DNA from: Alkalicaulis satelles
GTDB taxonomy: Bacteria; Pseudomonadota; Alphaproteobacteria; Caulobacterales; Maricaulaceae
Reading direction: 5' to 3'
Assembly: GCF_008630495.1 (NCBI RefSeq)
Contig: NZ_VWOJ01000003.1
Location: 62,001 to 126,000 of the forward strand
DNA: 64,000 nt
The position numbers and the translations under genes are program-made. The notes under the pieces are model-generated. The model searched no databases and had not been told where the DNA came from. It worked only from the letters and a program-made list of their open reading frames with translations. This document shows, piece by piece, positions 1-64,000 of this stretch (within the stretch, counting starts at the first letter, position 1; each line of letters opens with the position of its first letter).

Positions 1-1
1 G

Positions 2-2233
2 CTGGGCGTTTCGGGTCTTCCGACCGCCAATATCGTGGATGTGGGCCGGGCGGTGGAGGCGCGCCTGGCCGTGCTCGCCGACGATTTGCCGCTGGGGGTC
101 GAGATCGTCCCGATCTACAAGCAGCACCGGGTGGTGGCGAGCTCGATCAATAACTTCCTTATCTCGCTGGCGCTGTCTGTGGGCATCGTGATCGGCGTGT
201 TGTGCCTGACCATGGGCTGGCGCGCGGGGATTTCCGTGGGCTCGGTGCTGCTGCTGACGGTTCTGGGCACGCTGTTCTTCATGTCGGTGTTCGGCATCAC
301 CATGCAGCGCATCTCGCTGGGCGCGCTGATCATCGCCATGGGCATGCTGGTCGATAACGCCCTGGTGGTGACCGAGAACATGCAGGTGGCCGTCCAGCGC
401 GGGGTCAAACGCCTCAAGGCCGCCGAGGACGCCGCCGCGAATACGCAATGGCCGCTGCTGGGCGCCACGGTGATCGGGATCATGGCGTTTTCCGGCATCG
501 GCCTGTCGCCTGATTCCACCGGCGAGTTCCTGTTCTCCCTGTTCGCGGTGATCGCCATCTCGCTGATGCTCAGCTGGGTGCTGGCGCTGACCGTGGCGCC
601 GATGATCGCCTATCACCTGTTCAAGTCCGAGCGCGGCGCTGACGCCGACCCCTATCGCGGGCGGATGTACAAGAGCTATCGCGCCGCGCTCATCGGCGCC
701 CTGCGCCGGCGCTGGATCACGGTCGCGGCCATGGTGACCGTGACCATCGCCAGCATCTGGGGCTTCGGCTTCGTCAAATCGGCCTTCTTCCCCAATTCCA
801 ACACGCCGATGTTCTTCGTCTCCATAACCCAGTCCCAGGGCACGGACATCCTGGCTTCACGTGATCTGGCCCGCGACATGGCCCGCTGGGCCTCTCAGCA
901 GCCCGGCGTCACCCAGGCTGACGCCTTCGCCGGGCGCGGCGCCACGCGCTTCATGCTCACCTATAATACCGAGCAGCCCAATGCGGCCTTCGCCCAGCTG
1001 ATCGTCCAGACCGCGCGCACTCGAGACATTCCTGATGTGGAGGCGCGCATCCTGGACCATCTGGCCCAGACCTATCCCCACGTGGAGGCGCGCTCGGACC
1101 GCATCGTGTTCGGCCCGCCCTCGGGCGCCCAGCTGGAAGCGCGCTTCAAGGGTCCTGACGCCCAGGTGCTGCGCGCGCTGGGCGAGGACGCCGTGACACA
1201 CCTGCGCGAGGAGGCAGGCGTGCGTGATCTGAGGATCGACTGGCGCAACCGCGCCCTGACCCTGACGCCCCAGATCATCGAGGCGCGCGCGCGCACGGTC
1301 GGCGTGACCCGGGCCGATATCGGCGAGGCATTGCGCCTGGCCACGGACGGGGAGCGGGTGGGCGTCTACCGCGAGGGCATCGACCTCATCCCCATTATAG
1401 CCCGCGCTCCGGCGGCCGAGCGCGCCAATCCGGACAATCTGTCCGACCGTCTGATCTGGAGCCCGGCCCAGAACGCCTATGTGCCCATGTCCCAGGTAGT
1501 GTCAGGCTTCACGCTGCAAGCTGAAGACACGCTGATCATTCGCCGGGACAAGGTGCGCACCCTGACAGTCCAGGCCAATCCCATGCCCGGCGAGACCGCC
1601 GCCCAGGCGTTCACCCGCTTCTCTGCAGTGGTGAACGCCATGGATATGCCGCGCGGTTACCGGGTGGAGTGGGGCGGCGAGTATGAAGCCAACCGCGAAG
1701 CCAACGAGTCGCTGGGCGGCGTCTTGCCGATCAGCTTCATCGTCATGCTCACGGTCAGCTTCCTGTTGTTCATGACCGTGCGCCAGCCGCTCATCGTGTG
1801 GCTGATCGTGCCCATGTCGATCTGCGGGGTGACGGCGGGGCTGCTGGCCACCGGCATCGCCTTCTCCTTCACCGCGCTTCTGGGCCTGTTGTCGCTGTCA
1901 GGCATGCTGATCAAGAACGCCATCGTGCTGATCGACGAGATCGACCGGCGGCGGCGTGAGGGCGAAACCGCCTGGGGCGCGGTGGTGGACGGCTCGGTGA
2001 GCCGCCTGCGACCGGTCCTGCTGGCGGCGGGAACCACGATCCTGGGCATGACGCCGCTTCTGGGCGACGCCTTCTTCCAGGGCATGGCGATGACCATTAT
2101 TTCCGGTCTGGCCTTCGCCAGCATCATCACCCTGATCGCCGTACCGGTGATCTACGCTCTGTTTTTCACCATCAAGGAGCCGGACAGCGGCTTGCAAGCA
2201 CCGGTACAGAATGATCCGACGCCCGCTCAGTAG
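2..2233 (+). CDS. RND efflux transporter permease subunit (5'-truncated by window edge)
   Basis: Inner-membrane proton-driven RND pump of the AcrB/MexK type. The frame is open to the left edge, so the start lies outside; a GTG at 35 is only an internal codon. What remains is roughly the last 740 residues: the N-terminal TM block (a GxxxMGMLVDNALVVTENM segment, as in TM4), the second periplasmic porter loop, and the C-terminal TM block with SGMLIKNAIVLIDEI. Family members are about 1030 aa, so about 290 residues are missing. The adaptor and outer-membrane channel genes would be expected upstream. Its stop overlaps the stop of the convergent next gene by a few bases. The substrate cannot be told. 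Confidence 0.9.
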   Translation: MGVSGLPTANIVDVGRAVEARLAVLADDLPLGVEIVPIYKQHRVVASSINNFLISLALSVGIVIGVLCLTMGWRAGISVGSVLLLTVLGTLFFMSVFGITMQRISLGALIIAMGMLVDNALVVTENMQVAVQRGVKRLKAAEDAAANTQWPLLGATVIGIMAFSGIGLSPDSTGEFLFSLFAVIAISLMLSWVLALTVAPMIAYHLFKSERGADADPYRGRMYKSYRAALIGALRRRWITVAAMVTVTIASIWGFGFVKSAFFPNSNTPMFFVSITQSQGTDILASRDLARDMARWASQQPGVTQADAFAGRGATRFMLTYNTEQPNAAFAQLIVQTARTRDIPDVEARILDHLAQTYPHVEARSDRIVFGPPSGAQLEARFKGPDAQVLRALGEDAVTHLREEAGVRDLRIDWRNRALTLTPQIIEARARTVGVTRADIGEALRLATDGERVGVYREGIDLIPIIARAPAAERANPDNLSDRLIWSPAQNAYVPMSQVVSGFTLQAEDTLIIRRDKVRTLTVQANPMPGETAAQAFTRFSAVVNAMDMPRGYRVEWGGEYEANREANESLGGVLPISFIVMLTVSFLLFMTVRQPLIVWLIVPMSICGVTAGLLATGIAFSFTALLGLLSLSGMLIKNAIVLIDEIDRRRREGETAWGAVVDGSVSRLRPVLLAAGTTILGMTPLLGDAFFQGMAMTIISGLAFASIITLIAVPVIYALFFTIKEPDSGLQAPVQNDPTPAQ

Positions 2234-3213
2234 CGGGGCCGGATGACGCGCACTTCGATCCATTCCAGCGACCGGGTCACGCCCATCAGCGAGAAGGTGG
2301 CCATACGGTCTTGGCCGCGCGCATCCACATACTGAACCGTAAGACGCCCGCCCCGGCGCATAGCGTCCACCAGGCGCGCGGTGGAATCAGCGTCCGACAG
2401 GACAAAAGCGCCGCTGGCGTCGGCCGCATAATGGGTCTGGGGCCGGAAGACCACCGGATTGCGTCCGTCCACGCGCACCGAGATCGCCCGCGCGCCGTCC
2501 ACCGGGTGAGCCGTGGAAGTGAACACGATGTCATAGCCGCGACCGGTCGGGCGCGCGCGCAGCTCCAGCCGGTGATCCTCCCGGTCCGCGCCGCCCGCCG
2601 TGGTAAAGGCGCCGCACAGGCCACCACGCCGGCAGCGCGCGGTCCATTGCTGGAAAGTCTCGCTCTCCACCGCGCAGAACGGACCTTCGCAAGCCTCCGA
2701 GTCGCCTGCGCCAGGGGCGCCGGGCGTGCCTGGATAGACGAATCCGGAATCGATCTGCGCCGCAAGCTCGGTCAGGCGCGCACGCTGTGAGCGCAGCAAC
2801 GCCACCCGGCAGGACGTGGCCTGCAGATTGCGCTCTGCGAAAGTCTGGCCGAGCATCGCGCCTTCGAAATCGCACTGGAAATCGAGATAGCTGCGCCAGG
2901 TCTCGCGCGCGAAGCGCAGCGCCTCGGCCTCGCCGGCGCGCCGGAACTGGTCCTCACGCCCGCTGACCATGGCGTCCAGCCGGTTGAAGGCGATGTCGTA
3001 ATGGCTCTCGGCCTCCAGAAGCAGGCGCGACAGGCAGGCGCGCAGCTCCAGCTCGCCCCCGGCCGTGCGCCGGCATTCATCCAGCGGCGTGGCGGCGTAA
3101 TATCCACCCCACAAGGGCGTGGACGGCGACCAGCGCGCATTGTCGGCGATCGCAGGCGCGGCTACGAACACGGCGGCCACGGCGATCACCCTGACGATGG
3201 CGGATACAGACAT
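2227..3213 (-). CDS. Exported LprI-like (DUF1311) protein with extra C-terminal domain
   Basis: A secreted protein of 328 aa. The start at 3213 gives a clean signal peptide (MSVSAIVRVIAVAAVFVAAPAIA) and is preceded by GGGAGGGGAA; the longer frame upstream lacks these. Residues about 40-150 resemble the lysozyme-inhibitor LprI/DUF1311 fold: DECRRTAGGELELRACL, then a cysteine-spaced helical region ending near TSCRVALLRSQR. The last 140 residues form a second cysteine-containing region with an IalB-like flavour (STARLVDAMRRGG...FSLMGVTRSLEWI). That second assignment is tentative. A role in envelope protection is inferred from the family only. Confidence 0.7.
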   Translation of the reverse strand: MSVSAIVRVIAVAAVFVAAPAIADNARWSPSTPLWGGYYAATPLDECRRTAGGELELRACLSRLLLEAESHYDIAFNRLDAMVSGREDQFRRAGEAEALRFARETWRSYLDFQCDFEGAMLGQTFAERNLQATSCRVALLRSQRARLTELAAQIDSGFVYPGTPGAPGAGDSEACEGPFCAVESETFQQWTARCRRGGLCGAFTTAGGADREDHRLELRARPTGRGYDIVFTSTAHPVDGARAISVRVDGRNPVVFRPQTHYAADASGAFVLSDADSTARLVDAMRRGGRLTVQYVDARGQDRMATFSLMGVTRSLEWIEVRVIRPRY

Positions 3214-3428
3214 GGTGCAATTCCCCTCCCGGCTTGGAGCCGGTGCGTCCCCTGCCGCCCCCAGCCCCTCGATTCCGGGCATGATAACCCGGAACTCAGG
3301 GGGAGGATAAGGCTTTGTTAACCATAAGTCACGCTTTCCGCAGCCCTGCCGCGCGGTGCTCAAAGGGTTGTCTGACAAGGCCCCGCCCCTAAGTGAAATA
3401 GTGACCGAAGCAGAAATAGGGTCGGCAA

Positions 3429-3572
3429 TTGACCATTGAGGAAACCAAGACAGAAGCCCGTCAGGGCGTGCGCCGCAAGGATCAGGAGCGCGTGTTCAAA
3501 TTCTCCCTTCCCATCGCTGTGATCGGGCTGGGCGCCGTGCTGGTCCTGGCCGTGATGCTGCGCGGTTTCTGA
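3429..3572 (+). CDS. Small single-pass membrane protein (47 aa)
   Basis: A short frame with a TTG start, preceded by AGGG about 8 bases upstream and by an in-frame stop at 3417, so the start is constrained. The product is a charged N-terminus (TIEETKTEARQGVRRKDQERV) followed by one hydrophobic helix (PIAVIGLGAVLVLAVML) and a stop. Third-codon positions are strongly GC-biased, as in real genes here. I do not recognise a family. The rare start codon and short length keep confidence modest. Confidence 0.45.
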   Translation: MTIEETKTEARQGVRRKDQERVFKFSLPIAVIGLGAVLVLAVMLRGF

Positions 3573-3619
3573 CACAGAAAGGCCTTGGCGGACGGGCTCG
3601 CATTGCATTGCGCGCCCAT

Positions 3620-3639
3620 ACGGACATGATAATGTCCGT
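3620..3639. promoter_or_regulatory. Perfect 8-bp inverted repeat upstream of paralogue A
   Basis: ACGGACAT-gata-ATGTCCGT lies 61 bases before the start at 3701. It has no T-tract, so it looks more like an operator than a terminator. The binding protein is unknown. Confidence 0.35.
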
Positions 3640-3700
3640 CCCGCTCCGGAGCCGCTGTCGAGGACAGCGCGCTGCTTGCCGGAGCTGTGGGACAACTATC

Positions 3701-4027
3701 ATGAAGACTGTTCTGTTTGGCGCTGCGTCAGCCCTTTTGCTGGCGGCGGCCTCTTTTGCTTCGCCTGCTGGTCAGGTTTTTGAAGTCACCGAGACCAACA
3801 CCGCCTACACCGTTTCGTTCGACGCCGAGGGCGGATACGTGATCGAAACCGCTGACGGTTCGGCCACAGGCGTCTGGACCCTCGAGGAAGGCGTGCTGTG
3901 CTTGACCGCAGCAGACACGGGCGAAAACCGGTGTGCGCCCTGGACCGATCTTGAGGTCGGCCAGTCGGACGTCACCACCGACTGGTCCGAGGACGGCGCG
4001 GCGATCTCCATCACCCGCATCGAATAG
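3701..4027 (+). CDS. Small secreted two-cysteine protein, paralogue A
   Basis: A 108-aa exported protein. The start at 3701 is chosen because it begins the signal peptide (MKTVLFGAASALLLAAASFASPAG); the longer frame upstream encodes a non-membrane leader. The mature domain (about 85 aa) has the pattern SFDAEGGY, GVWTLEEGVLCLTA, then a second cysteine in RCAPW, DLEVGQS and a C-terminal ITRIE. It shares this pattern with the next two genes (4277 and 4754), so the three form a tandem family. Two conserved cysteines suggest one disulphide in the periplasm. No function is recognised. Confidence 0.8.
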   Translation: MKTVLFGAASALLLAAASFASPAGQVFEVTETNTAYTVSFDAEGGYVIETADGSATGVWTLEEGVLCLTAADTGENRCAPWTDLEVGQSDVTTDWSEDGAAISITRIE

Positions 4028-4056
4028 GCCGGTTGCCTGATTTCAGGCTTGCTGAA

Positions 4057-4088
4057 GCCCCGCGCCGGCCGCCGGCGCGGGGCTTTTT
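4057..4088 (+). terminator. Rho-independent terminator after paralogue A
   Basis: A perfect 12-bp GC stem (GCCCCGCGCCGG / CCGGCGCGGGGC) with a 3-base loop, followed directly by five T residues, 29 bases after the stop of paralogue A. Confidence 0.9.
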
Positions 4089-4173
4089 CATGCCCGGACG
4101 CCTGCGTGCGCCCGCAAGACAAGGGCCGCCATATTATGGCGCCCAATTTGTCACGGAATCGCCCTCAAGTCTT

Positions 4174-4243
4174 TAGCATCTGTATGCTAGTATTCATCTT
4201 GCTCTGTGATGACTGTTTCTGGGAGGGCTCTGAATATCAGAGC
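4174..4243. promoter_or_regulatory. AT-rich leader with two inverted repeats before paralogue B
   Basis: This stretch is clearly less GC-rich than its surroundings. It holds TAGCAT-N4-ATGCTA (4174-4189) and GCTCTG-aatat-CAGAGC (4227-4243), followed by a good ribosome site (GGAGG) before 4277. It probably contains the promoter and an operator for paralogue B, separating its expression from paralogue A, which ends in a terminator. Confidence 0.35.
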
Positions 4244-4276
4244 AAATATGGATGAAAACTTACCGGAGGCAATGTT

Positions 4277-4615
4277 ATGGACACCCCCACCAAATCCATT
4301 CTGTTTGGCGCTGCGTCAGCCCTGTTTCTGGCGTCCGCCTCCTATGCTTCACCCGCCGGGCAGGCATTCGAGGTGACCGGAGCAGAAGCCAGCCACACCC
4401 TCTTCTTCGACGCCGAGGGCGGCTACACCAAGCAGACCGATGAAGGCGCCAAGGTCGGCGCCTGGACCCTGGAAGACGAGGTCCTGTGCCTGATCCCGGC
4501 CGATGACCCCGAACCGCGCTGCGGCGGGTGGGTCGATCTTGAGGTCGGCGAATCGACCATCTCCACCGAATGGTCCAGGGACGGGTCGGAAGTGACCATC
4601 CTGCGCATCGAATAG
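4277..4615 (+). CDS. Small secreted two-cysteine protein, paralogue B
   Basis: A 112-aa paralogue of the gene at 3701. It keeps a near-identical signal region (SILFGAASALFLASASYASPAGQ) and the same core: FFDAEGGY, GAWTLEDEVLCLIPA, RCGGW, DLEVGES and a terminal LRIE. GGAGG sits about 9 bases before the ATG. The two signal-peptide coding stretches share a long identical DNA run (TTTGGCGCTGCGTCAGCCCT), which points to a recent duplication. Function unknown. Confidence 0.8.
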   Translation: MDTPTKSILFGAASALFLASASYASPAGQAFEVTGAEASHTLFFDAEGGYTKQTDEGAKVGAWTLEDEVLCLIPADDPEPRCGGWVDLEVGESTISTEWSRDGSEVTILRIE

Positions 4616-4634
4616 ACCCGCGCCTGACTGGGAA

Positions 4635-4667
4635 ACCCCGCGCCGCCCCCCCGGCGCGGGGTCTTTC
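4635..4667 (+). terminator. Rho-independent terminator after paralogue B
   Basis: An 11-bp stem (ACCCCGCGCCG / CGGCGCGGGGT) with a 6-base C loop, followed by CTTTC. It resembles the hairpin after paralogue A, as if the terminator was copied with the gene. Confidence 0.8.
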
Positions 4668-4753
4668 ATGTCCAGAGGGAATTGGCGCGGCTCTTGCGTC
4701 TGATGACGCGATGGTCAAGTCTGCCACATGGGTGGCGAAGGGGGTATTGCGCC

Positions 4754-5134
4754 ATGAAACACTTCATGAAAGCGGCATTGGCCGCATTGCTCGCGGCGCC
4801 GGCCGCGGCGTCACTTGTCTTCGCAGTCCCGGCCGGCCAGGCCGAGGCCCAGTCTGCGCTCGGACCGGAGGGGCGCGTCTACGCCATCGACACCCGGCAG
4901 GGGCGGTACACCGCCCAGTTCCGGCGGGGCGGAGTCTATCAGGACAGCCGGCCGCGCACCGGCCATTGGCAATTTGACGGGCGCACGCTGTGCGTAGTGT
5001 TCAACGCCGCCGGCCGCAGCGAACCCGAGTACGAAATCTGCAAGCCTTTTCATGAGCTGTCCGTGGGCGAAAGCTACGAAACCAACGCCTGGACCCGTGA
5101 CAACAGCCCGGCGCGCATCACCCGGGTGGAATAG
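4754..5134 (+). CDS. Small secreted two-cysteine protein, paralogue C (diverged)
   Basis: A 126-aa protein with a signal peptide (MKHFMKAALAALLAAPAAASLVFAVPAGQAEAQ); GAAGGGGG precedes the ATG. The mature part follows the layout of paralogues A and B but has drifted: FRRGGVYQD, GHWQFDGRTLCVV, then EICKPF with the second cysteine, ELSVGES and a terminal ITRVE. It is clearly the oldest branch of the tandem array. There is no obvious terminator after it; the next gene starts 96 bases on with its own ribosome site. Confidence 0.75.
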   Translation: MKHFMKAALAALLAAPAAASLVFAVPAGQAEAQSALGPEGRVYAIDTRQGRYTAQFRRGGVYQDSRPRTGHWQFDGRTLCVVFNAAGRSEPEYEICKPFHELSVGESYETNAWTRDNSPARITRVE

Positions 5135-5230
5135 CGTGCTTGGATCAAGACGGGCGCGGCGCAAGCTGCTATGGTGATCTTTAAGGGAAACTGGGCCACG
5201 CGGCCCGCCAAGACTTGAGGGAGTCTGTCC

Positions 5231-5596
5231 ATGGGCCGTTTGTTTGGTCAGATGACCGGGCGTTCGCTGCGCCTGAGCATCACGCTCTTCCTGGCGTTTG
5301 TGATGTCCTATCTGTTTCTGGGCGTGCTGGCCTTCCAGTTCCCTGAAACCTTGCGGGTCCTTCTGCGCTGGGCTGCGGACGCCGAGCGTTTCCTGACCAC
5401 CACGGGCCTGCCCGCGCGCTACAATAATTTCATCGAGATCTATTTGAGCAAGGCCACCATCCTTCTGGTGTTCCTGACGATCTTCTCGCGCATCGTGATC
5501 GCGGTGGTCGCCACCATCGTCAACGAATCCTTCCGCTCGCTGGGCCCGGCCAAGCCCAAGACCGCCCAGCCGCGCCGGCCCGCGCCGGCCCGCTGA
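5231..5596 (+). CDS. Two-helix inner-membrane protein of unknown function
   Basis: A 121-aa protein with a strong ribosome site (GAGGGAG). Two hydrophobic helices are visible, at about residues 15-37 (LSITLFLAFVMSYLFLGVLAF) and 72-97 (ATILLVFLTIFSRIVIAVVATIV), joined by a roughly 35-residue loop. The tail is Pro/Ala/Arg-rich (KTAQPRRPAPAR). I do not recognise a family. It lies 59 bases before the two-component pair and could be part of that unit. Confidence 0.65.
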   Translation: MGRLFGQMTGRSLRLSITLFLAFVMSYLFLGVLAFQFPETLRVLLRWAADAERFLTTTGLPARYNNFIEIYLSKATILLVFLTIFSRIVIAVVATIVNESFRSLGPAKPKTAQPRRPAPAR

Positions 5597-5655
5597 AGAC
5601 GCCATTGGCGCAAGGCGCGCCGTGCGGCATGATCGCATCATGACCCCGGCGCGCC

Positions 5656-6366
5656 ATGTCTGAGCCCAAGCCTCATCATGTGCTGGTCGTCGATGATGAC
5701 GACCGCATCCGCGACCTGCTCGCCCGTTTCCTGCGCGAGCGGGGCTTGCGCGTATCGCCTGCACCGGACGGGACGCGCGCTCTGGCGCTGATGGAGCAGA
5801 TCAGCTTCGATCTCATCATTCTGGACGTGATGATGCCGGGCCTGGACGGGTTTGAAGTCACCCGGCAGGTGCGCGCGCGCGCCGCCACGCCGATCCTGCT
5901 CCTGACCGCGCGCGGCGAGCCCGAGGACCGCATTCGCGGCCTGTCGCTGGGCGCCGACGATTATCTGGCCAAGCCCTTCGAGCCTGAGGAGCTGGTGCTG
6001 CGCGTGCAGGCGATCCTGCGCCGCGCCCTGCCCCGGATGCGCGGGCCGTCAAAAGTGAGCTTTGGCGACTGGCTGTTTGAACTCGACACGCTGCGTCTGA
6101 CCTGCAAGGGCGAGGCGGTGCGCCTGACCGGCGGCGAGGCGGCCCTGTTGCAGGCGCTGGCCGCCCAGCCGGGAGAAGCCGTCAGCCGCACCGCCCTGTC
6201 CGAGCGCGCCGCCGCCGGCGCAGGCGAGCGCGCGGTCGATGTCCAGATCACTAGGCTGCGCCGCAAGGTGGAGGCTGATCCCAAGACGCCAGTCTGGATC
6301 CAGACCGTGCGCGGAGAAGGCTACCGCCTGGTGGGCGAGCCGGTATTCGCGCCGGCGCGCGGGTGA
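5656..6366 (+). CDS. OmpR-family response regulator
   Basis: A 236-aa DNA-binding regulator. The receiver domain (residues about 7-120) has the acidic pocket VVDDDD, the phospho-acceptor Asp in LIILDVMMPG, the conserved Thr in LLLTARG, and the Lys in DDYLAKPFEPEEL. The C-terminal winged helix (about 135-228) ends in the typical VDVQITRLRRKVE...IQTVRGEGYRL. It is seven bases before the histidine kinase, its cognate partner. The pair looks like the OmpR-EnvZ type, but the stimulus and targets are unknown. Confidence 0.93.
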   Translation: MSEPKPHHVLVVDDDDRIRDLLARFLRERGLRVSPAPDGTRALALMEQISFDLIILDVMMPGLDGFEVTRQVRARAATPILLLTARGEPEDRIRGLSLGADDYLAKPFEPEELVLRVQAILRRALPRMRGPSKVSFGDWLFELDTLRLTCKGEAVRLTGGEAALLQALAAQPGEAVSRTALSERAAAGAGERAVDVQITRLRRKVEADPKTPVWIQTVRGEGYRLVGEPVFAPARG

Positions 6367-6373
6367 GGCGGCC

Positions 6374-7687
6374 ATGCGGCTGAGCATCAAGCGCTATCTG
6401 CCCAAGGGCCTGTTCCAGCGTTCGCTCCTGATCATCGTCCTGCCCGTCGCCTTGATGCAGGGCGCGGTGACCTGGGCATTCTTTGAGCAGCACTGGCGCA
6501 CCACCACCGCCCGCCTGTCGGAGAATATCGCCGGCGATGTGGCCCTGATTGTGAAAATGCATCAGCGCGCCGATGGCGAGGGCTTTGACCAGATCGCCGA
6601 TATCGCCTTCACCACGCTGGGCCTGTCGGTGGAGTTCCGTAAGGACGACGCCCTGCCCACCACGCGCCGCACGGCGTTTTTCCGCGTGCTGGACCGCACG
6701 CTGCGCCGGGCGCTGTCGAGCAAGCTGAACGAGGCGTTCTGGTTCGACACCACCCGCTATCCCAACTATGTGGATATCCGCGTGGAAGCCGAGGGCGGGG
6801 TCTTGCGCTTCATCGCCGCGCGCGATCAGGTATTCGCCACCACCGGGCATATCTTCGTGATCTGGCTGAGCGGCGCCACGCTGATCCTTCTGACTGTGGC
6901 GATCTTGTTCATCCGCAATCAGGTCAAGCCGATCCGCCATCTGGCCGAGGCCGCCGAGGCGTTCGGGCGCGGCCAGGACATGGAGCGCTTCAAGCCCGCC
7001 GGGGCGCGCGAGGTGCGCCAGGCCGCAAGCGCTTTCCTGGACATGCGCGCGCGCCTCAAACGCCATATGGAGCAGCGCACCCAGCTTCTGGCCGGGGTCA
7101 GCCATGACCTGCGCACCCCGCTGACCCGGCTACGCCTGCAGCTGGCCCTGATGCCCGACAGTCCCGAGCGCGAGGCGGCCCGGCGCGATATCGCCGAGAT
7201 GGAGGCGGCGCTGGAGGAATATCTCGCCTTCGCACGCGGTCAGGCCGGGGAAGAGCCTGAAGCGGTCGATCTGACCGCGCTGTGCGAGACACTGGGCGAT
7301 GACGCCGCGCGCCAGGGCGTGGATCTGCGCCTTGATCTGGAAGAGGGCCTGAGCGTCCACGCCCGCGAAGGCGCCCTGAAGCGGGCGCTGGCCAATCTGG
7401 TGCAGAACGCCGCCGCCCACGCGGGCGACGTGGCGCTGAGCGCCCGGCGGGAAGGATCACGCATCGAGGTGATCATTGATGATGACGGGCCCGGCATTGA
7501 ACCCGGCCAGCGCGAGGAGGCGTTCCGCCCGTTCAGCCGGCTCGACCCGGCCCGCAACGCCAACCGCACCGGGGTGGGGCTGGGCCTGGCCATCGCGCGC
7601 GACACGGTGCGCGCCCATGGCGGTGAGCTGCGCCTGGAAACCTCGCCATTGGGTGGCTTGCGCGCACGGGTCAGCCTGCCCGCCTGA
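6374..7687 (+). CDS. EnvZ-like sensor histidine kinase
   Basis: A 437-aa inner-membrane kinase. The start at 6374 follows GAGGCGGCC and gives a normal N-terminus (MRLSIKRYLPKGLFQRSLL); the frame extends upstream only as an overlap with the regulator. TM helices lie at about residues 18-38 and 158-180, around a periplasmic sensor loop. A HAMP segment follows, then the phospho-acceptor His in GVSHDLRTPLTRLRLQL, an N box, DDDGPGIE and GVGLGLAIARD. It should phosphorylate the regulator just upstream. Confidence 0.92.
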   Translation: MRLSIKRYLPKGLFQRSLLIIVLPVALMQGAVTWAFFEQHWRTTTARLSENIAGDVALIVKMHQRADGEGFDQIADIAFTTLGLSVEFRKDDALPTTRRTAFFRVLDRTLRRALSSKLNEAFWFDTTRYPNYVDIRVEAEGGVLRFIAARDQVFATTGHIFVIWLSGATLILLTVAILFIRNQVKPIRHLAEAAEAFGRGQDMERFKPAGAREVRQAASAFLDMRARLKRHMEQRTQLLAGVSHDLRTPLTRLRLQLALMPDSPEREAARRDIAEMEAALEEYLAFARGQAGEEPEAVDLTALCETLGDDAARQGVDLRLDLEEGLSVHAREGALKRALANLVQNAAAHAGDVALSARREGSRIEVIIDDDGPGIEPGQREEAFRPFSRLDPARNANRTGVGLGLAIARDTVRAHGGELRLETSPLGGLRARVSLPA

Positions 7688-7770
7688 GCGACCCGCCTTG
7701 ACCGCGCCGCATGGGCGCCGTGACATGCAGGCAAGGGGTGCATCGGCCAAAAGGACAGGGAACCGTCATT

Positions 7771-9567
7771 ATGAGCATTAGCTGGATCACCGCCGCAGCT
7801 CTGGCGGCGGGCGCCGCTTCTGCGCCTGCCGGGCCGCATCTTGCCGGAGAGGACTACATCACCGTGCGCGGTGCGCCGCTCGAAGCGCTGGCCGAGACGC
7901 GCTGGACGCGCACGCGCGCGCCCCTGGACGGCGATATCGCCGCAGCGGCCAATGGCGTAGTCTTCGCCGCCCGGCTGGGTCCGGACTGGGCGCAGTGGCG
8001 CAGCTCAGGCGGCGCGGAGACCCTGGCCGACTGGCGCACACGCCGGCTCCTGACCCTTAGCGAAGACGGAGAGCGCCTGACCAACGCCAGCCTTTATGGA
8101 GAGACCCGCAGGCGGCTGGACACCTATGTGGCCCTGTCCGGCGCAGGCGCGCTGGAGGAGATCGATTTCGGCGAGGCCGGCGTGTTCCATCGCATCTGGC
8201 TGGAGGCCGCCATGGGCCTGGCCGCCCAGCCCGGCGCGCTGGAGATCGAGGAGAGCGATCACGGCTTCACCGCGTCCTTCGATGGCGAGCGCATTTTCCG
8301 CGCCGATTTCGGCGGCGGGGAGGCCAGCCTGTGCGAGGCGGAGTCTCTGACCGGAGGCGCGGCGCGCTCGGCGCGCCTATGGCTGCGTCATGCGGCCCCC
8401 GTCCATCCTGATCTGTTGGACCAGCTGGCGCAGGGCGAGCGCTTCCCCTGCGCGTTCGAACTGACCGTCTACAGCCCTGACAGCCCGCAAGGGCGGCTGG
8501 AACGCTGGGTGATGCACGCCCCGCCCGCTGAGGCCGCTGAAGAATCCGAAGAGCAAGACGCAGCGGAAGCTGCCGAATCTGAAGCGGCGGAAGTTGAAGA
8601 GACTGCCCCGGATTCAGATGCCGCCGAGGACCAAGAGGCTGAAAGCGAGGCAGAGACAGAAGCCGAGACGCCGGAGCCCAGCCTCACAGAACTGCTCGAC
8701 CGGCTGGCCAGCGGCGAGGATGTGGATGCGGACCTGATTCTGCGCGCTTTGGACACCCCTCGCGCAGCACCTGCCACGGCCCCGGCGCCTGACCCCAGAC
8801 CTGCACCTGCGTCCCGCCCGGCGGCTTTTGACATGGACGAGGCCCTGATCCTGCGCCTGCCCCATGCCAGCGGCGCGCGTCTGGCGATCAAGGGGGATGA
8901 TTATCTCGAAACCGCCGGTCAGGCCGCGCTGGCCGCGGTGCGCGGAGAGATCAGCCCTCCTGATGCGGCCGATTTCTATGAGGAGTTCGAAATCGCGCGC
9001 TCCACGGCCCGCTTGGCCGAGGCCCTGCTGATCAGCGTGCAGGAAACTCATCATTTCGGCCCCTGCCCGCAGGATGCAGTGGTGGGCGGAGAACGTCTGA
9101 CTTGCACGCTGGTGCGCGATCTGGCGCGATCTGGCGTCGGCAATGCGCAGTTTGAACGCGCGGCGGGCGGTATTGACGCGGCCCTGGAAGGCGCTCACCG
9201 CAGCGCAGTGGAATCGCTGTCACCCTTTGTTGATCTGGAAGGCCCCGGCGGCGTCGCCGCCCGGCTTCTCACCGCCAGCGCCCTGATAGGATGGGGCGCC
9301 GACGGTCTGGCGGCCCGGCCTGATCTCGATCCGGTAGGGCTGATGCTGGAGGCCATTGAGGAGGACCCGTTGGCGCCGGACGCCTACTGGCGTCTGGGCC
9401 AGCGCTTCATGGAGGCCGGCGCGCCCGAGACCGCCTGGACGCTCTATGATCTCGGTCGCAATCTGCCCGGGCGCAGCGATCCGCCAGCCCTGGCCGGAAT
9501 CGTCACGATCGAGGCGCGTATAACCGAGCTGGCGCCCCAATGGCTCCCCGATCACACTGCCGACTGA
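7771..9567 (+). CDS. Large exported protein with acidic linker, unknown function
   Basis: A 598-aa protein with a signal-like N-terminus (MSISWITAAALAAGAASAPAG) and AGGACAGGGA before the start at 7771; the frame continues upstream but only as non-signal sequence. It has two parts. The N-terminal part (about 25-245) is mixed alpha/beta with no known motif. The C-terminal part (about 350-598) is helix-rich and ends in a TPR-like stretch (AYWRLGQRFMEAGAPETAWTLYDLGRNL). They are separated by a highly acidic Glu/Ala linker at about 249-304 and a Pro/Ala stretch. It lies between the two-component pair and the pseudopilins. I do not recognise it. Confidence 0.7.
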   Translation: MSISWITAAALAAGAASAPAGPHLAGEDYITVRGAPLEALAETRWTRTRAPLDGDIAAAANGVVFAARLGPDWAQWRSSGGAETLADWRTRRLLTLSEDGERLTNASLYGETRRRLDTYVALSGAGALEEIDFGEAGVFHRIWLEAAMGLAAQPGALEIEESDHGFTASFDGERIFRADFGGGEASLCEAESLTGGAARSARLWLRHAAPVHPDLLDQLAQGERFPCAFELTVYSPDSPQGRLERWVMHAPPAEAAEESEEQDAAEAAESEAAEVEETAPDSDAAEDQEAESEAETEAETPEPSLTELLDRLASGEDVDADLILRALDTPRAAPATAPAPDPRPAPASRPAAFDMDEALILRLPHASGARLAIKGDDYLETAGQAALAAVRGEISPPDAADFYEEFEIARSTARLAEALLISVQETHHFGPCPQDAVVGGERLTCTLVRDLARSGVGNAQFERAAGGIDAALEGAHRSAVESLSPFVDLEGPGGVAARLLTASALIGWGADGLAARPDLDPVGLMLEAIEEDPLAPDAYWRLGQRFMEAGAPETAWTLYDLGRNLPGRSDPPALAGIVTIEARITELAPQWLPDHTAD

Positions 9568-9649
9568 CATGCCCGGGCAGCGCATTTTCACCGCTTGCTA
9601 ACCGTGCTGTTTGACCGGGCGTTAAGCGCAAAAGCGTATAACGCCGCTC

Positions 9650-10201
9650 ATGACAAACGCCGTGCATATCAGGGCCGCCCGCCGCTCCGGATTCACCTTG
9701 CGCTTCATCAAGGCGCGCGAGGGAGCGACGGCTATTGAATTCGCCTTGGTCGCCGGACCGTTCTTCCTTCTGTTGATGGGCGTGATCGAGATCGCGCTGT
9801 TCTTCTTCGCCTCGACCATGATCGAGACCGCCACCAATGAGGCGGCGCGTGATGTGCGCACAGGCGAGGTGCTCGTGGCCGGCGATGGTCCCGGGGAGTT
9901 CCGTAATCGCATCTGCGCACGCGTGGGCGCCATCGCAGACTGCTCGCGCCTGCAAGTCGATGTGCGCCGGATCGACAGCTTCAGCGCCGCCCAGCTGGGC
10001 GCACTCGTAAGCGATGAGGGCGTGGACACAACCGGCTTCGGGTTCGATCCAGGCGGGCCGGGCGATATCGTGGTGATCCGCGCAGTCTATGAGTGGCCGC
10101 TGATCGCGCCGGGCATGCTCAACGGCATGGCCAATCTGCCAGGCAACAAGCGCCTGATCGTGGCCGCCTCGGCGTTCCGCAACGAACCGTTCGAGGTGTG
10201 A
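9650..10201 (+). CDS. TadE-like pseudopilin
   Basis: A 183-aa type II membrane protein. A short basic cytoplasmic N-terminus leads to the TadE motif EGATAIEFALVAGPFFLLLMGVIEIALFF at about residues 23-51, with the conserved Glu at +5 of the hydrophobic core, then an extracytoplasmic domain with a Cys pair (RICARVGAIADCSRL). TadE and TadG-like proteins are minor pseudopilins of Flp/Tad pili used for surface attachment. The partner at 10207 follows with overlapping signals, so the two are co-expressed. No cpa or tad machinery genes are in the window. Confidence 0.85.
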   Translation: MTNAVHIRAARRSGFTLRFIKAREGATAIEFALVAGPFFLLLMGVIEIALFFFASTMIETATNEAARDVRTGEVLVAGDGPGEFRNRICARVGAIADCSRLQVDVRRIDSFSAAQLGALVSDEGVDTTGFGFDPGGPGDIVVIRAVYEWPLIAPGMLNGMANLPGNKRLIVAASAFRNEPFEV

Positions 10202-10206
10202 CCGTC

Positions 10207-10935
10207 ATGCTCGCCACCCTTGCCCGCATATTCAGCCCCGGCCGTTTCGTACGCGACCGGCGCGGCGTGTCGGCGGTGGAGTTCGCCCTGATCGCGCCCT
10301 TGCTGATCGGGCTGTATCTGGGCGCCGCTCAGCTCACGCTCGCCCTGAGCGCAGACCGAAAGGTCTCCGGAGCAGCGTTGATCGTGGCCGATCTCGCCGC
10401 CCAGCGCGACACCATCACCAATGCCGAGATCGCCGACTATTTCGCCGCCGGGCGCGCCATGACCGCACCCTTTGACGGTTCGGGCATGGCCTTGCGCATT
10501 TCTTCGGTGCGCATGGACGAGAACGGACAGATCTTCCTGGACTGGAGCGTGGCCGAGGGCATGGACCCGTCAGCGGTTGCGCCATCCCTGCCTGCAAATC
10601 TGCTGGCGCCGGGCGGATCTGTGATCGTGGTGGATGCGCAAATGCCGTTCAAAACATCTTTCGGCGATCTGTTCGGCAGTCCCGTGAGCTTAAGCGACAC
10701 CGCCTGGCTGCGCCCGCGCCGCACTGGCCATGTGACCAATACCAGCGAGCCCACGGGCGGGGTGGATGCGCCGCCCACCGAGCTCCTGCCCGATCCTGAA
10801 CCCGAACCGCAGCCCGAACCCCAGCCTCAGCCCGAGCCAGAGCCGGAGCCCGCGCCGCCTCCGGAAAGCGAGCCCGAGCCTTCGCCCCCGCCAGCTCACT
10901 GCCCGCCCGGTCACCGCCGTCAGGGCCGCTGCTAG
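10207..10935 (+). CDS. TadE/TadG-like pseudopilin with Pro-Glu-rich tail
   Basis: A 242-aa protein with the same N-terminal architecture as its neighbour (RRGVSAVEFALIAPLLIGLYLGAAQLTLAL). Two in-frame starts are possible: ATG at 10207, or GTG at 10198, which overlaps the TGA of the preceding gene. The extracytoplasmic domain (about 50-190) is ordinary for TadE/G. The last 50 residues are a low-complexity run of Pro-Glu and Pro-Gln repeats, ending PPGHRRQGRC with a lone cysteine. Such a tail could span the cell wall. That role is inference. Confidence 0.8.
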   Translation: MLATLARIFSPGRFVRDRRGVSAVEFALIAPLLIGLYLGAAQLTLALSADRKVSGAALIVADLAAQRDTITNAEIADYFAAGRAMTAPFDGSGMALRISSVRMDENGQIFLDWSVAEGMDPSAVAPSLPANLLAPGGSVIVVDAQMPFKTSFGDLFGSPVSLSDTAWLRPRRTGHVTNTSEPTGGVDAPPTELLPDPEPEPQPEPQPQPEPEPEPAPPPESEPEPSPPPAHCPPGHRRQGRC

Positions 10936-10943
10936 AGGCAAGC

Positions 10944-11438
10944 TTACAGGCTGAAGGTTGGCGACCAGCGGATGAAGGCGGCCAGCGACAGGCTGAGGAT
11001 CGCGCCAAGCGTCAGGAGCAGGCGAAGTGGCAGATACCAGGCCGGAAAGGTTGCGCCGCGCACTGCAGAGCGGTCCCACAGATAGGCGATAGCGAAGCCC
11101 GCAATCAGCACGCCCCAGCCGGCCAGCTCGAAATCGAAGGGCAGGCCGGGCCGGGCCCAGACCTGCATCAGCACCGCCAGCCAGCCCGCCAGGGACAGGC
11201 TCACCGCCAGGATCAGCACGCCCGCGCGCGGCGCGTCGGCGCGGATCACAAGCTCGCCCGCCCAACGCCCGCCGGCCAGGAAGGACAGGATCACGGCGGC
11301 ATAGACCGGCAGGGCGTTGGCCGCCTGCAGCGCCGCCTGCCCGCCCAGCCCCAGTCCCAGAGCGCCCGCCACGAACGGGATCAGCCCGGCAAAGCCGAGC
11401 ACGACGGGCAGAAGCGGCGCATCGCTGAGGCGTTTCAT
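10944..11438 (-). CDS. DUF3429 integral membrane protein
   Basis: A 164-aa protein with five predicted helices covering nearly the whole chain (for example PVVLGFAGLIPFVAGALGLGL and PVYAAVILSFLAGGRWAGEL). The pattern FLAGGRWAGEL followed by WLA and FELAGWG fits the DUF3429 family, which has no assigned function. It converges on the pseudopilin gene with 8 bases between stops. Confidence 0.75.
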   Translation of the reverse strand: MKRLSDAPLLPVVLGFAGLIPFVAGALGLGLGGQAALQAANALPVYAAVILSFLAGGRWAGELVIRADAPRAGVLILAVSLSLAGWLAVLMQVWARPGLPFDFELAGWGVLIAGFAIAYLWDRSAVRGATFPAWYLPLRLLLTLGAILSLSLAAFIRWSPTFSL

Positions 11439-11459
11439 CTTATCTCTCCACGGCCGGGT

Positions 11460-12281
11460 TCAGTTGCGGCGCATCACCACCGAAGCCAGCCAGCCCGACA
11501 GGACAGCCAGCAGCACCGCCAACAGGCCATAGGCGAGCGGGCGTTCATGGGCAAGATCGTAGATGGCGCGCTCGGCGCCGGCCTTGACCACTTCCAGCGA
11601 GGTGCGGCGCACCGCGATGGGCACACCGTCCCGGAACAGATAGACGTCTGCGTCATACACGCCGGTGGGCGTAGCGGGCGGCAGCACCACACGGGCGCGG
11701 AACAGGCCTGCTTCGAGCACTTCAACACCGCCGGACGCTTCCACATAGAGCCCGCTGCGCGCCTTGTTGCGCACCACGGCGGCGCGATAGTCCACTATGG
11801 CTGCGCCAATATCTGAGACCACCACGCCGGGCACGCCGAACCGCGTCTCTATCCGTTCGGTGTCCGGAGCAGACAGGCGCACATGCTCCATGCCGATGCG
11901 GTTGCGGCGCAAGGCCGAGAAGGTGGCGAACTCCGCCAGCGGCCGGGTGGAGGCGACGGCGTAGTATCCTTCCACCCCCTCAAAGAAGACCGGGTCTGAA
12001 TTGACCCACACCCCCAGCACGCGCTGGCGGCGCATAACCCGCAGATCGCGCACCGGGCCACGCACCACCACGGCGATGTCATCACCCGGCTCCAGCCCCA
12101 CCGCCGCGCCATACAGCACCAGCTCGGCGCCGGCGAAGGTGGAGCGGATCTCCACCACGTCCTCGGTCAGCGCCGCCGCGATCTGGGCCTCGGGCTGGAC
12201 AGGCGGGTCCGTATCATGACCGCTTGCCGGCGCGGCCAAGGCCGCCATCAGGGCGAGGGCGGGGAGGCTGGCGCGCATCAT
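11460..12281 (-). CDS. TIGR02186 family exported membrane protein
   Basis: A 273-aa protein with a signal peptide (MMRASLPALALMAALAAPASG) and a C-terminal TM helix (LAYGLLAVLLAVLSGWLASVV). The central body carries IAAALTEDVVEIRSTFAGAELVLYGA and a VFF...GYYAVASTRPL stretch typical of the family. Its ATG overlaps the TGA of the TauE/SafE permease (ATGATG), so the two are translationally coupled. TIGR02186 genes are commonly found beside such permeases in alphaproteobacteria, which suggests a periplasmic partner in sulfur-anion export. The biochemical role is unknown. Confidence 0.8.
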   Translation of the reverse strand: MMRASLPALALMAALAAPASGHDTDPPVQPEAQIAAALTEDVVEIRSTFAGAELVLYGAAVGLEPGDDIAVVVRGPVRDLRVMRRQRVLGVWVNSDPVFFEGVEGYYAVASTRPLAEFATFSALRRNRIGMEHVRLSAPDTERIETRFGVPGVVVSDIGAAIVDYRAAVVRNKARSGLYVEASGGVEVLEAGLFRARVVLPPATPTGVYDADVYLFRDGVPIAVRRTSLEVVKAGAERAIYDLAHERPLAYGLLAVLLAVLSGWLASVVMRRN

Positions 12282-13201
12282 GACCCCCTCACCTCGATCA
12301 ACACGTAGAGATCGGACGGCTCGGCAGCGAGATCCCAGGCAAGCTTCAGGCACACCGCCACCACGATGAGAGCCAGGCCGGCGCGCAGCTCCTCGGCGCG
12401 CACCTTCTGGCCGTAGCGCGCGCCCAGCTGGGCGCCCACCACGCCGCCCACGATCAGAATCGCGGCCAATACGATGTCCACGGTCTGGTTGCGCGCCGCG
12501 TGCAGGACCGTGGTCAGGGCGGTCACGAACAGGATCTGAAACAGCGAGGTGCCGATCACCACATTGGTGGGCATGCGCAGAAGATAGATCATGGCGGGCA
12601 CCGCGATGAAGCCGCCGCCCACCCCCATCAGAGCCGCCAGCACCCCCACCAGAAAGCCCAGCGCCAGGGGCGGAATGACGCTCATATAGAGGCCCGAGAC
12701 GGCAAACCTTGTCTTGAACGGCAGAGCGTCGATGAAGGTGCGCTTGCGCCGCACCGGGCGCGGCGGGGCGCTGGCGCGCGCCCGGCGCACAATGGCGCTG
12801 ACGCTCTCTGCCAGCATCAATGCCCCGATCACGCCCAGAAAGCCCACATAGCAAAGCGCGATCACCAGATCGATCTGCCCGGAGGCCTGCAACAGGGCGA
12901 AGATCTGCACGCCCGCCACTGAACCGAACACCCCGCCGATGATGAGGATCACGCCCATCTTCACGTCCAGCGAACGCCGGCGGAAATGGGCGATGGCGCC
13001 AGACATGGACGAGGCCACGATCTGGTTGGTCTGGGTGGACACCGCCACGGCGGGCGGCACGCCCAGAAACATCAGGATCGGCGTCATGAGAAAGCCGCCC
13101 CCCACGCCGAACAGGCCGGACAGAAACCCGACCCCCAGACCCAGGCCCAGCAACAAGAAGAGGTTCAGGGAGACTTCAGCGATCGGCAGGTAGACCAACA
13201 C
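12278..13201 (-). CDS. TauE/SafE family sulfite/anion exporter
   Basis: A 307-aa permease with two repeated halves, each opening with a glycine-rich motif: GFLSGLFGVGGGFLMTPILMFLGVPP and GFLVGVLAALMGVGGGFIAVPAMIYLLRMP. The start is taken as the GTG at 13201, preceded by GGGTGAGG. This gives the usual family length; the frame continues upstream but runs inside podJ. It starts 5 bases after the podJ stop, so it may be read from the podJ transcript. It is coupled to the TIGR02186 gene. The likely substrate is sulfite or a sulfonate, by family analogy. Confidence 0.88.
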   Translation of the reverse strand: MLVYLPIAEVSLNLFLLLGLGLGVGFLSGLFGVGGGFLMTPILMFLGVPPAVAVSTQTNQIVASSMSGAIAHFRRRSLDVKMGVILIIGGVFGSVAGVQIFALLQASGQIDLVIALCYVGFLGVIGALMLAESVSAIVRRARASAPPRPVRRKRTFIDALPFKTRFAVSGLYMSVIPPLALGFLVGVLAALMGVGGGFIAVPAMIYLLRMPTNVVIGTSLFQILFVTALTTVLHAARNQTVDIVLAAILIVGGVVGAQLGARYGQKVRAEELRAGLALIVVAVCLKLAWDLAAEPSDLYVLIEVRGS

Positions 13202-13205
13202 GGCC

Positions 13206-16200
13206 TCACCCGGCCGCCTGCCAGGGCTGACGCGGGTATTGTCCCTGGGCGCGCGGGTCTGACGGGCGCGGCGTGAAGTTCTGGGCCACTTCGTCAGCGG
13301 CGCTGCGCTGATCGGCGTTGAGCTGGCGGCGCAGGCTTGAGGCGCGAGAGGCCGCATCCTCATCGCCGGCATTGGCCGCGATGCGCAGCCAGGCGTAGGC
13401 GTCCGGCAAGCTCTGCGGCACGCCGAACCCTTCCTGGAACAACAGGGCGATATTGAACTGGCTGTCGCGATTGCCGTGCAGGGCCGCCTCCTGGAACCAG
13501 CGCGCGGCGGCGGCCTGGTTCTCGGCGGTTTCCTCGGCGCTGATGAACAATCCGCCCGCCTCGAACATGGCCAGCACATTGCCCGCTTCGGCGGCGCGCA
13601 CCATCCATTGCCGCGCGGCGGCCGCATCCATATCCACGCCCTGGCCACGCTGCAGCATCATGGCGTAGCGGCGCATAGCGTCCGGCTCGCCCTGCTCTGC
13701 GGCCCGGCGCATCAGGGCGGCGGCGTCGGACAGCGCGCCCGCCTCCAGACGCTCAAGCGCCAGCTGATAGCGCGCCACGGCATTGCCTTCCGCAGCCGCC
13801 CGTTCAAGCGTCATGGGCTCTGGCGCGGGTTCAGGCGCAGGTTCGGATGACGTCTCCGGGGCCGCTTCCGCAGCCCGCTCGGACGCAGGTTCTGACTGTG
13901 CAGGGGCCGGGTCTGCCGGAACCGGAGCAGAGCGCGGGACCGGAACCGGCTCAGGCAGAGCAGGGGCATCAGGCCCGTCATCAGCGGCAGATACCTGTGC
14001 AGCCCCCTCACCCTCCAACGGGATCATGGGCGCAGCAGGCGCAGTGGCGAGCGGAGCGCCGCCGCCTGCATCGGCGAACAGGCTGGACAGGGCCGCGGAC
14101 GGATCAGCGCGCTCAGCGCCATTCCCGCCGCCGCCAAACACGTCCAGCACCAGCACGCCCGCCGCCGCCGCCACAGCGGCGAAACCCAGCACGCTGGCGG
14201 CGACCAGCACGGCACGGCTGCGCCGGCTCTCGCGCGGCTCAGCCGGCGGCGTCCAGTCGGCCGACGCTCCCCGGTTGGCGCGCACCGTCTTGCGCGCCGC
14301 GGCCAGAAAACCGGCGTCAGCCGTAGCCCCGATGCGGGCCTCGCGCCGTACAGGAGCAGGCTCTGGCGCACGCGCAGGCGCTGGCTCCGGGCGCTCTTCG
14401 GGCCAGAAAGCCGCGCCCGCCGGCTCCTCCTCGGAGCCCAGCGCGATGTCATCTTCCCCCGCCGCTGCATCGCTCAGACCCGGCGCCTGGGGAAGGGGCG
14501 CATCGGCCTCCACGCTGAACGCGTGTCCCTCAGAACGCGCCAGCGCTGCTGGACGCAGAGCCGGGCGTGGATCGCCATCACCGCCCTCTTGCCCGCCGCC
14601 CTCGCCGCCATCATCTCCGCCGCCGCCGCCCTTGCGGTTGACGGGTGCGTCCGGAACGGCAGCCTGCGCGACGCCCTTGCGCTCGATGGTTTCTAGCCGC
14701 TCAGCCAGCGCCGTCATGGCGCGCTGTACGGGTGACAGCGCGTCCGCGGTTTCCGCGCGGGCCTGGTCGAGGCGCTGATAGACGCCGCCCATGGCGTCAT
14801 TAATGCGCTGGGCGGTGCGTTCCTCCGAGGCGCGAATGCGCGCATCAAGATCGGCTTCCGGAGCGCTGGCGCGCGCCTGCTCCATGCGTTCGACAACCTG
14901 GGCCATGCGCTCGCCTGCCGCTTCGACCGCCTCTGCCGAGCGCTGCTCGGCCTTGTGCACGCGCTGGGCCAGGGTCTCGCCCAGACGGGCCATTTCCTCG
15001 CCCATGCGGCGTACCGCGGCGGTGTTTTCCGTGCGCACCGTATCCAGGCGCGCTTCCAGACTGGTCTGATCCTCGCGGGCGCGCCGGGCGCGCTCGGTCT
15101 CGCTGAAGCGGTGCTCCAGACGGCGCTCAGCCGCCTCGATGCGCCGGTCAACCGCGCGCGACAGGCGCGACACTTCGTGGGCGATGCGCGTCAACGCGTC
15201 GGACTGGCGCGCCTCGGCGGCGGCAAGCCGGTTTTCCGCGGCTTCCAGCGCCCGCTCCATGCGGGCCGGGCCGCCGCTCTCCCCGTCCAGCTTCGCAATC
15301 TGACGCGCGCAGTCCTCGCGGGTCTCGCGGATGATCGCCGCCAGCTCCCGGCCCAGCGCCTCGAAGCGCCGATTGATTTCGTCCGCGCCCAGCGCCTCGC
15401 CCTGGCGGGTCTCCAGCGCACGCAGGCGTGCATCCAGAGCCTGCTGGGAGCCGGCCAGCGCCTCAGCGGCGCGGTGCGTTGCGTTTTCGGCGGTTATGAT
15501 GCGGCTCTGAAGCCGGCGCGCCGCATCCTCCACATGACGCAGCGTCTCACCCGATTGACGGGTCTGCGCCTCGATCTGCTCGCGCAAGGTGCGCGCATCC
15601 TCACGCAGGCGCGCCTCGGTCTCGTCCAGGCGCGCGCCCAGCGCCTTGGCCGCGCGTTCAGCACTCTCGCGGCGGCGCTCGTCCTTGTGGGAGAGATTAT
15701 CCAGCTCGGCGCGCACATCGCGCTCGGTCTCGTAAAGCCGCCCGGCCAGCTTGCCGAGCGTGGTCTCCATGGCCTTGACCGCCGCTGGATCCGCCCCGCC
15801 TGCAGGCCCCGCTTTTTCCACCCGGCGCAGGCGTTCCATCAGCTCGTCGTGACGCGCGCGCGTACGCGAAAGGGCGTCCTCGAACGCACTCTCGTCCTCG
15901 CTGCGGGACTCTTCCAGCGCCTCAAGCCGGCGCGAGATCGCCAGCACCGACTGGTCCACTCCGGTCAGGGCGAGCTGGGAGCGCTGCTCGGCCGCCTCCA
16001 GACGGTGGGTCAGGCGCGCGATCACCTCGCGCAGGGCGTCGTCTTCATCGCCGCCCCCGCCGCCGCCAAAGCCGGGATAGGCCGACAGGCGCTCATCCCA
16101 TTGTGATGAATCAGAAGACGGGCCGTCATCGAGAATGACCCTGTTGAGCCATTCGCCCAGGGTCATGCCTTCCCGGCGCGCCGCCGTCTTGGCGATCGCG

Positions 16201-16250
16201 CGGGCGCGAGGGTCTATCCCCTTCACACTCCAAGGCGCCCCCGACGGCAT
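13206..16250 (-). CDS. podJ: PodJ-like cell-pole organising protein
   Basis: A 1014-aa protein. Its N-terminus (PWSVKGIDPRARAIAKTAARREGMTLGEWLN) is the hallmark of the PodJ family. Residues about 70-540 are a long heptad-rich coiled coil. An acidic/proline region follows, then one TM helix at about 675-703 (RAVLVAASVLGFAAVAAAAGVLVLDVF). The periplasmic part has a Pro/Glu-rich spacer and Sel1-type repeats at about 830-965 (for example DAMRRYAMMLQRGQGVDMDAAAARQWMVRAAEAGN). It ends soon after, so the peptidoglycan-binding module of Caulobacter PodJ seems absent. In Caulobacter, PodJ marks the new flagellated pole and recruits PleC and pilus factors. Two CtrA-like sites lie upstream. Confidence 0.75.
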   Translation of the reverse strand: MPSGAPWSVKGIDPRARAIAKTAARREGMTLGEWLNRVILDDGPSSDSSQWDERLSAYPGFGGGGGGDEDDALREVIARLTHRLEAAEQRSQLALTGVDQSVLAISRRLEALEESRSEDESAFEDALSRTRARHDELMERLRRVEKAGPAGGADPAAVKAMETTLGKLAGRLYETERDVRAELDNLSHKDERRRESAERAAKALGARLDETEARLREDARTLREQIEAQTRQSGETLRHVEDAARRLQSRIITAENATHRAAEALAGSQQALDARLRALETRQGEALGADEINRRFEALGRELAAIIRETREDCARQIAKLDGESGGPARMERALEAAENRLAAAEARQSDALTRIAHEVSRLSRAVDRRIEAAERRLEHRFSETERARRAREDQTSLEARLDTVRTENTAAVRRMGEEMARLGETLAQRVHKAEQRSAEAVEAAGERMAQVVERMEQARASAPEADLDARIRASEERTAQRINDAMGGVYQRLDQARAETADALSPVQRAMTALAERLETIERKGVAQAAVPDAPVNRKGGGGGDDGGEGGGQEGGDGDPRPALRPAALARSEGHAFSVEADAPLPQAPGLSDAAAGEDDIALGSEEEPAGAAFWPEERPEPAPARAPEPAPVRREARIGATADAGFLAAARKTVRANRGASADWTPPAEPRESRRSRAVLVAASVLGFAAVAAAAGVLVLDVFGGGGNGAERADPSAALSSLFADAGGGAPLATAPAAPMIPLEGEGAAQVSAADDGPDAPALPEPVPVPRSAPVPADPAPAQSEPASERAAEAAPETSSEPAPEPAPEPMTLERAAAEGNAVARYQLALERLEAGALSDAAALMRRAAEQGEPDAMRRYAMMLQRGQGVDMDAAAARQWMVRAAEAGNVLAMFEAGGLFISAEETAENQAAAARWFQEAALHGNRDSQFNIALLFQEGFGVPQSLPDAYAWLRIAANAGDEDAASRASSLRRQLNADQRSAADEVAQNFTPRPSDPRAQGQYPRQPWQAAG

Positions 16251-16294
16251 GCCGAATCATCTCCCATAGACTTCTTGCCAGGCTAACTGACGCG

Positions 16295-16309
16295 TTAATC
16301 TTGTGTAAA
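16295..16309. promoter_or_regulatory. CtrA-like site upstream of podJ (proximal)
   Basis: TTAA-N7-TAAA on the plus strand (TTTA-N7-TTAA read on the podJ strand) is one mismatch from the CtrA consensus TTAA-N7-TTAA. It lies 45 bases before the podJ start. CtrA control of podJ is known in Caulobacter; its use here is inference. Confidence 0.4.
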
Positions 16310-16407
16310 CCGGATGCGAGACCGCAATATCTGGTATCCACACAGAATCAGCACCGCGCCGGGCGCAGCTCACACATACGCCCGCCTATCAAGAGGAGGC
16401 GGTGCGG

Positions 16408-16422
16408 TTAACGCTGCGTAAA
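16408..16422. promoter_or_regulatory. CtrA-like site upstream of podJ (distal)
   Basis: A second TTAA-N7-TAAA with the same single mismatch as the proximal site. It sits just beyond the thrS terminator, 158 bases before the podJ start. Two matching near-consensus sites in 130 bases of a GC-rich genome are unlikely by chance. Confidence 0.4.
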
Positions 16423-16434
16423 ACTGTGTAAAGA

Positions 16435-16470
16435 AGCCCCGGCGCGGCTGCAGTGCGCCGCGCCGGGGCT
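16435..16470 (-). terminator. Terminator after thrS
   Basis: A perfect 14-bp stem (AGCCCCGGCGCGGC / GCCGCGCCGGGGCT) with an 8-base loop. On the minus strand it is followed by TCTTTACA. It separates thrS from podJ. Confidence 0.8.
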
Positions 16471-16492
16471 GATAGCCAGCCGGGCAAGCGCC

Positions 16493-18331
16493 TCAGGCGT
16501 CCACGGTCTCGCGTGCGGGCAGGTCCCGCCGGCCGCGCTGTTCCTGAGCAATCCGGGCGACGAAATCGTCCAGCGTGAATACGCCCATATCCCCGTGCTC
16601 GCGATGGCGCACAGCCACCGCTCCGGCTTCGGCCTCGGCGTCGCCGACCACCAGCATGTAGGGGATTTTCTGGGTCTGGGCGTTGCGGATTTTCTTCTGC
16701 ATGCGCTCCGAACCCAGATCCGCATCCACACGCACCCCGCCGGTGACCGAGCCGATATCGGCTTTCATCAGCTTGCGGCGCACCGCGACGGCGTAATCCT
16801 CATGCCGGTCGGCGATGGGGATCACCACCGCCTGCACCGGGGCCAGCCAAACGGGGAGCTTGCCGGCGTAATGCTCCAGCAGGATCCCAGTGAACCGCTC
16901 CAGCGAGCCGAACAGGGCCCGGTGCAGCATGACCGGCGGGCGCTTGGCGCCCTCAGGCGTGATATAGGACGCATCCAGGCGTGCGGGCAGGTTGAGATCG
17001 ACCTGCAGCGTGCCGCACTGCCAGTCGCGCCCGATGGCGTCACGCAGGACGAACTCCAGCTTCGGCCCGTAGAACGCGCCCTCGCCCGGATTGTGGGTGT
17101 AAGGCAGGCCCGTGGCTTCCACCGCGGCTTTCAGCGCCGCTTCGGACTTGTCCCAGACCTCGTCCGAACCGATGCGCTTTTCAGGGCGGTCGGAGAATTT
17201 CACCCGCACGTCCTCGAAACCGAAATCCTTGTAAATGTCCAGGATCAGCCGGCACACCTCCACGCTTTCAGACGTGATCTGCTCCTCGGTGCAGTAGATG
17301 TGGGCGTCGTCCTGGGTGAAGGCGCGCACGCGCATCAGCCCGTGCAGGGCGCCCGAGGATTCAAACCGGTGCACCTTGCCGAACTCGGCGATGCGCAGCG
17401 GCAGCTCGCGATAGCTGCGCAGACCGTGCTTGAACACCTCCACCCCGCCGGGGCAGTTCATGGGCTTCAGGGCGAACACCTGGTCCTCCACCTCCTCGGT
17501 GGTGAACATGTTCTCGCCGAACTTCTCCCAGTGGCCCGAGCGCTCCCAGAGGCTCCTGTCCATCAGCTCGGGCGTGCTGATCTCTTCATAATCGGCCTCG
17601 ATCTGGCGCCGGCGCATATAGTCGATCAGGCTCTGGAACAGGGTCCAGCCCTTGGGATGCCAGAACACCGCGCCGGGCGCCTCTTCCTGGAAATGGAACA
17701 AATCCATCTCCCGGCCCAGGCGCCGGTGGTCGCGCTTTTCGGCTTCCTCGATCTGGATCAGGCGCTGTTCGAGCTCTTCCTTGGTGTCATAGCCCAGCGC
17801 ATGGATGCGCTGGAGCTGGGCGTTCTTCTGGTCGCCGCGCCAATAGGCGCCGGCGATGGAACGCAGCTTGAAATGACCCACCTGGCCGGTGTGATCCACA
17901 TGGGGGCCGCGGCACAGATCGACGAAATCGCCCGTGCGGTAGAACGTCACCGTCTCGGCGCCCTCGGCCACGACCGACTCATCGCCGGTTTCCTTGGCGA
18001 TGGCCGTCGAGCCCTTGTCGCGCAGGAGCTTCAACAGCTCCACCTTCAGCGGCTGGTTCTCGCGCTCCATATAAGCGATGGCGTCCGCAATCGGCAGCTC
18101 CTCGCACTCGAAGCGGTGCTTCTTGGCGCGCAGCTCCTTCATGCGCTTTTCGATCTTCGGCAGATCTTCCAGCGTCAGGGGCTCGGGCAGGGTGATGTCA
18201 TAGAAAAACCCGGTCGCTGTCGCAGGCCCGACGCCAAACTGCGCGGTCGGGAACAAGTCCTTGATCGCGGCGGCCATCAGGTGCGCGGCCGAATGGCGGC
18301 GCGTCTCGACAGGAAAGGCGTCTTGCGACAT
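16493..18331 (-). CDS. thrS: Threonyl-tRNA synthetase lacking the TGS domain
   Basis: A 612-aa class II synthetase charging tRNA-Thr. The editing domain is intact, with RHSAAH at residue 11 and CRGPH near 155. The catalytic core has motif 2 (HRFESSGALHGLMRVR), zinc ligands in MNCPG, DDAH and MLHRALFGS, and a C-terminal anticodon-binding domain (WLAPVQAVVIPI). The usual N-terminal TGS domain (about 60 residues before the HxxxH motif) is missing: the chain starts 11 residues before it. Upstream codons read TGA AAG CCC GGA CCC ATG, so the stop rules out a longer frame. Aminoacylation and editing should be preserved; TGS loss is odd for a bacterial housekeeping copy. Confidence 0.93.
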   Translation of the reverse strand: MSQDAFPVETRRHSAAHLMAAAIKDLFPTAQFGVGPATATGFFYDITLPEPLTLEDLPKIEKRMKELRAKKHRFECEELPIADAIAYMERENQPLKVELLKLLRDKGSTAIAKETGDESVVAEGAETVTFYRTGDFVDLCRGPHVDHTGQVGHFKLRSIAGAYWRGDQKNAQLQRIHALGYDTKEELEQRLIQIEEAEKRDHRRLGREMDLFHFQEEAPGAVFWHPKGWTLFQSLIDYMRRRQIEADYEEISTPELMDRSLWERSGHWEKFGENMFTTEEVEDQVFALKPMNCPGGVEVFKHGLRSYRELPLRIAEFGKVHRFESSGALHGLMRVRAFTQDDAHIYCTEEQITSESVEVCRLILDIYKDFGFEDVRVKFSDRPEKRIGSDEVWDKSEAALKAAVEATGLPYTHNPGEGAFYGPKLEFVLRDAIGRDWQCGTLQVDLNLPARLDASYITPEGAKRPPVMLHRALFGSLERFTGILLEHYAGKLPVWLAPVQAVVIPIADRHEDYAVAVRRKLMKADIGSVTGGVRVDADLGSERMQKKIRNAQTQKIPYMLVVGDAEAEAGAVAVRHREHGDMGVFTLDDFVARIAQEQRGRRDLPARETVDA

Positions 18332-18466
18332 GGGTCCGGGCTTTCAGTATTGAGCTTGAACGGCAAACAACCCGCGCCCGCCGCATGCGGGCGCGTGATC
18401 CAAATCATGTAAGCGCTCCGCCCGGCCCTGTCCACGCAGCGCTGGCGTGCGCCGCAGCATCAGCAT

Positions 18467-19657
18467 CTACACCCCCAGCGCCACGCCCAGCGTCGACGCC
18501 ACCCTTGCCGGATCGCTGTCAGCCATGCCCGGCCACAGGGGCAGCGACAGCGTGCGCCCGTAATAGGCCTCCGCCCCCGGCAGCGGTCCCGCATCATGGC
18601 GCGCTGCGTGGAAAGGCTGACGGTAAAGCGGGATATAGTGAACCTGGGAGCCCACGCCCTGCTCTGACAGCCGCGCCATGACATCCGCCCGGCTCAAGCC
18701 CGCCGCCTCGAAATCGATGCGCACATTATAGAGATGCCGGCACGGATCGCCCGGCGCTCCGGCGGGCGACCGAACGACAGGAGCCAGAGGCGCCAGCGCC
18801 TCGTCATACAGCGCGGCCAGCGCGCGGCGGCGGGCGGCGAAGACGGCAAGGCGCCTCAGCTGCGAGCGGCCGAGCGCAGCGTTGAGATCGGGCATACGGT
18901 AATTCCAGCCCAGCTGGACCATCTCGTGCCACCAGGGCTCGTTTGCGCCTTCGCTGCGGTTGAAACGCGCCGGGCCGCGCTCCACCCCGTGGGAGCGGGC
19001 GCGGGCCATATGGGCGGCAAGCCGGGGATCGCGGGTGGTGACCATGCCCCCCTCCCCGCACGCCAGCGTCTTGACCGGATGGAAAGAGAACGCCGCCGCG
19101 TCCGAGTGGGCGCACGCGCCCGCCGGGCGGCCATCGGCGTCCAGCGAGCCCAGCGCATGGCAGGAATCTTCCACCACCGCCATCCCGGCTGCGCGCGCCA
19201 GACTAGCGATGGCGGGCATGTCGCACATCACCCCGGCCAGATGCACGGGCAGCACGGCCCGCGCCGCTCCCCCCGCCCGCCGGAGCGCCGCCTCGAAGGT
19301 CTCAGGCGTCATCAGCCCCGTATCGCGGTCCACATCGGCGAAAATCACATCCGCGCCGCAATAAAGCGCGGCATTGGCGGTGGCCAGGAAGGTGATGGCG
19401 GGGACAATGCAGAGATCGCCCTTCCCCACGCCCAGCGCGTCGAGCGCCAGATGCAAGGCGGCGGTCGCGCTGTTGCAGGCGACGGCATGAGGCGCATCCA
19501 CGGTTGTCGCGAACGCGGCCTCGAAGGCCGGGATTTCCGGCCCGGTGGTCAGATAATCGCTGCGCAGCACGGCTGCGACCGCCTCAATATCGCTTTCGTC
19601 TATGGACTGGCGTCCATAGGGCAGGAAGGGCAGGTCTGGGGACGGCGTGTCGGTCAA
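18467..19657 (-). CDS. pseC: PseC-like sugar aminotransferase for pseudaminic acid
   Basis: A 396-aa PLP enzyme of the DegT/DnrJ/EryC1/StrS family. Its N-terminus (LPYGRQSIDESDIEAVAAVLRSDYLTTGPEIPAFE) and QVHYIPLYRQPFH match PseC, which transaminates the 4-keto-6-deoxy-L-altrose intermediate of UDP-GlcNAc. The PLP Lys is in FHPVKTLACGEGGMVTT; the phosphate-binding loop is NSATAALHLAL. Pseudaminic acid decorates flagellins in many bacteria, and the gene is 107 bases from the nearest flagellin gene. Other pse genes are not in the window. Confidence 0.85.
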   Translation of the reverse strand: MTDTPSPDLPFLPYGRQSIDESDIEAVAAVLRSDYLTTGPEIPAFEAAFATTVDAPHAVACNSATAALHLALDALGVGKGDLCIVPAITFLATANAALYCGADVIFADVDRDTGLMTPETFEAALRRAGGAARAVLPVHLAGVMCDMPAIASLARAAGMAVVEDSCHALGSLDADGRPAGACAHSDAAAFSFHPVKTLACGEGGMVTTRDPRLAAHMARARSHGVERGPARFNRSEGANEPWWHEMVQLGWNYRMPDLNAALGRSQLRRLAVFAARRRALAALYDEALAPLAPVVRSPAGAPGDPCRHLYNVRIDFEAAGLSRADVMARLSEQGVGSQVHYIPLYRQPFHAARHDAGPLPGAEAYYGRTLSLPLWPGMADSDPARVASTLGVALGV

Positions 19658-19707
19658 AGCGCGCTCCGGGCGGGGCAGCCAACATCAACTGAGTCTGGCG
19701 CATGCGA

Positions 19708-19738
19708 AAACCGCCCGGCGCGGCGCGCCAGGCGGTTT
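19708..19738 (-). terminator. Terminator after the flagellin gene at 19765
   Basis: AAACCGCC / GGCGGTTT with a GC-rich 15-base loop. On the minus strand the stem ends in TTTT. It separates the flagellin gene from pseC. Confidence 0.7.
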
Positions 19739-19764
19739 GTCTAAAGGTCAGCAGTCCAGAAGCC

Positions 19765-20598
19765 CTACCGACCGAACAGCGACAGGATGATCTGCGGCTC
19801 GGAGTTGGCGATGGACAGGGCCTGCACCCCCAGCTGCTGCTTGACCTGCAAGGCCTGCAGGCGCGCGCCTTCCTTGGCGAGATCGGCGTCCACCAGATTG
19901 CCCACCCCCTCGGTCAGGGAGTCCATGAGCTTGCCCACGAAAGTGCGGTGAGCTTCCAGCTTCTTGCCGTCCGAACCCAGATTGGCCAGCGCCTGATTGA
20001 CATTGTCCAGGCTCGCCGAGATGGCGCTGACCACCTGGGCGGCCAGGCTCACAGTGCCCAGGCTCGCCGTGCTCTCGATCGTGATGATCGAGCCGGAGAA
20101 AGCCATGTTGTGGGCAGTGAGATTAATGGTGCGCGAGGCGTCTGCGTCCGCCAGGAAATCGATGCCATTGCTGAGCGTGCCATTGAGCAGATTGGCGCCG
20201 TCAAACTCGGCATTGGCGATGATGACCTCGATCTGCTCCATCAACGCCTTGAAGTCGCCGTCATAGGCCTGACGTGCGAAGGCGTCGATGGAGGGATCCA
20301 TGGCCGCGGTGGCCTTTTCACGCATCTCGATCAGGAGATCGGAGATCGCCTCGCCCGCCGCGATCGCTACGTCGGTAATGGATACCGCCCGGTCCAGCGA
20401 GCCTTGCACCGAGCCCAGGGCGCGAATGTCCGCGCGCATGTTCTGGGCCACGGCGAAGACTGATGAATTGTCCTTGGCGCCGGCGACGCGGAAACCGGTA
20501 TTGATCCGGTTCTGGGTCTGATCGATCTCGGAATTGGTCTTGTTCAGGTTCTGCAGGGCGATCATCGCCGAGGTGTTGGTGTGGACGCTCAACGCCAT
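19765..20598 (-). CDS. Flagellin (diverged copy 1)
   Basis: A 277-aa filament protein without a signal peptide, exported by the flagellar type III system. GGGAGAAG precedes the ATG at 20598. The N-terminal D0/D1 segment (NTSAMIALQNLNKTNSEIDQTQNRINTGFRVAGAKDNSSVFAVAQNMRADI) and C-terminal segment (QLGVQALSIANSEPQIILSLF) are conserved; the centre is short, as in Caulobacter flagellins. It differs from the other three copies along its whole length (IDQTQNRI, KATAAMDPSIDAFARQ) and may occupy a distinct filament position. A sigma-54-like promoter lies 56-70 bases upstream. Confidence 0.95.
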   Translation of the reverse strand: MALSVHTNTSAMIALQNLNKTNSEIDQTQNRINTGFRVAGAKDNSSVFAVAQNMRADIRALGSVQGSLDRAVSITDVAIAAGEAISDLLIEMREKATAAMDPSIDAFARQAYDGDFKALMEQIEVIIANAEFDGANLLNGTLSNGIDFLADADASRTINLTAHNMAFSGSIITIESTASLGTVSLAAQVVSAISASLDNVNQALANLGSDGKKLEAHRTFVGKLMDSLTEGVGNLVDADLAKEGARLQALQVKQQLGVQALSIANSEPQIILSLFGR

Positions 20599-20653
20599 AG
20601 GTCTTCTCCCATTTCCCGCCGCCGCATTCAGCAGCGCAGTCCCGCAGACAGGA

Positions 20654-20668
20654 GCAAACCCTGGACCA
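20654..20668 (-). promoter_or_regulatory. Sigma-54-like promoter of the flagellin at 19765
   Basis: On the minus strand TGGTCCAGGGTTTGC, followed by T, has the invariant GG (-24) and GC (-12) at the right distance. It would start RNA about 44 bases before the ATG at 20598. Mid-element bases are weaker than consensus. Confidence 0.55.
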
Positions 20669-20774
20669 GATCGGGCCAGTCCATAAAAAATCATATATAT
20701 CAGAATGATGGGCGAAAAAGCGCGCGCCCGGCCAAGTCAGGCGCGCACCGTCTTGGTTAATTTCTGCCGGGCGA

Positions 20775-20793
20775 ACCGGTCAGACTTGCCGGG
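20775..20793. promoter_or_regulatory. Weak FlbD/ftr-like enhancer half-site
   Basis: ACCGGTC-N5-TGCCGGG matches the palindrome CCCGGCA-N5-TGCCGGG fully in one arm and partly in the other. A second TGCCGGG lies at 20765. They sit about 100-125 bases upstream of the -24 element, like the better sites at the other flagellin units. Confidence 0.4.
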
Positions 20794-20796
20794 CGT

Positions 20797-21171
20797 TTAC
20801 ACCCGCTGATCGACCACACCGCCCTGTCCGTCGCGCAAGAACGCGATCAGGTCCAGATAACCTTCGGGTGGCCACTGGCGCATGGTTTCGCCCGTGTCCG
20901 GATTGAGTATGCGGTAGATGAAGCGCCCCGCCCGCTCTTCGCGGTCGATCAGCAGGCGCGAGCGCCCGCTGGCGTCGAGCCGGTCGCGCAGGGCTTCAAT
21001 TTTGTCTACCGTCTGCGGCAAAGCCTTCCCGATGGCGGCCTTGATGGCCGTCTCGATCGGATTGTCCCCTTCTGAGCCGCGCTGTTGGGACCCTTTGGTC
21101 CCGCCGGCGTTTGCGGCCCATTCAGAGGACGACAAGGCGGTCCCTGACATGAGCGTCGCAATATCCGTCAT
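20797..21171 (-). CDS. flaG: FlaG-like flagellar protein
   Basis: A 124-aa cytoplasmic protein. The C-terminal half (SRLLIDREERAGRFIYRILNPDTGETMRQWPPEGYLDLIAFLRD) is the FlaG family signature: a beta hairpin ending with the NPDTGE-I-RQ-P motif. The N-terminal half is polar and Gly/Ser-rich. FlaG proteins influence filament length in several bacteria. It lies between two flagellin genes on the same strand, 130 bases after one and about 200 before the next. Confidence 0.8.
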   Translation of the reverse strand: MTDIATLMSGTALSSSEWAANAGGTKGSQQRGSEGDNPIETAIKAAIGKALPQTVDKIEALRDRLDASGRSRLLIDREERAGRFIYRILNPDTGETMRQWPPEGYLDLIAFLRDGQGGVVDQRV

Positions 21172-21245
21172 CTGTGTCTCACTGGACGCGTCAGCGTCCG
21201 GCGCCTCCCTTTTTGCAGGCCGCCTCCCTTAACCGGGAGGCCGGT

Positions 21246-21285
21246 GACGACGGCCGGAGGGAACCCCTTCGCTCCGGCCGTCATC
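21246..21285 (-). terminator. Hairpin after the flagellin gene at 21302
   Basis: An 11-bp GC stem (GACGGCCGGAG / CTCCGGCCGTC, extended by weaker pairs) with a 12-base loop, 17 bases after the flagellin stop. There is no clear T-tract, so it may serve as an mRNA-stabilising 3' hairpin rather than a full terminator. Confidence 0.5.
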
Positions 21286-21301
21286 GCCGTTCAGCCTCTC
21301 C

Positions 21302-22129
21302 CTAGCGGAAGAAGCCCAGAACAGTGCTCGGCGCCGAGTTGGCGATGGAGAGCGCCTGGATGCCCAGCTGCTGCTTGACCTGCAACGACTGGAGCCGTGC
21401 GGACTCCTTGGCCAGATCGGCGTCGACCAGATTGCCGATACCCTTCTCCAGCGTGTCGGACAGCTTGCCCACGAAGGTCTTGTGGATCTCAAGAGACTTC
21501 GAGGCCGTGCCCAGACGCGCCAGCGCCGAGTTGATATTGTTGAGAGAGGTCTCAATATCATCAGCCAGGTCGGAGGCCTGGGTGGAGGTGGCGAAGGACG
21601 CCGCCGCCGCCAGAGTCACAATGGACCCGCCCAGGTTCATGTCCTCATCGGTCACATTGATCGTGTTGGAGCCGTCCGCATTGGCCAGAGCCGAGATGCC
21701 GCCGGTCACAGAACCGTCGATCAGGTTGATGCCGTTGAACTCGGCATTTTCCACGATGGTTGTGATCTGGTCGCGCAGCGCCGTGAAGTCTTCGTTCAGG
21801 GCTGAACGCGACGCGGTGTCGAGCGAGGTGTCGGACGCGGCCAGGGCCTTTTCCTTCATCTCGATCAGAAGATCAGAGATCGCCTCGCCTGCGGCCAGGG
21901 CGACGTCAGTCACCGACACCGCCAGATCCAGCGACTGGTTGACGGCGCGCAGGCCGCCCACTTCAGCGCGCATGTTCTGGGCGATGGCGTAAATGCCGCC
22001 ATTGTCCTTGGCCGAGGAGACCGCAAGACCGGTATTGATGCGGTTTTGAACCTGCATCAGCTCGCTGTTGGTCTTGTTGAGGTTTTGCAGGGCGATCATC
22101 GCCCCGGGATTGGTATTGATCGTCGCCAT
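21302..22129 (-). CDS. Flagellin (tandem copy 2)
   Basis: A 275-aa flagellin starting MATINTNPGAMIALQNLNKTNSELMQVQNRINTGL. It is nearly identical to the gene at 22246 in the first ~135 and last ~85 residues, and differs in the exposed centre (LIDGSVTGGISALANADGSNTINVTDEDMNLGG). AGGAGCCAAGAA precedes the ATG. The 116-base gap to the upstream copy has no sigma-54-like element, so the two copies are probably read as one unit from the promoter at 23144. Confidence 0.95.
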   Translation of the reverse strand: MATINTNPGAMIALQNLNKTNSELMQVQNRINTGLAVSSAKDNGGIYAIAQNMRAEVGGLRAVNQSLDLAVSVTDVALAAGEAISDLLIEMKEKALAASDTSLDTASRSALNEDFTALRDQITTIVENAEFNGINLIDGSVTGGISALANADGSNTINVTDEDMNLGGSIVTLAAAASFATSTQASDLADDIETSLNNINSALARLGTASKSLEIHKTFVGKLSDTLEKGIGNLVDADLAKESARLQSLQVKQQLGIQALSIANSAPSTVLGFFR

Positions 22130-22245
22130 TTCTTGGCTCCTTTCGAAGATCCGTTTCTACGGTTGGTCAGCGCACGTTTTGCGCGCCTCGCCCGGCGCCG
22201 GTGCGGCCTTCTGCCGTCCCGGCGCCGGATTCAGTCAGGCTCTCC

Positions 22246-23070
22246 CTAGCGGAAGAAGCCCAGAATGGTGCTCGGCGCCGAGTTGGCGATGGAGAGCGCC
22301 TGGATGCCCAGCTGCTGCTTGACCTGCAACGACTGGAGCCGTGCGGACTCCTTGGCCAGATCGGCGTCGACCAGATTGCCGATGCCCTTCTCCAGCGTGT
22401 CGGACAGCTTGCCCACGAAGGTCTTGTGGATCTCAAGAGACTTCGAGGCCGTGCCCAGACGCGCCAGCGCCGAGTTGATGTTGTTGAGAGAGGTCTCGAT
22501 CGCCGTGGCCGCCGCCGAAGCATTGGTCGTGGTGTCGATTTCGGTGCCTGCGGTGATGGTCAGCGTCGTGCCGGTCAGGCTCATGTCCTCGGCTGACACG
22601 GTGATGGTGTTCGTGCCCTTGGCGTTGGCCAGGGCCGAGATGTCATCCGCGCCGCCAGAGATCAGGTTGATGCCGTTGAATTCGGCGTTCTCGACGATGG
22701 TGTTGATCTGGTCGCGCAGCGCCTTGAAGTCTTCGTTCAGGGCTGAACGCGACGCGGTGTCGAGCGAGGTGTCGGAAGCAGCCAGGGCCTTTTCCTTCAT
22801 CTCGATCAGAAGATCGGAGATCGCCTCGCCGGCGGCCAGGGCGACGTCAGTCACCGACACCGCCAGATCCAGCGACTGGTTGACGGCGCGCAGACCGCCC
22901 ACTTCAGCACGCATGTTCTGGGCGATGGCGTAAATGCCGCCATTGTCCTTGGCTGAGGAAATCGCAAGACCGGTATTGATGCGGTTTTGAACCTGCATCA
23001 GCTCGCTGTTGGTCTTGTTGAGGTTTTGCAGGGCGATCATCGCCCCGGGATTGGTATTGATCGTCGCCAT
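22246..23070 (-). CDS. Flagellin (tandem copy 3)
   Basis: A 274-aa flagellin, the first gene of the tandem pair. Its D0/D1 arms match copy 2 almost base for base, including the ribosome site and first codons. The centre (LISGGADDISALANAKGTNTITVSAEDMSLTG) is different. A sigma-54-like promoter (23144-23158) and two strong palindromic enhancers lie upstream. FlaF and FlbT encoded at 42.7-43.5 kb would be its post-transcriptional regulators. Confidence 0.95.
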   Translation of the reverse strand: MATINTNPGAMIALQNLNKTNSELMQVQNRINTGLAISSAKDNGGIYAIAQNMRAEVGGLRAVNQSLDLAVSVTDVALAAGEAISDLLIEMKEKALAASDTSLDTASRSALNEDFKALRDQINTIVENAEFNGINLISGGADDISALANAKGTNTITVSAEDMSLTGTTLTITAGTEIDTTTNASAAATAIETSLNNINSALARLGTASKSLEIHKTFVGKLSDTLEKGIGNLVDADLAKESARLQSLQVKQQLGIQALSIANSAPSTILGFFR

Positions 23071-23143
23071 TTCTTGGCTCCTACGTTTCTACGTGTGATG
23101 CGTGCATTTTGCGCGCAGGGTCTTCTGACCCGGAGCGTAACCA

Positions 23144-23158
23144 GCAAGGCCGGGGCCA
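23144..23158 (-). promoter_or_regulatory. Sigma-54-like promoter of the tandem flagellins
   Basis: On the minus strand TGGCCCCGGCCTTGC, followed by T. It has TGGC and TTGC with the exact -24/-12 spacing. The predicted leader to the ATG at 23070 is about 60 bases. Confidence 0.65.
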
Positions 23159-23245
23159 AGTGCGGCCGTGGCGCAGGTCAGGTGACGCCAACGCCTGTCC
23201 AGCAAGGCGATCCCGCGCCCACGGCGGTTTCAGTGCAATACGCCG

Positions 23246-23264
23246 CCCGGCAATTCCTGCCGGA
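23246..23264. promoter_or_regulatory. FlbD/ftr-like enhancer palindrome 1
   Basis: CCCGGCA-attcc-TGCCGGA, one mismatch from a perfect 19-bp palindrome. It is about 90-105 bases upstream of the -24 element at 23158. Confidence 0.55.
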
Positions 23265-23279
23265 CAGGCAAGGCTTCAG

Positions 23280-23298
23280 CCCGGCAAAATTTGCCGGG
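23280..23298. promoter_or_regulatory. FlbD/ftr-like enhancer palindrome 2
   Basis: CCCGGCA-aaatt-TGCCGGG, a perfect 19-bp palindrome, 34 bases (about three helical turns) from palindrome 1. A further TTTTGCCGGG half-site is near 23307. It also lies within 190 bases of the divergent unknown gene, so it could act in both directions. Confidence 0.6.
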
Positions 23299-23465
23299 GC
23301 AGCACATTTTGCCGGGTGGATAGGCGGTTCGAATCGGCCCGGTCAGGAAAGGGTTAACGAATTATTGATTATCGCCGCCGCTCAGGTTGCGCGATGCGTT
23401 GCAAGGTGTTTAACTTCGTTAACCATAGGGGGTGGCGCGCTCAGTGGGCGCGCCGGGGGGCTTGC

Positions 23466-23909
23466 GTGATTATTCTTGTCTGGATTCTCTCACCGGTATT
23501 GGGCGCAGGCTTGCTGATGGAGCTAGCCGCCTGGCCGGCTGTTCCGGCGCTTGCCGCGGCCTTCTTCAGCGCCGAGGCCTTGCGTATGGTATTGCGTTTC
23601 ACCTTGTCGCCGGACAATGGCGCGCACTACGCCCTGGATGCCTTGAAGGAAACACCCGTGCGGGCGCTGGAGACAGCAGCGCTCGGCCTCTGCCTGGCCG
23701 CTCTTGCCGGCCTGATTGGATGGTCCCATGGCGCTGGCGCAGCGTCCATGGCGGAGGGCGCCTATGAGGCCCTGCCCGCCATTGCGCTGCCCGAAAGGCT
23801 CGATGGACAGGGGCCGGCCCTGATCAGCACGATTGCAGCCTTACTGATACTTGCTGTGCGCATCTTGCGCCGGCGCCGTCAGCCCATACGGGGCGCACGC
23901 GCCGTGTAA
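23466..23909 (+). CDS. Unknown membrane protein in the flagellin locus
   Basis: A 147-aa protein from GTG at 23466 (GGGGGGC upstream); an in-frame ATG at 23394 would add 24 residues. Three hydrophobic segments are visible: VIILVWILSPVLGAGLLMEL, AAALGLCLAALAGLIGWS (near the centre) and ALISTIAALLILAVRIL at the end, followed by an Arg-rich tail. No family recognised. It opens a three-gene unit running against the flagellins on both sides. Confidence 0.6.
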   Translation: MIILVWILSPVLGAGLLMELAAWPAVPALAAAFFSAEALRMVLRFTLSPDNGAHYALDALKETPVRALETAALGLCLAALAGLIGWSHGAGAASMAEGAYEALPAIALPERLDGQGPALISTIAALLILAVRILRRRRQPIRGARAV

Positions 23910-23937
23910 ATCATTCAATCGGGGGAGACTGAATATC

Positions 23938-24228
23938 ATGGCCTATTTTCGTTATGCCGCCCTTGTGCATTACAAGATCAGACCCGACGGCAATGACATA
24001 GACGCCGAAGAAACCATGGCCGGGGAATATCAGATGGCGACCGGTGTCAGTGACCGCGAAGCCAAGGCGGCGGCCCATGCGATTGTTGAGCGGCGCGCCA
24101 ATCTCAGATGCCAGACTGACGGCTATAATTATTACAGCATCATGGATCTGAAAGTCGCGCGCGTCACAGTTCTGGCCAGTCTTGCGGCGCTGGGCCACAG
24201 GATCAAAAACGCGATTATCCGGTACTGA
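23938..24228 (+). CDS. Unknown small soluble protein in the flagellin locus
   Basis: A 96-aa protein with a strong ribosome site (GGGGGAGA) before the ATG at 23938. The sequence MAYFRYAALVHYKIRPDGNDIDAEETMAGEYQMATGVSDREAKAAAHAIVERR looks like a compact alpha/beta fold without membrane segments. There is a Tyr-rich patch (GYNYYSIMDLKVARVTVLASL). I do not recognise a family. It lies 28 bases after the previous gene and 3 before the next, so the three are likely one operon. Confidence 0.65.
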   Translation: MAYFRYAALVHYKIRPDGNDIDAEETMAGEYQMATGVSDREAKAAAHAIVERRANLRCQTDGYNYYSIMDLKVARVTVLASLAALGHRIKNAIIRY

Positions 24229-24231
24229 GCC

Positions 24232-24831
24232 ATGGAGTTTTTGCGTTCTGCTCAGATCAATCTGTCTGACGCCAGTGCGATCAAATGGCGCCGGGCAGGC
24301 GAAACGCCGTCCCGGCAGGCCGCGCCGTCATCACCCCAGATTCCAGGGCTCCGCCTGCTTGTGGCGTTCATCTTGCCGATCCCCCTCACCTTGGCCGCAG
24401 CCGCGTTCTTGATGTTGGGATTTGATATCGACTTTGAAACCGTCAGCCAGACCTTTCCGCCAACCCTCGTATTCATCGAGTTATGCACAAGTTTCGCCGT
24501 GATCGGCCGGGCCATGCGGCTCATGCGGATCACGCTCGGAAACACGCTGATGGTCGCATTTCTGGTCGCCGTACGGCTGGCGGGTATTCTGGTGATTTAC
24601 TTGCAGGCGGTGTTGACGCTCTGGATCCTGGGCCTGGCTCTGAGCGAGAACATCATGCTTGCAGCCATGCTGGAGCCAGTTGTCGTCCACATTCCGGGGG
24701 CGGACATCCTGTTCAATGACAATGGCAATCCCACCTGGGCCGGTATTTTTGTCACGATGCTCGTGCTGCCGATCATGCAGAGATTCATTTCTCAAGCCAT
24801 AGACGGGGTATTCGCCCGGCCGATCAGCTGA
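24232..24831 (+). CDS. Unknown four-helix membrane protein in the flagellin locus
   Basis: A 199-aa protein. A polar N-terminus of about 40 residues is followed by hydrophobic segments at about 43-63, 80-95, 103-140 (two helices with LMVAFLVAVRLAGILVIYLQAVLTLWILGLAL) and 170-185. No recognised motif. Codon bias is normal for the window, though GC is a little lower than in the neighbours. It ends against the flagellin at 24884 with a shared hairpin between the stops. Confidence 0.65.
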   Translation: MEFLRSAQINLSDASAIKWRRAGETPSRQAAPSSPQIPGLRLLVAFILPIPLTLAAAAFLMLGFDIDFETVSQTFPPTLVFIELCTSFAVIGRAMRLMRITLGNTLMVAFLVAVRLAGILVIYLQAVLTLWILGLALSENIMLAAMLEPVVVHIPGADILFNDNGNPTWAGIFVTMLVLPIMQRFISQAIDGVFARPIS

Positions 24832-24848
24832 AACGTCAGAGAAAAAGA

Positions 24849-24877
24849 AACCGGGACCGCGAGATGCGGCCCCGGTT
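24849..24877 (-). terminator. Terminator between convergent genes, after flagellin copy 4
   Basis: AACCGGGaCCGC / GCGGcCCCGGTT, a 12-position stem with one A-C mismatch and a 5-base loop. On the minus strand it is followed by TCTTTTTCTC, a good tail for the flagellin at 24884. It may also slow plus-strand transcription. Confidence 0.8.
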
Positions 24878-24883
24878 CTCGTC

Positions 24884-25711
24884 CTAGCGGAAGAAAGACA
24901 GCACCGACTGAGGCGCAGCGTTGGCGATGGAGAGCGCCTGGATCCCCAGCTGCTGCTTGACCTGCAGCGACTGGAGCTTTGCGGACTCCTTGGCCATATC
25001 CGCGTCCACCAGATTGCCGATGCCCTTTTCCAGCGTGTCGGACAGTTTGGCGACGAAAGTGGAGTGGATCTCCAGTGCTTTTGACTTGGTCCCGAGCCGG
25101 GCGAGCGCCTCGTTGACCGCGTCCAGAGAGGTCGCGATCTGCGAGGCTACGCCAGAGGCCTGGCTGGCGGTGGAGAACGAGGCGGCGGCGCCAATCGTCA
25201 CGATGGAGCCCGAGAGGGACATGTCCTCTGAGGCCACCGTAATGGTATTGGAGCCGTCCTGGTTCGCCAGCGCGACAAAAGCGTCGGTCGAGCCGTCGAT
25301 CAGGTTGATGCCGTTGAATTCCGCATTATCCACGATGGTGCTGATCTGGTCGCGCAGCGCCATGAAATCTTCGTTCAGGGCGCTCCGGCTGGCCGTGTCC
25401 AGCGACGTGTCTGCGGCGGCAAGAGCCTTTTCTTTCATCTCGATCAGGAGGTCCGAGATCGCTTCGCCCGCGGCCAGAGAGACGTCCAACGTCGCATTGC
25501 CGCGGTCCAGAGATTGCTGAACAACCCCATACCCGGCCACTTCAGCGCGCATGCGTTGGGCAATGGCGAAAATCCCGCCATTATCCTTCGCATTGGCCAC
25601 CTCAAGGCCGGTGTTGATACGGTTCTGCACTTGCTGCAGCTCCATATTGGACTTGTTCAGGTTCTGAAGCGCGATCATCGCTCCAGGGTTCGTGTTCACC
25701 GAGTTCATCAT
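24884..25711 (-). CDS. Flagellin (copy 4)
   Basis: A 275-aa flagellin close to copies 2 and 3 but with scattered changes throughout (LQQVQNRINTGLEVANAKDNGGIFAIAQRMRAEVAGYGVVQQSLDRGNATLD). Two adjacent ATG codons are possible starts (25711 and 25708), both after GGAGGAACCCC. It has its own sigma-54-like promoter at 25781 and a perfect palindromic enhancer at 25908. It is separated from the other flagellins by three unrelated genes on the other strand. Confidence 0.95.
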   Translation of the reverse strand: MMNSVNTNPGAMIALQNLNKSNMELQQVQNRINTGLEVANAKDNGGIFAIAQRMRAEVAGYGVVQQSLDRGNATLDVSLAAGEAISDLLIEMKEKALAAADTSLDTASRSALNEDFMALRDQISTIVDNAEFNGINLIDGSTDAFVALANQDGSNTITVASEDMSLSGSIVTIGAAASFSTASQASGVASQIATSLDAVNEALARLGTKSKALEIHSTFVAKLSDTLEKGIGNLVDADMAKESAKLQSLQVKQQLGIQALSIANAAPQSVLSFFR

Positions 25712-25780
25712 TGGGGTTCCTCCGTTCTGGAAGCGAACGGCCTTTCTGGCCGGCGGACGTTTTGTCCCGCTGACGCCTGC

Positions 25781-25795
25781 GCAATCGCCATGCCG
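25781..25795 (-). promoter_or_regulatory. Sigma-54-like promoter of flagellin copy 4
   Basis: On the minus strand CGGCATGGCGATTGC: GGCA and TTGC with the exact -24/-12 spacing. The predicted leader to the ATG is about 58 bases. Confidence 0.6.
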
Positions 25796-25907
25796 GTGCA
25801 GGCATCAAGGGGGCCGGCATTTCAGCGAATGAATTCAAACCGTTGATCATGCCCCGCCAAGAGGCTCAGTAGCCGACGCCAAATCACACCCGGCAAAGAC
25901 AGGACAT

Positions 25908-25926
25908 CCCGGCAGGATATGCCGGG
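25908..25926. promoter_or_regulatory. FlbD/ftr-like enhancer palindrome of flagellin copy 4
   Basis: CCCGGCA-ggata-TGCCGGG, a perfect 19-bp palindrome with a further CCCGGCAAA half-site at 25889. Centre to -24 element is about 122 bases, very close to the layout at the 23.1-kb unit. Confidence 0.6.
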
Positions 25927-26023
25927 CTGGCGCGCCAACAGCGCGGACCCAATCTTGCGGCCCGGCGTCCGGCTTGTCATGGTCGCCCTCAAATCATCAT
26001 TCAAGGCCCCCGGGAGCCCGCTC

Positions 26024-26590
26024 ATGACCCTTAGCGTCCGTCTTCGCGCCCTCGCAATCGCCGCCTGCGCCGCATTTCCTCTGGCGGCCGGATGCGCGCC
26101 GGACACCGCTCCGCCGCCAGCCGATGGCGCCGGCGCTCTGGAACCGCCCGTCCTGTCAGTCACCGGGGCCGGCGGGCGCACCCCGGTGGAGACCGGCCTG
26201 TTCGACAAATACGCGCTAGCCGGCGTGGCGCAGACATTCAGCTTCGCCGATATCGCCGCCCTGCCACGTTCGGAGATGACAACCGATTACCCCCTGGGAG
26301 ACACGCCGCAGACCTGGACCGGGCCGCAACTGAGCGCCGTCCTCGCCGCCGCCGGAGCGCCGGGGTCAGGCGCGCGCCTGACCGCCTATGACGGCTACCA
26401 GGTGGAGGTGAGCGCTGAGGACATCGCCCGTTTCGAACCGGTGCTCGCCCACGCCGTGGACGGGCGCGGCCTTGTCACGGGCGAACTCGGCCCCTTCATC
26501 CTGGTCTGGCCGCGCGGGGAAGACCCGGAGCTTGATGACATGAACGACGATCTGTGGGTCTGGGGCGTGTTCGTGATCGAGGCGTTCTGA
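26024..26590 (+). CDS. Lipoprotein with a molybdopterin-oxidoreductase-like fold
   Basis: A 188-aa protein. The start at 26024 gives a lipoprotein signal with lipobox LAAGC (Cys at about 20) and GGGAG upstream. The mature part (FSFADIAALPRSEMTTDYPLGDTPQTWTGPQLSAVLAAAGAPG...LTAYDGYQVEVSAEDI...GPFILVWP) resembles small stand-alone proteins with the sulfite-oxidase-type Mo-cofactor fold. I do not see the cofactor-ligating Cys of true enzymes in the mature region, so it may be non-catalytic. The assignment is by fold pattern only. Confidence 0.6.
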   Translation: MTLSVRLRALAIAACAAFPLAAGCAPDTAPPPADGAGALEPPVLSVTGAGGRTPVETGLFDKYALAGVAQTFSFADIAALPRSEMTTDYPLGDTPQTWTGPQLSAVLAAAGAPGSGARLTAYDGYQVEVSAEDIARFEPVLAHAVDGRGLVTGELGPFILVWPRGEDPELDDMNDDLWVWGVFVIEAF

Positions 26591-26695
26591 AGCGCCGCCC
26601 GCCGCAAAACACGATGCCATCCATCTTACAAAGGCATTTGCGTTTGAGAGGCAGGTCCCTAAGCTGCGCCGGTCACATCTGCGGGGAGCGAGATT

Positions 26696-28597
26696 ATGGC
26701 GGTTGAACAAGCACCGGCCACGGCGCTGAGCGCTGTGGAACTTGTGTTCATGGCGGCTGACTTCCTATGGGGCGGCTATTGGGGTGATGAGCAGATCATC
26801 CCGGTCGGCCCCATGGTGGCCATTCTTCTGGGGATCGGCCTTTTCCTGATGATCCGGCTGGGCTTCCGCCCGCTGCTCACTCTGGGCGGGGCGTTTTCCC
26901 GGCTGTGGGGCGGGCGCAAGGGCGATGACAGCGCCGGCGACATCACGCCCTGGCAGGCGCTTTCCACCGCCCTTTCCGGTCAGGTCGGCACCGGCAATCT
27001 GGCCGGCGTCGCCACCGCCATCGCGCTGGGCGGCCCTGGCGCCATCATGTGGATGTGGATCACCGCCCTGTTCGGCATGGCCCTGTCTTACGCCGAGGGC
27101 GTGCTGGCGGTGCGCTTCCGCGAGAAACACGCCGACGGGCGCTTCCATGGCGGCCCGATGTATTACATCAAGAACGGCCTGGGCAAAGGCTGGGGCTGGC
27201 TGGCTGTGGTGTTCTGCATCGGCGCGCTGTTCTCTGCGCTCGCCACCGGCAACATGATCCAGGCCAACTCCATCACCAACGGGGTTCAGTCCGGCACGGA
27301 AAACAATATCGCGCGCATCCTGCCGTGCCAGCTGCTGCAGCCCACGGCCAATATCGGCATGTCCGCGTGCGAAGCGCGCGCCATCGTGGATGCAGGCGGG
27401 GTGATCGAACTGGACGAGCGCGGCCGCGTCCTGCGCGGCGCGCGCGCCAACGCCGCCGCCAACGCCCAGGCGGAAGCTGAAGCGGCCCGCCAGGCCGAGG
27501 CCGCGCTTCAGGCGGCGCAGGAGCAGGAGGGTCCCGCACCGTCGGAAATGGAAGCCGCCGGCGAGCTTCAAGCCGAAGCTGACACGCCCCGCGTCCTCAC
27601 CGCCGAGACGCTGCGTCTGGTCATGGCCAGCTGGATCCCCGGCGCGCTGGTGGCCTTCTTCGTCTTCCTGGTGATCATTGGCGGCATCAAGTCCATCGGA
27701 CGGGTGGCCGGCATCATGGTGCCCTTCATGGCCGCCGCCTATGTGCTGGTGGCCGCCTTCGTGATCATCCTGCACATCGACAAGGTGCCCGGCGCGTTTG
27801 CGATGATCTTCCAGTACGCCTTCGGCTTCGGGCCCGCCATTGGCGGCCTGGCGGGCTATGCGGTGATGGAAGCGGTGCGCTTCGGCGTCGCCCGTGGCCT
27901 GTTCTCCAACGAAGCCGGCCAGGGCTCGCTGCCCATCGCCCACGCCGCAGCCCAGACCAAGAACCCCATCCGCCAGGGCGAGATGGCGATGCTGGGCACG
28001 TTCATCGACACCATCATCATCTGCACCATGACCGCGCTGGTGATCCTGGTGGTGTCCGGCTCCTACCCCACCGAGGGCGGCGGCTTTGTGGAATACGCCT
28101 GGATGTCCGTGGGCGAACTGGAGGATGTGGCCATCACGTCCGCCGCCTTCGGCCAGGGCCTGCCCGTGCTTGGCGGCTGGGTGATCGGGCTGGCGCTGGC
28201 GCTGTTCGCTTTCACCACGCTGATCGGCTGGTCCTATTACGCCGAACAGGCCGCCACCTACCTCCTGGGCGACTGGGCCGCCAAGCCCTTCCGCTTCGTG
28301 TGGGTAGGCATGGTGTTCACCGGCGCGATCCAGGCCAACGCCTTCGTCTGGCGCCTGGGCGACATCGCCAACTCGGCCATGGCCTTGCCCAACCTGCTGG
28401 CGCTGCTGTTATTGTCAGGGATGGTAGTGAAATACACCCGTGACTTCGACAAGCACGGCAAGATCCCGCACGCCATGTACAAGGACACGTCCGGCGCGGT
28501 CGCGGTCACCCTGACCGATGAAACGCCCGGCCTGGACGGGTCTGGCCCAGACGCCGGCGTGTCCGGCGGTGAGGACGGCCAGAGCAAGGACGGCTGA
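26696..28597 (+). CDS. Sodium:alanine symporter (AGCS) family transporter with long insertion
   Basis: A 633-aa inner-membrane amino-acid carrier. AGCS hallmarks include SGQVGTGNLAGVATAIALGGPGAIMWMWITALFGMALSYAE and FSNEAGQGSLPIAHAAA. Family proteins are usually 450-550 aa. The excess is an insertion at residues about 205-305 holding two Cys and an Ala/Glu/Gln-rich coil (AEAEAARQAEAALQAAQEQEG). The substrate is probably Ala or Gly with Na+. A hairpin follows the stop. Confidence 0.9.
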   Translation: MAVEQAPATALSAVELVFMAADFLWGGYWGDEQIIPVGPMVAILLGIGLFLMIRLGFRPLLTLGGAFSRLWGGRKGDDSAGDITPWQALSTALSGQVGTGNLAGVATAIALGGPGAIMWMWITALFGMALSYAEGVLAVRFREKHADGRFHGGPMYYIKNGLGKGWGWLAVVFCIGALFSALATGNMIQANSITNGVQSGTENNIARILPCQLLQPTANIGMSACEARAIVDAGGVIELDERGRVLRGARANAAANAQAEAEAARQAEAALQAAQEQEGPAPSEMEAAGELQAEADTPRVLTAETLRLVMASWIPGALVAFFVFLVIIGGIKSIGRVAGIMVPFMAAAYVLVAAFVIILHIDKVPGAFAMIFQYAFGFGPAIGGLAGYAVMEAVRFGVARGLFSNEAGQGSLPIAHAAAQTKNPIRQGEMAMLGTFIDTIIICTMTALVILVVSGSYPTEGGGFVEYAWMSVGELEDVAITSAAFGQGLPVLGGWVIGLALALFAFTTLIGWSYYAEQAATYLLGDWAAKPFRFVWVGMVFTGAIQANAFVWRLGDIANSAMALPNLLALLLLSGMVVKYTRDFDKHGKIPHAMYKDTSGAVAVTLTDETPGLDGSGPDAGVSGGEDGQSKDG

Positions 28598-28626
28598 CCG
28601 GTCTGGCCTCTGCCATGAATGACGTT

Positions 28627-28654
28627 CCGGCCCGCAAGTCCGCTTGCGGGCCGG
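28627..28654 (+). terminator. Hairpin between convergent AGCS and DUF3445 genes
   Basis: A perfect 12-bp stem CCGGCCCGCAAG / CTTGCGGGCCGG with a 4-base loop. No long T-tract on either side, but the position between two converging stops fits a bidirectional terminator. Confidence 0.65.
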
Positions 28655-28668
28655 CTGCGTTTCAAGGC

Positions 28669-29466
28669 TTACAGGCCCCAATGAGCGAACAGCGCGTCGG
28701 CATGGCGCTCCAGCGCGTCCCAGCGCTTGTAGACGCGCCCCTCCGGGCCGAGGCTGCGCCAGGCGCCCGCCAGCGCCGCCCGGTCCGCCGCGCCCAGCGC
28801 GCTCAAGGGATCGAGGCACACCCGGATGGTGAACAGCACCGCGCCGGTCTCAGGCAATTTGATGATCGTCTGGCGCTCCACCCGCACATGCAAGGCCGAG
28901 CGCGCCGGGTCCACCGGCGCGGCCTGCGCCGCCGCGCGCAAGGGCGCGCCATCAGGTGTGAAGCGATCCGGCCCCCACTGAAGCGTCCAGTTGAAGCGTT
29001 CGAGCACCTGACCGGGCTGCAGCCCGTCAAACACCCGCGCAATGCGCGCCGCCAGCCGCCCGCCATCGGGCACGGGCCCGTGCAAGGCCGTCAGATCGCG
29101 CCCGAAGGCATGATTCACGCTGAAAAAGGTCGGCGAGCAAAGAACGATGGCGCCGGTCCGCCAGCCGCCATCATCATCACGCGTCATCACCACCAGATCA
29201 TCGCTGACCAGGCGCGCCGCCGCGATCAGATCACCCGCCGGCGCGCCCGCCCCGGCGCAGACCAGAGCGGCGGCTTCCAGAGCGGGGGCTTCAGCCTCCG
29301 GCGCTTGCCGCAAGACGCGGTCCGGCTGATCCAATAGCTCCGCCTTCCAATCCAGCACATGGGCCTCGGTGTCAGGCATGAGCCAGCGGGCCGGATTAAT
29401 CGGCGCCAGCGCCGGGATGAAGCGCGGCGCGCCTGCGCGCCAGGGCGCATGAGGCGGGCGGCTCAC
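28669..29466 (-). CDS. DUF3445 / heme-dependent oxidative N-demethylase family protein
   Basis: A 265-aa soluble protein of the DUF3445 family, whose studied members are the heme-binding alpha subunit of oxidative N-demethylases. Recognisable features are RWLMPDTEAHVLDWKAELL near the N-terminus, CSPTFFSVNHAFGRDLTALHGPVPDG in the middle, NWTLQWGPDRF, and the ERQTIIKLPETGAVLFTIR strand. No reductase or ferredoxin subunits are adjacent, so the substrate and partner are unknown. Its last 4 bases of start overlap the VanZ-like gene's stop on the same strand, suggesting coupling. Confidence 0.8.
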   Translation of the reverse strand: MSRPPHAPWRAGAPRFIPALAPINPARWLMPDTEAHVLDWKAELLDQPDRVLRQAPEAEAPALEAAALVCAGAGAPAGDLIAAARLVSDDLVVMTRDDDGGWRTGAIVLCSPTFFSVNHAFGRDLTALHGPVPDGGRLAARIARVFDGLQPGQVLERFNWTLQWGPDRFTPDGAPLRAAAQAAPVDPARSALHVRVERQTIIKLPETGAVLFTIRVCLDPLSALGAADRAALAGAWRSLGPEGRVYKRWDALERHADALFAHWGL

Positions 29467-29828
29467 GGATGGAGACCCATCGCCCGCGCCAGACGCGCCG
29501 CCACCGCAGCGATCACGAGGCCAAGGAGAATGCCGATGGTATTGGCGCCCACATCATAGGGCGAGGCTGAACGGTTGAGCGCCTCGATCATCTGCAACAA
29601 CTCGATAGCGATCCCGAACCCGCTGAGCCCGGCCAGGAGCCAGACCCGCGCCAGCCCCGGATACGCAAACCGGCCCAACACCGTCAGCGTCACGAACGCT
29701 GCGATATGCTCCAGCTTGTCCCAGCCGAACAGGCGCGGCGCGCCGCCATCGCCCGGCCACAGGGCCAGCCCCAGCACCACACAAAGCGTGAACCAGAACG
29801 CCAGCGGCCCCAGAGGCTGCACCCGCAT
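29463..29828 (-). CDS. VanZ-like membrane protein
   Basis: A small membrane protein with four helices. I use the ATG at 29828 (121 aa, the common size for VanZ-like proteins). A longer start at 29906 would overlap the bioB start codon, and GTG codons near 29843 are also possible. Family marks are GWDKLEHIAAFVTLTVLGRFAYPG and the terminal SPYDVGANTIGILLGLVI. VanZ in enterococci gives mild teicoplanin resistance; for distant relatives like this the role is not known. Confidence 0.7.
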   Translation of the reverse strand: MRVQPLGPLAFWFTLCVVLGLALWPGDGGAPRLFGWDKLEHIAAFVTLTVLGRFAYPGLARVWLLAGLSGFGIAIELLQMIEALNRSASPYDVGANTIGILLGLVIAAVAARLARAMGLHP

Positions 29829-29904
29829 CACAAGGCGCCGCACGGCTTGCCGCCCGGGGGCGGGCTTCCTAGGGTGCGGGACCGATTGATCATCACGAGG
29901 CGTC

Positions 29905-30909
29905 ATGACCCATCTTCTAGACGATATCGCCGCTCTGACAGAAGCCCGCAGCGATTGGACCCGCGACCAGGTGCAGGCGATCCACGACGCGCCGTTCAAT
30001 GATCTCGTCTTCGCCGCCCAGAGCCTGCACCGGCGCGTGCATCAGCCCAACGCGGTGCAGAAATCGCGCCTGCTCTCGATCAAGACCGGCGGCTGCGCGG
30101 AGGATTGCGGCTATTGCAATCAATCGGCCCATTTCGACACCGGGCTGAAAGCCTCAAAGCTGATGGACCCGGACACCGTCGAGGCCCGCGCCCGCGAGGC
30201 CAAAGAGGGCGGCGCCACGCGCTTTTGCATGGGCGCGGCCTGGCGTGAGCTGAAACCGCGCGACGAGCCGGCGATCCTGGACATGATCACCCGCGTGAAA
30301 GCGCTGGGGATGGAGACCTGCATGACGCTGGGCATGCTCAGCGATGGTCAGGCCGAGCGGCTGAAAGACGCCGGGCTCGATTTCTACAATCACAATCTCG
30401 ACACCTCGCCGGAATACTATAAGCGCATCATCACCACCCGCACCTGGCAGGACCGGATCGACACGCTGGCGCGCGTACGCGGCGCAGGCATACAGGTCTG
30501 CTGCGGCGGCATTATCGGCATGGGCGAGGACAGGGCCGACCGCATCGGCCTTCTGACCGAGCTCGCCTGCCTCACGCCCCATCCTGAAAGCGTGCCCATC
30601 AATCACCTGGTGGACGTGGCCGGCACGCCGCTTTCGGGCTCGGCGCCGCTGGACGGGCTGGATTTCGTGCGCGCCATCGCCACCGCCCGCCTGATCATGC
30701 CGCGCAGCGTGGTGCGGCTGAGCGCCGGCCGCGAAACCATGAGCCGCGAGCTGCAAGCGCTGTGCTTCCTGGCCGGCGCCGCCTCCATCTTCGTGGGCGA
30801 GGAACTGCTCACCACCCCCAACCCCGACCTGCACAAGGACGCCGCCCTGCTAGCCGATCTGGGGATGGAGGAAGCCGGCCCCGGGGGCGCGCAGCACACA
30901 CGTTCATGA
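29905..30909 (+). CDS. bioB: Biotin synthase
   Basis: A 334-aa radical-SAM enzyme that inserts sulfur into dethiobiotin. The [4Fe-4S] cluster motif is CAEDCGYC at about residues 62-69. Further family motifs are [35 protein letters not shown] and the C-terminal [13 protein letters not shown]. Other biotin genes are not adjacent, so bioB stands alone. Its start codon shares CATG with a possible alternative VanZ start on the other strand. Confidence 0.95.
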
Positions 30910-31090
30910 GCGCCCGGACACGCTCAGCACCCTGACATCCGCCCCCTTGCGGCGTTCATGGCCGCCGCGCGGCCGGCGAGAGCCGCGAAGGCGGCTCCAC
31001 ATCGCTGAATACGGTCAGGCGGGTGGGCAATCGCGACCGCAAGGGTTACTACCGGCGCAAGCAGCCATAATGAAAGCAAGGGGAAACGCC

Positions 31091-32947
31091 ATGTCCGCAT
31101 CCATCTTCAGAACGCTTGGCCTGGTTAGCGCCGCGGCGCTGCTGGCCGCCTGTAACCCTGACGGCGCCACAAACAATGCGCCGGTCCAGACCCCCGCCCC
31201 GGCCGCGCCCGCCGCCGAACAGAGCGAAACCGAACGCCTGAACGCCTGGTTTGACCGGATCGAGGCCGAAAATCTCGACCGCTCGCCCATGGCCAAGGCC
31301 TATCGCGGCATTATCGACGCCGATTACGGCCGCTGGGACGATCCATCGGACGCCTTCCAGGTGGAAAGCTTTGAGCTGGGCGAGGCGCGCCTGGCCTATA
31401 TGCGCGAGACTTTCGACTATGACGCGCTGGAGCCGTCTGCGCAGCTGTCCTGGCAATTGTTCGAATACGGACAGGAAGATGCGCGCCGCAATTTCCCGTT
31501 CCGGCGCCACGGCTATATCTTCAACCAGATGCGCGGGCCGCACTCCAGCGTTCCGGTCTTCCTGACCACTATTCACCGCATCAATGATCTGGACACGGCC
31601 GAAGCCTGGATCAGCCGCGCGCAAGGCGCGCCGGACTATCTCGGCGCGCTGATCGACGAGGCCGAGGCCCGTTTCGATGATGGCGTACAGCCGCCGGTGT
31701 GGGTCTATGACCACGTGATCGAAACCGCACGCAACATCCTTTCAGGCGCGCCGTTCGACGAGGACGGAGCGAACATCATGCTTGAAAGCTTCACCGGCCA
31801 GCTGGACTCGCTGGAGCTTGACGACGGCCAGCGCGAGCGCCTTCTGGCGGAAGCCACGCAAGCCCTGCTCGGCTGGCGGCCGGTCTATGAGCGCCTGATC
31901 TCGGTCATGGAGAGCCACAAAGAGCGTGCCGCACCCGGCGACGGCGTCTGGCGGCTGCCTGATGGCGCGGACTTTTATGACGCCCGGCTCGCCCATTTCA
32001 CCACCACAGACCTGACCGCCGAGGAGGTTCACGCGCTCGGCGTGCAGAACACGGCCCGCATCCATGACGAAATGCGCGCCATCATGGACGAGGTCGGCTT
32101 TGAAGGGTCCTTGCAGGACTTCTTCGCCTTCATGCGCGAAGACCCGCAATTCTACTATCCGAACACCGATGAAGGCCGTCAGGCCTATCTCGACGAGGCG
32201 ACAGCCATGATCGAGCGCATCACCGAACGCCTGCCTGAATATTTCATCACCCTGCCCGAATACGATCTGGAAGTGCGCCGCGTCGAGCCCTTCCGCGAAC
32301 GCTCCGCCGGCAAGGCCTTCTACTCGCGCCCGGCTCCGGACGGGTCACGCCCCGGCATCTATTACGCCAATCTCTACGACATGTCGGAAATGCCCATCTA
32401 TCAGATGGAGGCGCTGGCCTATCACGAGGGCAATCCGGGCCACCATTTGCAGCTGTCGATCATGATCGGGCTGGATGATCTGCCCGCCTTCAGGCGGTTC
32501 GGCGGCTATACCGCCTATACCGAGGGCTGGGGGCTCTACACCGAATACCTGCCACTGGAGATGGGATTTTACGAGGACCCCTATTCCAATTTCGGACGCC
32601 TCGCGATGGAGCTGTGGCGCGCGGCGCGTCTGGTGGTCGACACCGGACTGCACCACAAGCGCTGGAGCCGGGACGAGGCCGTCGAGTGGCTGGTTGAAAA
32701 CACGCCCAATCCGCGCGGCGACGCCGAGCGGGCCATCGAACGCTATATCGTGATGCCCGGACAGGCGACCGCCTACATGATCGGCATGCTCAAAATCCTG
32801 GAGCTGCGCGAGGATGCGCGCGAACGCCTTGGCGACGCCTTCGATATCCGTGAGTTCCACGAAGTGGTGCTGCGCGACGGCGCCGTGCCGCTTGCGGTGC
32901 TGGAGGATCTGGTCGACGCCTGGGTAGAGGACACGATCGCCCAATAG
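31091..32947 (+). CDS. DUF885 family lipoprotein, putative zinc peptidase
   Basis: A 618-aa exported protein. The start at 31091, after AAGGGGAAA, gives a lipoprotein signal with lipobox LLAAC. DUF885 proteins are M32-like metallopeptidases. The zinc motif HEGNPGHHLQ follows YQMEALAY near residue 450, and GGYTAYTEGWGLYTEYLPLEMG about 30 residues later supplies the third ligand Glu. The 180 bases upstream, after bioB, hold only a weak hairpin (GAGCCGC-gaag-GCGGCTC at 30980). Confidence 0.85.
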   Translation: MSASIFRTLGLVSAAALLAACNPDGATNNAPVQTPAPAAPAAEQSETERLNAWFDRIEAENLDRSPMAKAYRGIIDADYGRWDDPSDAFQVESFELGEARLAYMRETFDYDALEPSAQLSWQLFEYGQEDARRNFPFRRHGYIFNQMRGPHSSVPVFLTTIHRINDLDTAEAWISRAQGAPDYLGALIDEAEARFDDGVQPPVWVYDHVIETARNILSGAPFDEDGANIMLESFTGQLDSLELDDGQRERLLAEATQALLGWRPVYERLISVMESHKERAAPGDGVWRLPDGADFYDARLAHFTTTDLTAEEVHALGVQNTARIHDEMRAIMDEVGFEGSLQDFFAFMREDPQFYYPNTDEGRQAYLDEATAMIERITERLPEYFITLPEYDLEVRRVEPFRERSAGKAFYSRPAPDGSRPGIYYANLYDMSEMPIYQMEALAYHEGNPGHHLQLSIMIGLDDLPAFRRFGGYTAYTEGWGLYTEYLPLEMGFYEDPYSNFGRLAMELWRAARLVVDTGLHHKRWSRDEAVEWLVENTPNPRGDAERAIERYIVMPGQATAYMIGMLKILELREDARERLGDAFDIREFHEVVLRDGAVPLAVLEDLVDAWVEDTIAQ

Positions 32948-33010
32948 GCAAGACGCCTGGGCCCGGGACGGCCTGGCATAGACGGCTGAGGCGGGCGCGG
33001 CAGCGCCCCC

Positions 33011-35182
33011 TCACCGCGCGCCGGGCCGGTAGATCTCCACCGCCGCCGCGCGCACGGCGTCTTCGCCCATGGGGACGCGGCGCCAGTCATGGGCGGCGAA
33101 CATGTCCATCTGGTCGGTGAAGTGGGGGCTGTCCGGGCGATTCGAGCTGCCGAACTGGTGCACGGCCCACAGGGCGAATTCGCCATCGGCCAGCCATTCG
33201 GCCAGGAACATCAGGCCGTCGCCCGCCGCCATGCGGTAGGTCCCGTCCTCCTGCGGGGCAGGATAGACCGCGCGCAGCACGTCCGGCCCGCCAGAGACGG
33301 CGATGCTCGCCTCGCCGCGCACAAGCCGGTTCACCTTGCCCCATTCAGGCTCCAGCGTGCCGAAATGCGTCATCAGGCGCTCCACCGCCGCCGGGAAGGT
33401 CTCCGTGAGGGGCGGCGGCTCGATGCCCAATAGCGGCGCGGTGGTGATAGGGGCGAAAACCTTGACGGCCAGCGCCGCCTGCCGGTTCTCCCGGTCGGTG
33501 CGTCCGTCCCACAGGGCGATCACGCGTGCGGCCTCCTGAAGCGCAGGATCGAAGTCCCAGTCCATCGCCAGAAGCTGGCGGCGCAGCGCCATCATCTCGC
33601 TCTCGGGGTGGTAGGCGTCATCAAACTTCACCGCCAGCAGCGCCTCGCGCGAGACCGTCTCCAGACTCGCCATCAGCTCCACCGCCCGCAAGGCGCGGTT
33701 GGTCATGCGGGTCTCGATACCGAAGCTCTGCGGGAAATCGGCCTGGTCGGGATCCTCATCCGTGCCGGTCACGATGAAGGGCGTGTGGTTGGCCTCCAGC
33801 ACATAGCCCGCCTCAGGGTCGATCATGTGCGGCAGGGCGTCCAGCGGGGCGAATTGCGTCCAGATCAGGTCGGAGCGGTCGCCGGGGATCACGCCGGACC
33901 AGTCCAGCCCCGGCTCTTCCAGCCGCAGCGGCAGGCGCGCGCCGTAATAGCGCGCGATGCGCCCATCCCGGTCCGCGGCTATGCGGTTGGTATTGCCCAT
34001 GGCCAGCATCTCCATGGCGGCGTGATACTCGGAGAGATCGCGCGCCTGCATGGAGCGCCAGGCCTGTTCCACCGAACGGATATCGTCATGGGTGGCGTGG
34101 CGCAGGGCGAAGGCGCCCTGGTCATTGCGGATCACCGGGCCATGGGCGGAGCGCTCCACCGGGCGCGTCACCTGCCAGGCGAACGGCCCCCACAGATGCA
34201 CCAGCATGCGCGCCGGTTCGATCTCAAGCTCGATCCATTCGCCGTCGAGCCGGTAACGCCGACCGTCATCCGACAGCACCAGCTCATACAAATCGATCAG
34301 GTCTGGCGCATTGACCGTGGCGGCATGGCCCAGACGGGGGTTCGCCCCCAGATGCAGCACCGGCGAGCCGGGAAACGTGCCGCCGGCAAAATCAAGCCGC
34401 CCGTCGCGGGTGATCATATGGGCCTCATACCAGGCCACCGGACCCTCCACCGGCTGGTGGGAATTGATGATCAGGCGGGTGGCGCCGTCTTCGGATCTGT
34501 GCGGCGCGACGGCGAAGGCGTTGGAGCCCAGCTCGCTGTCGGAGGTCTCCTCCAGCCAGAACACCTGCAGCTCCTGGCCCCGGCCCGCCTCGCGCGGGCG
34601 GTCAGGCGCCACCAGATCGGCCAGCACCCGACCCAGGCCATAGAACATCGGGCTGTAAAAGGCCGACAGCACCGCCACGTCCTCGCCCGTCACCGGGAAC
34701 AGATCGCGCCCGCGCTCGTGCGGGTGCAGGGCGGCGTAGTAATTGAGCCCGTCGGCATAGGCCTCCAGCACCGCGCGCATCTCATCGCTGAGATCACTGT
34801 CATAGCGCTCCGCGACCAGCGCGCGCACGCCCAGCGCCTGCACCAGCCAGGCGGTGACCGCCTCGCTCTCGTCAGCCGCCAGCATGTCGCGGCCCAGCGC
34901 CTGGCGCAGCGCGTCCTGGACGGTCGGGAAATCATCCTCGGCGTGGGCGAAAGCCAGCGCGAAGGCGGCGTCCGGTCCCGCCGCGCCGATCACCCGGGGC
35001 ACGCCGAAGGCGTCGCGCGTGATCTCGGCGTCATGTCGCGACGCGGCCTCAATGGCGGCCTCAGGATCAAAACTGCGCAGCTCCAGCGCGGAAAGGCGCA
35101 AGCCCAGCACGAAAAGAACGCCAATCATTACGAAAACCAGCGCCGACAGTACGAATAGCGCCAGCTTGACGATGCGATTCAT
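33011..35182 (-). CDS. Penicillin-acylase family Ntn-hydrolase 1
   Basis: A 723-aa exported acylase precursor. The start at 35182, after GGGGGG, gives a signal-anchor (KLALFVLSALVFVMIGVLFVLGL). The precursor is expected to self-cleave before the nucleophile Ser at about residue 218, in SDSELGSNAFAV, giving alpha and beta chains. HNQP-type contacts appear in INSHQPVEGPVAWYEAHM and LEANHTPFIV. Family members hydrolyse beta-lactams or N-acyl-homoserine lactones; the substrate cannot be read here. A second, only distantly similar acylase is at 39102. Confidence 0.88.
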   Translation of the reverse strand: MNRIVKLALFVLSALVFVMIGVLFVLGLRLSALELRSFDPEAAIEAASRHDAEITRDAFGVPRVIGAAGPDAAFALAFAHAEDDFPTVQDALRQALGRDMLAADESEAVTAWLVQALGVRALVAERYDSDLSDEMRAVLEAYADGLNYYAALHPHERGRDLFPVTGEDVAVLSAFYSPMFYGLGRVLADLVAPDRPREAGRGQELQVFWLEETSDSELGSNAFAVAPHRSEDGATRLIINSHQPVEGPVAWYEAHMITRDGRLDFAGGTFPGSPVLHLGANPRLGHAATVNAPDLIDLYELVLSDDGRRYRLDGEWIELEIEPARMLVHLWGPFAWQVTRPVERSAHGPVIRNDQGAFALRHATHDDIRSVEQAWRSMQARDLSEYHAAMEMLAMGNTNRIAADRDGRIARYYGARLPLRLEEPGLDWSGVIPGDRSDLIWTQFAPLDALPHMIDPEAGYVLEANHTPFIVTGTDEDPDQADFPQSFGIETRMTNRALRAVELMASLETVSREALLAVKFDDAYHPESEMMALRRQLLAMDWDFDPALQEAARVIALWDGRTDRENRQAALAVKVFAPITTAPLLGIEPPPLTETFPAAVERLMTHFGTLEPEWGKVNRLVRGEASIAVSGGPDVLRAVYPAPQEDGTYRMAAGDGLMFLAEWLADGEFALWAVHQFGSSNRPDSPHFTDQMDMFAAHDWRRVPMGEDAVRAAAVEIYRPGAR

Positions 35183-35297
35183 ATGGCAGTCCCCCCGCAA
35201 TCCCCGCTTCTCCGGGGCTCTGTCCGCCACCCTGCCCGGCGTCTTAGAGGCGCGCAAGCGGCTGGACCGGACGCCGGGCGGACTATATCGCCAAGAC

Positions 35298-36317
35298 ATG
35301 ATCCGCCCGTCCGATCTCCTGCGCGAAACGCCCCGGGGCCTGTGGTGCGAACCGGGCGGCTTCTTCATTGACCCGCTGCGCCCGGCGGATCGGGCCGTGA
35401 TCACCCATGGCCACGCCGACCACGCCCGCGCCGGCCATGGCGCCGTGGCCGCCACGCCGCAGACCCTGGCCATCATGGCGGCCCGCTATGGCGAGGATTT
35501 CACCCAATCACGCCAGTCCCTTGCGTACGGAGAACGGGTGCGCATGGGCGAGGTGGAGGTGAGCCTGCACCCGGCCGGCCATGTGCTGGGCAGCGCCCAG
35601 GCGCGGCTGGAATGGAAGGGGCTCGTGATCACCGTGTCGGGCGATTACAAGCGCCGGCGCGATCCCACCTGCGCGCGCTTCGAGCCGGTCCCGTCCCATG
35701 TCTATGTCTCTGAAGCGACATTCGGTTTGCCGGTATTCCGTCACCCCGATGATGCCGGCGAGATCGCCCGGCTGCTGGCCAGTCTCACCGCCCAGCCGGA
35801 GCGCGCCCACCTGGTGGGCGCCTACGCGCTGGGCAAGGCCCAGCGGGTCATCGCCCTCTTACGCGAGGCGGGCTATCACGACCCGGTCTACATCCATGGC
35901 GCCATGACCGCCCTGTGCGATCTCTACCGCGATCACGGCGTGGATCTGGGCGAGTTGCGGCCCGCCACGGTCAAGGGCGAAGACGGGGAGAAGACCGATT
36001 TTGCGGGCAAAATCATCATCGCCCCGCCCTCCGCCTTCCACACGCCCTGGGCGCGGCGCTTTCGTGATCCGCTGTTCGCGTTCGCGTCAGGCTGGATGGG
36101 CGTGCGCGCCCGGGCGCGCCAGCGCGGCGCCGAATTGCCGCTGGTCATCTCCGATCATGCCGACTGGGACGAGCTGACCGCCACGATAAAGGAATGCGCG
36201 CGCGAGGCGGTTTGGGTCACCCACGGGCGCGAGGATGCGCTGATGCGCTGGGCTGAGCTGGAGGGGCTGGAGGCCCGCCCGCTTTCCCTGGCCGGCTATG
36301 AGGAGGAGGGCGAGTGA
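35298..36317 (+). CDS. lexoA: Ligase-associated DNA exonuclease (metallo-beta-lactamase fold)
   Basis: A 339-aa nuclease. The HxHxDH metal motif is in THGHADHARAGH (residues about 36-47); later ligands are in LHPAGHVLGSAQ, SGDYKRRRDP and VISDHADWDEL, the beta-CASP part. The family is normally encoded in a four-gene DNA-repair cluster (exonuclease, ATP-dependent ligase, Lhr-like helicase, PdeM). Here only pdeM follows, overlapping by 4 bases. It diverges from the acylase gene with 115 bases between starts. Confidence 0.9.
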   Translation: MIRPSDLLRETPRGLWCEPGGFFIDPLRPADRAVITHGHADHARAGHGAVAATPQTLAIMAARYGEDFTQSRQSLAYGERVRMGEVEVSLHPAGHVLGSAQARLEWKGLVITVSGDYKRRRDPTCARFEPVPSHVYVSEATFGLPVFRHPDDAGEIARLLASLTAQPERAHLVGAYALGKAQRVIALLREAGYHDPVYIHGAMTALCDLYRDHGVDLGELRPATVKGEDGEKTDFAGKIIIAPPSAFHTPWARRFRDPLFAFASGWMGVRARARQRGAELPLVISDHADWDELTATIKECAREAVWVTHGREDALMRWAELEGLEARPLSLAGYEEEGE

Positions 36318-37000
36318 GCCCGGCGCCGGTGCTGACCGTCCAGGGCGCCCGCCTGCAGCCGGATATATCGGGCGCAGCGCTGGAGCTCTCGTCAGGAGCC
36401 TTGTTATGCGCCGACCTGCATCTGGAAAAGGGCAGCGCCTACGCCGCGCGCGGCCAGCTATTGCCACCCTATGACACCCGCACGACCCTGGCGCGCCTCG
36501 CCGACGCCATCAAAAGACTGAAGCCCGCCAGCGTGATCGCCCTGGGCGACAGCTTTCATGATCTGGGCGCGGACGGGCGCATGCACGCCGATGACGCCGC
36601 CGCCCTGACCGCCCTGGTGGCCTCGGTCGGGCGCTGGATCTGGATTGAAGGCAATCACGATCCCGACCCGCCCGCACGCTTTGGCGGGATGCGCATGGCC
36701 GGGCTGCAGCTCGGCCCGCTGACCCTGCGCCATGAGCCCCGGTCGGGACCGGCGCCGGGGGAGGTGGCGGGACACCTTCACCCCTGCGCGCGCATCAATG
36801 GAACCGGGCGGTCGGTGCGCCGGCGTTGCTTTGCGACCGACGGAACCCGCCTGGTCCTGCCGGCCTTTGGAGCCTATGCGGGCGGGCTGAATGTGCGCGA
36901 CCCGGCCTTCCGCGCGCTGTTTGCGCGCACGCCGGACGCCGTGATGATCGGCACGGGACGGGTCTATCCGGTGCCGGGCGCCCGGCTGAAGCTGGACTGA
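36314..37000 (+). CDS. pdeM: Ligase-associated DNA-repair endonuclease PdeM
   Basis: A 228-aa metallophosphoesterase. The start is GTG at 36314, overlapping the lexoA stop (GTGA). The metal motifs are in order: CADLHLEKGS, GDSFHD, EGNHD and GHLHPCARI. Family members sit with lexoA, a ligase and a helicase; in this genome the pair is directly joined, so either the other two were lost from the locus or moved elsewhere. A role in DNA-damage response follows from family context. Confidence 0.88.
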   Translation: MSPAPVLTVQGARLQPDISGAALELSSGALLCADLHLEKGSAYAARGQLLPPYDTRTTLARLADAIKRLKPASVIALGDSFHDLGADGRMHADDAAALTALVASVGRWIWIEGNHDPDPPARFGGMRMAGLQLGPLTLRHEPRSGPAPGEVAGHLHPCARINGTGRSVRRRCFATDGTRLVLPAFGAYAGGLNVRDPAFRALFARTPDAVMIGTGRVYPVPGARLKLD

Positions 37001-37054
37001 GGCAAGGCGCCCGCCCTTGCGCGTGCGCCATTGCTGGCCCATAAGCCGCGCGCC

Positions 37055-37759
37055 ATGACCTTCACCGCCACAGTCCTGACCCTTTATCCCGAAGCGTTTC
37101 CGGGCCCCCTGGGCGTGTCGCTGCTCGACACCGCCCGGCGCAACGGACTCTGGGCGCTAGAGACGGTGGACATCCGGTCTTTTTCCCGTCATAAGCACGC
37201 CTCCGTTGACGACACGCCAGCAGGCGGCGGCCCAGGCATGGTGCTGCGCCCGGACGTGACGGCGGCGGCGATCGACAGTCTCACCCTTGCGGGAAGGCCG
37301 TTGATACATATGACTCCGCGCGGCGCGCCGCTCTCCCAGGCCATGGTCCGGGACTGGGCGGCGGGGCCGGGCGTTGTCGTGTTTTGCGGGCGTTTCGAGG
37401 GCCTGGATCAAAGGGTCGTCGAGGCGCGCGCAATGACGGAAGTAAGCGTCGGCGACGCCGTGCTTGCCGGAGGCGAAGCGCCCGCCATGGTCCTCATAGA
37501 GGCCTGCGTGCGGCTGATCCCCGGCGTGCTCGGCAAGATCGAGTCGACGCACGAGGAGAGTTTTGAAGGGGATCTGCTCGAATACCCCCAATACACCCGG
37601 CCCCGGGTGTGGGAGGAGCGGCAGATACCCGAAGTCTTGCTGTCAGGCGATCATGGCCGGATCGCCCGGTGGCGCAAGGAAATGGCCGAAGAGATAACGC
37701 GCGTGCGCCGTCCCGATCTCTGGGAGAGATATCAGCGGCGCAAGGGAGAGAAGTCATGA
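37055..37759 (+). CDS. trmD: tRNA (guanine-N1)-methyltransferase
   Basis: A 234-aa SPOUT enzyme that makes m1G37 in tRNA to prevent frameshifting. The start at 37055 gives [20 protein letters not shown]. The AdoMet knot is covered by [15 protein letters not shown] and [36 protein letters not shown] and the STHEESFE loop are also canonical. It overlaps rplS by 4 bases. The usual upstream genes rpsP and rimM are not here; pdeM precedes it instead. Confidence 0.96.
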
Positions 37760-38184
37760 ACCTGATCCAGCAGCTCGAGCAGGAAGAAGCCGCCCGCGTG
37801 CTCGGTGAGAAGTCCATCCCGGAATTTTCTCCCGGCGACACCCTGTCGGTGAACGTGTGGATCCGCGAAGGCGAACGCCAGCGCGTGCAGCGCTTTGAAG
37901 GCGTGTGCATCGGACGTTCCGGCGGCGGCCTGAACGAGAATTTCACCGTGCGCAAGATTTCCTTCGGCGAAGGCGTCGAGCGCGTCTGGCCGGTGCACTC
38001 TCCGCTGATCGAGTCCATCGAGGTCAAGCGCAAGGGCAAGGTGCGCCGCGCCAAGCTGTACTATCTGCGCGACCGCCGCGGCAAATCGGCCCGTATCGCC
38101 GAGCGCACCACCGGGCGCGGCATTGAAGCGCGTCCGGCCAAGGGCTCGAAGAAAGCCAAGGTCGAGGTTCCCGTCCAGGAATAG
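37756..38184 (+). CDS. rplS: 50S ribosomal protein L19
   Basis: A 142-aa ribosomal protein at the 30S-50S interface. [63 protein letters not shown] and [20 protein letters not shown] are the L19 signature. The last 20 residues are a Lys/Ala-rich extension. The ATG overlaps the trmD stop (ATGA), and AGGGAGAGAAGTC lies just before it. Confidence 0.97.
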
Positions 38185-38279
38185 GACGCAGGCGCGTTGA
38201 CTTGATGGCGCGGTTCCAGTAGCAACCGCGCTCACGATTTTTCACCGGCGCCGCGCGCCGGCCAGACGAGGCGAGTAAG

Positions 38280-38405
38280 ATGAAAATCCGCAGCTCCATC
38301 CGCTCCCTGAAGGGCCGCCACCGCGACTGCCAGGTGGTGCGCCGCAAGGGCCGTGTCTATGTGATCAACAAGACCGACCCGCGCTTCAAGGCCCGCGCCG
38401 GCTAG
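38280..38405 (+). CDS. rpmJ: 50S ribosomal protein L36 (zinc-free type)
   Basis: A 41-aa protein, [20 protein letters not shown]... ending RFKARAG. The zinc ligands of classical L36 (three Cys and one His) are absent except one Cys, so it is the zinc-independent (C-minus) form usual in alphaproteobacteria. It follows rplS at 95 bases and may have its own promoter. Confidence 0.95.
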
Positions 38406-38417
38406 GCTGAGCGCGCC

Positions 38418-39029
38418 GTGACCGGCGCGGCGGCCGTGCTGTGGGATTTCGGCAATGTGCTTGTCGACTGGAACCCGCGCCGGCTCTACACCAAACTGAT
38501 TGATACCGACGCCGCCGTGGATGATTTCCTCGGCGGCGTTTGTACGATGGCCTGGCATGAAGCCCATGACCGCGGCGTGCCCATGGCCGAGAACCGGCGG
38601 GCGCTGATCGCCGCCCATCCCGGCAAGGAAGCCCTGATCCGCGCCTGGGATGAACGCTGGCCGGACATGTTCAATGGCTGGGTCGAGGGCATGCAAGCGC
38701 TCGTCAGCGAGCTGGAACAGGCCGGCGTGCCGCAATACGGGCTGACCAATTATCCGGCCGAGAAAATGTCCCACCTGGTGACTATCCTGCCGGCCATCGC
38801 CCGCTTCACGGACGTGATCGTTTCCGGCGATGAGGGTGTGATCAAGCCCGAACCGGCCATCTACGCCATAACCCGCCAGCGCATCGGCCTTGATCCCGCC
38901 CGGGTGATCTTTCTCGACGACCGCGAGGTCAATGTGGCCGCCGCGCGCGAAGCCGGCTTTCAAGCCGAAGTGTTCACCGGCGCGACTGCCGCCCGCCTGA
39001 CGCTGCGCGCACGCGGCCTGCCGGTCTGA
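38418..39029 (+). CDS. HAD-superfamily hydrolase
   Basis: A 203-aa hydrolase of HAD subclass I. The start is GTG at 38418, 13 bases after the L36 stop. Motif I is LWDFGNVLVDW (nucleophile Asp), motif II is YGLTNYP, motif III lies in VSGDEGVIKPEPAIY (Lys), and motif IV is FLDDREVNV. The helical cap is of the four-helix YihX/GPH type. The likely substrate is a small sugar or nucleotide phosphate, unknown. Confidence 0.88.
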   Translation: MTGAAAVLWDFGNVLVDWNPRRLYTKLIDTDAAVDDFLGGVCTMAWHEAHDRGVPMAENRRALIAAHPGKEALIRAWDERWPDMFNGWVEGMQALVSELEQAGVPQYGLTNYPAEKMSHLVTILPAIARFTDVIVSGDEGVIKPEPAIYAITRQRIGLDPARVIFLDDREVNVAAAREAGFQAEVFTGATAARLTLRARGLPV

Positions 39030-39101
39030 CATACCCCCTTCAAGCCGCGCGCGGCCCTGCTAATCTCCCGCCCGCATCGCGCGATGCTGAGAGGGGCGGT
39101 C

Positions 39102-41417
39102 ATGACGAAATGGGCGATACGCGCAGGTCTGGCGCTGGCGGTGCTGGCCCTGGTCAGCTTTACCGGAATAACCGCCTATGTGGTGGAGCGTTTTCACGCC
39201 TCCCGGCCTGTAATGAGCGGCGCTCTGGCCCTGGATGGGCTTGGCGGAACAGCGCGCATCGCGCGCGACGCCAACGGCGTCGCTCATATCGCGGGCGAGA
39301 GCGATGCAGACGTGTTCTTCGCACTGGGCTTCACCCATGCCTCCGAACGCTTCTTCCAGATGGATACCGCCCGGCGCTTTGTGCGCGGTCGCCTGGCTGA
39401 ACTGGCCGGCGCTGACCTCATCGCCGAAGACGCCCGTACGCGCACGCTGGGCCTTGAACAGCTTACCCAGGATGTCACAGCACGACTGTCCGTTCCCATG
39501 CGCGCGGCGGTGGAGGCCTATACAGCCGGTGTCAACGCCCGGCTGGCGCAGGGACGGCCGGCGCCTGAATACATCCTCCTGCGCGCCCGGCCTGAAGCCT
39601 GGAGCGTGGAGGATAGCGCCGCCATGGTGGTGTTCCTGGCCCATTATCTGGCCATGGGCGCTGACGAGGACATGGAGCGTGCGCGCCTTGAAGCCATGCT
39701 GAGCCCTCAGCGTCTGACCGAGTTCATGACCGGCTATCCCGACTGGGCGCCGGTGCAGCTCCACGACGACGATATCCGCGATGCGTTCGGCCCGGTGCGC
39801 GTGCGGCCCCTGCCAGCCCCGCAGGACGCGTTGAGCCAAGCAGACAATCCGCCTGGCTCCAATGCCTGGGTGGTTTCAGGGGGCCATTCCGCCACGGGCC
39901 GACCGCTTCTGGCCAATGATCCGCATCTGGGCCTGTCCACACCCTCAATGTGGTATCTGACACGTCTGGAGCTATCAAACGGTCCCGTGATCGGCGCCAG
40001 CCTGCCTGGCGCACCGTTCATTGTTCTGGGTCGCAATGCACATGGGGCCTGGGGCTTCACCAATACCGGCTTTGACGTAATCGACCATATCGCCCGCCCC
40101 CGCGACGGGCTTGAGACCACCGGGCGCACGGAAATCATCCATGTGCGCGGACGGCGCGATCCGGTCGAGATCACAGTAAAGGAAACCCCTGAGGGTCCAG
40201 TGCTGGATCCTGCCTGGTTTGACCTGTCCGGCTTTCCCTCCGACACAGCCGTGGTGCGCCGCTCCGTCGTCACCCATCCGGACAACCGGGTGGCGGACGG
40301 GGTATTCGCCATCATGCAGTCCACCGGCTGGGAGGATTTCGTGGAGGCCGGGCGCGGCTGGACCGCGCCCATGCAGAACATGCTCTATGCCGGGGTGGAC
40401 GGAACCACCGGCTACGCCACGGCGGGGCTATTGCCTCTGCGCGATGAGGATGGGGACTGGACCGGCTTCATCGCCTTCGAGGACCTGCCGCGCATCGTCA
40501 ATCCGCGCGGCGGGGTGATCGTTTCGGCCAATAACAAAATCGCCTCTGACGCCTATCCCTTCCCCTTGCCCGGCCAGTTCGACCCCTACCGCGCCGCGCG
40601 CATTGAAAGCCTGCTGGCCGAACGCGAGCTGCACGACATCGCCAGCTTCAAGGCCATGCAGATGGATGTGACATCCGAGCATGCGCGCCGGCTTCTGCCG
40701 GTTCTGCTGAGCGCCACGCCCGAAAGCCAGCTGGGCGTCAGCGCGCTGGCGCGTCTGGAGCGCTGGGACGGCACGCTGGACGCGGACGGGCCGGAAGGGT
40801 TGATCTTCTCCGCCTGGCTACGCGTCCTGTCTGCAGCGATCTGGATGGATGAGCTGGGCCCGGCCGGGAGCTGGTTCGTACAGCCGCGCCGTGTTTTCCT
40901 GGATGAGGTGCTGACCGGCGAGGCGTCCCACTGGTGTGATGATGTCCGCACCGATGAGATCGAGACCTGCGCAGTGACGGCGGGACTGGCGCTGGACGCC
41001 GCCATGGCCGAGACGGCCGCCTTGTTCGGGCGCAATATCGACGCCTGGCGCTGGGGCGAAGCCCATCAGGCCCGCTTCGCCCACCCGCTTTCAGATATCC
41101 CGGTCTTCGGGCGCATGTTCGAGACCCGCACGCCCGTGCCCGGCGATGGGTCCACCGTAAACGTGCATCACTTCAGTTATGCATCCGGCAATTACGATTC
41201 GGTCCACGCAGCCAATTTTCGTGCAGTCTATGATCTCGCCGACCTCAACCGCTCGCGCTTCATGACCGCTCCAGGCCAGTCAGGCCATCCGCTCTCACCC
41301 CATTTCCGCGATCTGGCCGAGCGCTGGGCGGCGGGCGAAAGCTTCGAGATCCGCGATGACTGGTCACCCAGCGACCCGCCCGAAGGCGTCAAACTTCTAA
41401 CCCTGACCGGGCGCTAA
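39102..41417 (+). CDS. Penicillin-acylase family Ntn-hydrolase 2
   Basis: A 771-aa exported acylase. The start at 39102 has GAGAGGGGC upstream and gives a signal-anchor (AIRAGLALAVLALVSFTGITAYVV). The expected nucleophile Ser is at about residue 252, in DNPPGSNAWVVSG, and SATGRPLLANDPHLGLSTPSMWYL follows, as in the family. ASERFFQMDTARRFVRGRLAEL is the conserved alpha-chain motif. It is closer to classical penicillin G acylases than the acylase at 33011. Its stop overlaps the end of the convergent gene by 4 bases. Confidence 0.9.
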   Translation: MTKWAIRAGLALAVLALVSFTGITAYVVERFHASRPVMSGALALDGLGGTARIARDANGVAHIAGESDADVFFALGFTHASERFFQMDTARRFVRGRLAELAGADLIAEDARTRTLGLEQLTQDVTARLSVPMRAAVEAYTAGVNARLAQGRPAPEYILLRARPEAWSVEDSAAMVVFLAHYLAMGADEDMERARLEAMLSPQRLTEFMTGYPDWAPVQLHDDDIRDAFGPVRVRPLPAPQDALSQADNPPGSNAWVVSGGHSATGRPLLANDPHLGLSTPSMWYLTRLELSNGPVIGASLPGAPFIVLGRNAHGAWGFTNTGFDVIDHIARPRDGLETTGRTEIIHVRGRRDPVEITVKETPEGPVLDPAWFDLSGFPSDTAVVRRSVVTHPDNRVADGVFAIMQSTGWEDFVEAGRGWTAPMQNMLYAGVDGTTGYATAGLLPLRDEDGDWTGFIAFEDLPRIVNPRGGVIVSANNKIASDAYPFPLPGQFDPYRAARIESLLAERELHDIASFKAMQMDVTSEHARRLLPVLLSATPESQLGVSALARLERWDGTLDADGPEGLIFSAWLRVLSAAIWMDELGPAGSWFVQPRRVFLDEVLTGEASHWCDDVRTDEIETCAVTAGLALDAAMAETAALFGRNIDAWRWGEAHQARFAHPLSDIPVFGRMFETRTPVPGDGSTVNVHHFSYASGNYDSVHAANFRAVYDLADLNRSRFMTAPGQSGHPLSPHFRDLAERWAAGESFEIRDDWSPSDPPEGVKLLTLTGR

Positions 41418-42013
41418 CGCTTAAGCCCGTCAATCGCCGCTGCGCCTGAAATGCCAAGCCCGCAGAGGCGGCGCACATTCATGGCGTTCACCCCGCCCAG
41501 CGCATAGACCGGGCATGGAGACCGGCGCGCCGCCGCCGCCATCCGCCACAGGCCCAGGGGCCGTCCGGCGCTGGGGCTGCTGGACGCAAAGGCCGGAGAG
41601 ACAAACACGGCATCCACCCGCCCCCCTGCACGCCTGATGGCGCCGGGCGAGTGGGCGCTGGCGGTGGAGAGAGCAAAGCGCGTGAGTCCGGCTTGCGCCA
41701 GCATGCGCTCGGGCCAGTGCACGCCATCAGCGCCGCAGCGCGCGGCCAGTCCGGGATCAGCGGCGACCAGAAATATCAGGCCTTGCGCGCGCGCGATGTC
41801 CGCGAGATCGCCGGCTATGGCTTCAAGCTCAGGCTGGCCGAATGTGCGCAGCACCAGCCCGGCTCCCGGCGGCAGGGCCAGAGCGAGCTGGACCGGATCG
41901 GGCGTGCGTTCGGGATCGGTGAAGGCGAACAGGGCCGGCAGGGCGCCGCGCGGGCCGTCCAGCCGCATCGCCAGCCTTGCCAGGCGCGCCGCGCCGTCAT
42001 ACCCGTCAGCCAT
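41414..42013 (-). CDS. Thiamine-phosphate synthase / TenI family protein
   Basis: A 199-aa TIM-barrel protein. The start at 42013 is backed by GGGAGGCGAG about 9 bases upstream, inside yggS. Features are LFAFTDPERTPDP at strand 1, AARCGADGVHWPERML with the GVH(L/W) motif of ThiE/TenI, STASAHSPGAIRRA, VDAVFVSPAFASSSPSAG and YALGGVNAMNVRRL. It lacks several pyrophosphate-binding residues of true ThiE, so it may be a TenI-like paralogue. Its start codon overlaps that of divergent yggS. Confidence 0.75.
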   Translation of the reverse strand: MADGYDGAARLARLAMRLDGPRGALPALFAFTDPERTPDPVQLALALPPGAGLVLRTFGQPELEAIAGDLADIARAQGLIFLVAADPGLAARCGADGVHWPERMLAQAGLTRFALSTASAHSPGAIRRAGGRVDAVFVSPAFASSSPSAGRPLGLWRMAAAARRSPCPVYALGGVNAMNVRRLCGLGISGAAAIDGLKR

Positions 42014-42701
42014 GGACGATCTCGCCTCCCGCCTCGCGCAATCGCGCGCCGCCATCCTTGAGCGGATTAACGCCGCCGCCAAGGCGGGCGGGCGCCCGTC
42101 CGGGTCCGTCACCCTCACCGCAGTCTCCAAACAGCAGCCCGATGAGCGCATCGAGGCCATGCTGGCCGCCGGTCAGCGCGTGTTCGGCGAGAACCGGGTG
42201 CAGGAGGCCCAAGCGCGCTGGGAACATCGCCGGGGTCAATGGCCGGATCTGGAATTGCGCCTGATCGGGCCGTTGCAGACCAACAAGGCGGACGCGGCCT
42301 GCGCCCTGTTTGATGTGATCGAGACGCTGGACCGCGATAAGCTCGCTAGCGCCCTGGCGCGCGCCATGGACAAGACGGGCCGGCGCCCGCGCCTCTTCAT
42401 CCAGGTCAATACCGGGCGCGAAGCGCAGAAGGCCGGCATTGATCCAGGCGAAGCCGCCGCCTTTGCTGAACGCTGCCGGGAGACCCACGGGCTCGCGATC
42501 GAGGGCCTGATGTGCATCCCGCCCGAAGCCGAGCCGGCCAGCCTGCACTTCGCCCTGCTGGCGCAACTGGCCCGCGATTGCAGCGTGGAGCGTCTGTCCA
42601 TGGGGATGAGCGCCGATTACGAGCTGGCCGCGCGCATGGGCGCCAGCGCGGTGCGGGTCGGCTCGGCCCTTTTCGGAGCGCGCCCCGGCCCCGCAGCCTG
42701 A
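42012..42701 (+). CDS. YggS-family PLP homeostasis protein
   Basis: A 229-aa PLP-binding TIM barrel of the PLPBP/YggS family, which buffers free PLP. The PLP Lys is in LTAVSKQQPDERI; further motifs are FGENRVQEAQ, LRLIGPLQTNKAD, FIQVNTGREAQKAGI, IEGLMCIPP, LSMGMSADYELAARMGASAVRVGSALFG. No clear ribosome site precedes it, and the start codon lies in the CATG shared with the divergent gene at 41414. Confidence 0.92.
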   Translation: MDDLASRLAQSRAAILERINAAAKAGGRPSGSVTLTAVSKQQPDERIEAMLAAGQRVFGENRVQEAQARWEHRRGQWPDLELRLIGPLQTNKADAACALFDVIETLDRDKLASALARAMDKTGRRPRLFIQVNTGREAQKAGIDPGEAAAFAERCRETHGLAIEGLMCIPPEAEPASLHFALLAQLARDCSVERLSMGMSADYELAARMGASAVRVGSALFGARPGPAA

Positions 42702-43073
42702 TCAGCTGGCCGCAGCCGTCTCGGCCGCCGGCGCCAGGCCCTGCATGATGGTGCGGTTGATATCGATGAGCGTGTCGAGATCGGTCTCCCCGCGCATGGC
42801 CGCGCTGGTTTCCTTGGACACAAAGATCGACAGGGAAATGATCGAGGCCCGCAGCGTTTCAGGCAGGGCGTTGCCCGAGCTCGCACAATCGGCTGCGAAG
42901 GCTGACCAGACCCGCCGGTTGCGGTCGAGCGCCTTGGCCTTCTTGCGGATATCGCTGGCGCCGCATTCGCGCACCGCCATCAGTTCACGCGTGACAAAGC
43001 CCATCAGGCGGTACTCGGTCGCACGGGGGTCTTCGGTGCGCGAACTGGCGGTCTGATAGGCCTGGTACGACAT
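42702..43073 (-). CDS. flaF: Flagellar biosynthesis regulator FlaF
   Basis: A 123-aa cytoplasmic protein. YQAYQTASSRTEDPRATEYRLMGFVTRELM and FVSKETSAAM are the FlaF family signature. In Caulobacter FlaF is needed for flagellin translation and export and acts against FlbT. It follows flbT at 5 bases, so the two form an operon. Its stop abuts the yggS stop. Confidence 0.93.
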   Translation of the reverse strand: MSYQAYQTASSRTEDPRATEYRLMGFVTRELMAVRECGASDIRKKAKALDRNRRVWSAFAADCASSGNALPETLRASIISLSIFVSKETSAAMRGETDLDTLIDINRTIMQGLAPAAETAAAS

Positions 43074-43078
43074 GAAAC

Positions 43079-43486
43079 TCAGCTCTTGCCTGCTGCGGGG
43101 GCGCCCAGACGCTCGGCCTCATAGGCGATCAGTTTGCGGCAGCGCAGTAGCGCCTTGTAATACTCCCCGCCCATCACATCCCGGCTCACGTCCACACATT
43201 GCTGCAGGACTTCCGGGTTGGTCACCGCGCTCATGAATTCGGTCATGCGCACCACGAAGGCGTCATACATGCCGTCTTCTGTCGAGGCGGACAGATACAT
43301 CATCATGACCGGGAAATAGATGCGCTTGGCCGGGGTGTCGGCCTCATGCTCCTGCATGATGTCCTTCTCGCGCAGCACGCTGGCCTTGTTCTGCAGCATC
43401 AGCGTGGCGCGCCTGTCGCCATTTTCCACGACCGCGCCATTGAGCACGAAACGCTCTCCGGGTTTCAGCGACAGCTTGAGCGGCAT
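43079..43486 (-). CDS. flbT: Flagellin mRNA-binding repressor FlbT
   Basis: A 135-aa protein starting at 43486 (MPLKLSLKPGERFVLNGAVVENGDRR), as in all FlbT proteins; the frame upstream is not conserved. QNKASVLREKDIMQ and YYKALLRCRKLIAYE are also typical. FlbT binds the 5' leader of flagellin mRNA and promotes its decay until the hook is complete. Its targets here would be the long leaders (about 44-62 bases) of the flagellin genes at 19.7-25.7 kb. Confidence 0.93.
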   Translation of the reverse strand: MPLKLSLKPGERFVLNGAVVENGDRRATLMLQNKASVLREKDIMQEHEADTPAKRIYFPVMMMYLSASTEDGMYDAFVVRMTEFMSAVTNPEVLQQCVDVSRDVMGGEYYKALLRCRKLIAYEAERLGAPAAGKS

Positions 43487-43662
43487 GGACGGGGCTCCAA
43501 GGATGGGCGCCTTGACGGCGTCTGGCCACACAGTGTCGGGCCAAGGTGAACAAAGCGTTGCCCTAACGCACCTTATGCAACGGCGCAGAACGGCAGCGTT
43601 AGCGGAACCTTAATCGAAGCGCGCCTGTCTCGCCACATAGTCCGTTTTGACAGGAGCCCGCC

Positions 43663-45444
43663 ATGCGCCCCGCCCTCGACCTCGACGCCGAGCTTGCCGC
43701 CGGACAGGAGACGGGGCTGCGCGAGATCGAACCGGCGGGCAAAAGCCCGGCGCCGGTTCTGGATCTGTCTGAAATCGCCGCGCACAAGTCCGATCCGAAA
43801 GTTCTGGGCCTGTTACGCCGGGCGCTGAGGAGCATGGATGGAGAACCGGCCAAATCCGCCCGGCTTTGCCTGAAAGCGGTGTCGCTGGCGCCGGACCTGC
43901 CGGTGGCCAACCAGGCCATGGCGCTGGCGCTGGAAAAGCTCGGCCGCCTGTCCAAGGCGCTGGAATTCTATGAGCGCGCCTGGCGGCTGGATCCGGACAA
44001 TCCCGATATCTATTCCAGCCTGGCCATGGCCGCCTGGAAGCTCGACATGCTCGACGCGGCGGAAAAATTTCTTCGCCTGCAACAGCAGCTCAAGCCCGGC
44101 TGCCCGAACGGCATCATCAATCTGGCCGGCGTCTTGCGCGACAAAGGCCGCTACGCCGATTCCGTCGAGCTGTTGCGCGCCGCCATCTACGCTGCGCCCG
44201 AAACGCCCGAGCTGTGGAACGCGCTGGGCACCACGCTGATGGATTCCGGCGAGCCGGAGCAATCCCTGACCTTCTACGAGGAAGCGCTGCGGCTCCGGCC
44301 CGGCTTCGCACGCGCCCATCACAACATGGCCTACGCGCTGGAGCTCAAAGGCGACCCTGAGGCGGCCATCCCCCATTTCGAGGCGGCGCTGGACGCGCCC
44401 GCCAGCGAGCAGGACAAGGTGGTTTCCAGCCACGGCTACGCCCATACCCTCTTGGCCGCCGGGCGCATCGCCAAGGGCTGGGAATGGTATGAGTGGCGGC
44501 GTAATATGCACTATCGCTACGCCACCAACTTCCTGATCCCCGGGCGCTCCTGGAACGGAATGGACGCCGGCGAACTGGCCGGGCGCACCGTCTCCGTGGT
44601 CGGAGAACAAGGGCTGGGCGACGAGGTGCTGTTCGCCAATATCCTGCCGGACGTGATCGAGGCTGTGGGATCGGAAGGCGAGGTGCGGATCGCCTGCGAG
44701 AAGCGGCTTGTGCCTCTGTTCGCGCGGTCCTTCCCCACCGCCAGGGTATGCCGCCACTACACGATAGAGCGCGAAGGCCGCCAACACCGCAGCGCGCCGG
44801 ATCTGGTCAAGGACGGCGAGCACGACATGTGGGCTCCAGTGGGCAGCCTGATGCGCGCTTTTCGTCCGGATGCGGACAGCTTCCCTGACCGCAGCGCATT
44901 TCTGGTCCCCGATGAAGCCAGAGTGGAGGCGTTCCGCGAGCAGCTGGCCGGGTACGGCCCAGGCCTGAAGATCGGGCTGTTGTGGAAGTCGCTGAAAATG
45001 GACGCGACCCGCTCCAAGCATTTCGCCGCCTTCGATCTGTGGGCGCCAGTGCTCAAGACACCGGGCGCCTGTTTCGTTAATCTGCAGTATGGCGACACGG
45101 CGCAGGACATCGCGGCGGCGGAGAAGCGGTTCGGCGTGCGCATCCACACGCCCGAAGGGCTTGATCTCAAGGACGATCTCGACGGTGTGGCGGCCATGGG
45201 CAAGGCCTGTGATCTGGTGCTCGGGCCGATGAACGCCACCACCAATCTGGCCGCCGCCGCGGGGGGTAATGTGTGGTTCCTGCGCCCGACCCTGATCGCC
45301 TGGGCGATGCTGGGCCAGAGCGAAATGCTCTGGTATCCGCGCTCGCGCACCTTCGCCGGCCGGTTCTATCGCGACTGGGCCGGAGCCATGGCCGCGCTCA
45401 GCGAGGCCTTGCAGGCCCATATCGAAGAACGCACGGCCGCCTAA
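43663..45444 (+). CDS. TPR protein with glycosyltransferase-like C-terminus (FlbA-like)
   Basis: A 593-aa protein; AGGAG precedes the ATG. Residues about 50-260 are five or six tetratricopeptide repeats (for example ALEFYERAWRLDPDNPDIYSSLAMAAWKLDML). The C-terminal 300 residues look like a GT-B-type domain of TPR-linked transferases (VVGEQGLGDEVLFANILPDV, KIGLLWKS, VLGPMNATTNLAAAAGGNVWFL). It lies opposite flbT-flaF, where Caulobacter has the TPR gene flbA, which makes a flagellar role plausible, possibly in flagellin glycosylation with PseC. Identity to FlbA is inferred. Confidence 0.75.
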   Translation: MRPALDLDAELAAGQETGLREIEPAGKSPAPVLDLSEIAAHKSDPKVLGLLRRALRSMDGEPAKSARLCLKAVSLAPDLPVANQAMALALEKLGRLSKALEFYERAWRLDPDNPDIYSSLAMAAWKLDMLDAAEKFLRLQQQLKPGCPNGIINLAGVLRDKGRYADSVELLRAAIYAAPETPELWNALGTTLMDSGEPEQSLTFYEEALRLRPGFARAHHNMAYALELKGDPEAAIPHFEAALDAPASEQDKVVSSHGYAHTLLAAGRIAKGWEWYEWRRNMHYRYATNFLIPGRSWNGMDAGELAGRTVSVVGEQGLGDEVLFANILPDVIEAVGSEGEVRIACEKRLVPLFARSFPTARVCRHYTIEREGRQHRSAPDLVKDGEHDMWAPVGSLMRAFRPDADSFPDRSAFLVPDEARVEAFREQLAGYGPGLKIGLLWKSLKMDATRSKHFAAFDLWAPVLKTPGACFVNLQYGDTAQDIAAAEKRFGVRIHTPEGLDLKDDLDGVAAMGKACDLVLGPMNATTNLAAAAGGNVWFLRPTLIAWAMLGQSEMLWYPRSRTFAGRFYRDWAGAMAALSEALQAHIEERTAA

Positions 45445-45446
45445 TC

Positions 45447-46790
45447 CTAGCGGCCATCCTCCAGCGCAGGCGGTTCATCCGCAGGTGGAGCATCCTCCAC
45501 GCCCGCCTCATCCAGCCAGGCTCCGCCCAGACGCTTGCGGGTCTTGGCGCCCAGCTGGCGCAGGGTTTCAGCCTGTGACACCAGATTGCCGCGTCCGTCC
45601 ACCAGCTTCTTGCGGGCGTCCTCCCAGCTGGTGCGCGCGCGGCCGATCTGGTCGCCCACCTTGTCGAGATCGCTCAGGAAACCTTCGAACTTGTCGTAGA
45701 GCAGCCCGGCGCGGTTCGCGATCTCCAGGGCGTTCTGATTGCGCCGGTCGATGGTCCACAGATTATGCACCGTGCGCATGGCCATCATCAGCGTGGTTGG
45801 CGTGGCGATCATGATATCGCGCTCGAACGCATCACCGGCGAGATTGGGATCATTCTGCAGCGCCAGCGAGGCCGCGCCCTCCAGCGGAATGAACATCAAG
45901 GTGAAGTCCACACCCTCATAAAGCCCGGCATAATCCTTCTCGGCCAGCGAGCGGATATGGGTGCGCACAGAGGCGATATGCGCCTTCAGAGCCGTCGCGC
46001 GCTCATCTTCGGTCTCGGCGTTCACACAACGCTCGAAGGCGGTCAGGCTGACCTTGGAATCGATCACCAGCTTCTGGTTATTAGGCAGGGCCACCACCAC
46101 GTCCGGGCGCAGGCGCTGGCCATCCGCGCCGGTTTCGCTGGCCTGGGTTTCGAACTCCTGTCCTTCGCGCAGGCCAGCCTTTTCAAGGATGTTGGCCAGC
46201 ACCATCTCGCCCCAGTCGCCCTGGACCTTGGACTGGGAGCGCAGCGCATTGGCGAGCTTGCTCGCCTCGCTGGACATGGCCTTGGTGTCATTGTGGAGGA
46301 TCTGGACCAGCTGCTGGAGCTGGGTCTGCTGGCCATGGCGCTTCTCGGCGTCCTCGGTGACCTGCTTGCGGAATTCACCGAGTTGTTCGCGCAGGGGCTT
46401 GAGCATGTCGTTGAGGTTCTGCGTGCTGCGCGTCTGCAACTCCTCGCCGCTGGCTTTGAGCACTTTGGCGGCGGTGGCCTCGAAGGCTTCCGACAGGGAT
46501 TGGCGCGCCTTCTCCAGCTCGGCGAGCTTTTCAGCATGATGGTCGCGCGCAGCTTTCATTTCCGCGTCCAGCCGGGCGATGGCCGCGCGCGCCTCAGCGA
46601 GTTCATCCGAGCGTGCCTCGGCCTGACGGCGCCAGTCATCGCGCTCGGCGCGCAACTCGTCGATCCGGGCCGTGTCGGGTTCGGGCAGCGGAGCAGGCGC
46701 GGGCTTGCGCAAAGCCAGATACGCCAACACCAGAAGGATCGTCGCCACGCCGGCCAGATAGAGCCAGGTCTCGATGGAAAAGTCGGGCAT
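45447..46790 (-). CDS. rmuC: DNA recombination protein RmuC
   Basis: A 447-aa protein. An N-terminal TM helix (TWLYLAGVATILLVLAYLALR), then a coiled coil at about 40-130, then the RmuC nuclease-like core: QSKVQGDWGEMVLANILEKAGLREGQEFETQ, RPDVVVALPNNQKLVIDSKVSLTAFE and VDFTLMFIPLEGAASLAL. RmuC limits inversions and handles damaged replication ends. The ATG at 46790 is the only sensible start. It converges with the TPR gene, 2 bases between stops. Confidence 0.93.
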   Translation of the reverse strand: MPDFSIETWLYLAGVATILLVLAYLALRKPAPAPLPEPDTARIDELRAERDDWRRQAEARSDELAEARAAIARLDAEMKAARDHHAEKLAELEKARQSLSEAFEATAAKVLKASGEELQTRSTQNLNDMLKPLREQLGEFRKQVTEDAEKRHGQQTQLQQLVQILHNDTKAMSSEASKLANALRSQSKVQGDWGEMVLANILEKAGLREGQEFETQASETGADGQRLRPDVVVALPNNQKLVIDSKVSLTAFERCVNAETEDERATALKAHIASVRTHIRSLAEKDYAGLYEGVDFTLMFIPLEGAASLALQNDPNLAGDAFERDIMIATPTTLMMAMRTVHNLWTIDRRNQNALEIANRAGLLYDKFEGFLSDLDKVGDQIGRARTSWEDARKKLVDGRGNLVSQAETLRQLGAKTRKRLGGAWLDEAGVEDAPPADEPPALEDGR

Positions 46791-46866
46791 GGCGTCCTCC
46801 GGCGGCTGGTCGTCTGGAGCCTGCTTATCGCGGCGTGCGCGGATTCGCACAAGCCGCGAAGGACGA

Positions 46867-47652
46867 TCAGCGAAGCGCGATAATCGCGCACTGGCCGCCA
46901 AAAGCGCCCGCATGCCCGTCGCGCGCCGCCCGCCGGCAGGAGAAGAAACGGTCCTCTTCAGCAAACGTGCACAGCGCCAGGCGTGAGATCGCCCCGGGCG
47001 CAAGACCCGCCGCCACCAGCTGGCGCGCGCAGGCTTCAGACACATCCAGCCCGGCGCCCCCTTCGGCGTCGCGCACACCGGCAAGACCCTCATCGAGACC
47101 GCCGAACATCGCTTCGAACTGCGCCAGCACTTCAGGCCCGACGCGGTAATTGGGGCGTGAGACCGCCGGGCCGATGGCCGCCCGCAGATCGCCCGCACGC
47201 GTGCCATACGCCGCGCTCATGGCGCGGATCGCCGCGGGGATTACCTGCGCGATCACGCCGCGCCAGCCGGCATGAATGGCCGCGATGGCGCGATTGACAG
47301 GGTCGTGCAGCAAAACCGGCGTGCAGTCAGCGGTCTGGGCGCACAGGGCCAGGCCCGGCGTTGAGGTGATCAGCGCATCGCCCTCGCCCGCCGACCAGGC
47401 GCCCTCGGGCTTGCGCTCGACCCGGTGCACCACCGCGCCATGAACCTGATTGAGGAACACCAGCTGGGCGCCGCCCATGGCGCTGGAAACACGCTGGCGG
47501 TTCTCCTCCACCCGCGCCTTGTCGTCGCCGCGCGACCAGGAGAGGTTCAGGCTGGCGTATGGCCCCTCGCTCACGCCGCCCGTGCGTGTGGTGAAGGCGT
47601 GGATAAGGCCCGGCGCCTCAAATCCGGGAGCGGTCAGAAGCTCCATCGCCAT
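46867..47652 (-). CDS. pgeF: YfiH/PgeF family purine nucleoside phosphorylase / peptidoglycan-editing factor
   Basis: A 261-aa protein (LACC1/YfiH family). Metal-binding motifs are QVHGAVVHRV (His), TADCTPVLLHDP (Cys) and AAIHAGWRGV (His). Members act as purine nucleoside phosphorylases and adenosine deaminases; in E. coli PgeF also guards peptidoglycan precursors. Two starts are possible (47652 or 47646). It lies 15 bases after selO on the same strand. Confidence 0.9.
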   Translation of the reverse strand: MAMELLTAPGFEAPGLIHAFTTRTGGVSEGPYASLNLSWSRGDDKARVEENRQRVSSAMGGAQLVFLNQVHGAVVHRVERKPEGAWSAGEGDALITSTPGLALCAQTADCTPVLLHDPVNRAIAAIHAGWRGVIAQVIPAAIRAMSAAYGTRAGDLRAAIGPAVSRPNYRVGPEVLAQFEAMFGGLDEGLAGVRDAEGGAGLDVSEACARQLVAAGLAPGAISRLALCTFAEEDRFFSCRRAARDGHAGAFGGQCAIIALR

Positions 47653-47667
47653 GATCCGTTCCGCCCT

Positions 47668-49104
47668 CTAGCCGTCCAGGAAGCCGTCGCGTCCGCGGCC
47701 CAGATCATACCCCGTCCGCGCGCTGGCGATATCGGCCAGACAGCCCTCCAGCGCGCTCCAGTCATCATCCTCGGCGATGGGCCGCCAGATGTCTTCCACC
47801 GTCTCGATGACCAGATGGACCGGGTTTGCGCGTCTGAAATAGAGGTGTGACAGGCGCTCAGGGCGCACCGGGGCGCGCGCCGCGATGGCCTCGCGCACCG
47901 GGGCGAAGGCCTCGCTGCGATAGGTCTCGCCCCTGGCGCTGTCCAGCGCGCGCGCCTCATCACCGCAGAACCAGTCGAAGAACACCGCCTCCCAGGGCAG
48001 GCGGGTGGACTTCATGGCGTCGAGGAAGGCTGTGACGAACGCGCCATCGCCCTCCTCATCCAGCGGCTCAAGGCCAAGGCGGTTCAGGAAGGCGGCACGC
48101 ACCTCGCGCTTGTAGTGATCGGGAAAGGCGGTGAGTGCATCGATCAGCGCTTCGCGCTCGCCGATCAGGCTCAGGGCGCCGCCCAGTTGCTGCAGCGCCC
48201 AGAACACGCTTTCTGGCTGTCGCGCATAGGCGTAGAGCCCGGAGTGATCGAAATAAGCCGCAGTGAATCCCGGCTCGAAATACGGCAGGAAGCGCCAGGG
48301 CCCGTAGTCAAAGCTCTCTCCGGTCACCACCAGATTGTCCGTATTGAGAACGCCGTGAACAAAACCCGCCGCCATCCACTGGGCCGCCAAAGCCGCAGAG
48401 CGGCGGCAAGCCGCGTCCATCACTCCGGCCGCCAGTCCGTCCGGATGTTCGCCTGCCTCGGGGACCAGGGCGTCGGCGGCATAGGCGGCAAGCTCGCCCA
48501 CCAGATCGGCCCGGTTGAAATAGGCATGGCGCTGGAAAGCGCCAAAGCGCACATGGGAATGGGACAGGCGGGTGAGCACGGCCGAGCGCGTTGGCGAGGG
48601 TTCATCGCCCCGGTGCAGCGGCTCGCCGGTCTCATAGACGCTGAAAATCTTGGAGGTATAGACGCCCAGCGCTTCGAGCATTTCGGCAGCCAGGATCTCG
48701 CGCACGGCGCCCTTCAGGGTCAGGCGCCCGTCGCCCGTGCGTGAAAACGGCGTCTGACCCGAGCCCTTGGTGGCGAAATCCAGCAGCCGGTCCCGGCTGT
48801 CGCGCGCCTGAGCATGAAGGAAACCGCGCCCGTCTCCGATCTCCGGGTTGTAGGTGCGGAACTGATGACCGTGATAGCGGATCGCCAGCGGCGCGGCCTG
48901 ATTGTCCGGCAACGGGTCAAAGTTGTGAAAATGACGCTTGCGGTCCGCCTCGCCCAGACCGTCCAGCCCCATCTCCTGCGCCCAGCGATGATTCCAGAAT
49001 CGCAGCTGCGCCATGGGGAAATCCGCCGGCACGACAGCGTCGGCAAAGTCAGGCCCAAGGGCGGCGAAACGGGGATCGGGCCGATAGGCCTCAGGCAATT
49101 CCAT
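47668..49104 (-). CDS. selO: Protein adenylyltransferase SelO (YdiU family)
   Basis: A 478-aa pseudokinase-fold enzyme that AMPylates proteins. The start at 49104 matches the family (MELPEAYRPDPRFAALG). Key segments: YHGHQFRTYNPEIGDGRG with the nucleotide-binding Gly loop, DFATKGSGQTPFSRTGDGRLTLKGAVREILAAEMLEALG, MAAGFVHGVLNTDNLVVTGESFDYGPWRFL (metal Asn and Asp). No selenocysteine position is present, as in most bacterial forms. A role in redox stress comes from E. coli and human work. Confidence 0.93.
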   Translation of the reverse strand: MELPEAYRPDPRFAALGPDFADAVVPADFPMAQLRFWNHRWAQEMGLDGLGEADRKRHFHNFDPLPDNQAAPLAIRYHGHQFRTYNPEIGDGRGFLHAQARDSRDRLLDFATKGSGQTPFSRTGDGRLTLKGAVREILAAEMLEALGVYTSKIFSVYETGEPLHRGDEPSPTRSAVLTRLSHSHVRFGAFQRHAYFNRADLVGELAAYAADALVPEAGEHPDGLAAGVMDAACRRSAALAAQWMAAGFVHGVLNTDNLVVTGESFDYGPWRFLPYFEPGFTAAYFDHSGLYAYARQPESVFWALQQLGGALSLIGEREALIDALTAFPDHYKREVRAAFLNRLGLEPLDEEGDGAFVTAFLDAMKSTRLPWEAVFFDWFCGDEARALDSARGETYRSEAFAPVREAIAARAPVRPERLSHLYFRRANPVHLVIETVEDIWRPIAEDDDWSALEGCLADIASARTGYDLGRGRDGFLDG

Positions 49105-49142
49105 GCCCGTTGAGCTAGACTGCCTGAAACCTTGGCGCAAGG

Positions 49143-50060
49143 TTACTTGTAAGCATGCCCCAGCGCACGGCCTGCATGCTCGATAGCCGGAATGCAGGCG
49201 GGCGCAATGCGCGACATGTTCAAAAAGCCGTGCGGCGCGCCATTCCATAGTTTGAAACTGGCAGGGACGCCGCTGGCCGAGAGCCGGTCGGCATAGGCGC
49301 GGTCCTCTTCCATCAGAGGATCGAATTCGGCGGCCAGGATATGGGCGGGCGCCACGCCTCTCAGGTCATTCTCAAACAGCGGCGAAGCACGCAGATCGGA
49401 CACATCGGCGCCGGCCAGATAGAGCTTGACGATATCTTCCAGGATAAGCTGGGAGAGGATCGGCCCTTCCTGCCAGCGCGGGCGGGGCTTTTTCACCGCA
49501 GCCAGCTGTAAAAGCGGATAGATCAGCAGCTGGAACACGATCCGCCCGCGCAGGCGCTGGGCCAGGCCCGCAGCCAGATTGCCGCCCGCCGAATCCCCGC
49601 CAACCGACAGTCGGGACGGAGCAAATCCATACGCCTCAAGCGCGCCGTCAAACGCCGCCGCAAGCGCCGCGTCGGCATCGTCCACCGCTGCAGGAAAAGG
49701 GTGCTCGGGCGCCAGCCGGTAATCCACTGCGCATACCCGCACGCCCGACACCGCAGCCAGGCGCTGGCACAAGGCGTGGTGCGTATCGAGCGAGCCCACC
49801 ATGAAGCCGCCGCCATGGAAATAGATCAGCCCCGCCCCGTCCAGGGCGTCATAGGGACGATAGACGCGCGCCGCCATCGGACCTGCCGCGCCGGGCAGGG
49901 TGATGTCCTCGCACAGCTCGACCGGAGGCGGGGCGATTTCGATGATCGTGCTGGCGCGCTCCAGTGCATCGCGCATGGCCTTAGTGGTGCGCTGCGGGCT
50001 GAACAGTTCACGCACGCCGCTGTCATCAAGCCATTTGTCCAGCACATTCGTGTCGCTCAT
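49143..50060 (-). CDS. Hormone-sensitive-lipase family esterase
   Basis: A 305-aa alpha/beta hydrolase. The oxyanion motif HGGG is in LIYFHGGGFMVGSLDTH; the nucleophile Ser is in VGGDSAGGNLA; acid Asp is in AAEFDPLMEED and catalytic His in NGAPHGFL. The start at 50060 avoids an upstream ATG at 50108 that gives a non-conserved leader. Likely acts on short-chain esters; the physiological substrate is unknown. Confidence 0.9.
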   Translation of the reverse strand: MSDTNVLDKWLDDSGVRELFSPQRTTKAMRDALERASTIIEIAPPPVELCEDITLPGAAGPMAARVYRPYDALDGAGLIYFHGGGFMVGSLDTHHALCQRLAAVSGVRVCAVDYRLAPEHPFPAAVDDADAALAAAFDGALEAYGFAPSRLSVGGDSAGGNLAAGLAQRLRGRIVFQLLIYPLLQLAAVKKPRPRWQEGPILSQLILEDIVKLYLAGADVSDLRASPLFENDLRGVAPAHILAAEFDPLMEEDRAYADRLSASGVPASFKLWNGAPHGFLNMSRIAPACIPAIEHAGRALGHAYK

Positions 50061-50179
50061 TTCGCACCCTTGTCTGAGGTCATACGCGCACACGCGCATA
50101 TTGTGCACTGCACAACACCATAACGCGGATCATGGCGAGAAAGCGATCAGGAAACGGCCTTGAGGCCCAGATCGAGACC

Positions 50180-50410
50180 TTAGTGCAGACGCACCGGCTC
50201 GCTGCGGGCGATGCGGCCCGACAGGGCGTCCTCGATCTCCGAGCGCAGGGCGCGCCAGGCGTCTGCGCTGTCCGCCTCGCCCTTGCCCTCCAGCTCCCAC
50301 ACCGCCTGGTCGGCATAGCCCAAAGCCCGCACGCCGTGGCGTTCCACCAGGGTGAAAGCGATCATGCGAATATCCTGGGGCGTGATGCGGGACGGACGGG
50401 TGGCGGGCAT
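50180..50410 (-). CDS. Small protein (76 aa) with a sigma-54-like promoter, possible new flagellar gene
   Basis: A 76-aa cytoplasmic protein starting at 50410, with GGAG about 9 bases upstream. The sequence RMIAFTLVERHGVRALGYADQAVWELEGKGEADSADAWRALRSEIEDALSG looks like a small helical bundle of a type common in alphaproteobacteria (similar to small DUFs such as DUF6961), but the match is not certain. The sigma-54-like element at 50449 would place its transcription under the late-flagellar or another sigma-54 programme. Confidence 0.65.
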   Translation of the reverse strand: MPATRPSRITPQDIRMIAFTLVERHGVRALGYADQAVWELEGKGEADSADAWRALRSEIEDALSGRIARSEPVRLH

Positions 50411-50448
50411 GGTCGGGCACTCCGGCAGCAAATGACGCCGATGACAGT

Positions 50449-50463
50449 GCAATCGCCCTGCCA
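50449..50463 (-). promoter_or_regulatory. Sigma-54-like promoter of the 76-aa gene
   Basis: On the minus strand TGGCAGGGCGATTGC, then A. It matches the TGGCACG-N4-TTGCW consensus with a single mismatch, better than any of the flagellin promoters. The leader to the ATG would be about 28 bases. TGCCGGG half-sites at 50527 and 50544 lie 65-90 bases upstream. Confidence 0.6.
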
Positions 50464-50562
50464 CATCAACTCTCAATAATATCAATCGGTTGAACGCGCT
50501 GCTGAGGCTATCAGCCTAGTCATCCCTGCCGGTGGCGCGAATTTGCCGGGCCGTAAGCGCGT

Positions 50563-51123
50563 TCAGTCGCCGGGGCGGTATCCGCCTGCAGCCAGCCAGG
50601 CGGCCTCGTCGGGCGTATCGGTCCGGCCCAGCGCGGCGTTGCGATAGGGGAAGCGGCCAAATCGCGCGATCACATCACGATGGGCCCTGGCGTGGCGCAG
50701 CGTGGAATTGCCGGCCGGCAGCCGCGTCTCGCACAAGCTGACGCACAGCTCCTGATCGGCCAGCGCCTCGGAGTGCATGAAGGGCATGTAGGCGAAGGGA
50801 CGCTGCTGATCTGTCAGCTCCAGATCCTGACCCGCCTCCAGCATGGCGCGCGCGGCCTCCAGGCCCAGCGGGTCCAGCGTGAAGGCGGCGTTGGAGCCGC
50901 GCCAGATATTGCGCGGGAACTGATCAAGCGCGATCACCAGCGCCAGCGCGGGCCTCGCCTCGCCAAGCCAGTCATGGCCCGTCACCGACGGAGTCTGACG
51001 GAATGAACCGCAGAACGGGCCAAAGCGCCGGCGGATCTCCGCATCAAAGGCGGCGGAGGAGGCGAACCAGCGCTCCGGGCCGGTCTCTTCAAACCAGAAG
51101 GTGAGGATGGTTTCCGGCGTCAC
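50563..51123 (-). CDS. DUF924 family protein
   Basis: A 186-aa helical protein. ILTFWFEETGPERWFASSAAFDAEIRRRFG at the N-terminus and ALALVIALDQFPRNIWRGS in the middle are the family signature, along with RPFAYMPFMHSEALADQELCV. The fold is TPR-like; function unknown. It overlaps the acyl-CoA synthetase gene by 4 bases, so the two are coupled. Confidence 0.87.
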   Translation of the reverse strand: MTPETILTFWFEETGPERWFASSAAFDAEIRRRFGPFCGSFRQTPSVTGHDWLGEARPALALVIALDQFPRNIWRGSNAAFTLDPLGLEAARAMLEAGQDLELTDQQRPFAYMPFMHSEALADQELCVSLCETRLPAGNSTLRHARAHRDVIARFGRFPYRNAALGRTDTPDEAAWLAAGGYRPGD

Positions 51124-52934
51124 ACCCGGCGCTTTCCGCTCTCGATCTCTTCACGGATCTGCGCAGTGAGCTCCACATAGGCGCCCGCCTCCGCGTCATC
51201 GAAATAGACCGGGTCTGCGATCTTATCGGGATCCCAGCCTTCCTTGACCAGATCGGTCTTCTTCAGCTTGAACGTGCCGGTGGTGTGCATTTCCGGCGTT
51301 TCCTTGTGCAGCCGGATGAAGAGCGGGCGGGCATAGGCCGCCAGCTCCTTGTGCACATGAGCGCGCAAGGCCTGCAGGTCGAACCCGTCCGAGACGATCA
51401 GCGCCGCCATGCCGGCCCGGCCGGGATAGCCGGCCACTTCCACGCCATACACATTGGCCTGAACCACATTGGGGTGCATGCCCAGAACCTCGGCCACCTC
51501 GTTGGTGGAGACGTTCTCCGACCTCCAGCGATAGGTGTCGCCGATGCGGTCGATGAAATAGTAATAGCCCTGCTTGTCAGCCTTCATCAGGTCGCCGGTG
51601 CGGAAATACCGGTCGCCTTCAGCGAACACGCCGGTGAGGACTTTCTTCTTGGTGGCCTCTTCATCCTCATAACCGTCAAAGCGGTAGCGCGCGTCGTCGG
51701 GGCGAATCTCGCCGATCGCCTCGCCAACCTCGCCCGGCTTGCACGGGATGCAGCGCCCGTCCGGCCCGCGCACCGGCTCTTCCTTCTCCACATCAAAGCG
51801 CACCAGCTTGATGTTGAATCGCTTCTTCAGCAGCGGCGGGACCCGGCCGATGGCGCCGGGCTTTGAGTCCAGGTTCAGCAGGCCCACATTGCCCTCGGTG
51901 GCGCCGTAGAATTCCAGAATGCGCGGAATGCCCGAGCGCTCCACGAAGCGCGGCCACACATCGGGCCGCAGGCCATTGCCGATAGCCACGCGGATCTTGT
52001 GCTTCTTCTCTTCAGGCGCAGGGTCCGCCGCGACCAGGAAGCGGCACAGCTCGCCCACATACATGAACATGGTGGCCTTGGTCTCCACCGCGTCCGCCCA
52101 GAACCGGCTGGCGGAAAACTTGCGCCGCACGATCACAGCCCCGCCGAAGGACAGCGCCGCGCCCACCCCGCACAGCCCGCCCGTGGCGTGATACAGGGGC
52201 AGCACCATCATCATCCGGTCGGTCTTGCGCGCCTTGGCCGCCACGCCGAACACCTGCAGGTAATAGAGCGCACGGGTATGGGCCACGATCGCCGCCTTGG
52301 GCAGGCCCGTGGTGCCCGAGGTGTACATTTTCAGGCAGGGGTCCTTGGCGCGCAGATGCGCCCGGCGCGACCGGTCCGGGCGGGCGTCAGAGACGGCGTC
52401 CAGAGCCGCGTCGAAATCCTTCGAGCCGTCAATCTCGCTTTGAGCGCCATCGGTGGCCCAGACGGTGATCTTGCCATCCAGCGCCTCGCGCGCCGTCGCG
52501 TACTGCTCCGCCAGCGCGCCCTCGACGATGAGATGCTGCGCCCCGGCGATGGTGACGCCATGGGAAAGCGCCTGGCCCTGCACCTGATTATTCAACAGCG
52601 CGGCCAGCACGCCGACTTTCGACAGACCATACCAGACCGCCACATACTCCCAGCGATTACCCATGTAGAGCGCGACCGTATCGCCAGGCTCAAGGCCGGT
52701 ATCGACCGCCCAGTTGGCGATCCGGTTGGCGTAGGCGTCAAACGCGCGATAGCTGATCTCGCGATTATCCTCGTCCAGGAACGCTGTGCGCTTGGCGTGG
52801 GCGTCAACGCTGGCTTCCAATAGATCCGGCGTCAGGGTCTCGGAATCGGGAGTGATGGATTTGAGCGTACCCAGAAGTCGCGCAAGCTCAGTGATATAAA
52901 ACCATTCCCGGCTGATCGCCGTCATCAGACCCAT
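51120..52934 (-). CDS. Long-chain acyl-CoA synthetase (FATP/FadD6-like)
   Basis: A 604-aa adenylate-forming enzyme activating fatty acids as CoA esters. GGAGGAGACGGAC before the ATG at 52934 fixes the start. The AMP motif MYTSGTTGLPKAAIVAHTR, LEFYGATEGNVGLL, RTGDLMKADKQGYYYFIDRIGDTYRWRSENVST and VYGVEVAGYPGRAGMAALI are all present. The N-terminus has a short hydrophobic leader (FYITELARLLGTL), as in FATP-type proteins that couple uptake and activation. Confidence 0.92.
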   Translation of the reverse strand: MGLMTAISREWFYITELARLLGTLKSITPDSETLTPDLLEASVDAHAKRTAFLDEDNREISYRAFDAYANRIANWAVDTGLEPGDTVALYMGNRWEYVAVWYGLSKVGVLAALLNNQVQGQALSHGVTIAGAQHLIVEGALAEQYATAREALDGKITVWATDGAQSEIDGSKDFDAALDAVSDARPDRSRRAHLRAKDPCLKMYTSGTTGLPKAAIVAHTRALYYLQVFGVAAKARKTDRMMMVLPLYHATGGLCGVGAALSFGGAVIVRRKFSASRFWADAVETKATMFMYVGELCRFLVAADPAPEEKKHKIRVAIGNGLRPDVWPRFVERSGIPRILEFYGATEGNVGLLNLDSKPGAIGRVPPLLKKRFNIKLVRFDVEKEEPVRGPDGRCIPCKPGEVGEAIGEIRPDDARYRFDGYEDEEATKKKVLTGVFAEGDRYFRTGDLMKADKQGYYYFIDRIGDTYRWRSENVSTNEVAEVLGMHPNVVQANVYGVEVAGYPGRAGMAALIVSDGFDLQALRAHVHKELAAYARPLFIRLHKETPEMHTTGTFKLKKTDLVKEGWDPDKIADPVYFDDAEAGAYVELTAQIREEIESGKRRV

Positions 52935-53167
52935 GTCCGTCTCCTCCCGATGCTGCGCCATATTGCGCTTGCGTAAGGGACAGTACGTCCGCACCAGCGC
53001 GGGTCAAGCACGCCTCTGCGCTGGGCCTACCCGGAAAATACAATCTTTGAGTGCAAACATTGAGGCGGCGAATAATTTATGTGGCCTGACCATATTGAAT
53101 GTTCGGACAATCTAGGGATTTTGTAGCCCGGCCAATGTCCACAATCTTTATGGGGGAAAGTTGGGCC

Positions 53168-53845
53168 ATGAAATGGGGTGAGGCGCTTCGCGCTTTCCGG
53201 GCTCGCAACAATATCAAGCAGGAAGCCGCTGCAGACATGCTTGGTGTAAGTCAGGCCTACATTTCCCGTCTGGAAACCGGAGCCCAGAGCCCCTCAGCGG
53301 ATGTGGAAATAAAATTGCAGGCCCTTCTCTCCGAGCCCGCTCACCGCCCCGTCTGTGAATATATCAAGGCCCTGGTCAGTCATTCACCTTACATCATGTT
53401 TCTTCTGAGCCATAGCGGCGGTGATGTGTGGGTTGAGGCCGCCAGCCAGAAAGCACTGCACATGGCCGGCAAGCTGGATGCAATGGCGCCGGCGCTCGTC
53501 GTCGGAGAGCCATTGGGCATGGACAACCGCCCCGAGTCCTTTCACGGCATTCGCAAGATGATCGAGATGGGAGGTTTTGATGGCCAGCTGGCCTTTATCG
53601 ACGTCATCTGGCACGCCAACCTGATCGAAACCGGTGAACTTGTGTATTTTCGAAACACGCTGGTCCCGGTGCGCGGCGAGCAGGCCCGCTGGTACATCCA
53701 CGGCACCACCAGAGTCATCAAACAGGAACAATATGATCGCCTCTGGAACGAATGGGAAGGGCCGGTGCTCTGTTATGACTTCGAAAAAAAGAGAGTGAGG
53801 CAGGAGCCCGCTGGCGGAAACCGGGAAGCGCAAACCCCTGCATGA
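53168..53845 (+). CDS. XRE-family regulator with a C-terminal sensor-like domain
   Basis: A 225-aa protein from ATG 53168, after GGGGGAAAG; other in-frame starts at 53135 and 53150 remain possible. The helix-turn-helix is at residues about 5-55 (GEALRAFRARNNIKQEAAADMLGVSQAYISRLETG). The C-terminal 160 residues resemble a PAS-like sensor fold (LVVGEPLGMDNRPESFHGI, YFRNTLVPVRGEQARWYIHGTTRVI). AT-rich DNA with three copies of ACAATCT lies upstream. It neighbours the globin fragment and BLUF gene and may regulate them. Confidence 0.75.
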   Translation: MKWGEALRAFRARNNIKQEAAADMLGVSQAYISRLETGAQSPSADVEIKLQALLSEPAHRPVCEYIKALVSHSPYIMFLLSHSGGDVWVEAASQKALHMAGKLDAMAPALVVGEPLGMDNRPESFHGIRKMIEMGGFDGQLAFIDVIWHANLIETGELVYFRNTLVPVRGEQARWYIHGTTRVIKQEQYDRLWNEWEGPVLCYDFEKKRVRQEPAGGNREAQTPA

Positions 53846-53951
53846 AATAATTCAATAACTTCGCGGCCATTTATTGGTTAAGCTCGACTTTACGGTTTGA
53901 GCGGCCCTGTGCCTTGTGGCGACCAGTATGCGCCACAAAGGGGAGACGCCA

Positions 53952-54155
53952 ATGACTGAACTTTCCATGTCCGGACGTGCCGCCTTCATCGGTCTTGACG
54001 CCAGAGCCATGGCGGCTCTGAAAGCCGCCCGGCCAACCATAGACCGCACACTGCCCTCGTCGCTCGACACGCTTTACCAGCTGATCAACCAGGCCCCGGA
54101 AGCCGCCGGCAAGTTTGAGGGCGGTGATGCCCAGACGCGCGCCCGCACCGCCTGA
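53952..54155 (+). pseudogene. Truncated globin-coupled sensor fragment
   Basis: A 67-aa frame with a good ribosome site (GGGGAGACG). Its sequence (LSMSGRAAFIGLDARAMAALKAARPTIDRTLPSSLDTLYQLINQAPEAAGKF) resembles the first 60-65 residues of the protoglobin domain in globin-coupled chemotaxis receptors. It stops before the heme-ligand His helix, so it cannot bind heme in the usual way. Nothing of the rest of the domain is visible downstream in any frame; the BLUF gene starts 12 bases later. It may be decayed, or a repurposed small protein co-translated with BLUF. Confidence 0.55.
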
Positions 54156-54166
54156 GGCCAGACATC

Positions 54167-54622
54167 ATGTTCCTGACCCGCTTTATTTACACAAGCCGTC
54201 CGACTTTCGTGATCCGCCCTCCGGATGTGTGCCCCAAGCTGAAGTCCTTGTACGAGGCTGGCCTGGCGCACAATCCGGCCAACGGGATCACAGGGGTTCT
54301 GGCCATTGACTCGGGCCGCTTCGTCCAGGCCCTCGAAGGCTCGCGATCGGATGTGTCGCGCACCATCCAGCGCATCATCAGGGACGACCGTCACACCGAT
54401 ATCGAGCTGGTGTGCATGGAGGAAGTGTCCTGTAGAGCGTTCGAGGACTGGGCAGTCGCCTTTCTGGCGCCCGATGACCTGCCCGAGTGCGAGCCTGTGC
54501 ATGCCGGCGACACCGGCACCATGCCGTCCGATGCGCTGATGCAGCGCCTGATCCGGATCCGCGAGACCGGCGTGATTGCATGCCGCAGCGTAACGCCCGA
54601 CCTGCGAGCCGGGGCCGCGTAG
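54167..54622 (+). CDS. BLUF-domain blue-light photoreceptor
   Basis: A 151-aa single-domain BLUF protein binding FAD. Photocycle residues are Tyr8 (RFIYTSR), Asn36 (AHNPANGITG) and Gln54 (RFVQALEG), with Trp95 in FEDWAVAF. The Met two residues after that Trp in model BLUFs is Val97 here, which could alter the signalling path. The C-terminal 50 residues form a short helical cap and no output domain is fused, so it must signal to a partner. A strong terminator follows. Confidence 0.92.
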   Translation: MFLTRFIYTSRPTFVIRPPDVCPKLKSLYEAGLAHNPANGITGVLAIDSGRFVQALEGSRSDVSRTIQRIIRDDRHTDIELVCMEEVSCRAFEDWAVAFLAPDDLPECEPVHAGDTGTMPSDALMQRLIRIRETGVIACRSVTPDLRAGAA

Positions 54623-54647
54623 CGTCCCCTTTCCCGGCTCGTTTACT

Positions 54648-54682
54648 GAAGGCGCCGGACGTCATCCGGCGCCTTCATTTTA
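54648..54682 (+). terminator. Rho-independent terminator after the BLUF gene
   Basis: A perfect 12-bp stem GAAGGCGCCGGA / TCCGGCGCCTTC with a 5-base loop and ATTTTAT after it, 26 bases from the BLUF stop. Confidence 0.88.
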
Positions 54683-54789
54683 TCCTGCGGCGCCTAGCTC
54701 TTGGCGCCCGGCCTCCCAATTCGGCTATACCGCGTGCTTCTGACCCCCGCGCCGCCCGGCGCGGCGCCGTGCGGGACGCCTGGAGCCTC

Positions 54790-56478
54790 ATGACTGACGT
54801 GATCACCGCCGATAGCCCCAAGCCTGCGGCGCGCGCGCATATGCACCTGCTGGCGGCGTGGGGCCGGAGCGCAGCGGGCCTGTCCTGGTTCAGCTCGGGG
54901 CTGGGGCTGGGCGCAGCCCTGATCTATGCCGGTTTCGCCTGGTGCGCCGCGGGCGCGCTGGCGGCGCTGATTGCCGGCGAGCCGGTCTGGGGCTGGGCGC
55001 TGGGCGCCGGACTATTGGCGCTGGCGCGCGCTGGCGCCCAGTGGGGCGAGGCGCGGGCCGGTTTTGAAGCCGGCGCCCGGGTGCGTTCGCGCGTGCGCAA
55101 GCAGGCCGCCGAGGCCCTGTCCCGGCGCGGCCCCGGCTTCACCGAACGCCATGACAGCGCCGTCCTGACCACCGCCCTGATTGACGGGGTGGAAAAGCTG
55201 GACGGTTATTTCGCCCGCCACCAGCCGCTGGCGCGGCTCATCGCGCCGGTCCCGCTCTTGCTCGCGGGCCTGGCTCTCCTGGCCAGCCCGGCGGCGGGGG
55301 TGATCTTTCTGGCCAGCGCACCGGTGCTGGCCGCCGCGCTGGCCCTGACCGGGATCGGCGCCGCGGCCGCCGCGCGCGGCCAGCTGGACGCCCTGCGGCG
55401 CATGGCAGGGCGCTTCAATGACCGGCTGCAGGCGCTGGAGACCCTCAACGCCTTCAATGCTGCGGGCCGGGAGCGCGAGGGTCTGGCCCGCGCTGCGGAG
55501 GCCTTCCGGGTCCGCACCATGGCGATCCTGGCCGCCGCTTTCCTGTCCTCAGGCGCGCTGGAGCTCATCGCCTCGATCGCCCTGGCCGCCGTGGCGATTC
55601 AGGCGGCGCTGTCCCTGTCGGGCGCCTGGCCGTTCGATCTGGGCGCCGGGGTCAGCGTGCAGGCCGGTCTGTTCGCGCTCTTGCTGGCGCCGGAAATCTA
55701 CAATCCCTTCCGGCGTCTGGCCGCGACCTATCATGATCGCGCCGATGCGCTGGCCGCCGCCGAAGCGCTGGCGCCGGTGTTCGGGGCCGATGAACCGGCC
55801 TCCCCCGGCGCGCCTGCGCCCTTCATCGCCGCCGCACCTGAAGTGCGCTTCATCAATGCCGCCTGCCGCTACCCGGATGGCCGTGAAGGCCTGGCGCCCC
55901 TGAGCTTCACCGCGCAGGCCGGACAGATCACCGCCCTGTGGGGACCGTCGGGCGTGGGCAAGTCCACCGCGCTGAAACTGCTCATGGGATATGCGCCGCT
56001 GACCGGCGGCGAGATCCGGCTGGACGGACAGACGCTGAACGCGCCGCTGACGGGTGCAGCGGGCTGGGTGGGGCAGAGGGCGCGCCTGTTTCATGCCAGC
56101 GTGCGCGAAAATATCGCCCTGTTCGATCCCGATCTGCCGGACGCCGCCATCTTCGCCGCCGCTGACGCCGCCGGGGTGAGCGCCTTCACCGCCAGCCTGC
56201 CTGAAGGCCTCGACACCGCGCTGGGCGAGCAGGGCGCTGGCGTGTCCGGTGGCCAGGCCCAGCGCATCGCGCTCGCCCGTGCGCTGGCCGCGGACCGCAA
56301 GCTCATCCTCATGGACGAACCCACCGCCCATCTAGATGGCGAGAGCGAGCAGCGCTTTATCGAGGCGCTGAAAATCGCCGCGCGCGGGCGCACCGTGATC
56401 ATCGCCACGCACAGCCCGGCGGTGCGCGCGGCCTGCCACAAGGTCATTTCCCTCGAGCCGAGGGCGCAGGCGGCATGA
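54790..56478 (+). CDS. cydD: Cysteine/glutathione ABC exporter subunit CydD
   Basis: A 562-aa half-transporter. Six TM helices in the first 310 residues; then the ATPase: Walker A GPSGVGKST, signature VSGGQAQRIALARAL, Walker B LILMDEPTAHLD and the switch His in ATHSPA. CydDC exports thiols or glutathione and is needed to assemble cytochrome bd oxidase. It overlaps cydC by 4 bases. The oxidase genes cydAB are not in this window. The start at 54790 follows a weak ribosome site. Confidence 0.92.
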   Translation: MTDVITADSPKPAARAHMHLLAAWGRSAAGLSWFSSGLGLGAALIYAGFAWCAAGALAALIAGEPVWGWALGAGLLALARAGAQWGEARAGFEAGARVRSRVRKQAAEALSRRGPGFTERHDSAVLTTALIDGVEKLDGYFARHQPLARLIAPVPLLLAGLALLASPAAGVIFLASAPVLAAALALTGIGAAAAARGQLDALRRMAGRFNDRLQALETLNAFNAAGREREGLARAAEAFRVRTMAILAAAFLSSGALELIASIALAAVAIQAALSLSGAWPFDLGAGVSVQAGLFALLLAPEIYNPFRRLAATYHDRADALAAAEALAPVFGADEPASPGAPAPFIAAAPEVRFINAACRYPDGREGLAPLSFTAQAGQITALWGPSGVGKSTALKLLMGYAPLTGGEIRLDGQTLNAPLTGAAGWVGQRARLFHASVRENIALFDPDLPDAAIFAAADAAGVSAFTASLPEGLDTALGEQGAGVSGGQAQRIALARALAADRKLILMDEPTAHLDGESEQRFIEALKIAARGRTVIIATHSPAVRAACHKVISLEPRAQAA

Positions 56479-58205
56479 AGGATCTCCTCTTCTTCCTGTC
56501 GCTGGCCCGTCAGGACCGCTGGCGCCTGGCGCTGGGCGCCGCGCTGGCGGCGGCGAGCGCTGTCACGGGCCTGGCCCTGATGGCGCTGGCAGGCTGGGTT
56601 GCGGCTGCGGCGGGCGCGGGGACCGTGCTGGTCATGGGCGCGCTGATCGGCGGCGGCGGTCTGCGCCTCCTGGCCCTTATGCGTCCGGTGCTGCGCTATA
56701 GCGAACGCATGGCCAGCCACGACGCCGCCTTCCGGGCGCTGGCCCGGTTGCGGCTGTGGGTGTTTGACGCGGCTGCTCCGCTGGCGCCGGGACCGCTGAC
56801 CGCGCTGCGCAGCGGCGATCTGCTGGCGCGCGTGACCCGTGATGTGGATGCGCTGGACGCGCTTTACATGCGCATGACCACCACGCTGGCCGCTGCGCTT
56901 GCGGCCCTGATCGCCGCCGCCGTGCTGCTCGCCCTGACCGCCCCCGCAGCCCTGCCCGCTGTTCTGGGCCTCTATATCCTGACCGCGCTGGTTCTGCCCG
57001 CCGCCGCCGCGCGCTGCAGCGCGGCGCCGGGCGCACGGGCCGTGAGCGCCAGTGCGCTGGCCCGCGCCGAAGCCGCCGATCTGGTCTCGGGGCTGGCCGA
57101 TCTCAAGGCCGGCGGCGCCGATGCCCGCGTGATCGCCCGGCTGGACAGCGCCAGCGTGAACTGGGTCGGCGCCCAGCGCCAGCTGAACGCGAGCGCCCGG
57201 CGCCATGGCGCAATCCTGAGCCTGGCCGGTCCGCTCATCCTCATCGCCGGCTTCGCCGCCGCCCATGCCGGGGGCGCGCCGCCCGCACTGGCCGCGCTGG
57301 CCGGGTTCGCTGGTTTCGCCCTGTTTGAAACCGCCCTGCCGCTGGTGCAAGCCGGAGAGCAATACGGACAAACCCGCACCGCCGCCGGGCGGTTGCGCGC
57401 GCTCTCGGCAACGGCTCCCGCGATCGCGAGCGCCGTTCGTCCCGCCCCGGCGCCAGCCAGTCATGATCTGGCGTTCGAGGGGGTGCGCTTCACCTATCCG
57501 GGCGCAGACAAACCCGCCCTCAATGGCCTGGATCTCACCTTGCCCGAAGGCGCGCGCCTGGCGGTCACCGGCGCCTCCGGCGCGGGCAAGTCCTCCCTCA
57601 TCCGCCTGGCGCTCGCCTTCTATGCGCCGGACGCTGGCGCCGTGCGCCTGGGCGGCGCGCCTGTCCCTACGCTCGACCCCGGCGATGTCCGCAGCCGGTT
57701 GGCGCTGGCGGGTCAGCGCGCCGAGCTTCTCTCCGGGACGGTGGCGGAAAACCTGCGCCTGGCGCGCCCGGATGCGAACGAGGCCGCTCTGTGGGATGCG
57801 TTGGCGCTGGCGCGCGCGGACAAGTTTGTGCGCGAGCTTCCGGACGGGCTGGATACCTGGATTGGCGAACAGGGCGGGCTGATCTCAGGCGGGCAAGCGC
57901 GCCGCCTCGTACTGGCGCGCGCTTACTTGCGCGATGCGCCGGTACTCCTGCTGGACGAGCCCAGCGAGGGGCTGGACGCAGACACCGAAGCCGATATCGC
58001 CGAAAGCCTCGCCGTCTGGCTCGACGCCGATCCCCGGCGCTCGGCCCTGATCATCACCCACCGCCCGCGCCTGCTGGCGCTGGCGCATGAGGCGGTGGTG
58101 ATGGAGGAAGGCCGCGTGATCGAACGCGGCGCGCCCGAGGCGCTTTCGGCCCGGGGCGGCGCGTTCGCCCGGCTGTTTCCCGACTATTCCAGCGAGGCCC
58201 TTTGA
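56475..58205 (+). CDS. cydC: Cysteine/glutathione ABC exporter subunit CydC
   Basis: A 576-aa partner of CydD. Six TM helices (FFLSLARQDRWRLALGAALAAASAVTGLALMALAGWVAAAA and on), then Walker A GASGAGKSS, signature ISGGQARRLVLARAYL, Walker B VLLLDEPSEGLD and the His switch in IITHRPRLL. The periplasmic and TM segments are unusually Ala-rich. It starts inside the cydD stop (ATGA). The signature begins ISGG rather than LSGG, which is tolerated in the family. Confidence 0.92.
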   Translation: MKDLLFFLSLARQDRWRLALGAALAAASAVTGLALMALAGWVAAAAGAGTVLVMGALIGGGGLRLLALMRPVLRYSERMASHDAAFRALARLRLWVFDAAAPLAPGPLTALRSGDLLARVTRDVDALDALYMRMTTTLAAALAALIAAAVLLALTAPAALPAVLGLYILTALVLPAAAARCSAAPGARAVSASALARAEAADLVSGLADLKAGGADARVIARLDSASVNWVGAQRQLNASARRHGAILSLAGPLILIAGFAAAHAGGAPPALAALAGFAGFALFETALPLVQAGEQYGQTRTAAGRLRALSATAPAIASAVRPAPAPASHDLAFEGVRFTYPGADKPALNGLDLTLPEGARLAVTGASGAGKSSLIRLALAFYAPDAGAVRLGGAPVPTLDPGDVRSRLALAGQRAELLSGTVAENLRLARPDANEAALWDALALARADKFVRELPDGLDTWIGEQGGLISGGQARRLVLARAYLRDAPVLLLDEPSEGLDADTEADIAESLAVWLDADPRRSALIITHRPRLLALAHEAVVMEEGRVIERGAPEALSARGGAFARLFPDYSSEAL

Positions 58206-58209
58206 GGGA

Positions 58210-58431
58210 TCAGCGCCAGAACTGCCACCATGGCGTTTCTTCCTGGGGCTGGTGAATGCCCAGCCACGCACGGCACTGCTCCACGGCAGGCGAGAGATGA
58301 CCCCAGGCGGGCACATGATCGGTGATCCAGATATCCGCCGTCGGCCAGAACACCGACAGGATGAACGCCCCCACCAGAACCGTGACGATAATCGTCAGGA
58401 TCGGACGAAACAGATCGGCCAGAAATTTCAT
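58210..58431 (-). CDS. Small single-pass membrane protein (73 aa)
   Basis: A 73-aa protein from ATG 58431, after GGAGGGAGG. One TM helix (FRPILTIIVTVLVGAFILSVFWP), then a polar extracytoplasmic segment with one Cys (AVEQCRAWLGIH) and an aromatic tail (ETPWWQFWR). I do not recognise a family. It converges on cydC with 4 bases between stops. Confidence 0.65.
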   Translation of the reverse strand: MKFLADLFRPILTIIVTVLVGAFILSVFWPTADIWITDHVPAWGHLSPAVEQCRAWLGIHQPQEETPWWQFWR

Positions 58432-58532
58432 AACGCGCCTCCCTCCAGCGCCAGGACTGACCCCAGCATAGCCCAGGCGCGGCTGAACCGTGAGTGAATT
58501 CAAGGAAGCGCGCGAAAGCGTCCAGGAGGCGA

Positions 58533-58619
58533 TGGTACGGGCGGTCGGACTCGAACCGACATGACCTTGCGGCCGGGGGATTTTGAATCCCCTGCGTCTA
58601 CCAGTTCCGCCACGCCCGC
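58533..58619 (-). tRNA. tRNA-Leu (anticodon CAA)
   Basis: Read on the minus strand it starts GCGGGCGTGGCGGAAC and ends in CGCCCGTACCA, with CCA encoded. The acceptor stem is GCGGGCG / CGCCCGT (a terminal G-U pair). The anticodon arm is GGGGA-TTCAAAA-TCCCC, giving CAA at 58583-58585. A long variable arm (about 14 bases) and T-loop GGTTCGAGTCC identify a class II leucine tRNA. No integrase or repeat flanks it. Confidence 0.95.
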
Positions 58620-58769
58620 ACGTGTTCGACGCTTATCGCGCTTCCATGCCCGAAACCGGACGCGGTGTGAAGAGGCCAGCGCCAGCACCACACTTGATCC
58701 CGGCGCGCATTCCCCCGTATCGGTGGCGTCATCAGTCCCCGGCGCGATCCCGCGCTATCAGGAGCCGCC

Positions 58770-60101
58770 ATGTCCGGCGCAGACGCCTCTTTTGAAACCG
58801 CCCAGCCGCGCGGCGGGTTGATCGCCGCTCTTGAGGTGATCGCGCGGGAGGCGCCCGAAGAGGGCCTGACCCTGACCGAGCTGGGCGCGAGGCTGGGCGA
58901 GCGCGCCTTCGGGGTGATCCTGTTCGCTCTGGCCATCCCGGTGTGCATGCCCTTTCTCTATGGCGTGCCGCAGATCGTGGCCCTGCCCATGATGGCGCTG
59001 GCCCTGCAGATGGCCGCCGGACGCGCCCAGCCCTGGCTGCCCGCGCGCCTGGGCGCGCGCCGGCTCAGCCGCGCCGCCCTGATGCGCACCGCCCAAGGCG
59101 CACGTAAATGGTTCGGCTGGGTGGAACGTCTGGCCCGCCCGCGCCTGCGAGTCCTGACGGGGCCGGTTGGCGAGCGGGTGACGGGCGCGCTGTTCGTCCT
59201 GTTCTGCGCCTCCATCCTGACGCCGCTTCCCCTGACCAATTCCACGCCGGGCATCGCCATCGCCATCGCCGCCATCGGCCTGATCACCCGCGACGGGCTG
59301 GTGCTGCTGGCCGGACTGATCCTGGGCGCGGCATGGATCGCCATTCTGACCATCGGTTTCGCCCTGTTCGGGCTGGCCTTTGTGGAGCTGATGAGCCAGG
59401 CCATCCGCGCGGCCGCCAGCTGGGGCGGAGCTCATCCGCTCGCCCTGACTTCGGCGACGGCCGCAGGCTTGCTGGCGCTGTTTGCGCTCTGGATGGGCCT
59501 GCGGCGCCGCGCCCCCTCCCGCAGCGGGCGCGAGAGCGATAATGTGGACGCCATGGCCCCTCCACCGCACCCTGCCTTGCGCCTCATCGACCGCGTCATG
59601 CGCCCGGATCTGTGGCCGCTGATCGGAGCGGGCGGATCGGCGGCGCTGCTGGCGGGCGCGTTTGCGTTCGAGATTTTCGGCGATTTTCCGCCTTGCCCGC
59701 TGTGCATTGACCAGCGTTGGGCCCATGTCTGGGTGGTGATTGCAGGCCTCGGCCTGGGCGCGATTTTCCGTTTCGCGCCAACCCTGCCGGACCTCGCCAT
59801 GCGCGCCGGAGCAGGCCTGATGGCGGCGTTTTTTGCATTTGCTGCATGGCAAGCCATGCGTCACGCGGGTCTGGAATACGGGCTGCTGGATACCCAATGC
59901 CCGGCCGCCGACATATCAGGGCTGACTTTGGAGCAGCTGATGGCCCAGCTCGATACGGCCCAGACCGTGGTCGCCTGCGACGAGGTGGTCTGGTCGCTCT
60001 TCGGGATTTCCATGGCGGGTTATAACGCCCTGGTCTCGGGCGCGCTGTGCGCAATTTCACTTCTTGTCATGTTCCGCAAACCTGTCAGGAGCGCCTCATG
60101 A
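58770..60101 (+). CDS. In-frame fusion of ExoD-like protein and DsbB-like oxidoreductase
   Basis: A 443-aa membrane protein with two recognisable halves. Residues about 1-250 are ExoD-like (RGGLIAALEVIAREAPEEGLTLTELGARLGERAFGVILFALAIPVCMP, PLPLTNSTPG), a family tied to exopolysaccharide synthesis. Residues about 262-443 are DsbB-like: four helices, the quinone-side pair CPLC in FPPCPLCIDQRWAH, and a periplasmic loop with two Cys (TQCPAAD...VVACDEVV). The joint is a roughly 30-residue polar linker with an internal ATG at 59553, which could start DsbB separately. No stop interrupts the frame. It overlaps coq7 by 4 bases. Confidence 0.82.
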   Translation: MSGADASFETAQPRGGLIAALEVIAREAPEEGLTLTELGARLGERAFGVILFALAIPVCMPFLYGVPQIVALPMMALALQMAAGRAQPWLPARLGARRLSRAALMRTAQGARKWFGWVERLARPRLRVLTGPVGERVTGALFVLFCASILTPLPLTNSTPGIAIAIAAIGLITRDGLVLLAGLILGAAWIAILTIGFALFGLAFVELMSQAIRAAASWGGAHPLALTSATAAGLLALFALWMGLRRRAPSRSGRESDNVDAMAPPPHPALRLIDRVMRPDLWPLIGAGGSAALLAGAFAFEIFGDFPPCPLCIDQRWAHVWVVIAGLGLGAIFRFAPTLPDLAMRAGAGLMAAFFAFAAWQAMRHAGLEYGLLDTQCPAADISGLTLEQLMAQLDTAQTVVACDEVVWSLFGISMAGYNALVSGALCAISLLVMFRKPVRSAS

Positions 60102-60673
60102 GCAAGCCCTTCAAGCGCCGCACCGTGCGCCGTCCCGGCCCCGCCCGCGATGCCCGCGCCATCGAGGCGATGGTGCGCGTCGATCACGCCGGAGAATATG
60201 GCGCTGTGCGCATCTATCGCGGCCAGCGCGCCGTGTTCGGCGCCAACCGGACCACCGCCCGCACCGCCGCCCAGCTGCGCGAAATGGAGGCTGACGAACA
60301 GCATCATCTCGACGCCTTCGACGGCGATATCCGCGCCGGTCTCGCCCGCCCCACCCTGCTGGCCCCGGCCTGGAACGCCGCCGGCGTGGCGCTGGGCGCT
60401 GTCACCGCCCTGATGAGCGAGCACGCCGCCCACGCCTGCACCGAGGCGGTGGAGACCGTGATCGAGGGCCATTACAACGCCCAGATCGAAGCGCTTGAAA
60501 TCATGGGCGAGACAGAACTCGCCGAGCGCTTCACCCGGTTCCGGGACGAGGAAGTCGCTCACAAGAATCTGGCGGTGGAGGAAGGCGCGCGCCAGGCGCC
60601 GGGTTATCCCGTCCTGTCCGCCGCCATCAAGGCCGGCTGCCACGCCGCCATCGAGATCAGCAAGCGGGTGTGA
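60098..60673 (+). CDS. coq7: 5-demethoxyubiquinone hydroxylase Coq7
   Basis: A 191-aa diiron hydroxylase of ubiquinone synthesis. Iron ligands: Glu in VRVDHAGEYGA, ExxH in EADEQHHLDAF, Glu in TEAVETVIEGHYN and ExxH in FRDEEVAHKNL. The start overlaps the DsbB-half stop (ATGA) and is preceded by CAGGAGCG. Since DsbB passes electrons to ubiquinone, the pairing makes metabolic sense, though it may be chance. Confidence 0.93.
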   Translation: MSKPFKRRTVRRPGPARDARAIEAMVRVDHAGEYGAVRIYRGQRAVFGANRTTARTAAQLREMEADEQHHLDAFDGDIRAGLARPTLLAPAWNAAGVALGAVTALMSEHAAHACTEAVETVIEGHYNAQIEALEIMGETELAERFTRFRDEEVAHKNLAVEEGARQAPGYPVLSAAIKAGCHAAIEISKRV

Positions 60674-60681
60674 TCCAAAAA

Positions 60682-60715
60682 AATAACTTGAACGCTATAT
60701 AGCTCTCAGGTTATT
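60682..60715. promoter_or_regulatory. 34-bp imperfect palindrome, operator of the HigBA-like pair
   Basis: AATAAC-n-TGA-nn-GCTATATAGC-nn-TCA-n-GTTATT, centred on a perfect 10-bp core. It covers the likely promoter (TTGAAC at 60688 and TATTAT at 60712) and ends 7 bases before the toxin start. This fits autorepression by the XRE antitoxin. Confidence 0.7.
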
Positions 60716-60722
60716 ATCCTCC

Positions 60723-61079
60723 ATGGCCTGGACCGTGGAGATGCATCCGGCTTTTGAAGCCGAGTTTCATCAACTGTCTGAAACCGTACAGGACGCCATC
60801 GCCAGCCGGGCGCTCCTGCTGATGCGCACAGGGCCTGCGCTTGGACGCCCGTTCTGCGACACGCTCCATGGGTCCGGCCACGCCAATATGAAAGAGTTGC
60901 GGTTCAATGCAGAGGGCGGCGTATGGCGGGTGGCTTTTGCTTTCGATCTGGAGCGCAAGGCGATCATTCTGGCGGCGGGCGACAAGGCGGGCGCGCATCA
61001 GGGGCGATTTTACAAGCGTTTGATCCGCATTGCGGACCAGCGCTTTTCTGACCACCTCAAAGGGCAGGAAGGACGATGA
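60723..61079 (+). CDS. HigB-like toxin (RelE superfamily)
   Basis: A 118-aa basic protein of the RelE/HigB (phage Gp49-like, DUF891) group: ribosome-dependent mRNA interferases. Features are EMHPAFEAEFHQLSETVQDAI, KELRFNAEGGVWRVAFAFDLERKAIILAAGDK and GRFYKRLIRIADQRFSDHL, ending in the basic helix. Toxin precedes antitoxin, the order typical for higBA. The genes overlap by 4 bases. The start is very close to the predicted promoter, so the transcript leader is short or absent. Confidence 0.87.
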   Translation: MAWTVEMHPAFEAEFHQLSETVQDAIASRALLLMRTGPALGRPFCDTLHGSGHANMKELRFNAEGGVWRVAFAFDLERKAIILAAGDKAGAHQGRFYKRLIRIADQRFSDHLKGQEGR

Positions 61080-61414
61080 GCATGGGACGCGATTTCACCG
61101 AGGTGCTGGCGCAGATGCCGGCTGACCGGCGCGCGCGGATCGAGGCCGAAGCCGAGCGGCTTTACGGCGAACACGTCACGCTGAGCGCCTTGCGCAAGGC
61201 CCGGGCGCTGACCCAGGCCCAGCTCGCCGAACGGCTGGGCAAATCACAGGTCAGCATCGCGCGGCTGGAAAAACGCAGCGATCTCCTCCTGTCCACCCTG
61301 CGCAGCTATGTCGAAGCGATGGGCGGCACCCTCACCCTGTCAGCGCATTTTCCCGATGGCGAGCCTGTCCTGCTTGATACGCTTCTGGACACGCATGAGG
61401 CCGAAACGGCCTGA
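61076..61414 (+). CDS. HigA-like XRE-family antitoxin
   Basis: A 112-aa protein. The N-terminal region (DFTEVLAQMPADRRARIEAEAERL) probably binds the toxin; the helix-turn-helix is at residues about 38-70 (SALRKARALTQAQLAERLGKSQVSIARLEKRSDL). The tail (LRSYVEAMGGTLTLSAHFPDGEPVLL) is typical of HigA-2-like antitoxins. It likely represses its own operon through the palindrome at 60682. Confidence 0.9.
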   Translation: MSMGRDFTEVLAQMPADRRARIEAEAERLYGEHVTLSALRKARALTQAQLAERLGKSQVSIARLEKRSDLLLSTLRSYVEAMGGTLTLSAHFPDGEPVLLDTLLDTHEAETA

Positions 61415-61419
61415 AAGCC

Positions 61420-62901
<1,482 letters not shown>

Positions 62902-62990
62902 GGCGTCCTCCCTGTGATGTCTATTATGGTCAGCCCGGCTATACTCAACCTGACGCTAACGTTTCCCTGCGTCCTGGAGAATGACTTTCC

Positions 62991-63926
62991 ATGAATTTCC
63001 GGCCTGAAACCCTTGAAAGCCCCACGCGTGCGCGCATTCGTCTGCGCGTGGCCGAAGCGCAGGGCCCAGCCCGCGGCGTCATCCAGATCCATCATGGCCT
63101 GGCCGAGCATTCGGGCCGCTATCAGCGATTCGCCCTGTTCCTGTCGGAAAGAGGCTTTCATGTCGCCGTCCAGGACCAGCGCGGCCATGGCGAGACGACC
63201 GCACCGGACGCACAACGCGGCGTGTTCGCCGCCCGCGACGGCTGGAGCCGGGTGGTCGCCGACGCCCGCGCTGTGGAAGATCATTTACGCGAGCGCTTTT
63301 CCGGCCTGCCGCTGATCCTTTACGGCCACTCCATGGGCGGCGTGACGGCCATGACCCACGCCATGGCCCGCAAGGGCGCAGTGGACGGGATGGCCATCTG
63401 GAACTCCAACCTGGCCATGGGCTCGCGCGCCGGGCTGATCCGCACCGTGCTGGCGCTGGAATCGCTGTTCAAGAAGCCCACAGACCCCTCCACGTGGATG
63501 GAGGCGCTAACCTTCAAGGGCTGGGGCAAACGCATCAAGAATGCGCGCACGGAGTTTGACTGGCTCTCGCGCCTGCCCGAAGAGGTGGACGCCTATATCG
63601 CCGATCCCCTCGCGGGCTGGCCGGCCTCCATCTCCATGTGGCGCGATCTGGTGGAAGGCACGCTGCGCGGGGAGGATGAGGAGGCGCTGCGCCTGATGCC
63701 GGCCGACCTGCCCATCCATCTGGCCGCCGGCGGTCAGGACCCGGTGGTGGATAACGGCGCGGCGGTCAAAACCCTGGCTGCCCGCCTGCATGCTGCGCGC
63801 TTTACCGATGTAACCATGCGCTTTGATCCGCAAGGGCGTCACGAGACCCTGCACGATACCGGCTTTGACCAGGCCATGGCCGATTTCGCCGCTTGGGCGG
63901 AACGGGTCTGCGGCCGGGCTGGCTAG
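62991..63926 (+). CDS. Monoacylglycerol-lipase/lysophospholipase-like hydrolase
   Basis: A 311-aa alpha/beta hydrolase with an HHG oxyanion loop (IQIHHGLAEHSGRYQRF), nucleophile GHSMGG (Ser at about 113), acid Asp in AAGGQDPVVDNGAAV and catalytic His in GRHETLHD. This is the PldB/MGL layout. The ATG follows GGAGAATGACTTTCC. The 89-base gap to divergent glpK holds both promoters. The pairing suggests lipid glycerol use, but this is inferred. Confidence 0.88.
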   Translation: MNFRPETLESPTRARIRLRVAEAQGPARGVIQIHHGLAEHSGRYQRFALFLSERGFHVAVQDQRGHGETTAPDAQRGVFAARDGWSRVVADARAVEDHLRERFSGLPLILYGHSMGGVTAMTHAMARKGAVDGMAIWNSNLAMGSRAGLIRTVLALESLFKKPTDPSTWMEALTFKGWGKRIKNARTEFDWLSRLPEEVDAYIADPLAGWPASISMWRDLVEGTLRGEDEEALRLMPADLPIHLAAGGQDPVVDNGAAVKTLAARLHAARFTDVTMRFDPQGRHETLHDTGFDQAMADFAAWAERVCGRAG

Positions 63927-63992
63927 GACAGGATTTCAGGTTGCCAGACGCGCGCGTCTCGCGCACCTTGCCAGTCCAACCGGGAGGGGCGG

Positions 63993-64000
63993 ATGGTGAG
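63993..64000 (+). CDS. Possible start of the next gene, cut by the window edge
   Basis: ATGGTGAG at the very end is preceded by a strong ribosome site (GGGAGGGGC). The remaining 66 bases before it hold no other gene. Nothing can be said of the product. Confidence 0.2.

Follow-up and report, generated by a model that had tools for sequence, protein, structure and literature searches.

Structural flagellin mRNAs of Alkalicaulis satelles start with rows of short hairpins carrying an ARAA(N) loop, and each row is a putative docking site (operator), probably for the flagellin repressor FlbT. Based on a 64,000 nt stretch of the genome (hereafter the window) and on related loci, we propose that flagellin is controlled in two layers, by FlbD at ftr sites during transcription and by FlbT on the leader hairpins. 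We put the probability of this reading at roughly two in three; FlbT as the reader and the block of the ribosome are what we infer.

Flagellin and accessory genes

The window encodes structural flagellins, a divergent flagellin that is probably FljJ-like, and both flbT and flaF, as expected of FlbT-controlled flagellin mRNA.

22246..23070, minus strand: structural flagellin (Pfam Flagellin_N/C)
21302..22129, minus strand: structural flagellin, second cistron, 88% identical to the 22246 product (Pfam Flagellin_N/C)
24884..25711, minus strand: structural flagellin (Pfam Flagellin_N/C)
19765..20598, minus strand: divergent VHTN-type flagellin, 58% identical to the 22246 product (Flagellin_N/C on 19765-20592)
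20797..21171, minus strand: FlaG-like gene downstream of 21302 (PF03646, 7.7e-6)
43079..43486, minus strand: flbT, candidate reader of the leader hairpins (PF07378)
42702..43073, minus strand: flaF, adjoining flbT (PF07309, 3.4e-35)

Sigma-54 promoters and ftr-like palindromes

The three flagellin -24/-12 elements named in the original prediction were all located on the minus strand, one at each unit as in the FlbD/ftr regulon, with 11, 10 and 9 of 12 scored positions. The pattern alone is common in the genome (168 matches when one mismatch is allowed, vs 96 for the reversed pattern). The tandem copy 21302, which had been described as promoterless, indeed has no -24/-12 element of at least 8/12 within 22130-22260. 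The palindromes were also recovered, as two exact CCCGGCA-N5-TGCCGGG 19-mers and one copy with a single mismatch.

23143..23158, minus strand: -24/-12 sigma-54 promoter of the 22246-21302 unit, TGGCCCCGGCCTTGCT, 11/12 scored positions
25780..25795, minus strand: -24/-12 promoter of flagellin 24884, CGGCATGGCGATTGCG, 9/12 scored positions, the weakest of the three
20653..20668, minus strand: -24/-12 promoter of flagellin 19765, TGGTCCAGGGTTTGCT, 10/12 scored positions
23280..23298, unstranded: ftr-like palindrome, exact 19-mer
23246..23264, unstranded: ftr-like palindrome, one mismatch (19-mer scan)
25908..25926, unstranded: ftr-like palindrome, exact 19-mer
20765..20793, unstranded: two direct TGCCGGG half-sites (20765, 20787) and an 11/14 ftr match (20775-20793)

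Thus, the prediction held for the promoters and for the palindromes of two units, at 23143 and 25780, but the third promoter, at 20653, has no palindrome at one or two mismatches and is preceded only by the half-sites and the 11/14 match. Nor is the spacing nearly constant, as had been claimed: it is similar, the ftr sites starting 103 and 137 bp from the start of the 23143 promoter and 128 bp from that at 25780, and the imperfect site lies 122 bp from the promoter start at 20653. The unit at 20654 fits neither control layer well.

The palindrome is specific when judged on sites with zero or one mismatch. At up to one mismatch, the window holds 3 copies vs 0.05 expected, a number that 0 of 100 shuffles reached, and the whole 2.89 Mb genome holds five, four at flagellar promoters and the fifth (C1:757357) within ORFs; the exact form occurs only twice in the genome, both times at flagellin promoters. 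We restricted ourselves to these sites because two-mismatch sites are near background genome-wide (67 vs 53 for the reversed pattern); in the window, the count at up to two mismatches is close to chance (4 vs 1.96 expected), and single TGCCGGG half-sites show no enrichment there (26 vs 27.9 expected).

Other -24/-12 promoters of flagellar genes in the genome carry the palindrome too, an outcome that the original prediction had named as support. In the divergent fliK/flgK locus, a 13/14 palindrome lies between the promoters and the flgK promoter is followed by two 12/14 sites; a flgF-like gene with a -24/-12 promoter has a 12/14 palindrome. Genes for the FlbD equivalog (NF050807, 791 bits, cut-off 750) and its partner FliX (PF10768, 8e-39) are present in the genome. 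Among relatives, 81 of the 206 regions upstream of flagellins contain the N5 palindrome; no other spacer length between 0 and 15 exceeds 19, and 199 shuffled palindromes average 2.0 (maximum 9). The 125 regions lacking a site at 12/14 include some second cistrons. In regions that have a -24/-12 element of at least 10/12 no more than 170 bp from the start, all 98 sites are upstream of the promoter, at 82-167 bp.

Since the genome has FlbD, FliX and a fliK/flgK locus in which ftr-like sites lie downstream, control of the flagellin genes by FlbD, which would bind these sites, is well supported, with conserved N5 spacing as further support and the 20654 unit as its weak point. This control is of the known Caulobacter type, which likewise combines FlbD and FliX with -24/-12 promoters and with palindromes some 100 bp upstream. 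The divergent fliK (hook operon)/flgK locus, where sites follow one promoter, also resembles that of Caulobacter, to judge by the title of Mullin and Newton 1993 (listed in PMC3096577). A difference is that the VHTN-type flagellin here has a -24/-12 element and a weak ftr site, whereas Caulobacter fljJ is reported, in a passage of PMC7591256, to be controlled by CtrA. The original interpretation is incomplete because it was limited to transcription and missed an RNA element in the leaders.

Hairpins in the flagellin leaders

The leaders of flagellins 22246, 21302 and 24884 each contain three or four hairpins in tandem. Their loop is ARAA(N), usually closed by a C-G pair, and the last hairpin spans either the Shine-Dalgarno sequence or the start codon. 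The promoterless copy 21302 nonetheless has an element of its own.

23062..23136, minus strand: leader RNA element of flagellin 22246, loops AGAA, AAAAU and AGAA plus one over the start codon (hairpin cluster 23066-23131)
22121..22203, minus strand: leader RNA element of the promoterless copy 21302 (hairpin cluster 22125-22162)
25702..25773, minus strand: leader RNA element of flagellin 24884 (hairpin cluster 25719-25767)

In the 24884 leader, the hairpins read GGAC[AAAAC]GUCC, CGGCC[AGAAA]GGCCG and CUUCC[AGAAC]GGAGG, the last containing the Shine-Dalgarno sequence. The covariance model R1 ranked these three leaders as its top three matches in the genome, the next having E 8.1 (150 of the 1184 first-look candidates were scored). 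Genome-wide E values were 6.4e-18 for 22246, which is an R1 training sequence, and 2.0e-5 for 21302 and 0.069 for 24884, the third best, both outside the training set. Flagellin 19765 gave no R1 match in its leader, where the element is absent.

To extend the analysis, flagellin-profile matches were collected from the window and 79 loci; L112 yielded none, and the set therefore comprises 78 loci and the window. The 213 matches gave 208 starts and 206 distinct full 400-bp upstream regions; the starts of L081 and L083 at 4958 are placed upstream of the real start and were kept in the counts. FljJ-like and structural flagellins numbered 44 and 162 under an early rule (loop 4-mer count) and 47 and 159 under a later one.

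ARAA hairpins numbered 201 in the 206 leaders vs 4.2 in shuffles, on 37 different stem 4-mers, and the loop 4-mers AAAA (103) and AGAA (64) led, the next reaching 7. Hairpins occurred in 140 of 159 structural flagellin leaders vs 7 of 47 FljJ-like ones, and in 1 of 206 upstream and 1 of 205 coding control stretches. Of the 22 R1 matches at E ≤ 1 outside the training set, 21 terminate no more than 20 nt from a flagellin start. When anchors were chosen blind to the stem, outer pairs 1 to 3 were paired in 90, 82 and 66% of cases vs shuffle maxima of 51, 53 and 50%. In A9, built on 27 of the 29 listed leaders (L133 and L077 were left out), 95.6% of cells were paired and 28 two-sided changes were counted vs 6.9 (sd 2.3), a value reached in 0 of 500 shuffles.

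The flg-Rhizobiales RNA (RF01736), located in leaders of Rhizobiales flagellar genes, is likewise a structured RNA, but its covariance model had no match in positions 19500-26500 of the window or in four related loci, and matched 1 of 142 alphaproteobacterial genomes, below the family cut-off. Across 19500-26500, four Rfam microRNA models matched weakly, all under their gathering scores. One of them, mir-214 at 23226-23315, was rejected as both ftr palindromes read as a stem.

Co-occurrence with FlbT in Alphaproteobacteria

We compared FlbT+ and FlbT- genomes in a class set of 120 loci, from which L256 and L259 (both FlbT-) were left out as they had no flagellin start; the FlbT- sample was drawn from the best Flagellin_N scores. 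The strict ARAA hairpin test was positive in only 19 of 75 FlbT+ vs 0 of 43 FlbT- genomes (Fisher p 1e-4), an association confounded by descent because the two groups are different lineages with different flagellins. A looser test gave 26/75 vs 1/43, and CYAGAA no more than 40 nt from the start was seen in 20/75 vs 0/43. Hairpins with the CsrA-type AGG loop showed the reverse distribution (13/43 FlbT- vs 1/75 FlbT+ genomes). As several flagellin starts depend on weak profile scores, the counts at scores of at least 20 are also given: under the strict test, ARAA was found in 14/57 FlbT+ and 0/25 FlbT-, and AGG in 0/57 FlbT+ and 5/25 FlbT-. The CsrA-like CYAGGA near the start did not discriminate (7/75 FlbT+, 4/43 FlbT-), and the unpaired C-AGGW-G core occurred in 19/75 FlbT+ and 17/43 FlbT- leaders. 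Among genomes with both FlbT and CsrA, ARAA hairpins were present at 2/2 flagellins examined in G199 and 1/3 in G270, and none was found in G087 (0/1), G275 (0/1) or G172 (0/2, flbT contig).

Alternative explanations for the hairpins

An ordinary FlbD/ftr sigma-54 regulon might suffice, with hairpins that protect the message or tune ribosome access and engage no dedicated protein. The ftr evidence (the genome sites, the N5 palindrome in 81/206 regions and the position of sites upstream of promoters) fits this view, as does the fact that stable 5′ structure by itself can extend the life of an mRNA. However, the ARAA loop is fixed while the stems vary freely, many leaders carry multiple copies and FljJ-like leaders nearly lack them; these features argue for recognition of the loop over stability, and we regard the simple regulon as unlikely. 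It is far more improbable still that the inverted repeats are DNA sites for a transcription factor close to the transcription start. They do lie downstream of promoters, but the conserved loop is strand-specific, the stems include G-U pairs, and many hairpins reach into the Shine-Dalgarno region or the start codon. Moreover, 25 of 30 structural flagellins with no detectable promoter (-24/-12 of 9/12) still carry the hairpin, and hence the element goes with the ribosome site rather than the promoter.

If the loops are read by a protein, FlaF, Hfq or another factor could take the place of FlbT, which we consider rather unlikely. flaF adjoins flbT, and the co-occurrence seen here does not separate FlbT from FlaF; Hfq prefers A-rich single strands according to a passage of PMC4347634, which would suit A-rich loops. 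Against this, the factor reported on flagellin 5′ UTRs in Caulobacter is FlbT, and the strict hairpin was found in 0 of the 43 FlbT- genomes examined.

Possible relation of FlbT to CsrA

The hairpins resemble CsrA/FliW flagellin control in that the leaders carry hairpins with a purine-rich loop, but the loop is ARAA here instead of the GGA loop of CsrA. PMC4894983 names GGA motifs as what CsrA recognises and suggests an analogy of FlbT/FlaF with CsrA/FliW. FlbT might even be related to CsrA, though strongly diverged, with an N-terminal beta domain that reads ARAA rather than GGA loops, giving flagellin control in Alphaproteobacteria one hairpin design with two nearly exclusive codes (AGG/CsrA and ARAA/FlbT) and FljJ and FlaF in the places of flagellin and FliW; we hold this idea to be doubtful. 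In hhalign, FlbT aligned to the CsrA profile with 57.6-65.6% probability and the N-termini in register, and the score of 25.0 was reached by 0 of 300 column shuffles, yet the best shuffle scored 24.9.

At E ≤10 and with HMMER filters on, 41 FlbT sequences matched 18 families, and the CsrA model PF02599 was not one of them. Foldseek returned no match at E ≤ 0.001 for the full FlbT model or its N-terminal 52 residues, and CsrA was absent among the 50 matches listed of 206 (full) and of 55 (N-terminal). A PDB sequence search with a single FlbT protein gave no match, and FlbT profiles gave weak unrelated matches, at E 0.2 and worse. We rejected filing FlbT under the CsrA family because neither the family model nor the fold search supported it; a CsrA-like origin is suggestive only and has no support from the fold search. 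CsrA had no match in the A. satelles genome.

Proposed two-layer control and its implications

Passages of PMC3930126, PMC4347634 and PMC7591256 report FlbT binding to flagellin 5′ UTRs and co-repression by FlbT and FljJ; for Brucella, PMC4347634 describes FlbT as an activator. The FlbT recognition site is left blank and the mechanism is given as 'Unresolved' in a passage of PMC4347634. The present system resembles Caulobacter FlbT/FlaF/FljJ control in that flbT and flaF are in the window and the flagellin mRNA 5′ UTR is the reported target there; the cited passages on Caulobacter name no recognition element, and we propose a repeated ARAA-loop hairpin.

In the two-layer reading, FlbD on ftr palindromes about 80-170 bp upstream would activate sigma-54 polymerase at the -24/-12 promoters. 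In the second layer, the mRNAs of structural flagellins, the promoterless second cistron among them, start with several short ARAA(N)-loop hairpins. FlbT, in a complex with FljJ, most likely docks on these loops and would keep ribosomes out until the hook-basal body has been finished and FljJ exported. An FljJ-like flagellin may escape because its own leader is without ARAA loops. Anderson and Gober 2000 is cited for FlbT as the regulator of flagellin translation in Caulobacter, and that study and Ardissone et al. 2020 may already cover part of the leader structure, in one species.

The ARAA hairpin is repeated, covarying and conserved in its loop, and it tracks flbT across the class, which makes it a concrete and testable operator candidate. 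If true, this would explain how the FljJ-like flagellin escapes its own repression, why the cistrons of a flagellin operon are regulated one by one, and how flagellin synthesis is coupled to assembly in lineages without CsrA.

Flagellin promoters and the ftr-like palindrome

The 2.89 Mb host genome is in 8 contigs; the window covers C3:62001-126000 and carries four flagellin genes together with a FlaG-like gene:

19765-20598, minus strand, VHTN-type flagellin gene
20797-21171, FlaG-like gene
21302-22129, minus strand, flagellin gene
22246-23070, minus strand, flagellin gene
24884-25711, minus strand, flagellin gene

Between the flagellin units, three ORFs lie on the plus strand, opposite to the flagellins (23394-24831); Pfam returned no match for the submitted stretches 23394-23909, 23938-24228 and 24232-24831. 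The three -24/-12 elements fell where the original prediction had placed them (20653, 23143 and 25780), the one at 25780 being the weakest. The tandem copy at 21302 had been described as promoterless, and no -24/-12 element matching at least 8 of 12 positions was found ahead of it.

The CCCGGCA-N5-TGCCGGG palindrome occurs exactly at 23280 and 25908 and with one mismatch at 23246. These three sites compare with 0.05 expected in the window, and none of 100 shuffles reached three. Palindromes had been assigned to three flagellin units; this holds for the units of promoters 23143 and 25780, but promoter 20653 has two direct half-sites and one 11/14 match, and nothing better. Genome-wide, there are two exact 19-mers, both at the flagellin promoters of the window, and four of the five sites with at most one mismatch are at flagellar promoters. 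Of these four, three belong to the window; the other, C3:28083, starts 87 bp from the start of a -24/-12 element in the divergent fliK/flgK intergenic region. The fifth site is within ORFs. A second -24/-12 element in the fliK/flgK region is directed toward flgK, and two 12/14 sites are located between it and the flgK start as read here, the longest ORF matching the FlgK model from its residue 46 onward. Having sites downstream of the flgK promoter, the region recalls the Caulobacter flaN-flbG locus, named in the title of a 1993 paper by Mullin and Newton that PMC3096577 cites. A flgF-like gene also has a -24/-12 element with a 12/14 site 101 bp off. With two mismatches permitted, the genome count was near that of the reversed-pattern control (67 vs 53).

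For flagellin relatives we used 79 named loci, whose titles indicate mostly Maricaulis- and Caulobacter-type genera. The comparison covered 206 distinct upstream regions of 400 bp, those of the window included; 81 of them had the spacer-5 palindrome at 12/14 or better, while the highest count for 15 other spacers (0 to 15) was 19 and 199 shuffled palindromes gave a mean of 2.0 and a maximum of 9. All 98 sites associated with a promoter of at least 10/12 within 170 bp of the start were upstream of the -24/-12 element, at a median of 117 bp (82-167) from site centre to the -12 element. Sites were found in 77/159 structural vs 4/47 VHTN-type flagellins, and the consensus of 104 distinct sites approximates CCCGGCA-RAWWY-TGCCGGG. 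The host genome encodes FlbD (791 bits against an equivalog cut-off of 750) and FliX. Because the sites are conserved upstream of the promoters and both regulator genes are present, the sequence evidence supports well the reading of these promoters as an FlbD/ftr regulon, a kind already known. The original observation holds for the most part and the sequence evidence supports its FlbD interpretation, although it is ordinary when taken alone.

A perfect -24/-12 match (TGGCACGCGGGTTGCA) was also seen at L061:9366-9381 (C2:17366-17381 of the host genome), within the 5′ portion of an ORF. It lies upstream of residues 90-197, which match the holdfast anchor HfaA and are followed by HfaB, and points to possible sigma-54 control of holdfast attachment.

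ARAA-loop hairpins in flagellin leaders

The finding that matters, beyond the ordinary FlbD/ftr layer, is the leader element. No description of it was found in Rfam or in the literature searched, the key older papers being outside the reach of that search. Read by eye, the relatives' leaders among those listed contain short hairpins sharing one recurring loop. Hairpins of at least four Watson-Crick pairs in the 100 nt preceding 206 flagellin starts had loops that begin with AAAA in 103 leaders and with AGAA in 64; no other 4-mer exceeded 7. There were 201 ARAA hairpins, 167 of them closed by a C-G pair, vs a mean of 4.2 and a maximum of 8 in 20 dinucleotide shuffles. When one G-U pair was permitted and 12 coding bases were added, 140 of 159 structural flagellins had at least one hairpin, 95 at least two and 39 at least three, compared with one hairpin in 7/47 and two in 0/47 VHTN-type flagellins; the controls gave 1/206 stretches further upstream and 1/205 inside genes. 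In 80/159 structural flagellins a hairpin ended past the start codon or no more than 20 nt from it, and in 48/159 it spanned the start codon. Among the 30 structural flagellins that lack a -24/-12 element of 9/12, 25 still had a hairpin, which argues that the element goes with the ribosome site and not with the promoter. The promoterless copy at 21302 would thus have a translational element of its own.

Covariation and model searches

When 218 distinct windows were anchored on C-ARAAN-G with no stem required, the three pairs outward were complementary in 90, 82 and 66% vs at most 51, 53 and 50% in shuffles, and stem positions outside the anchor showed up to six pair types. Further upstream, 28 windows with this anchor gave no pair above its shuffle maximum. 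In the alignment of 27 leaders, 95.6% of cells were paired, and two-sided changes numbered 28 vs 6.9 (sd 2.3) in shuffles. Pairing fell to 23-39% on sliding, a comparison that favours the structure over its slid versions because it was derived from the same sequences. Both-sided changes occurred in 7 of 15 pairs, a number reached by 18 of 500 shuffles; the start-codon helix is nearly invariant and therefore uninformative on covariation.

A covariance model (R1) was searched against the host genome, 150 of 1184 first-look candidates being scored.

Matches of the R1 model in the host genome
C3:85062-85136, E 6.4e-18, leader of 22246, in training set
C3:84121-84203, E 2.0e-5, leader of 21302, outside training set
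C3:87702-87773, E 0.069, leader of 24884, outside training set

These three leaders lead, and the next match among the 150 scored candidates had E 8.1. When 158 kb of the host genome were scanned in a simple way on both strands, hairpin clusters were likewise confined to the three leaders. R1 was also run on 14 named loci that had no part in its training. Each of them gave a match or more, 22 in total with E up to 1, the best being in L114 (2.5e-9), L121 (3.3e-7) and L132 (9.6e-6). All except L108:10748 end no more than 20 nt from where a flagellin starts (21/22).

FlbT and the FljJ-like flagellin

Two further genes of the window concern the proposed reader of the element, FlbT:

42702-43073, flaF
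43079-43486, flbT

Earlier studies report that flagellin 5′ UTRs associate with FlbT (PMC3930126, PMC4347634), the mechanism being given as unresolved (PMC4347634), and that FljJ is the sole flagellin bound by FlbT, which thereby represses the five others (PMC7591256). The VHTN-type flagellin probably corresponds to FljJ, because it is the divergent paralogue (58% identity in the host) with a TTAACC-rich upstream region, the latter seen in Caulobacter-type loci among the leaders listed. The gene order also agrees with that of fljJKL. If a FljJ-like co-repressor needed early synthesis, absence of the element from its own leader would fit. The CtrA control of fljJ reported in PMC7591256 fits the TTAACC-rich region. 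The FljJ-like gene has a -24/-12 element in the host, and TTAACC-type upstream sequences instead in several Brevundimonas, Caulobacter and Asticcacaulis loci; a -24/-12 element of 10/12 within 170 bp was present in 25/47 VHTN-type flagellins. Its promoter type thus seems to differ between lineages.

Comparison of FlbT with CsrA

The FlbT N-terminus (L..LKPGE...NGAVV...VLREKDI) resembles that of CsrA (L.LTRK.GE..VIND...VLRRE). hhalign aligned the two in register with a probability of 57.6% over the full length and of 65.6% for the N-terminal part, compared with 0.1% for a flagellin control; none of 300 column-shuffled CsrA profiles reached the score of 25.0, yet one reached 24.9. Across 41 FlbT sequences M1, L3 and R39 never vary, and the last of these is aligned with the invariant CsrA Arg44, which contacts RNA. 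The AlphaFold model of FlbT (mean pLDDT 85.7) has five strands followed by four helices, and CsrA has a similar strands-then-helix order. Foldseek against the PDB, with the whole model or the N-terminal domain, gave no significant match and no CsrA among the matches listed, and the Pfam CsrA model was listed for none of the FlbT sequences; filing FlbT as a CsrA was therefore rejected. A common origin of the two is a hypothesis.

Loop types across the Alphaproteobacteria

In a survey of 289 alphaproteobacterial genomes, 106 had FlbT, 182 Flagellin_N and 62 CsrA (61 over the cut-off). CsrA is present in 5/106 FlbT-positive vs 56/183 FlbT-negative genomes, the five being G087, G172, G199, G270 and G275. 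Two flbT homologues were flagged with one in-frame stop each (L303, G037:C13:314228-314578; G311:C5:278236-278586).

We compared one flagellin each from 75 FlbT-positive and 43 FlbT-negative genomes (120 loci, 2 dropped), the latter chosen by best Flagellin_N scores. C-G-closed ARAA hairpins occurred in 19/75 vs 0/43, an association with FlbT that is confounded by descent in this sample, and in 26/75 vs 1/43 when the C-G rule was dropped. AGG-loop hairpins occurred in 1/75 vs 13/43; all 13 fall in the 32 FlbT-negative genomes with CsrA, and none in the 11 without. In the 40 nt next to the start, CYAGAA was found in 20/75 vs 0/43, whereas CYAGGA did not discriminate (7/75 vs 4/43); the unpaired core C-AGGW-G was present in 19/75 vs 17/43.

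CAGGNNG-loop hairpins with covarying stems were seen in flagellin leaders of FlbT-negative loci (L173, L164, L174, L253 and others). In 26 distinct windows the outer pairs were complementary in 88/77/73/69% vs shuffle maxima of 69/65/62/69%. Judged from its sequence, this hairpin of FlbT-less Alphaproteobacteria is probably a CsrA operator.

The genomes with both proteins were mixed. ARAA hairpins were present in 2/2 flagellins of G199 and 1/3 of G270, and absent from the flagellins examined of G087 and G275 and, in G172, from the two that share a contig with flbT. In this last genome (L311 and L317) the flagellin adjoining csrA carries a three-pair hairpin (UCCAGGAUGGG), a weak one of CsrA type at the ribosome site, and more flagellins lie on the flbT contig. 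G172 thus offers a natural comparison of both flagellin settings inside one genome.
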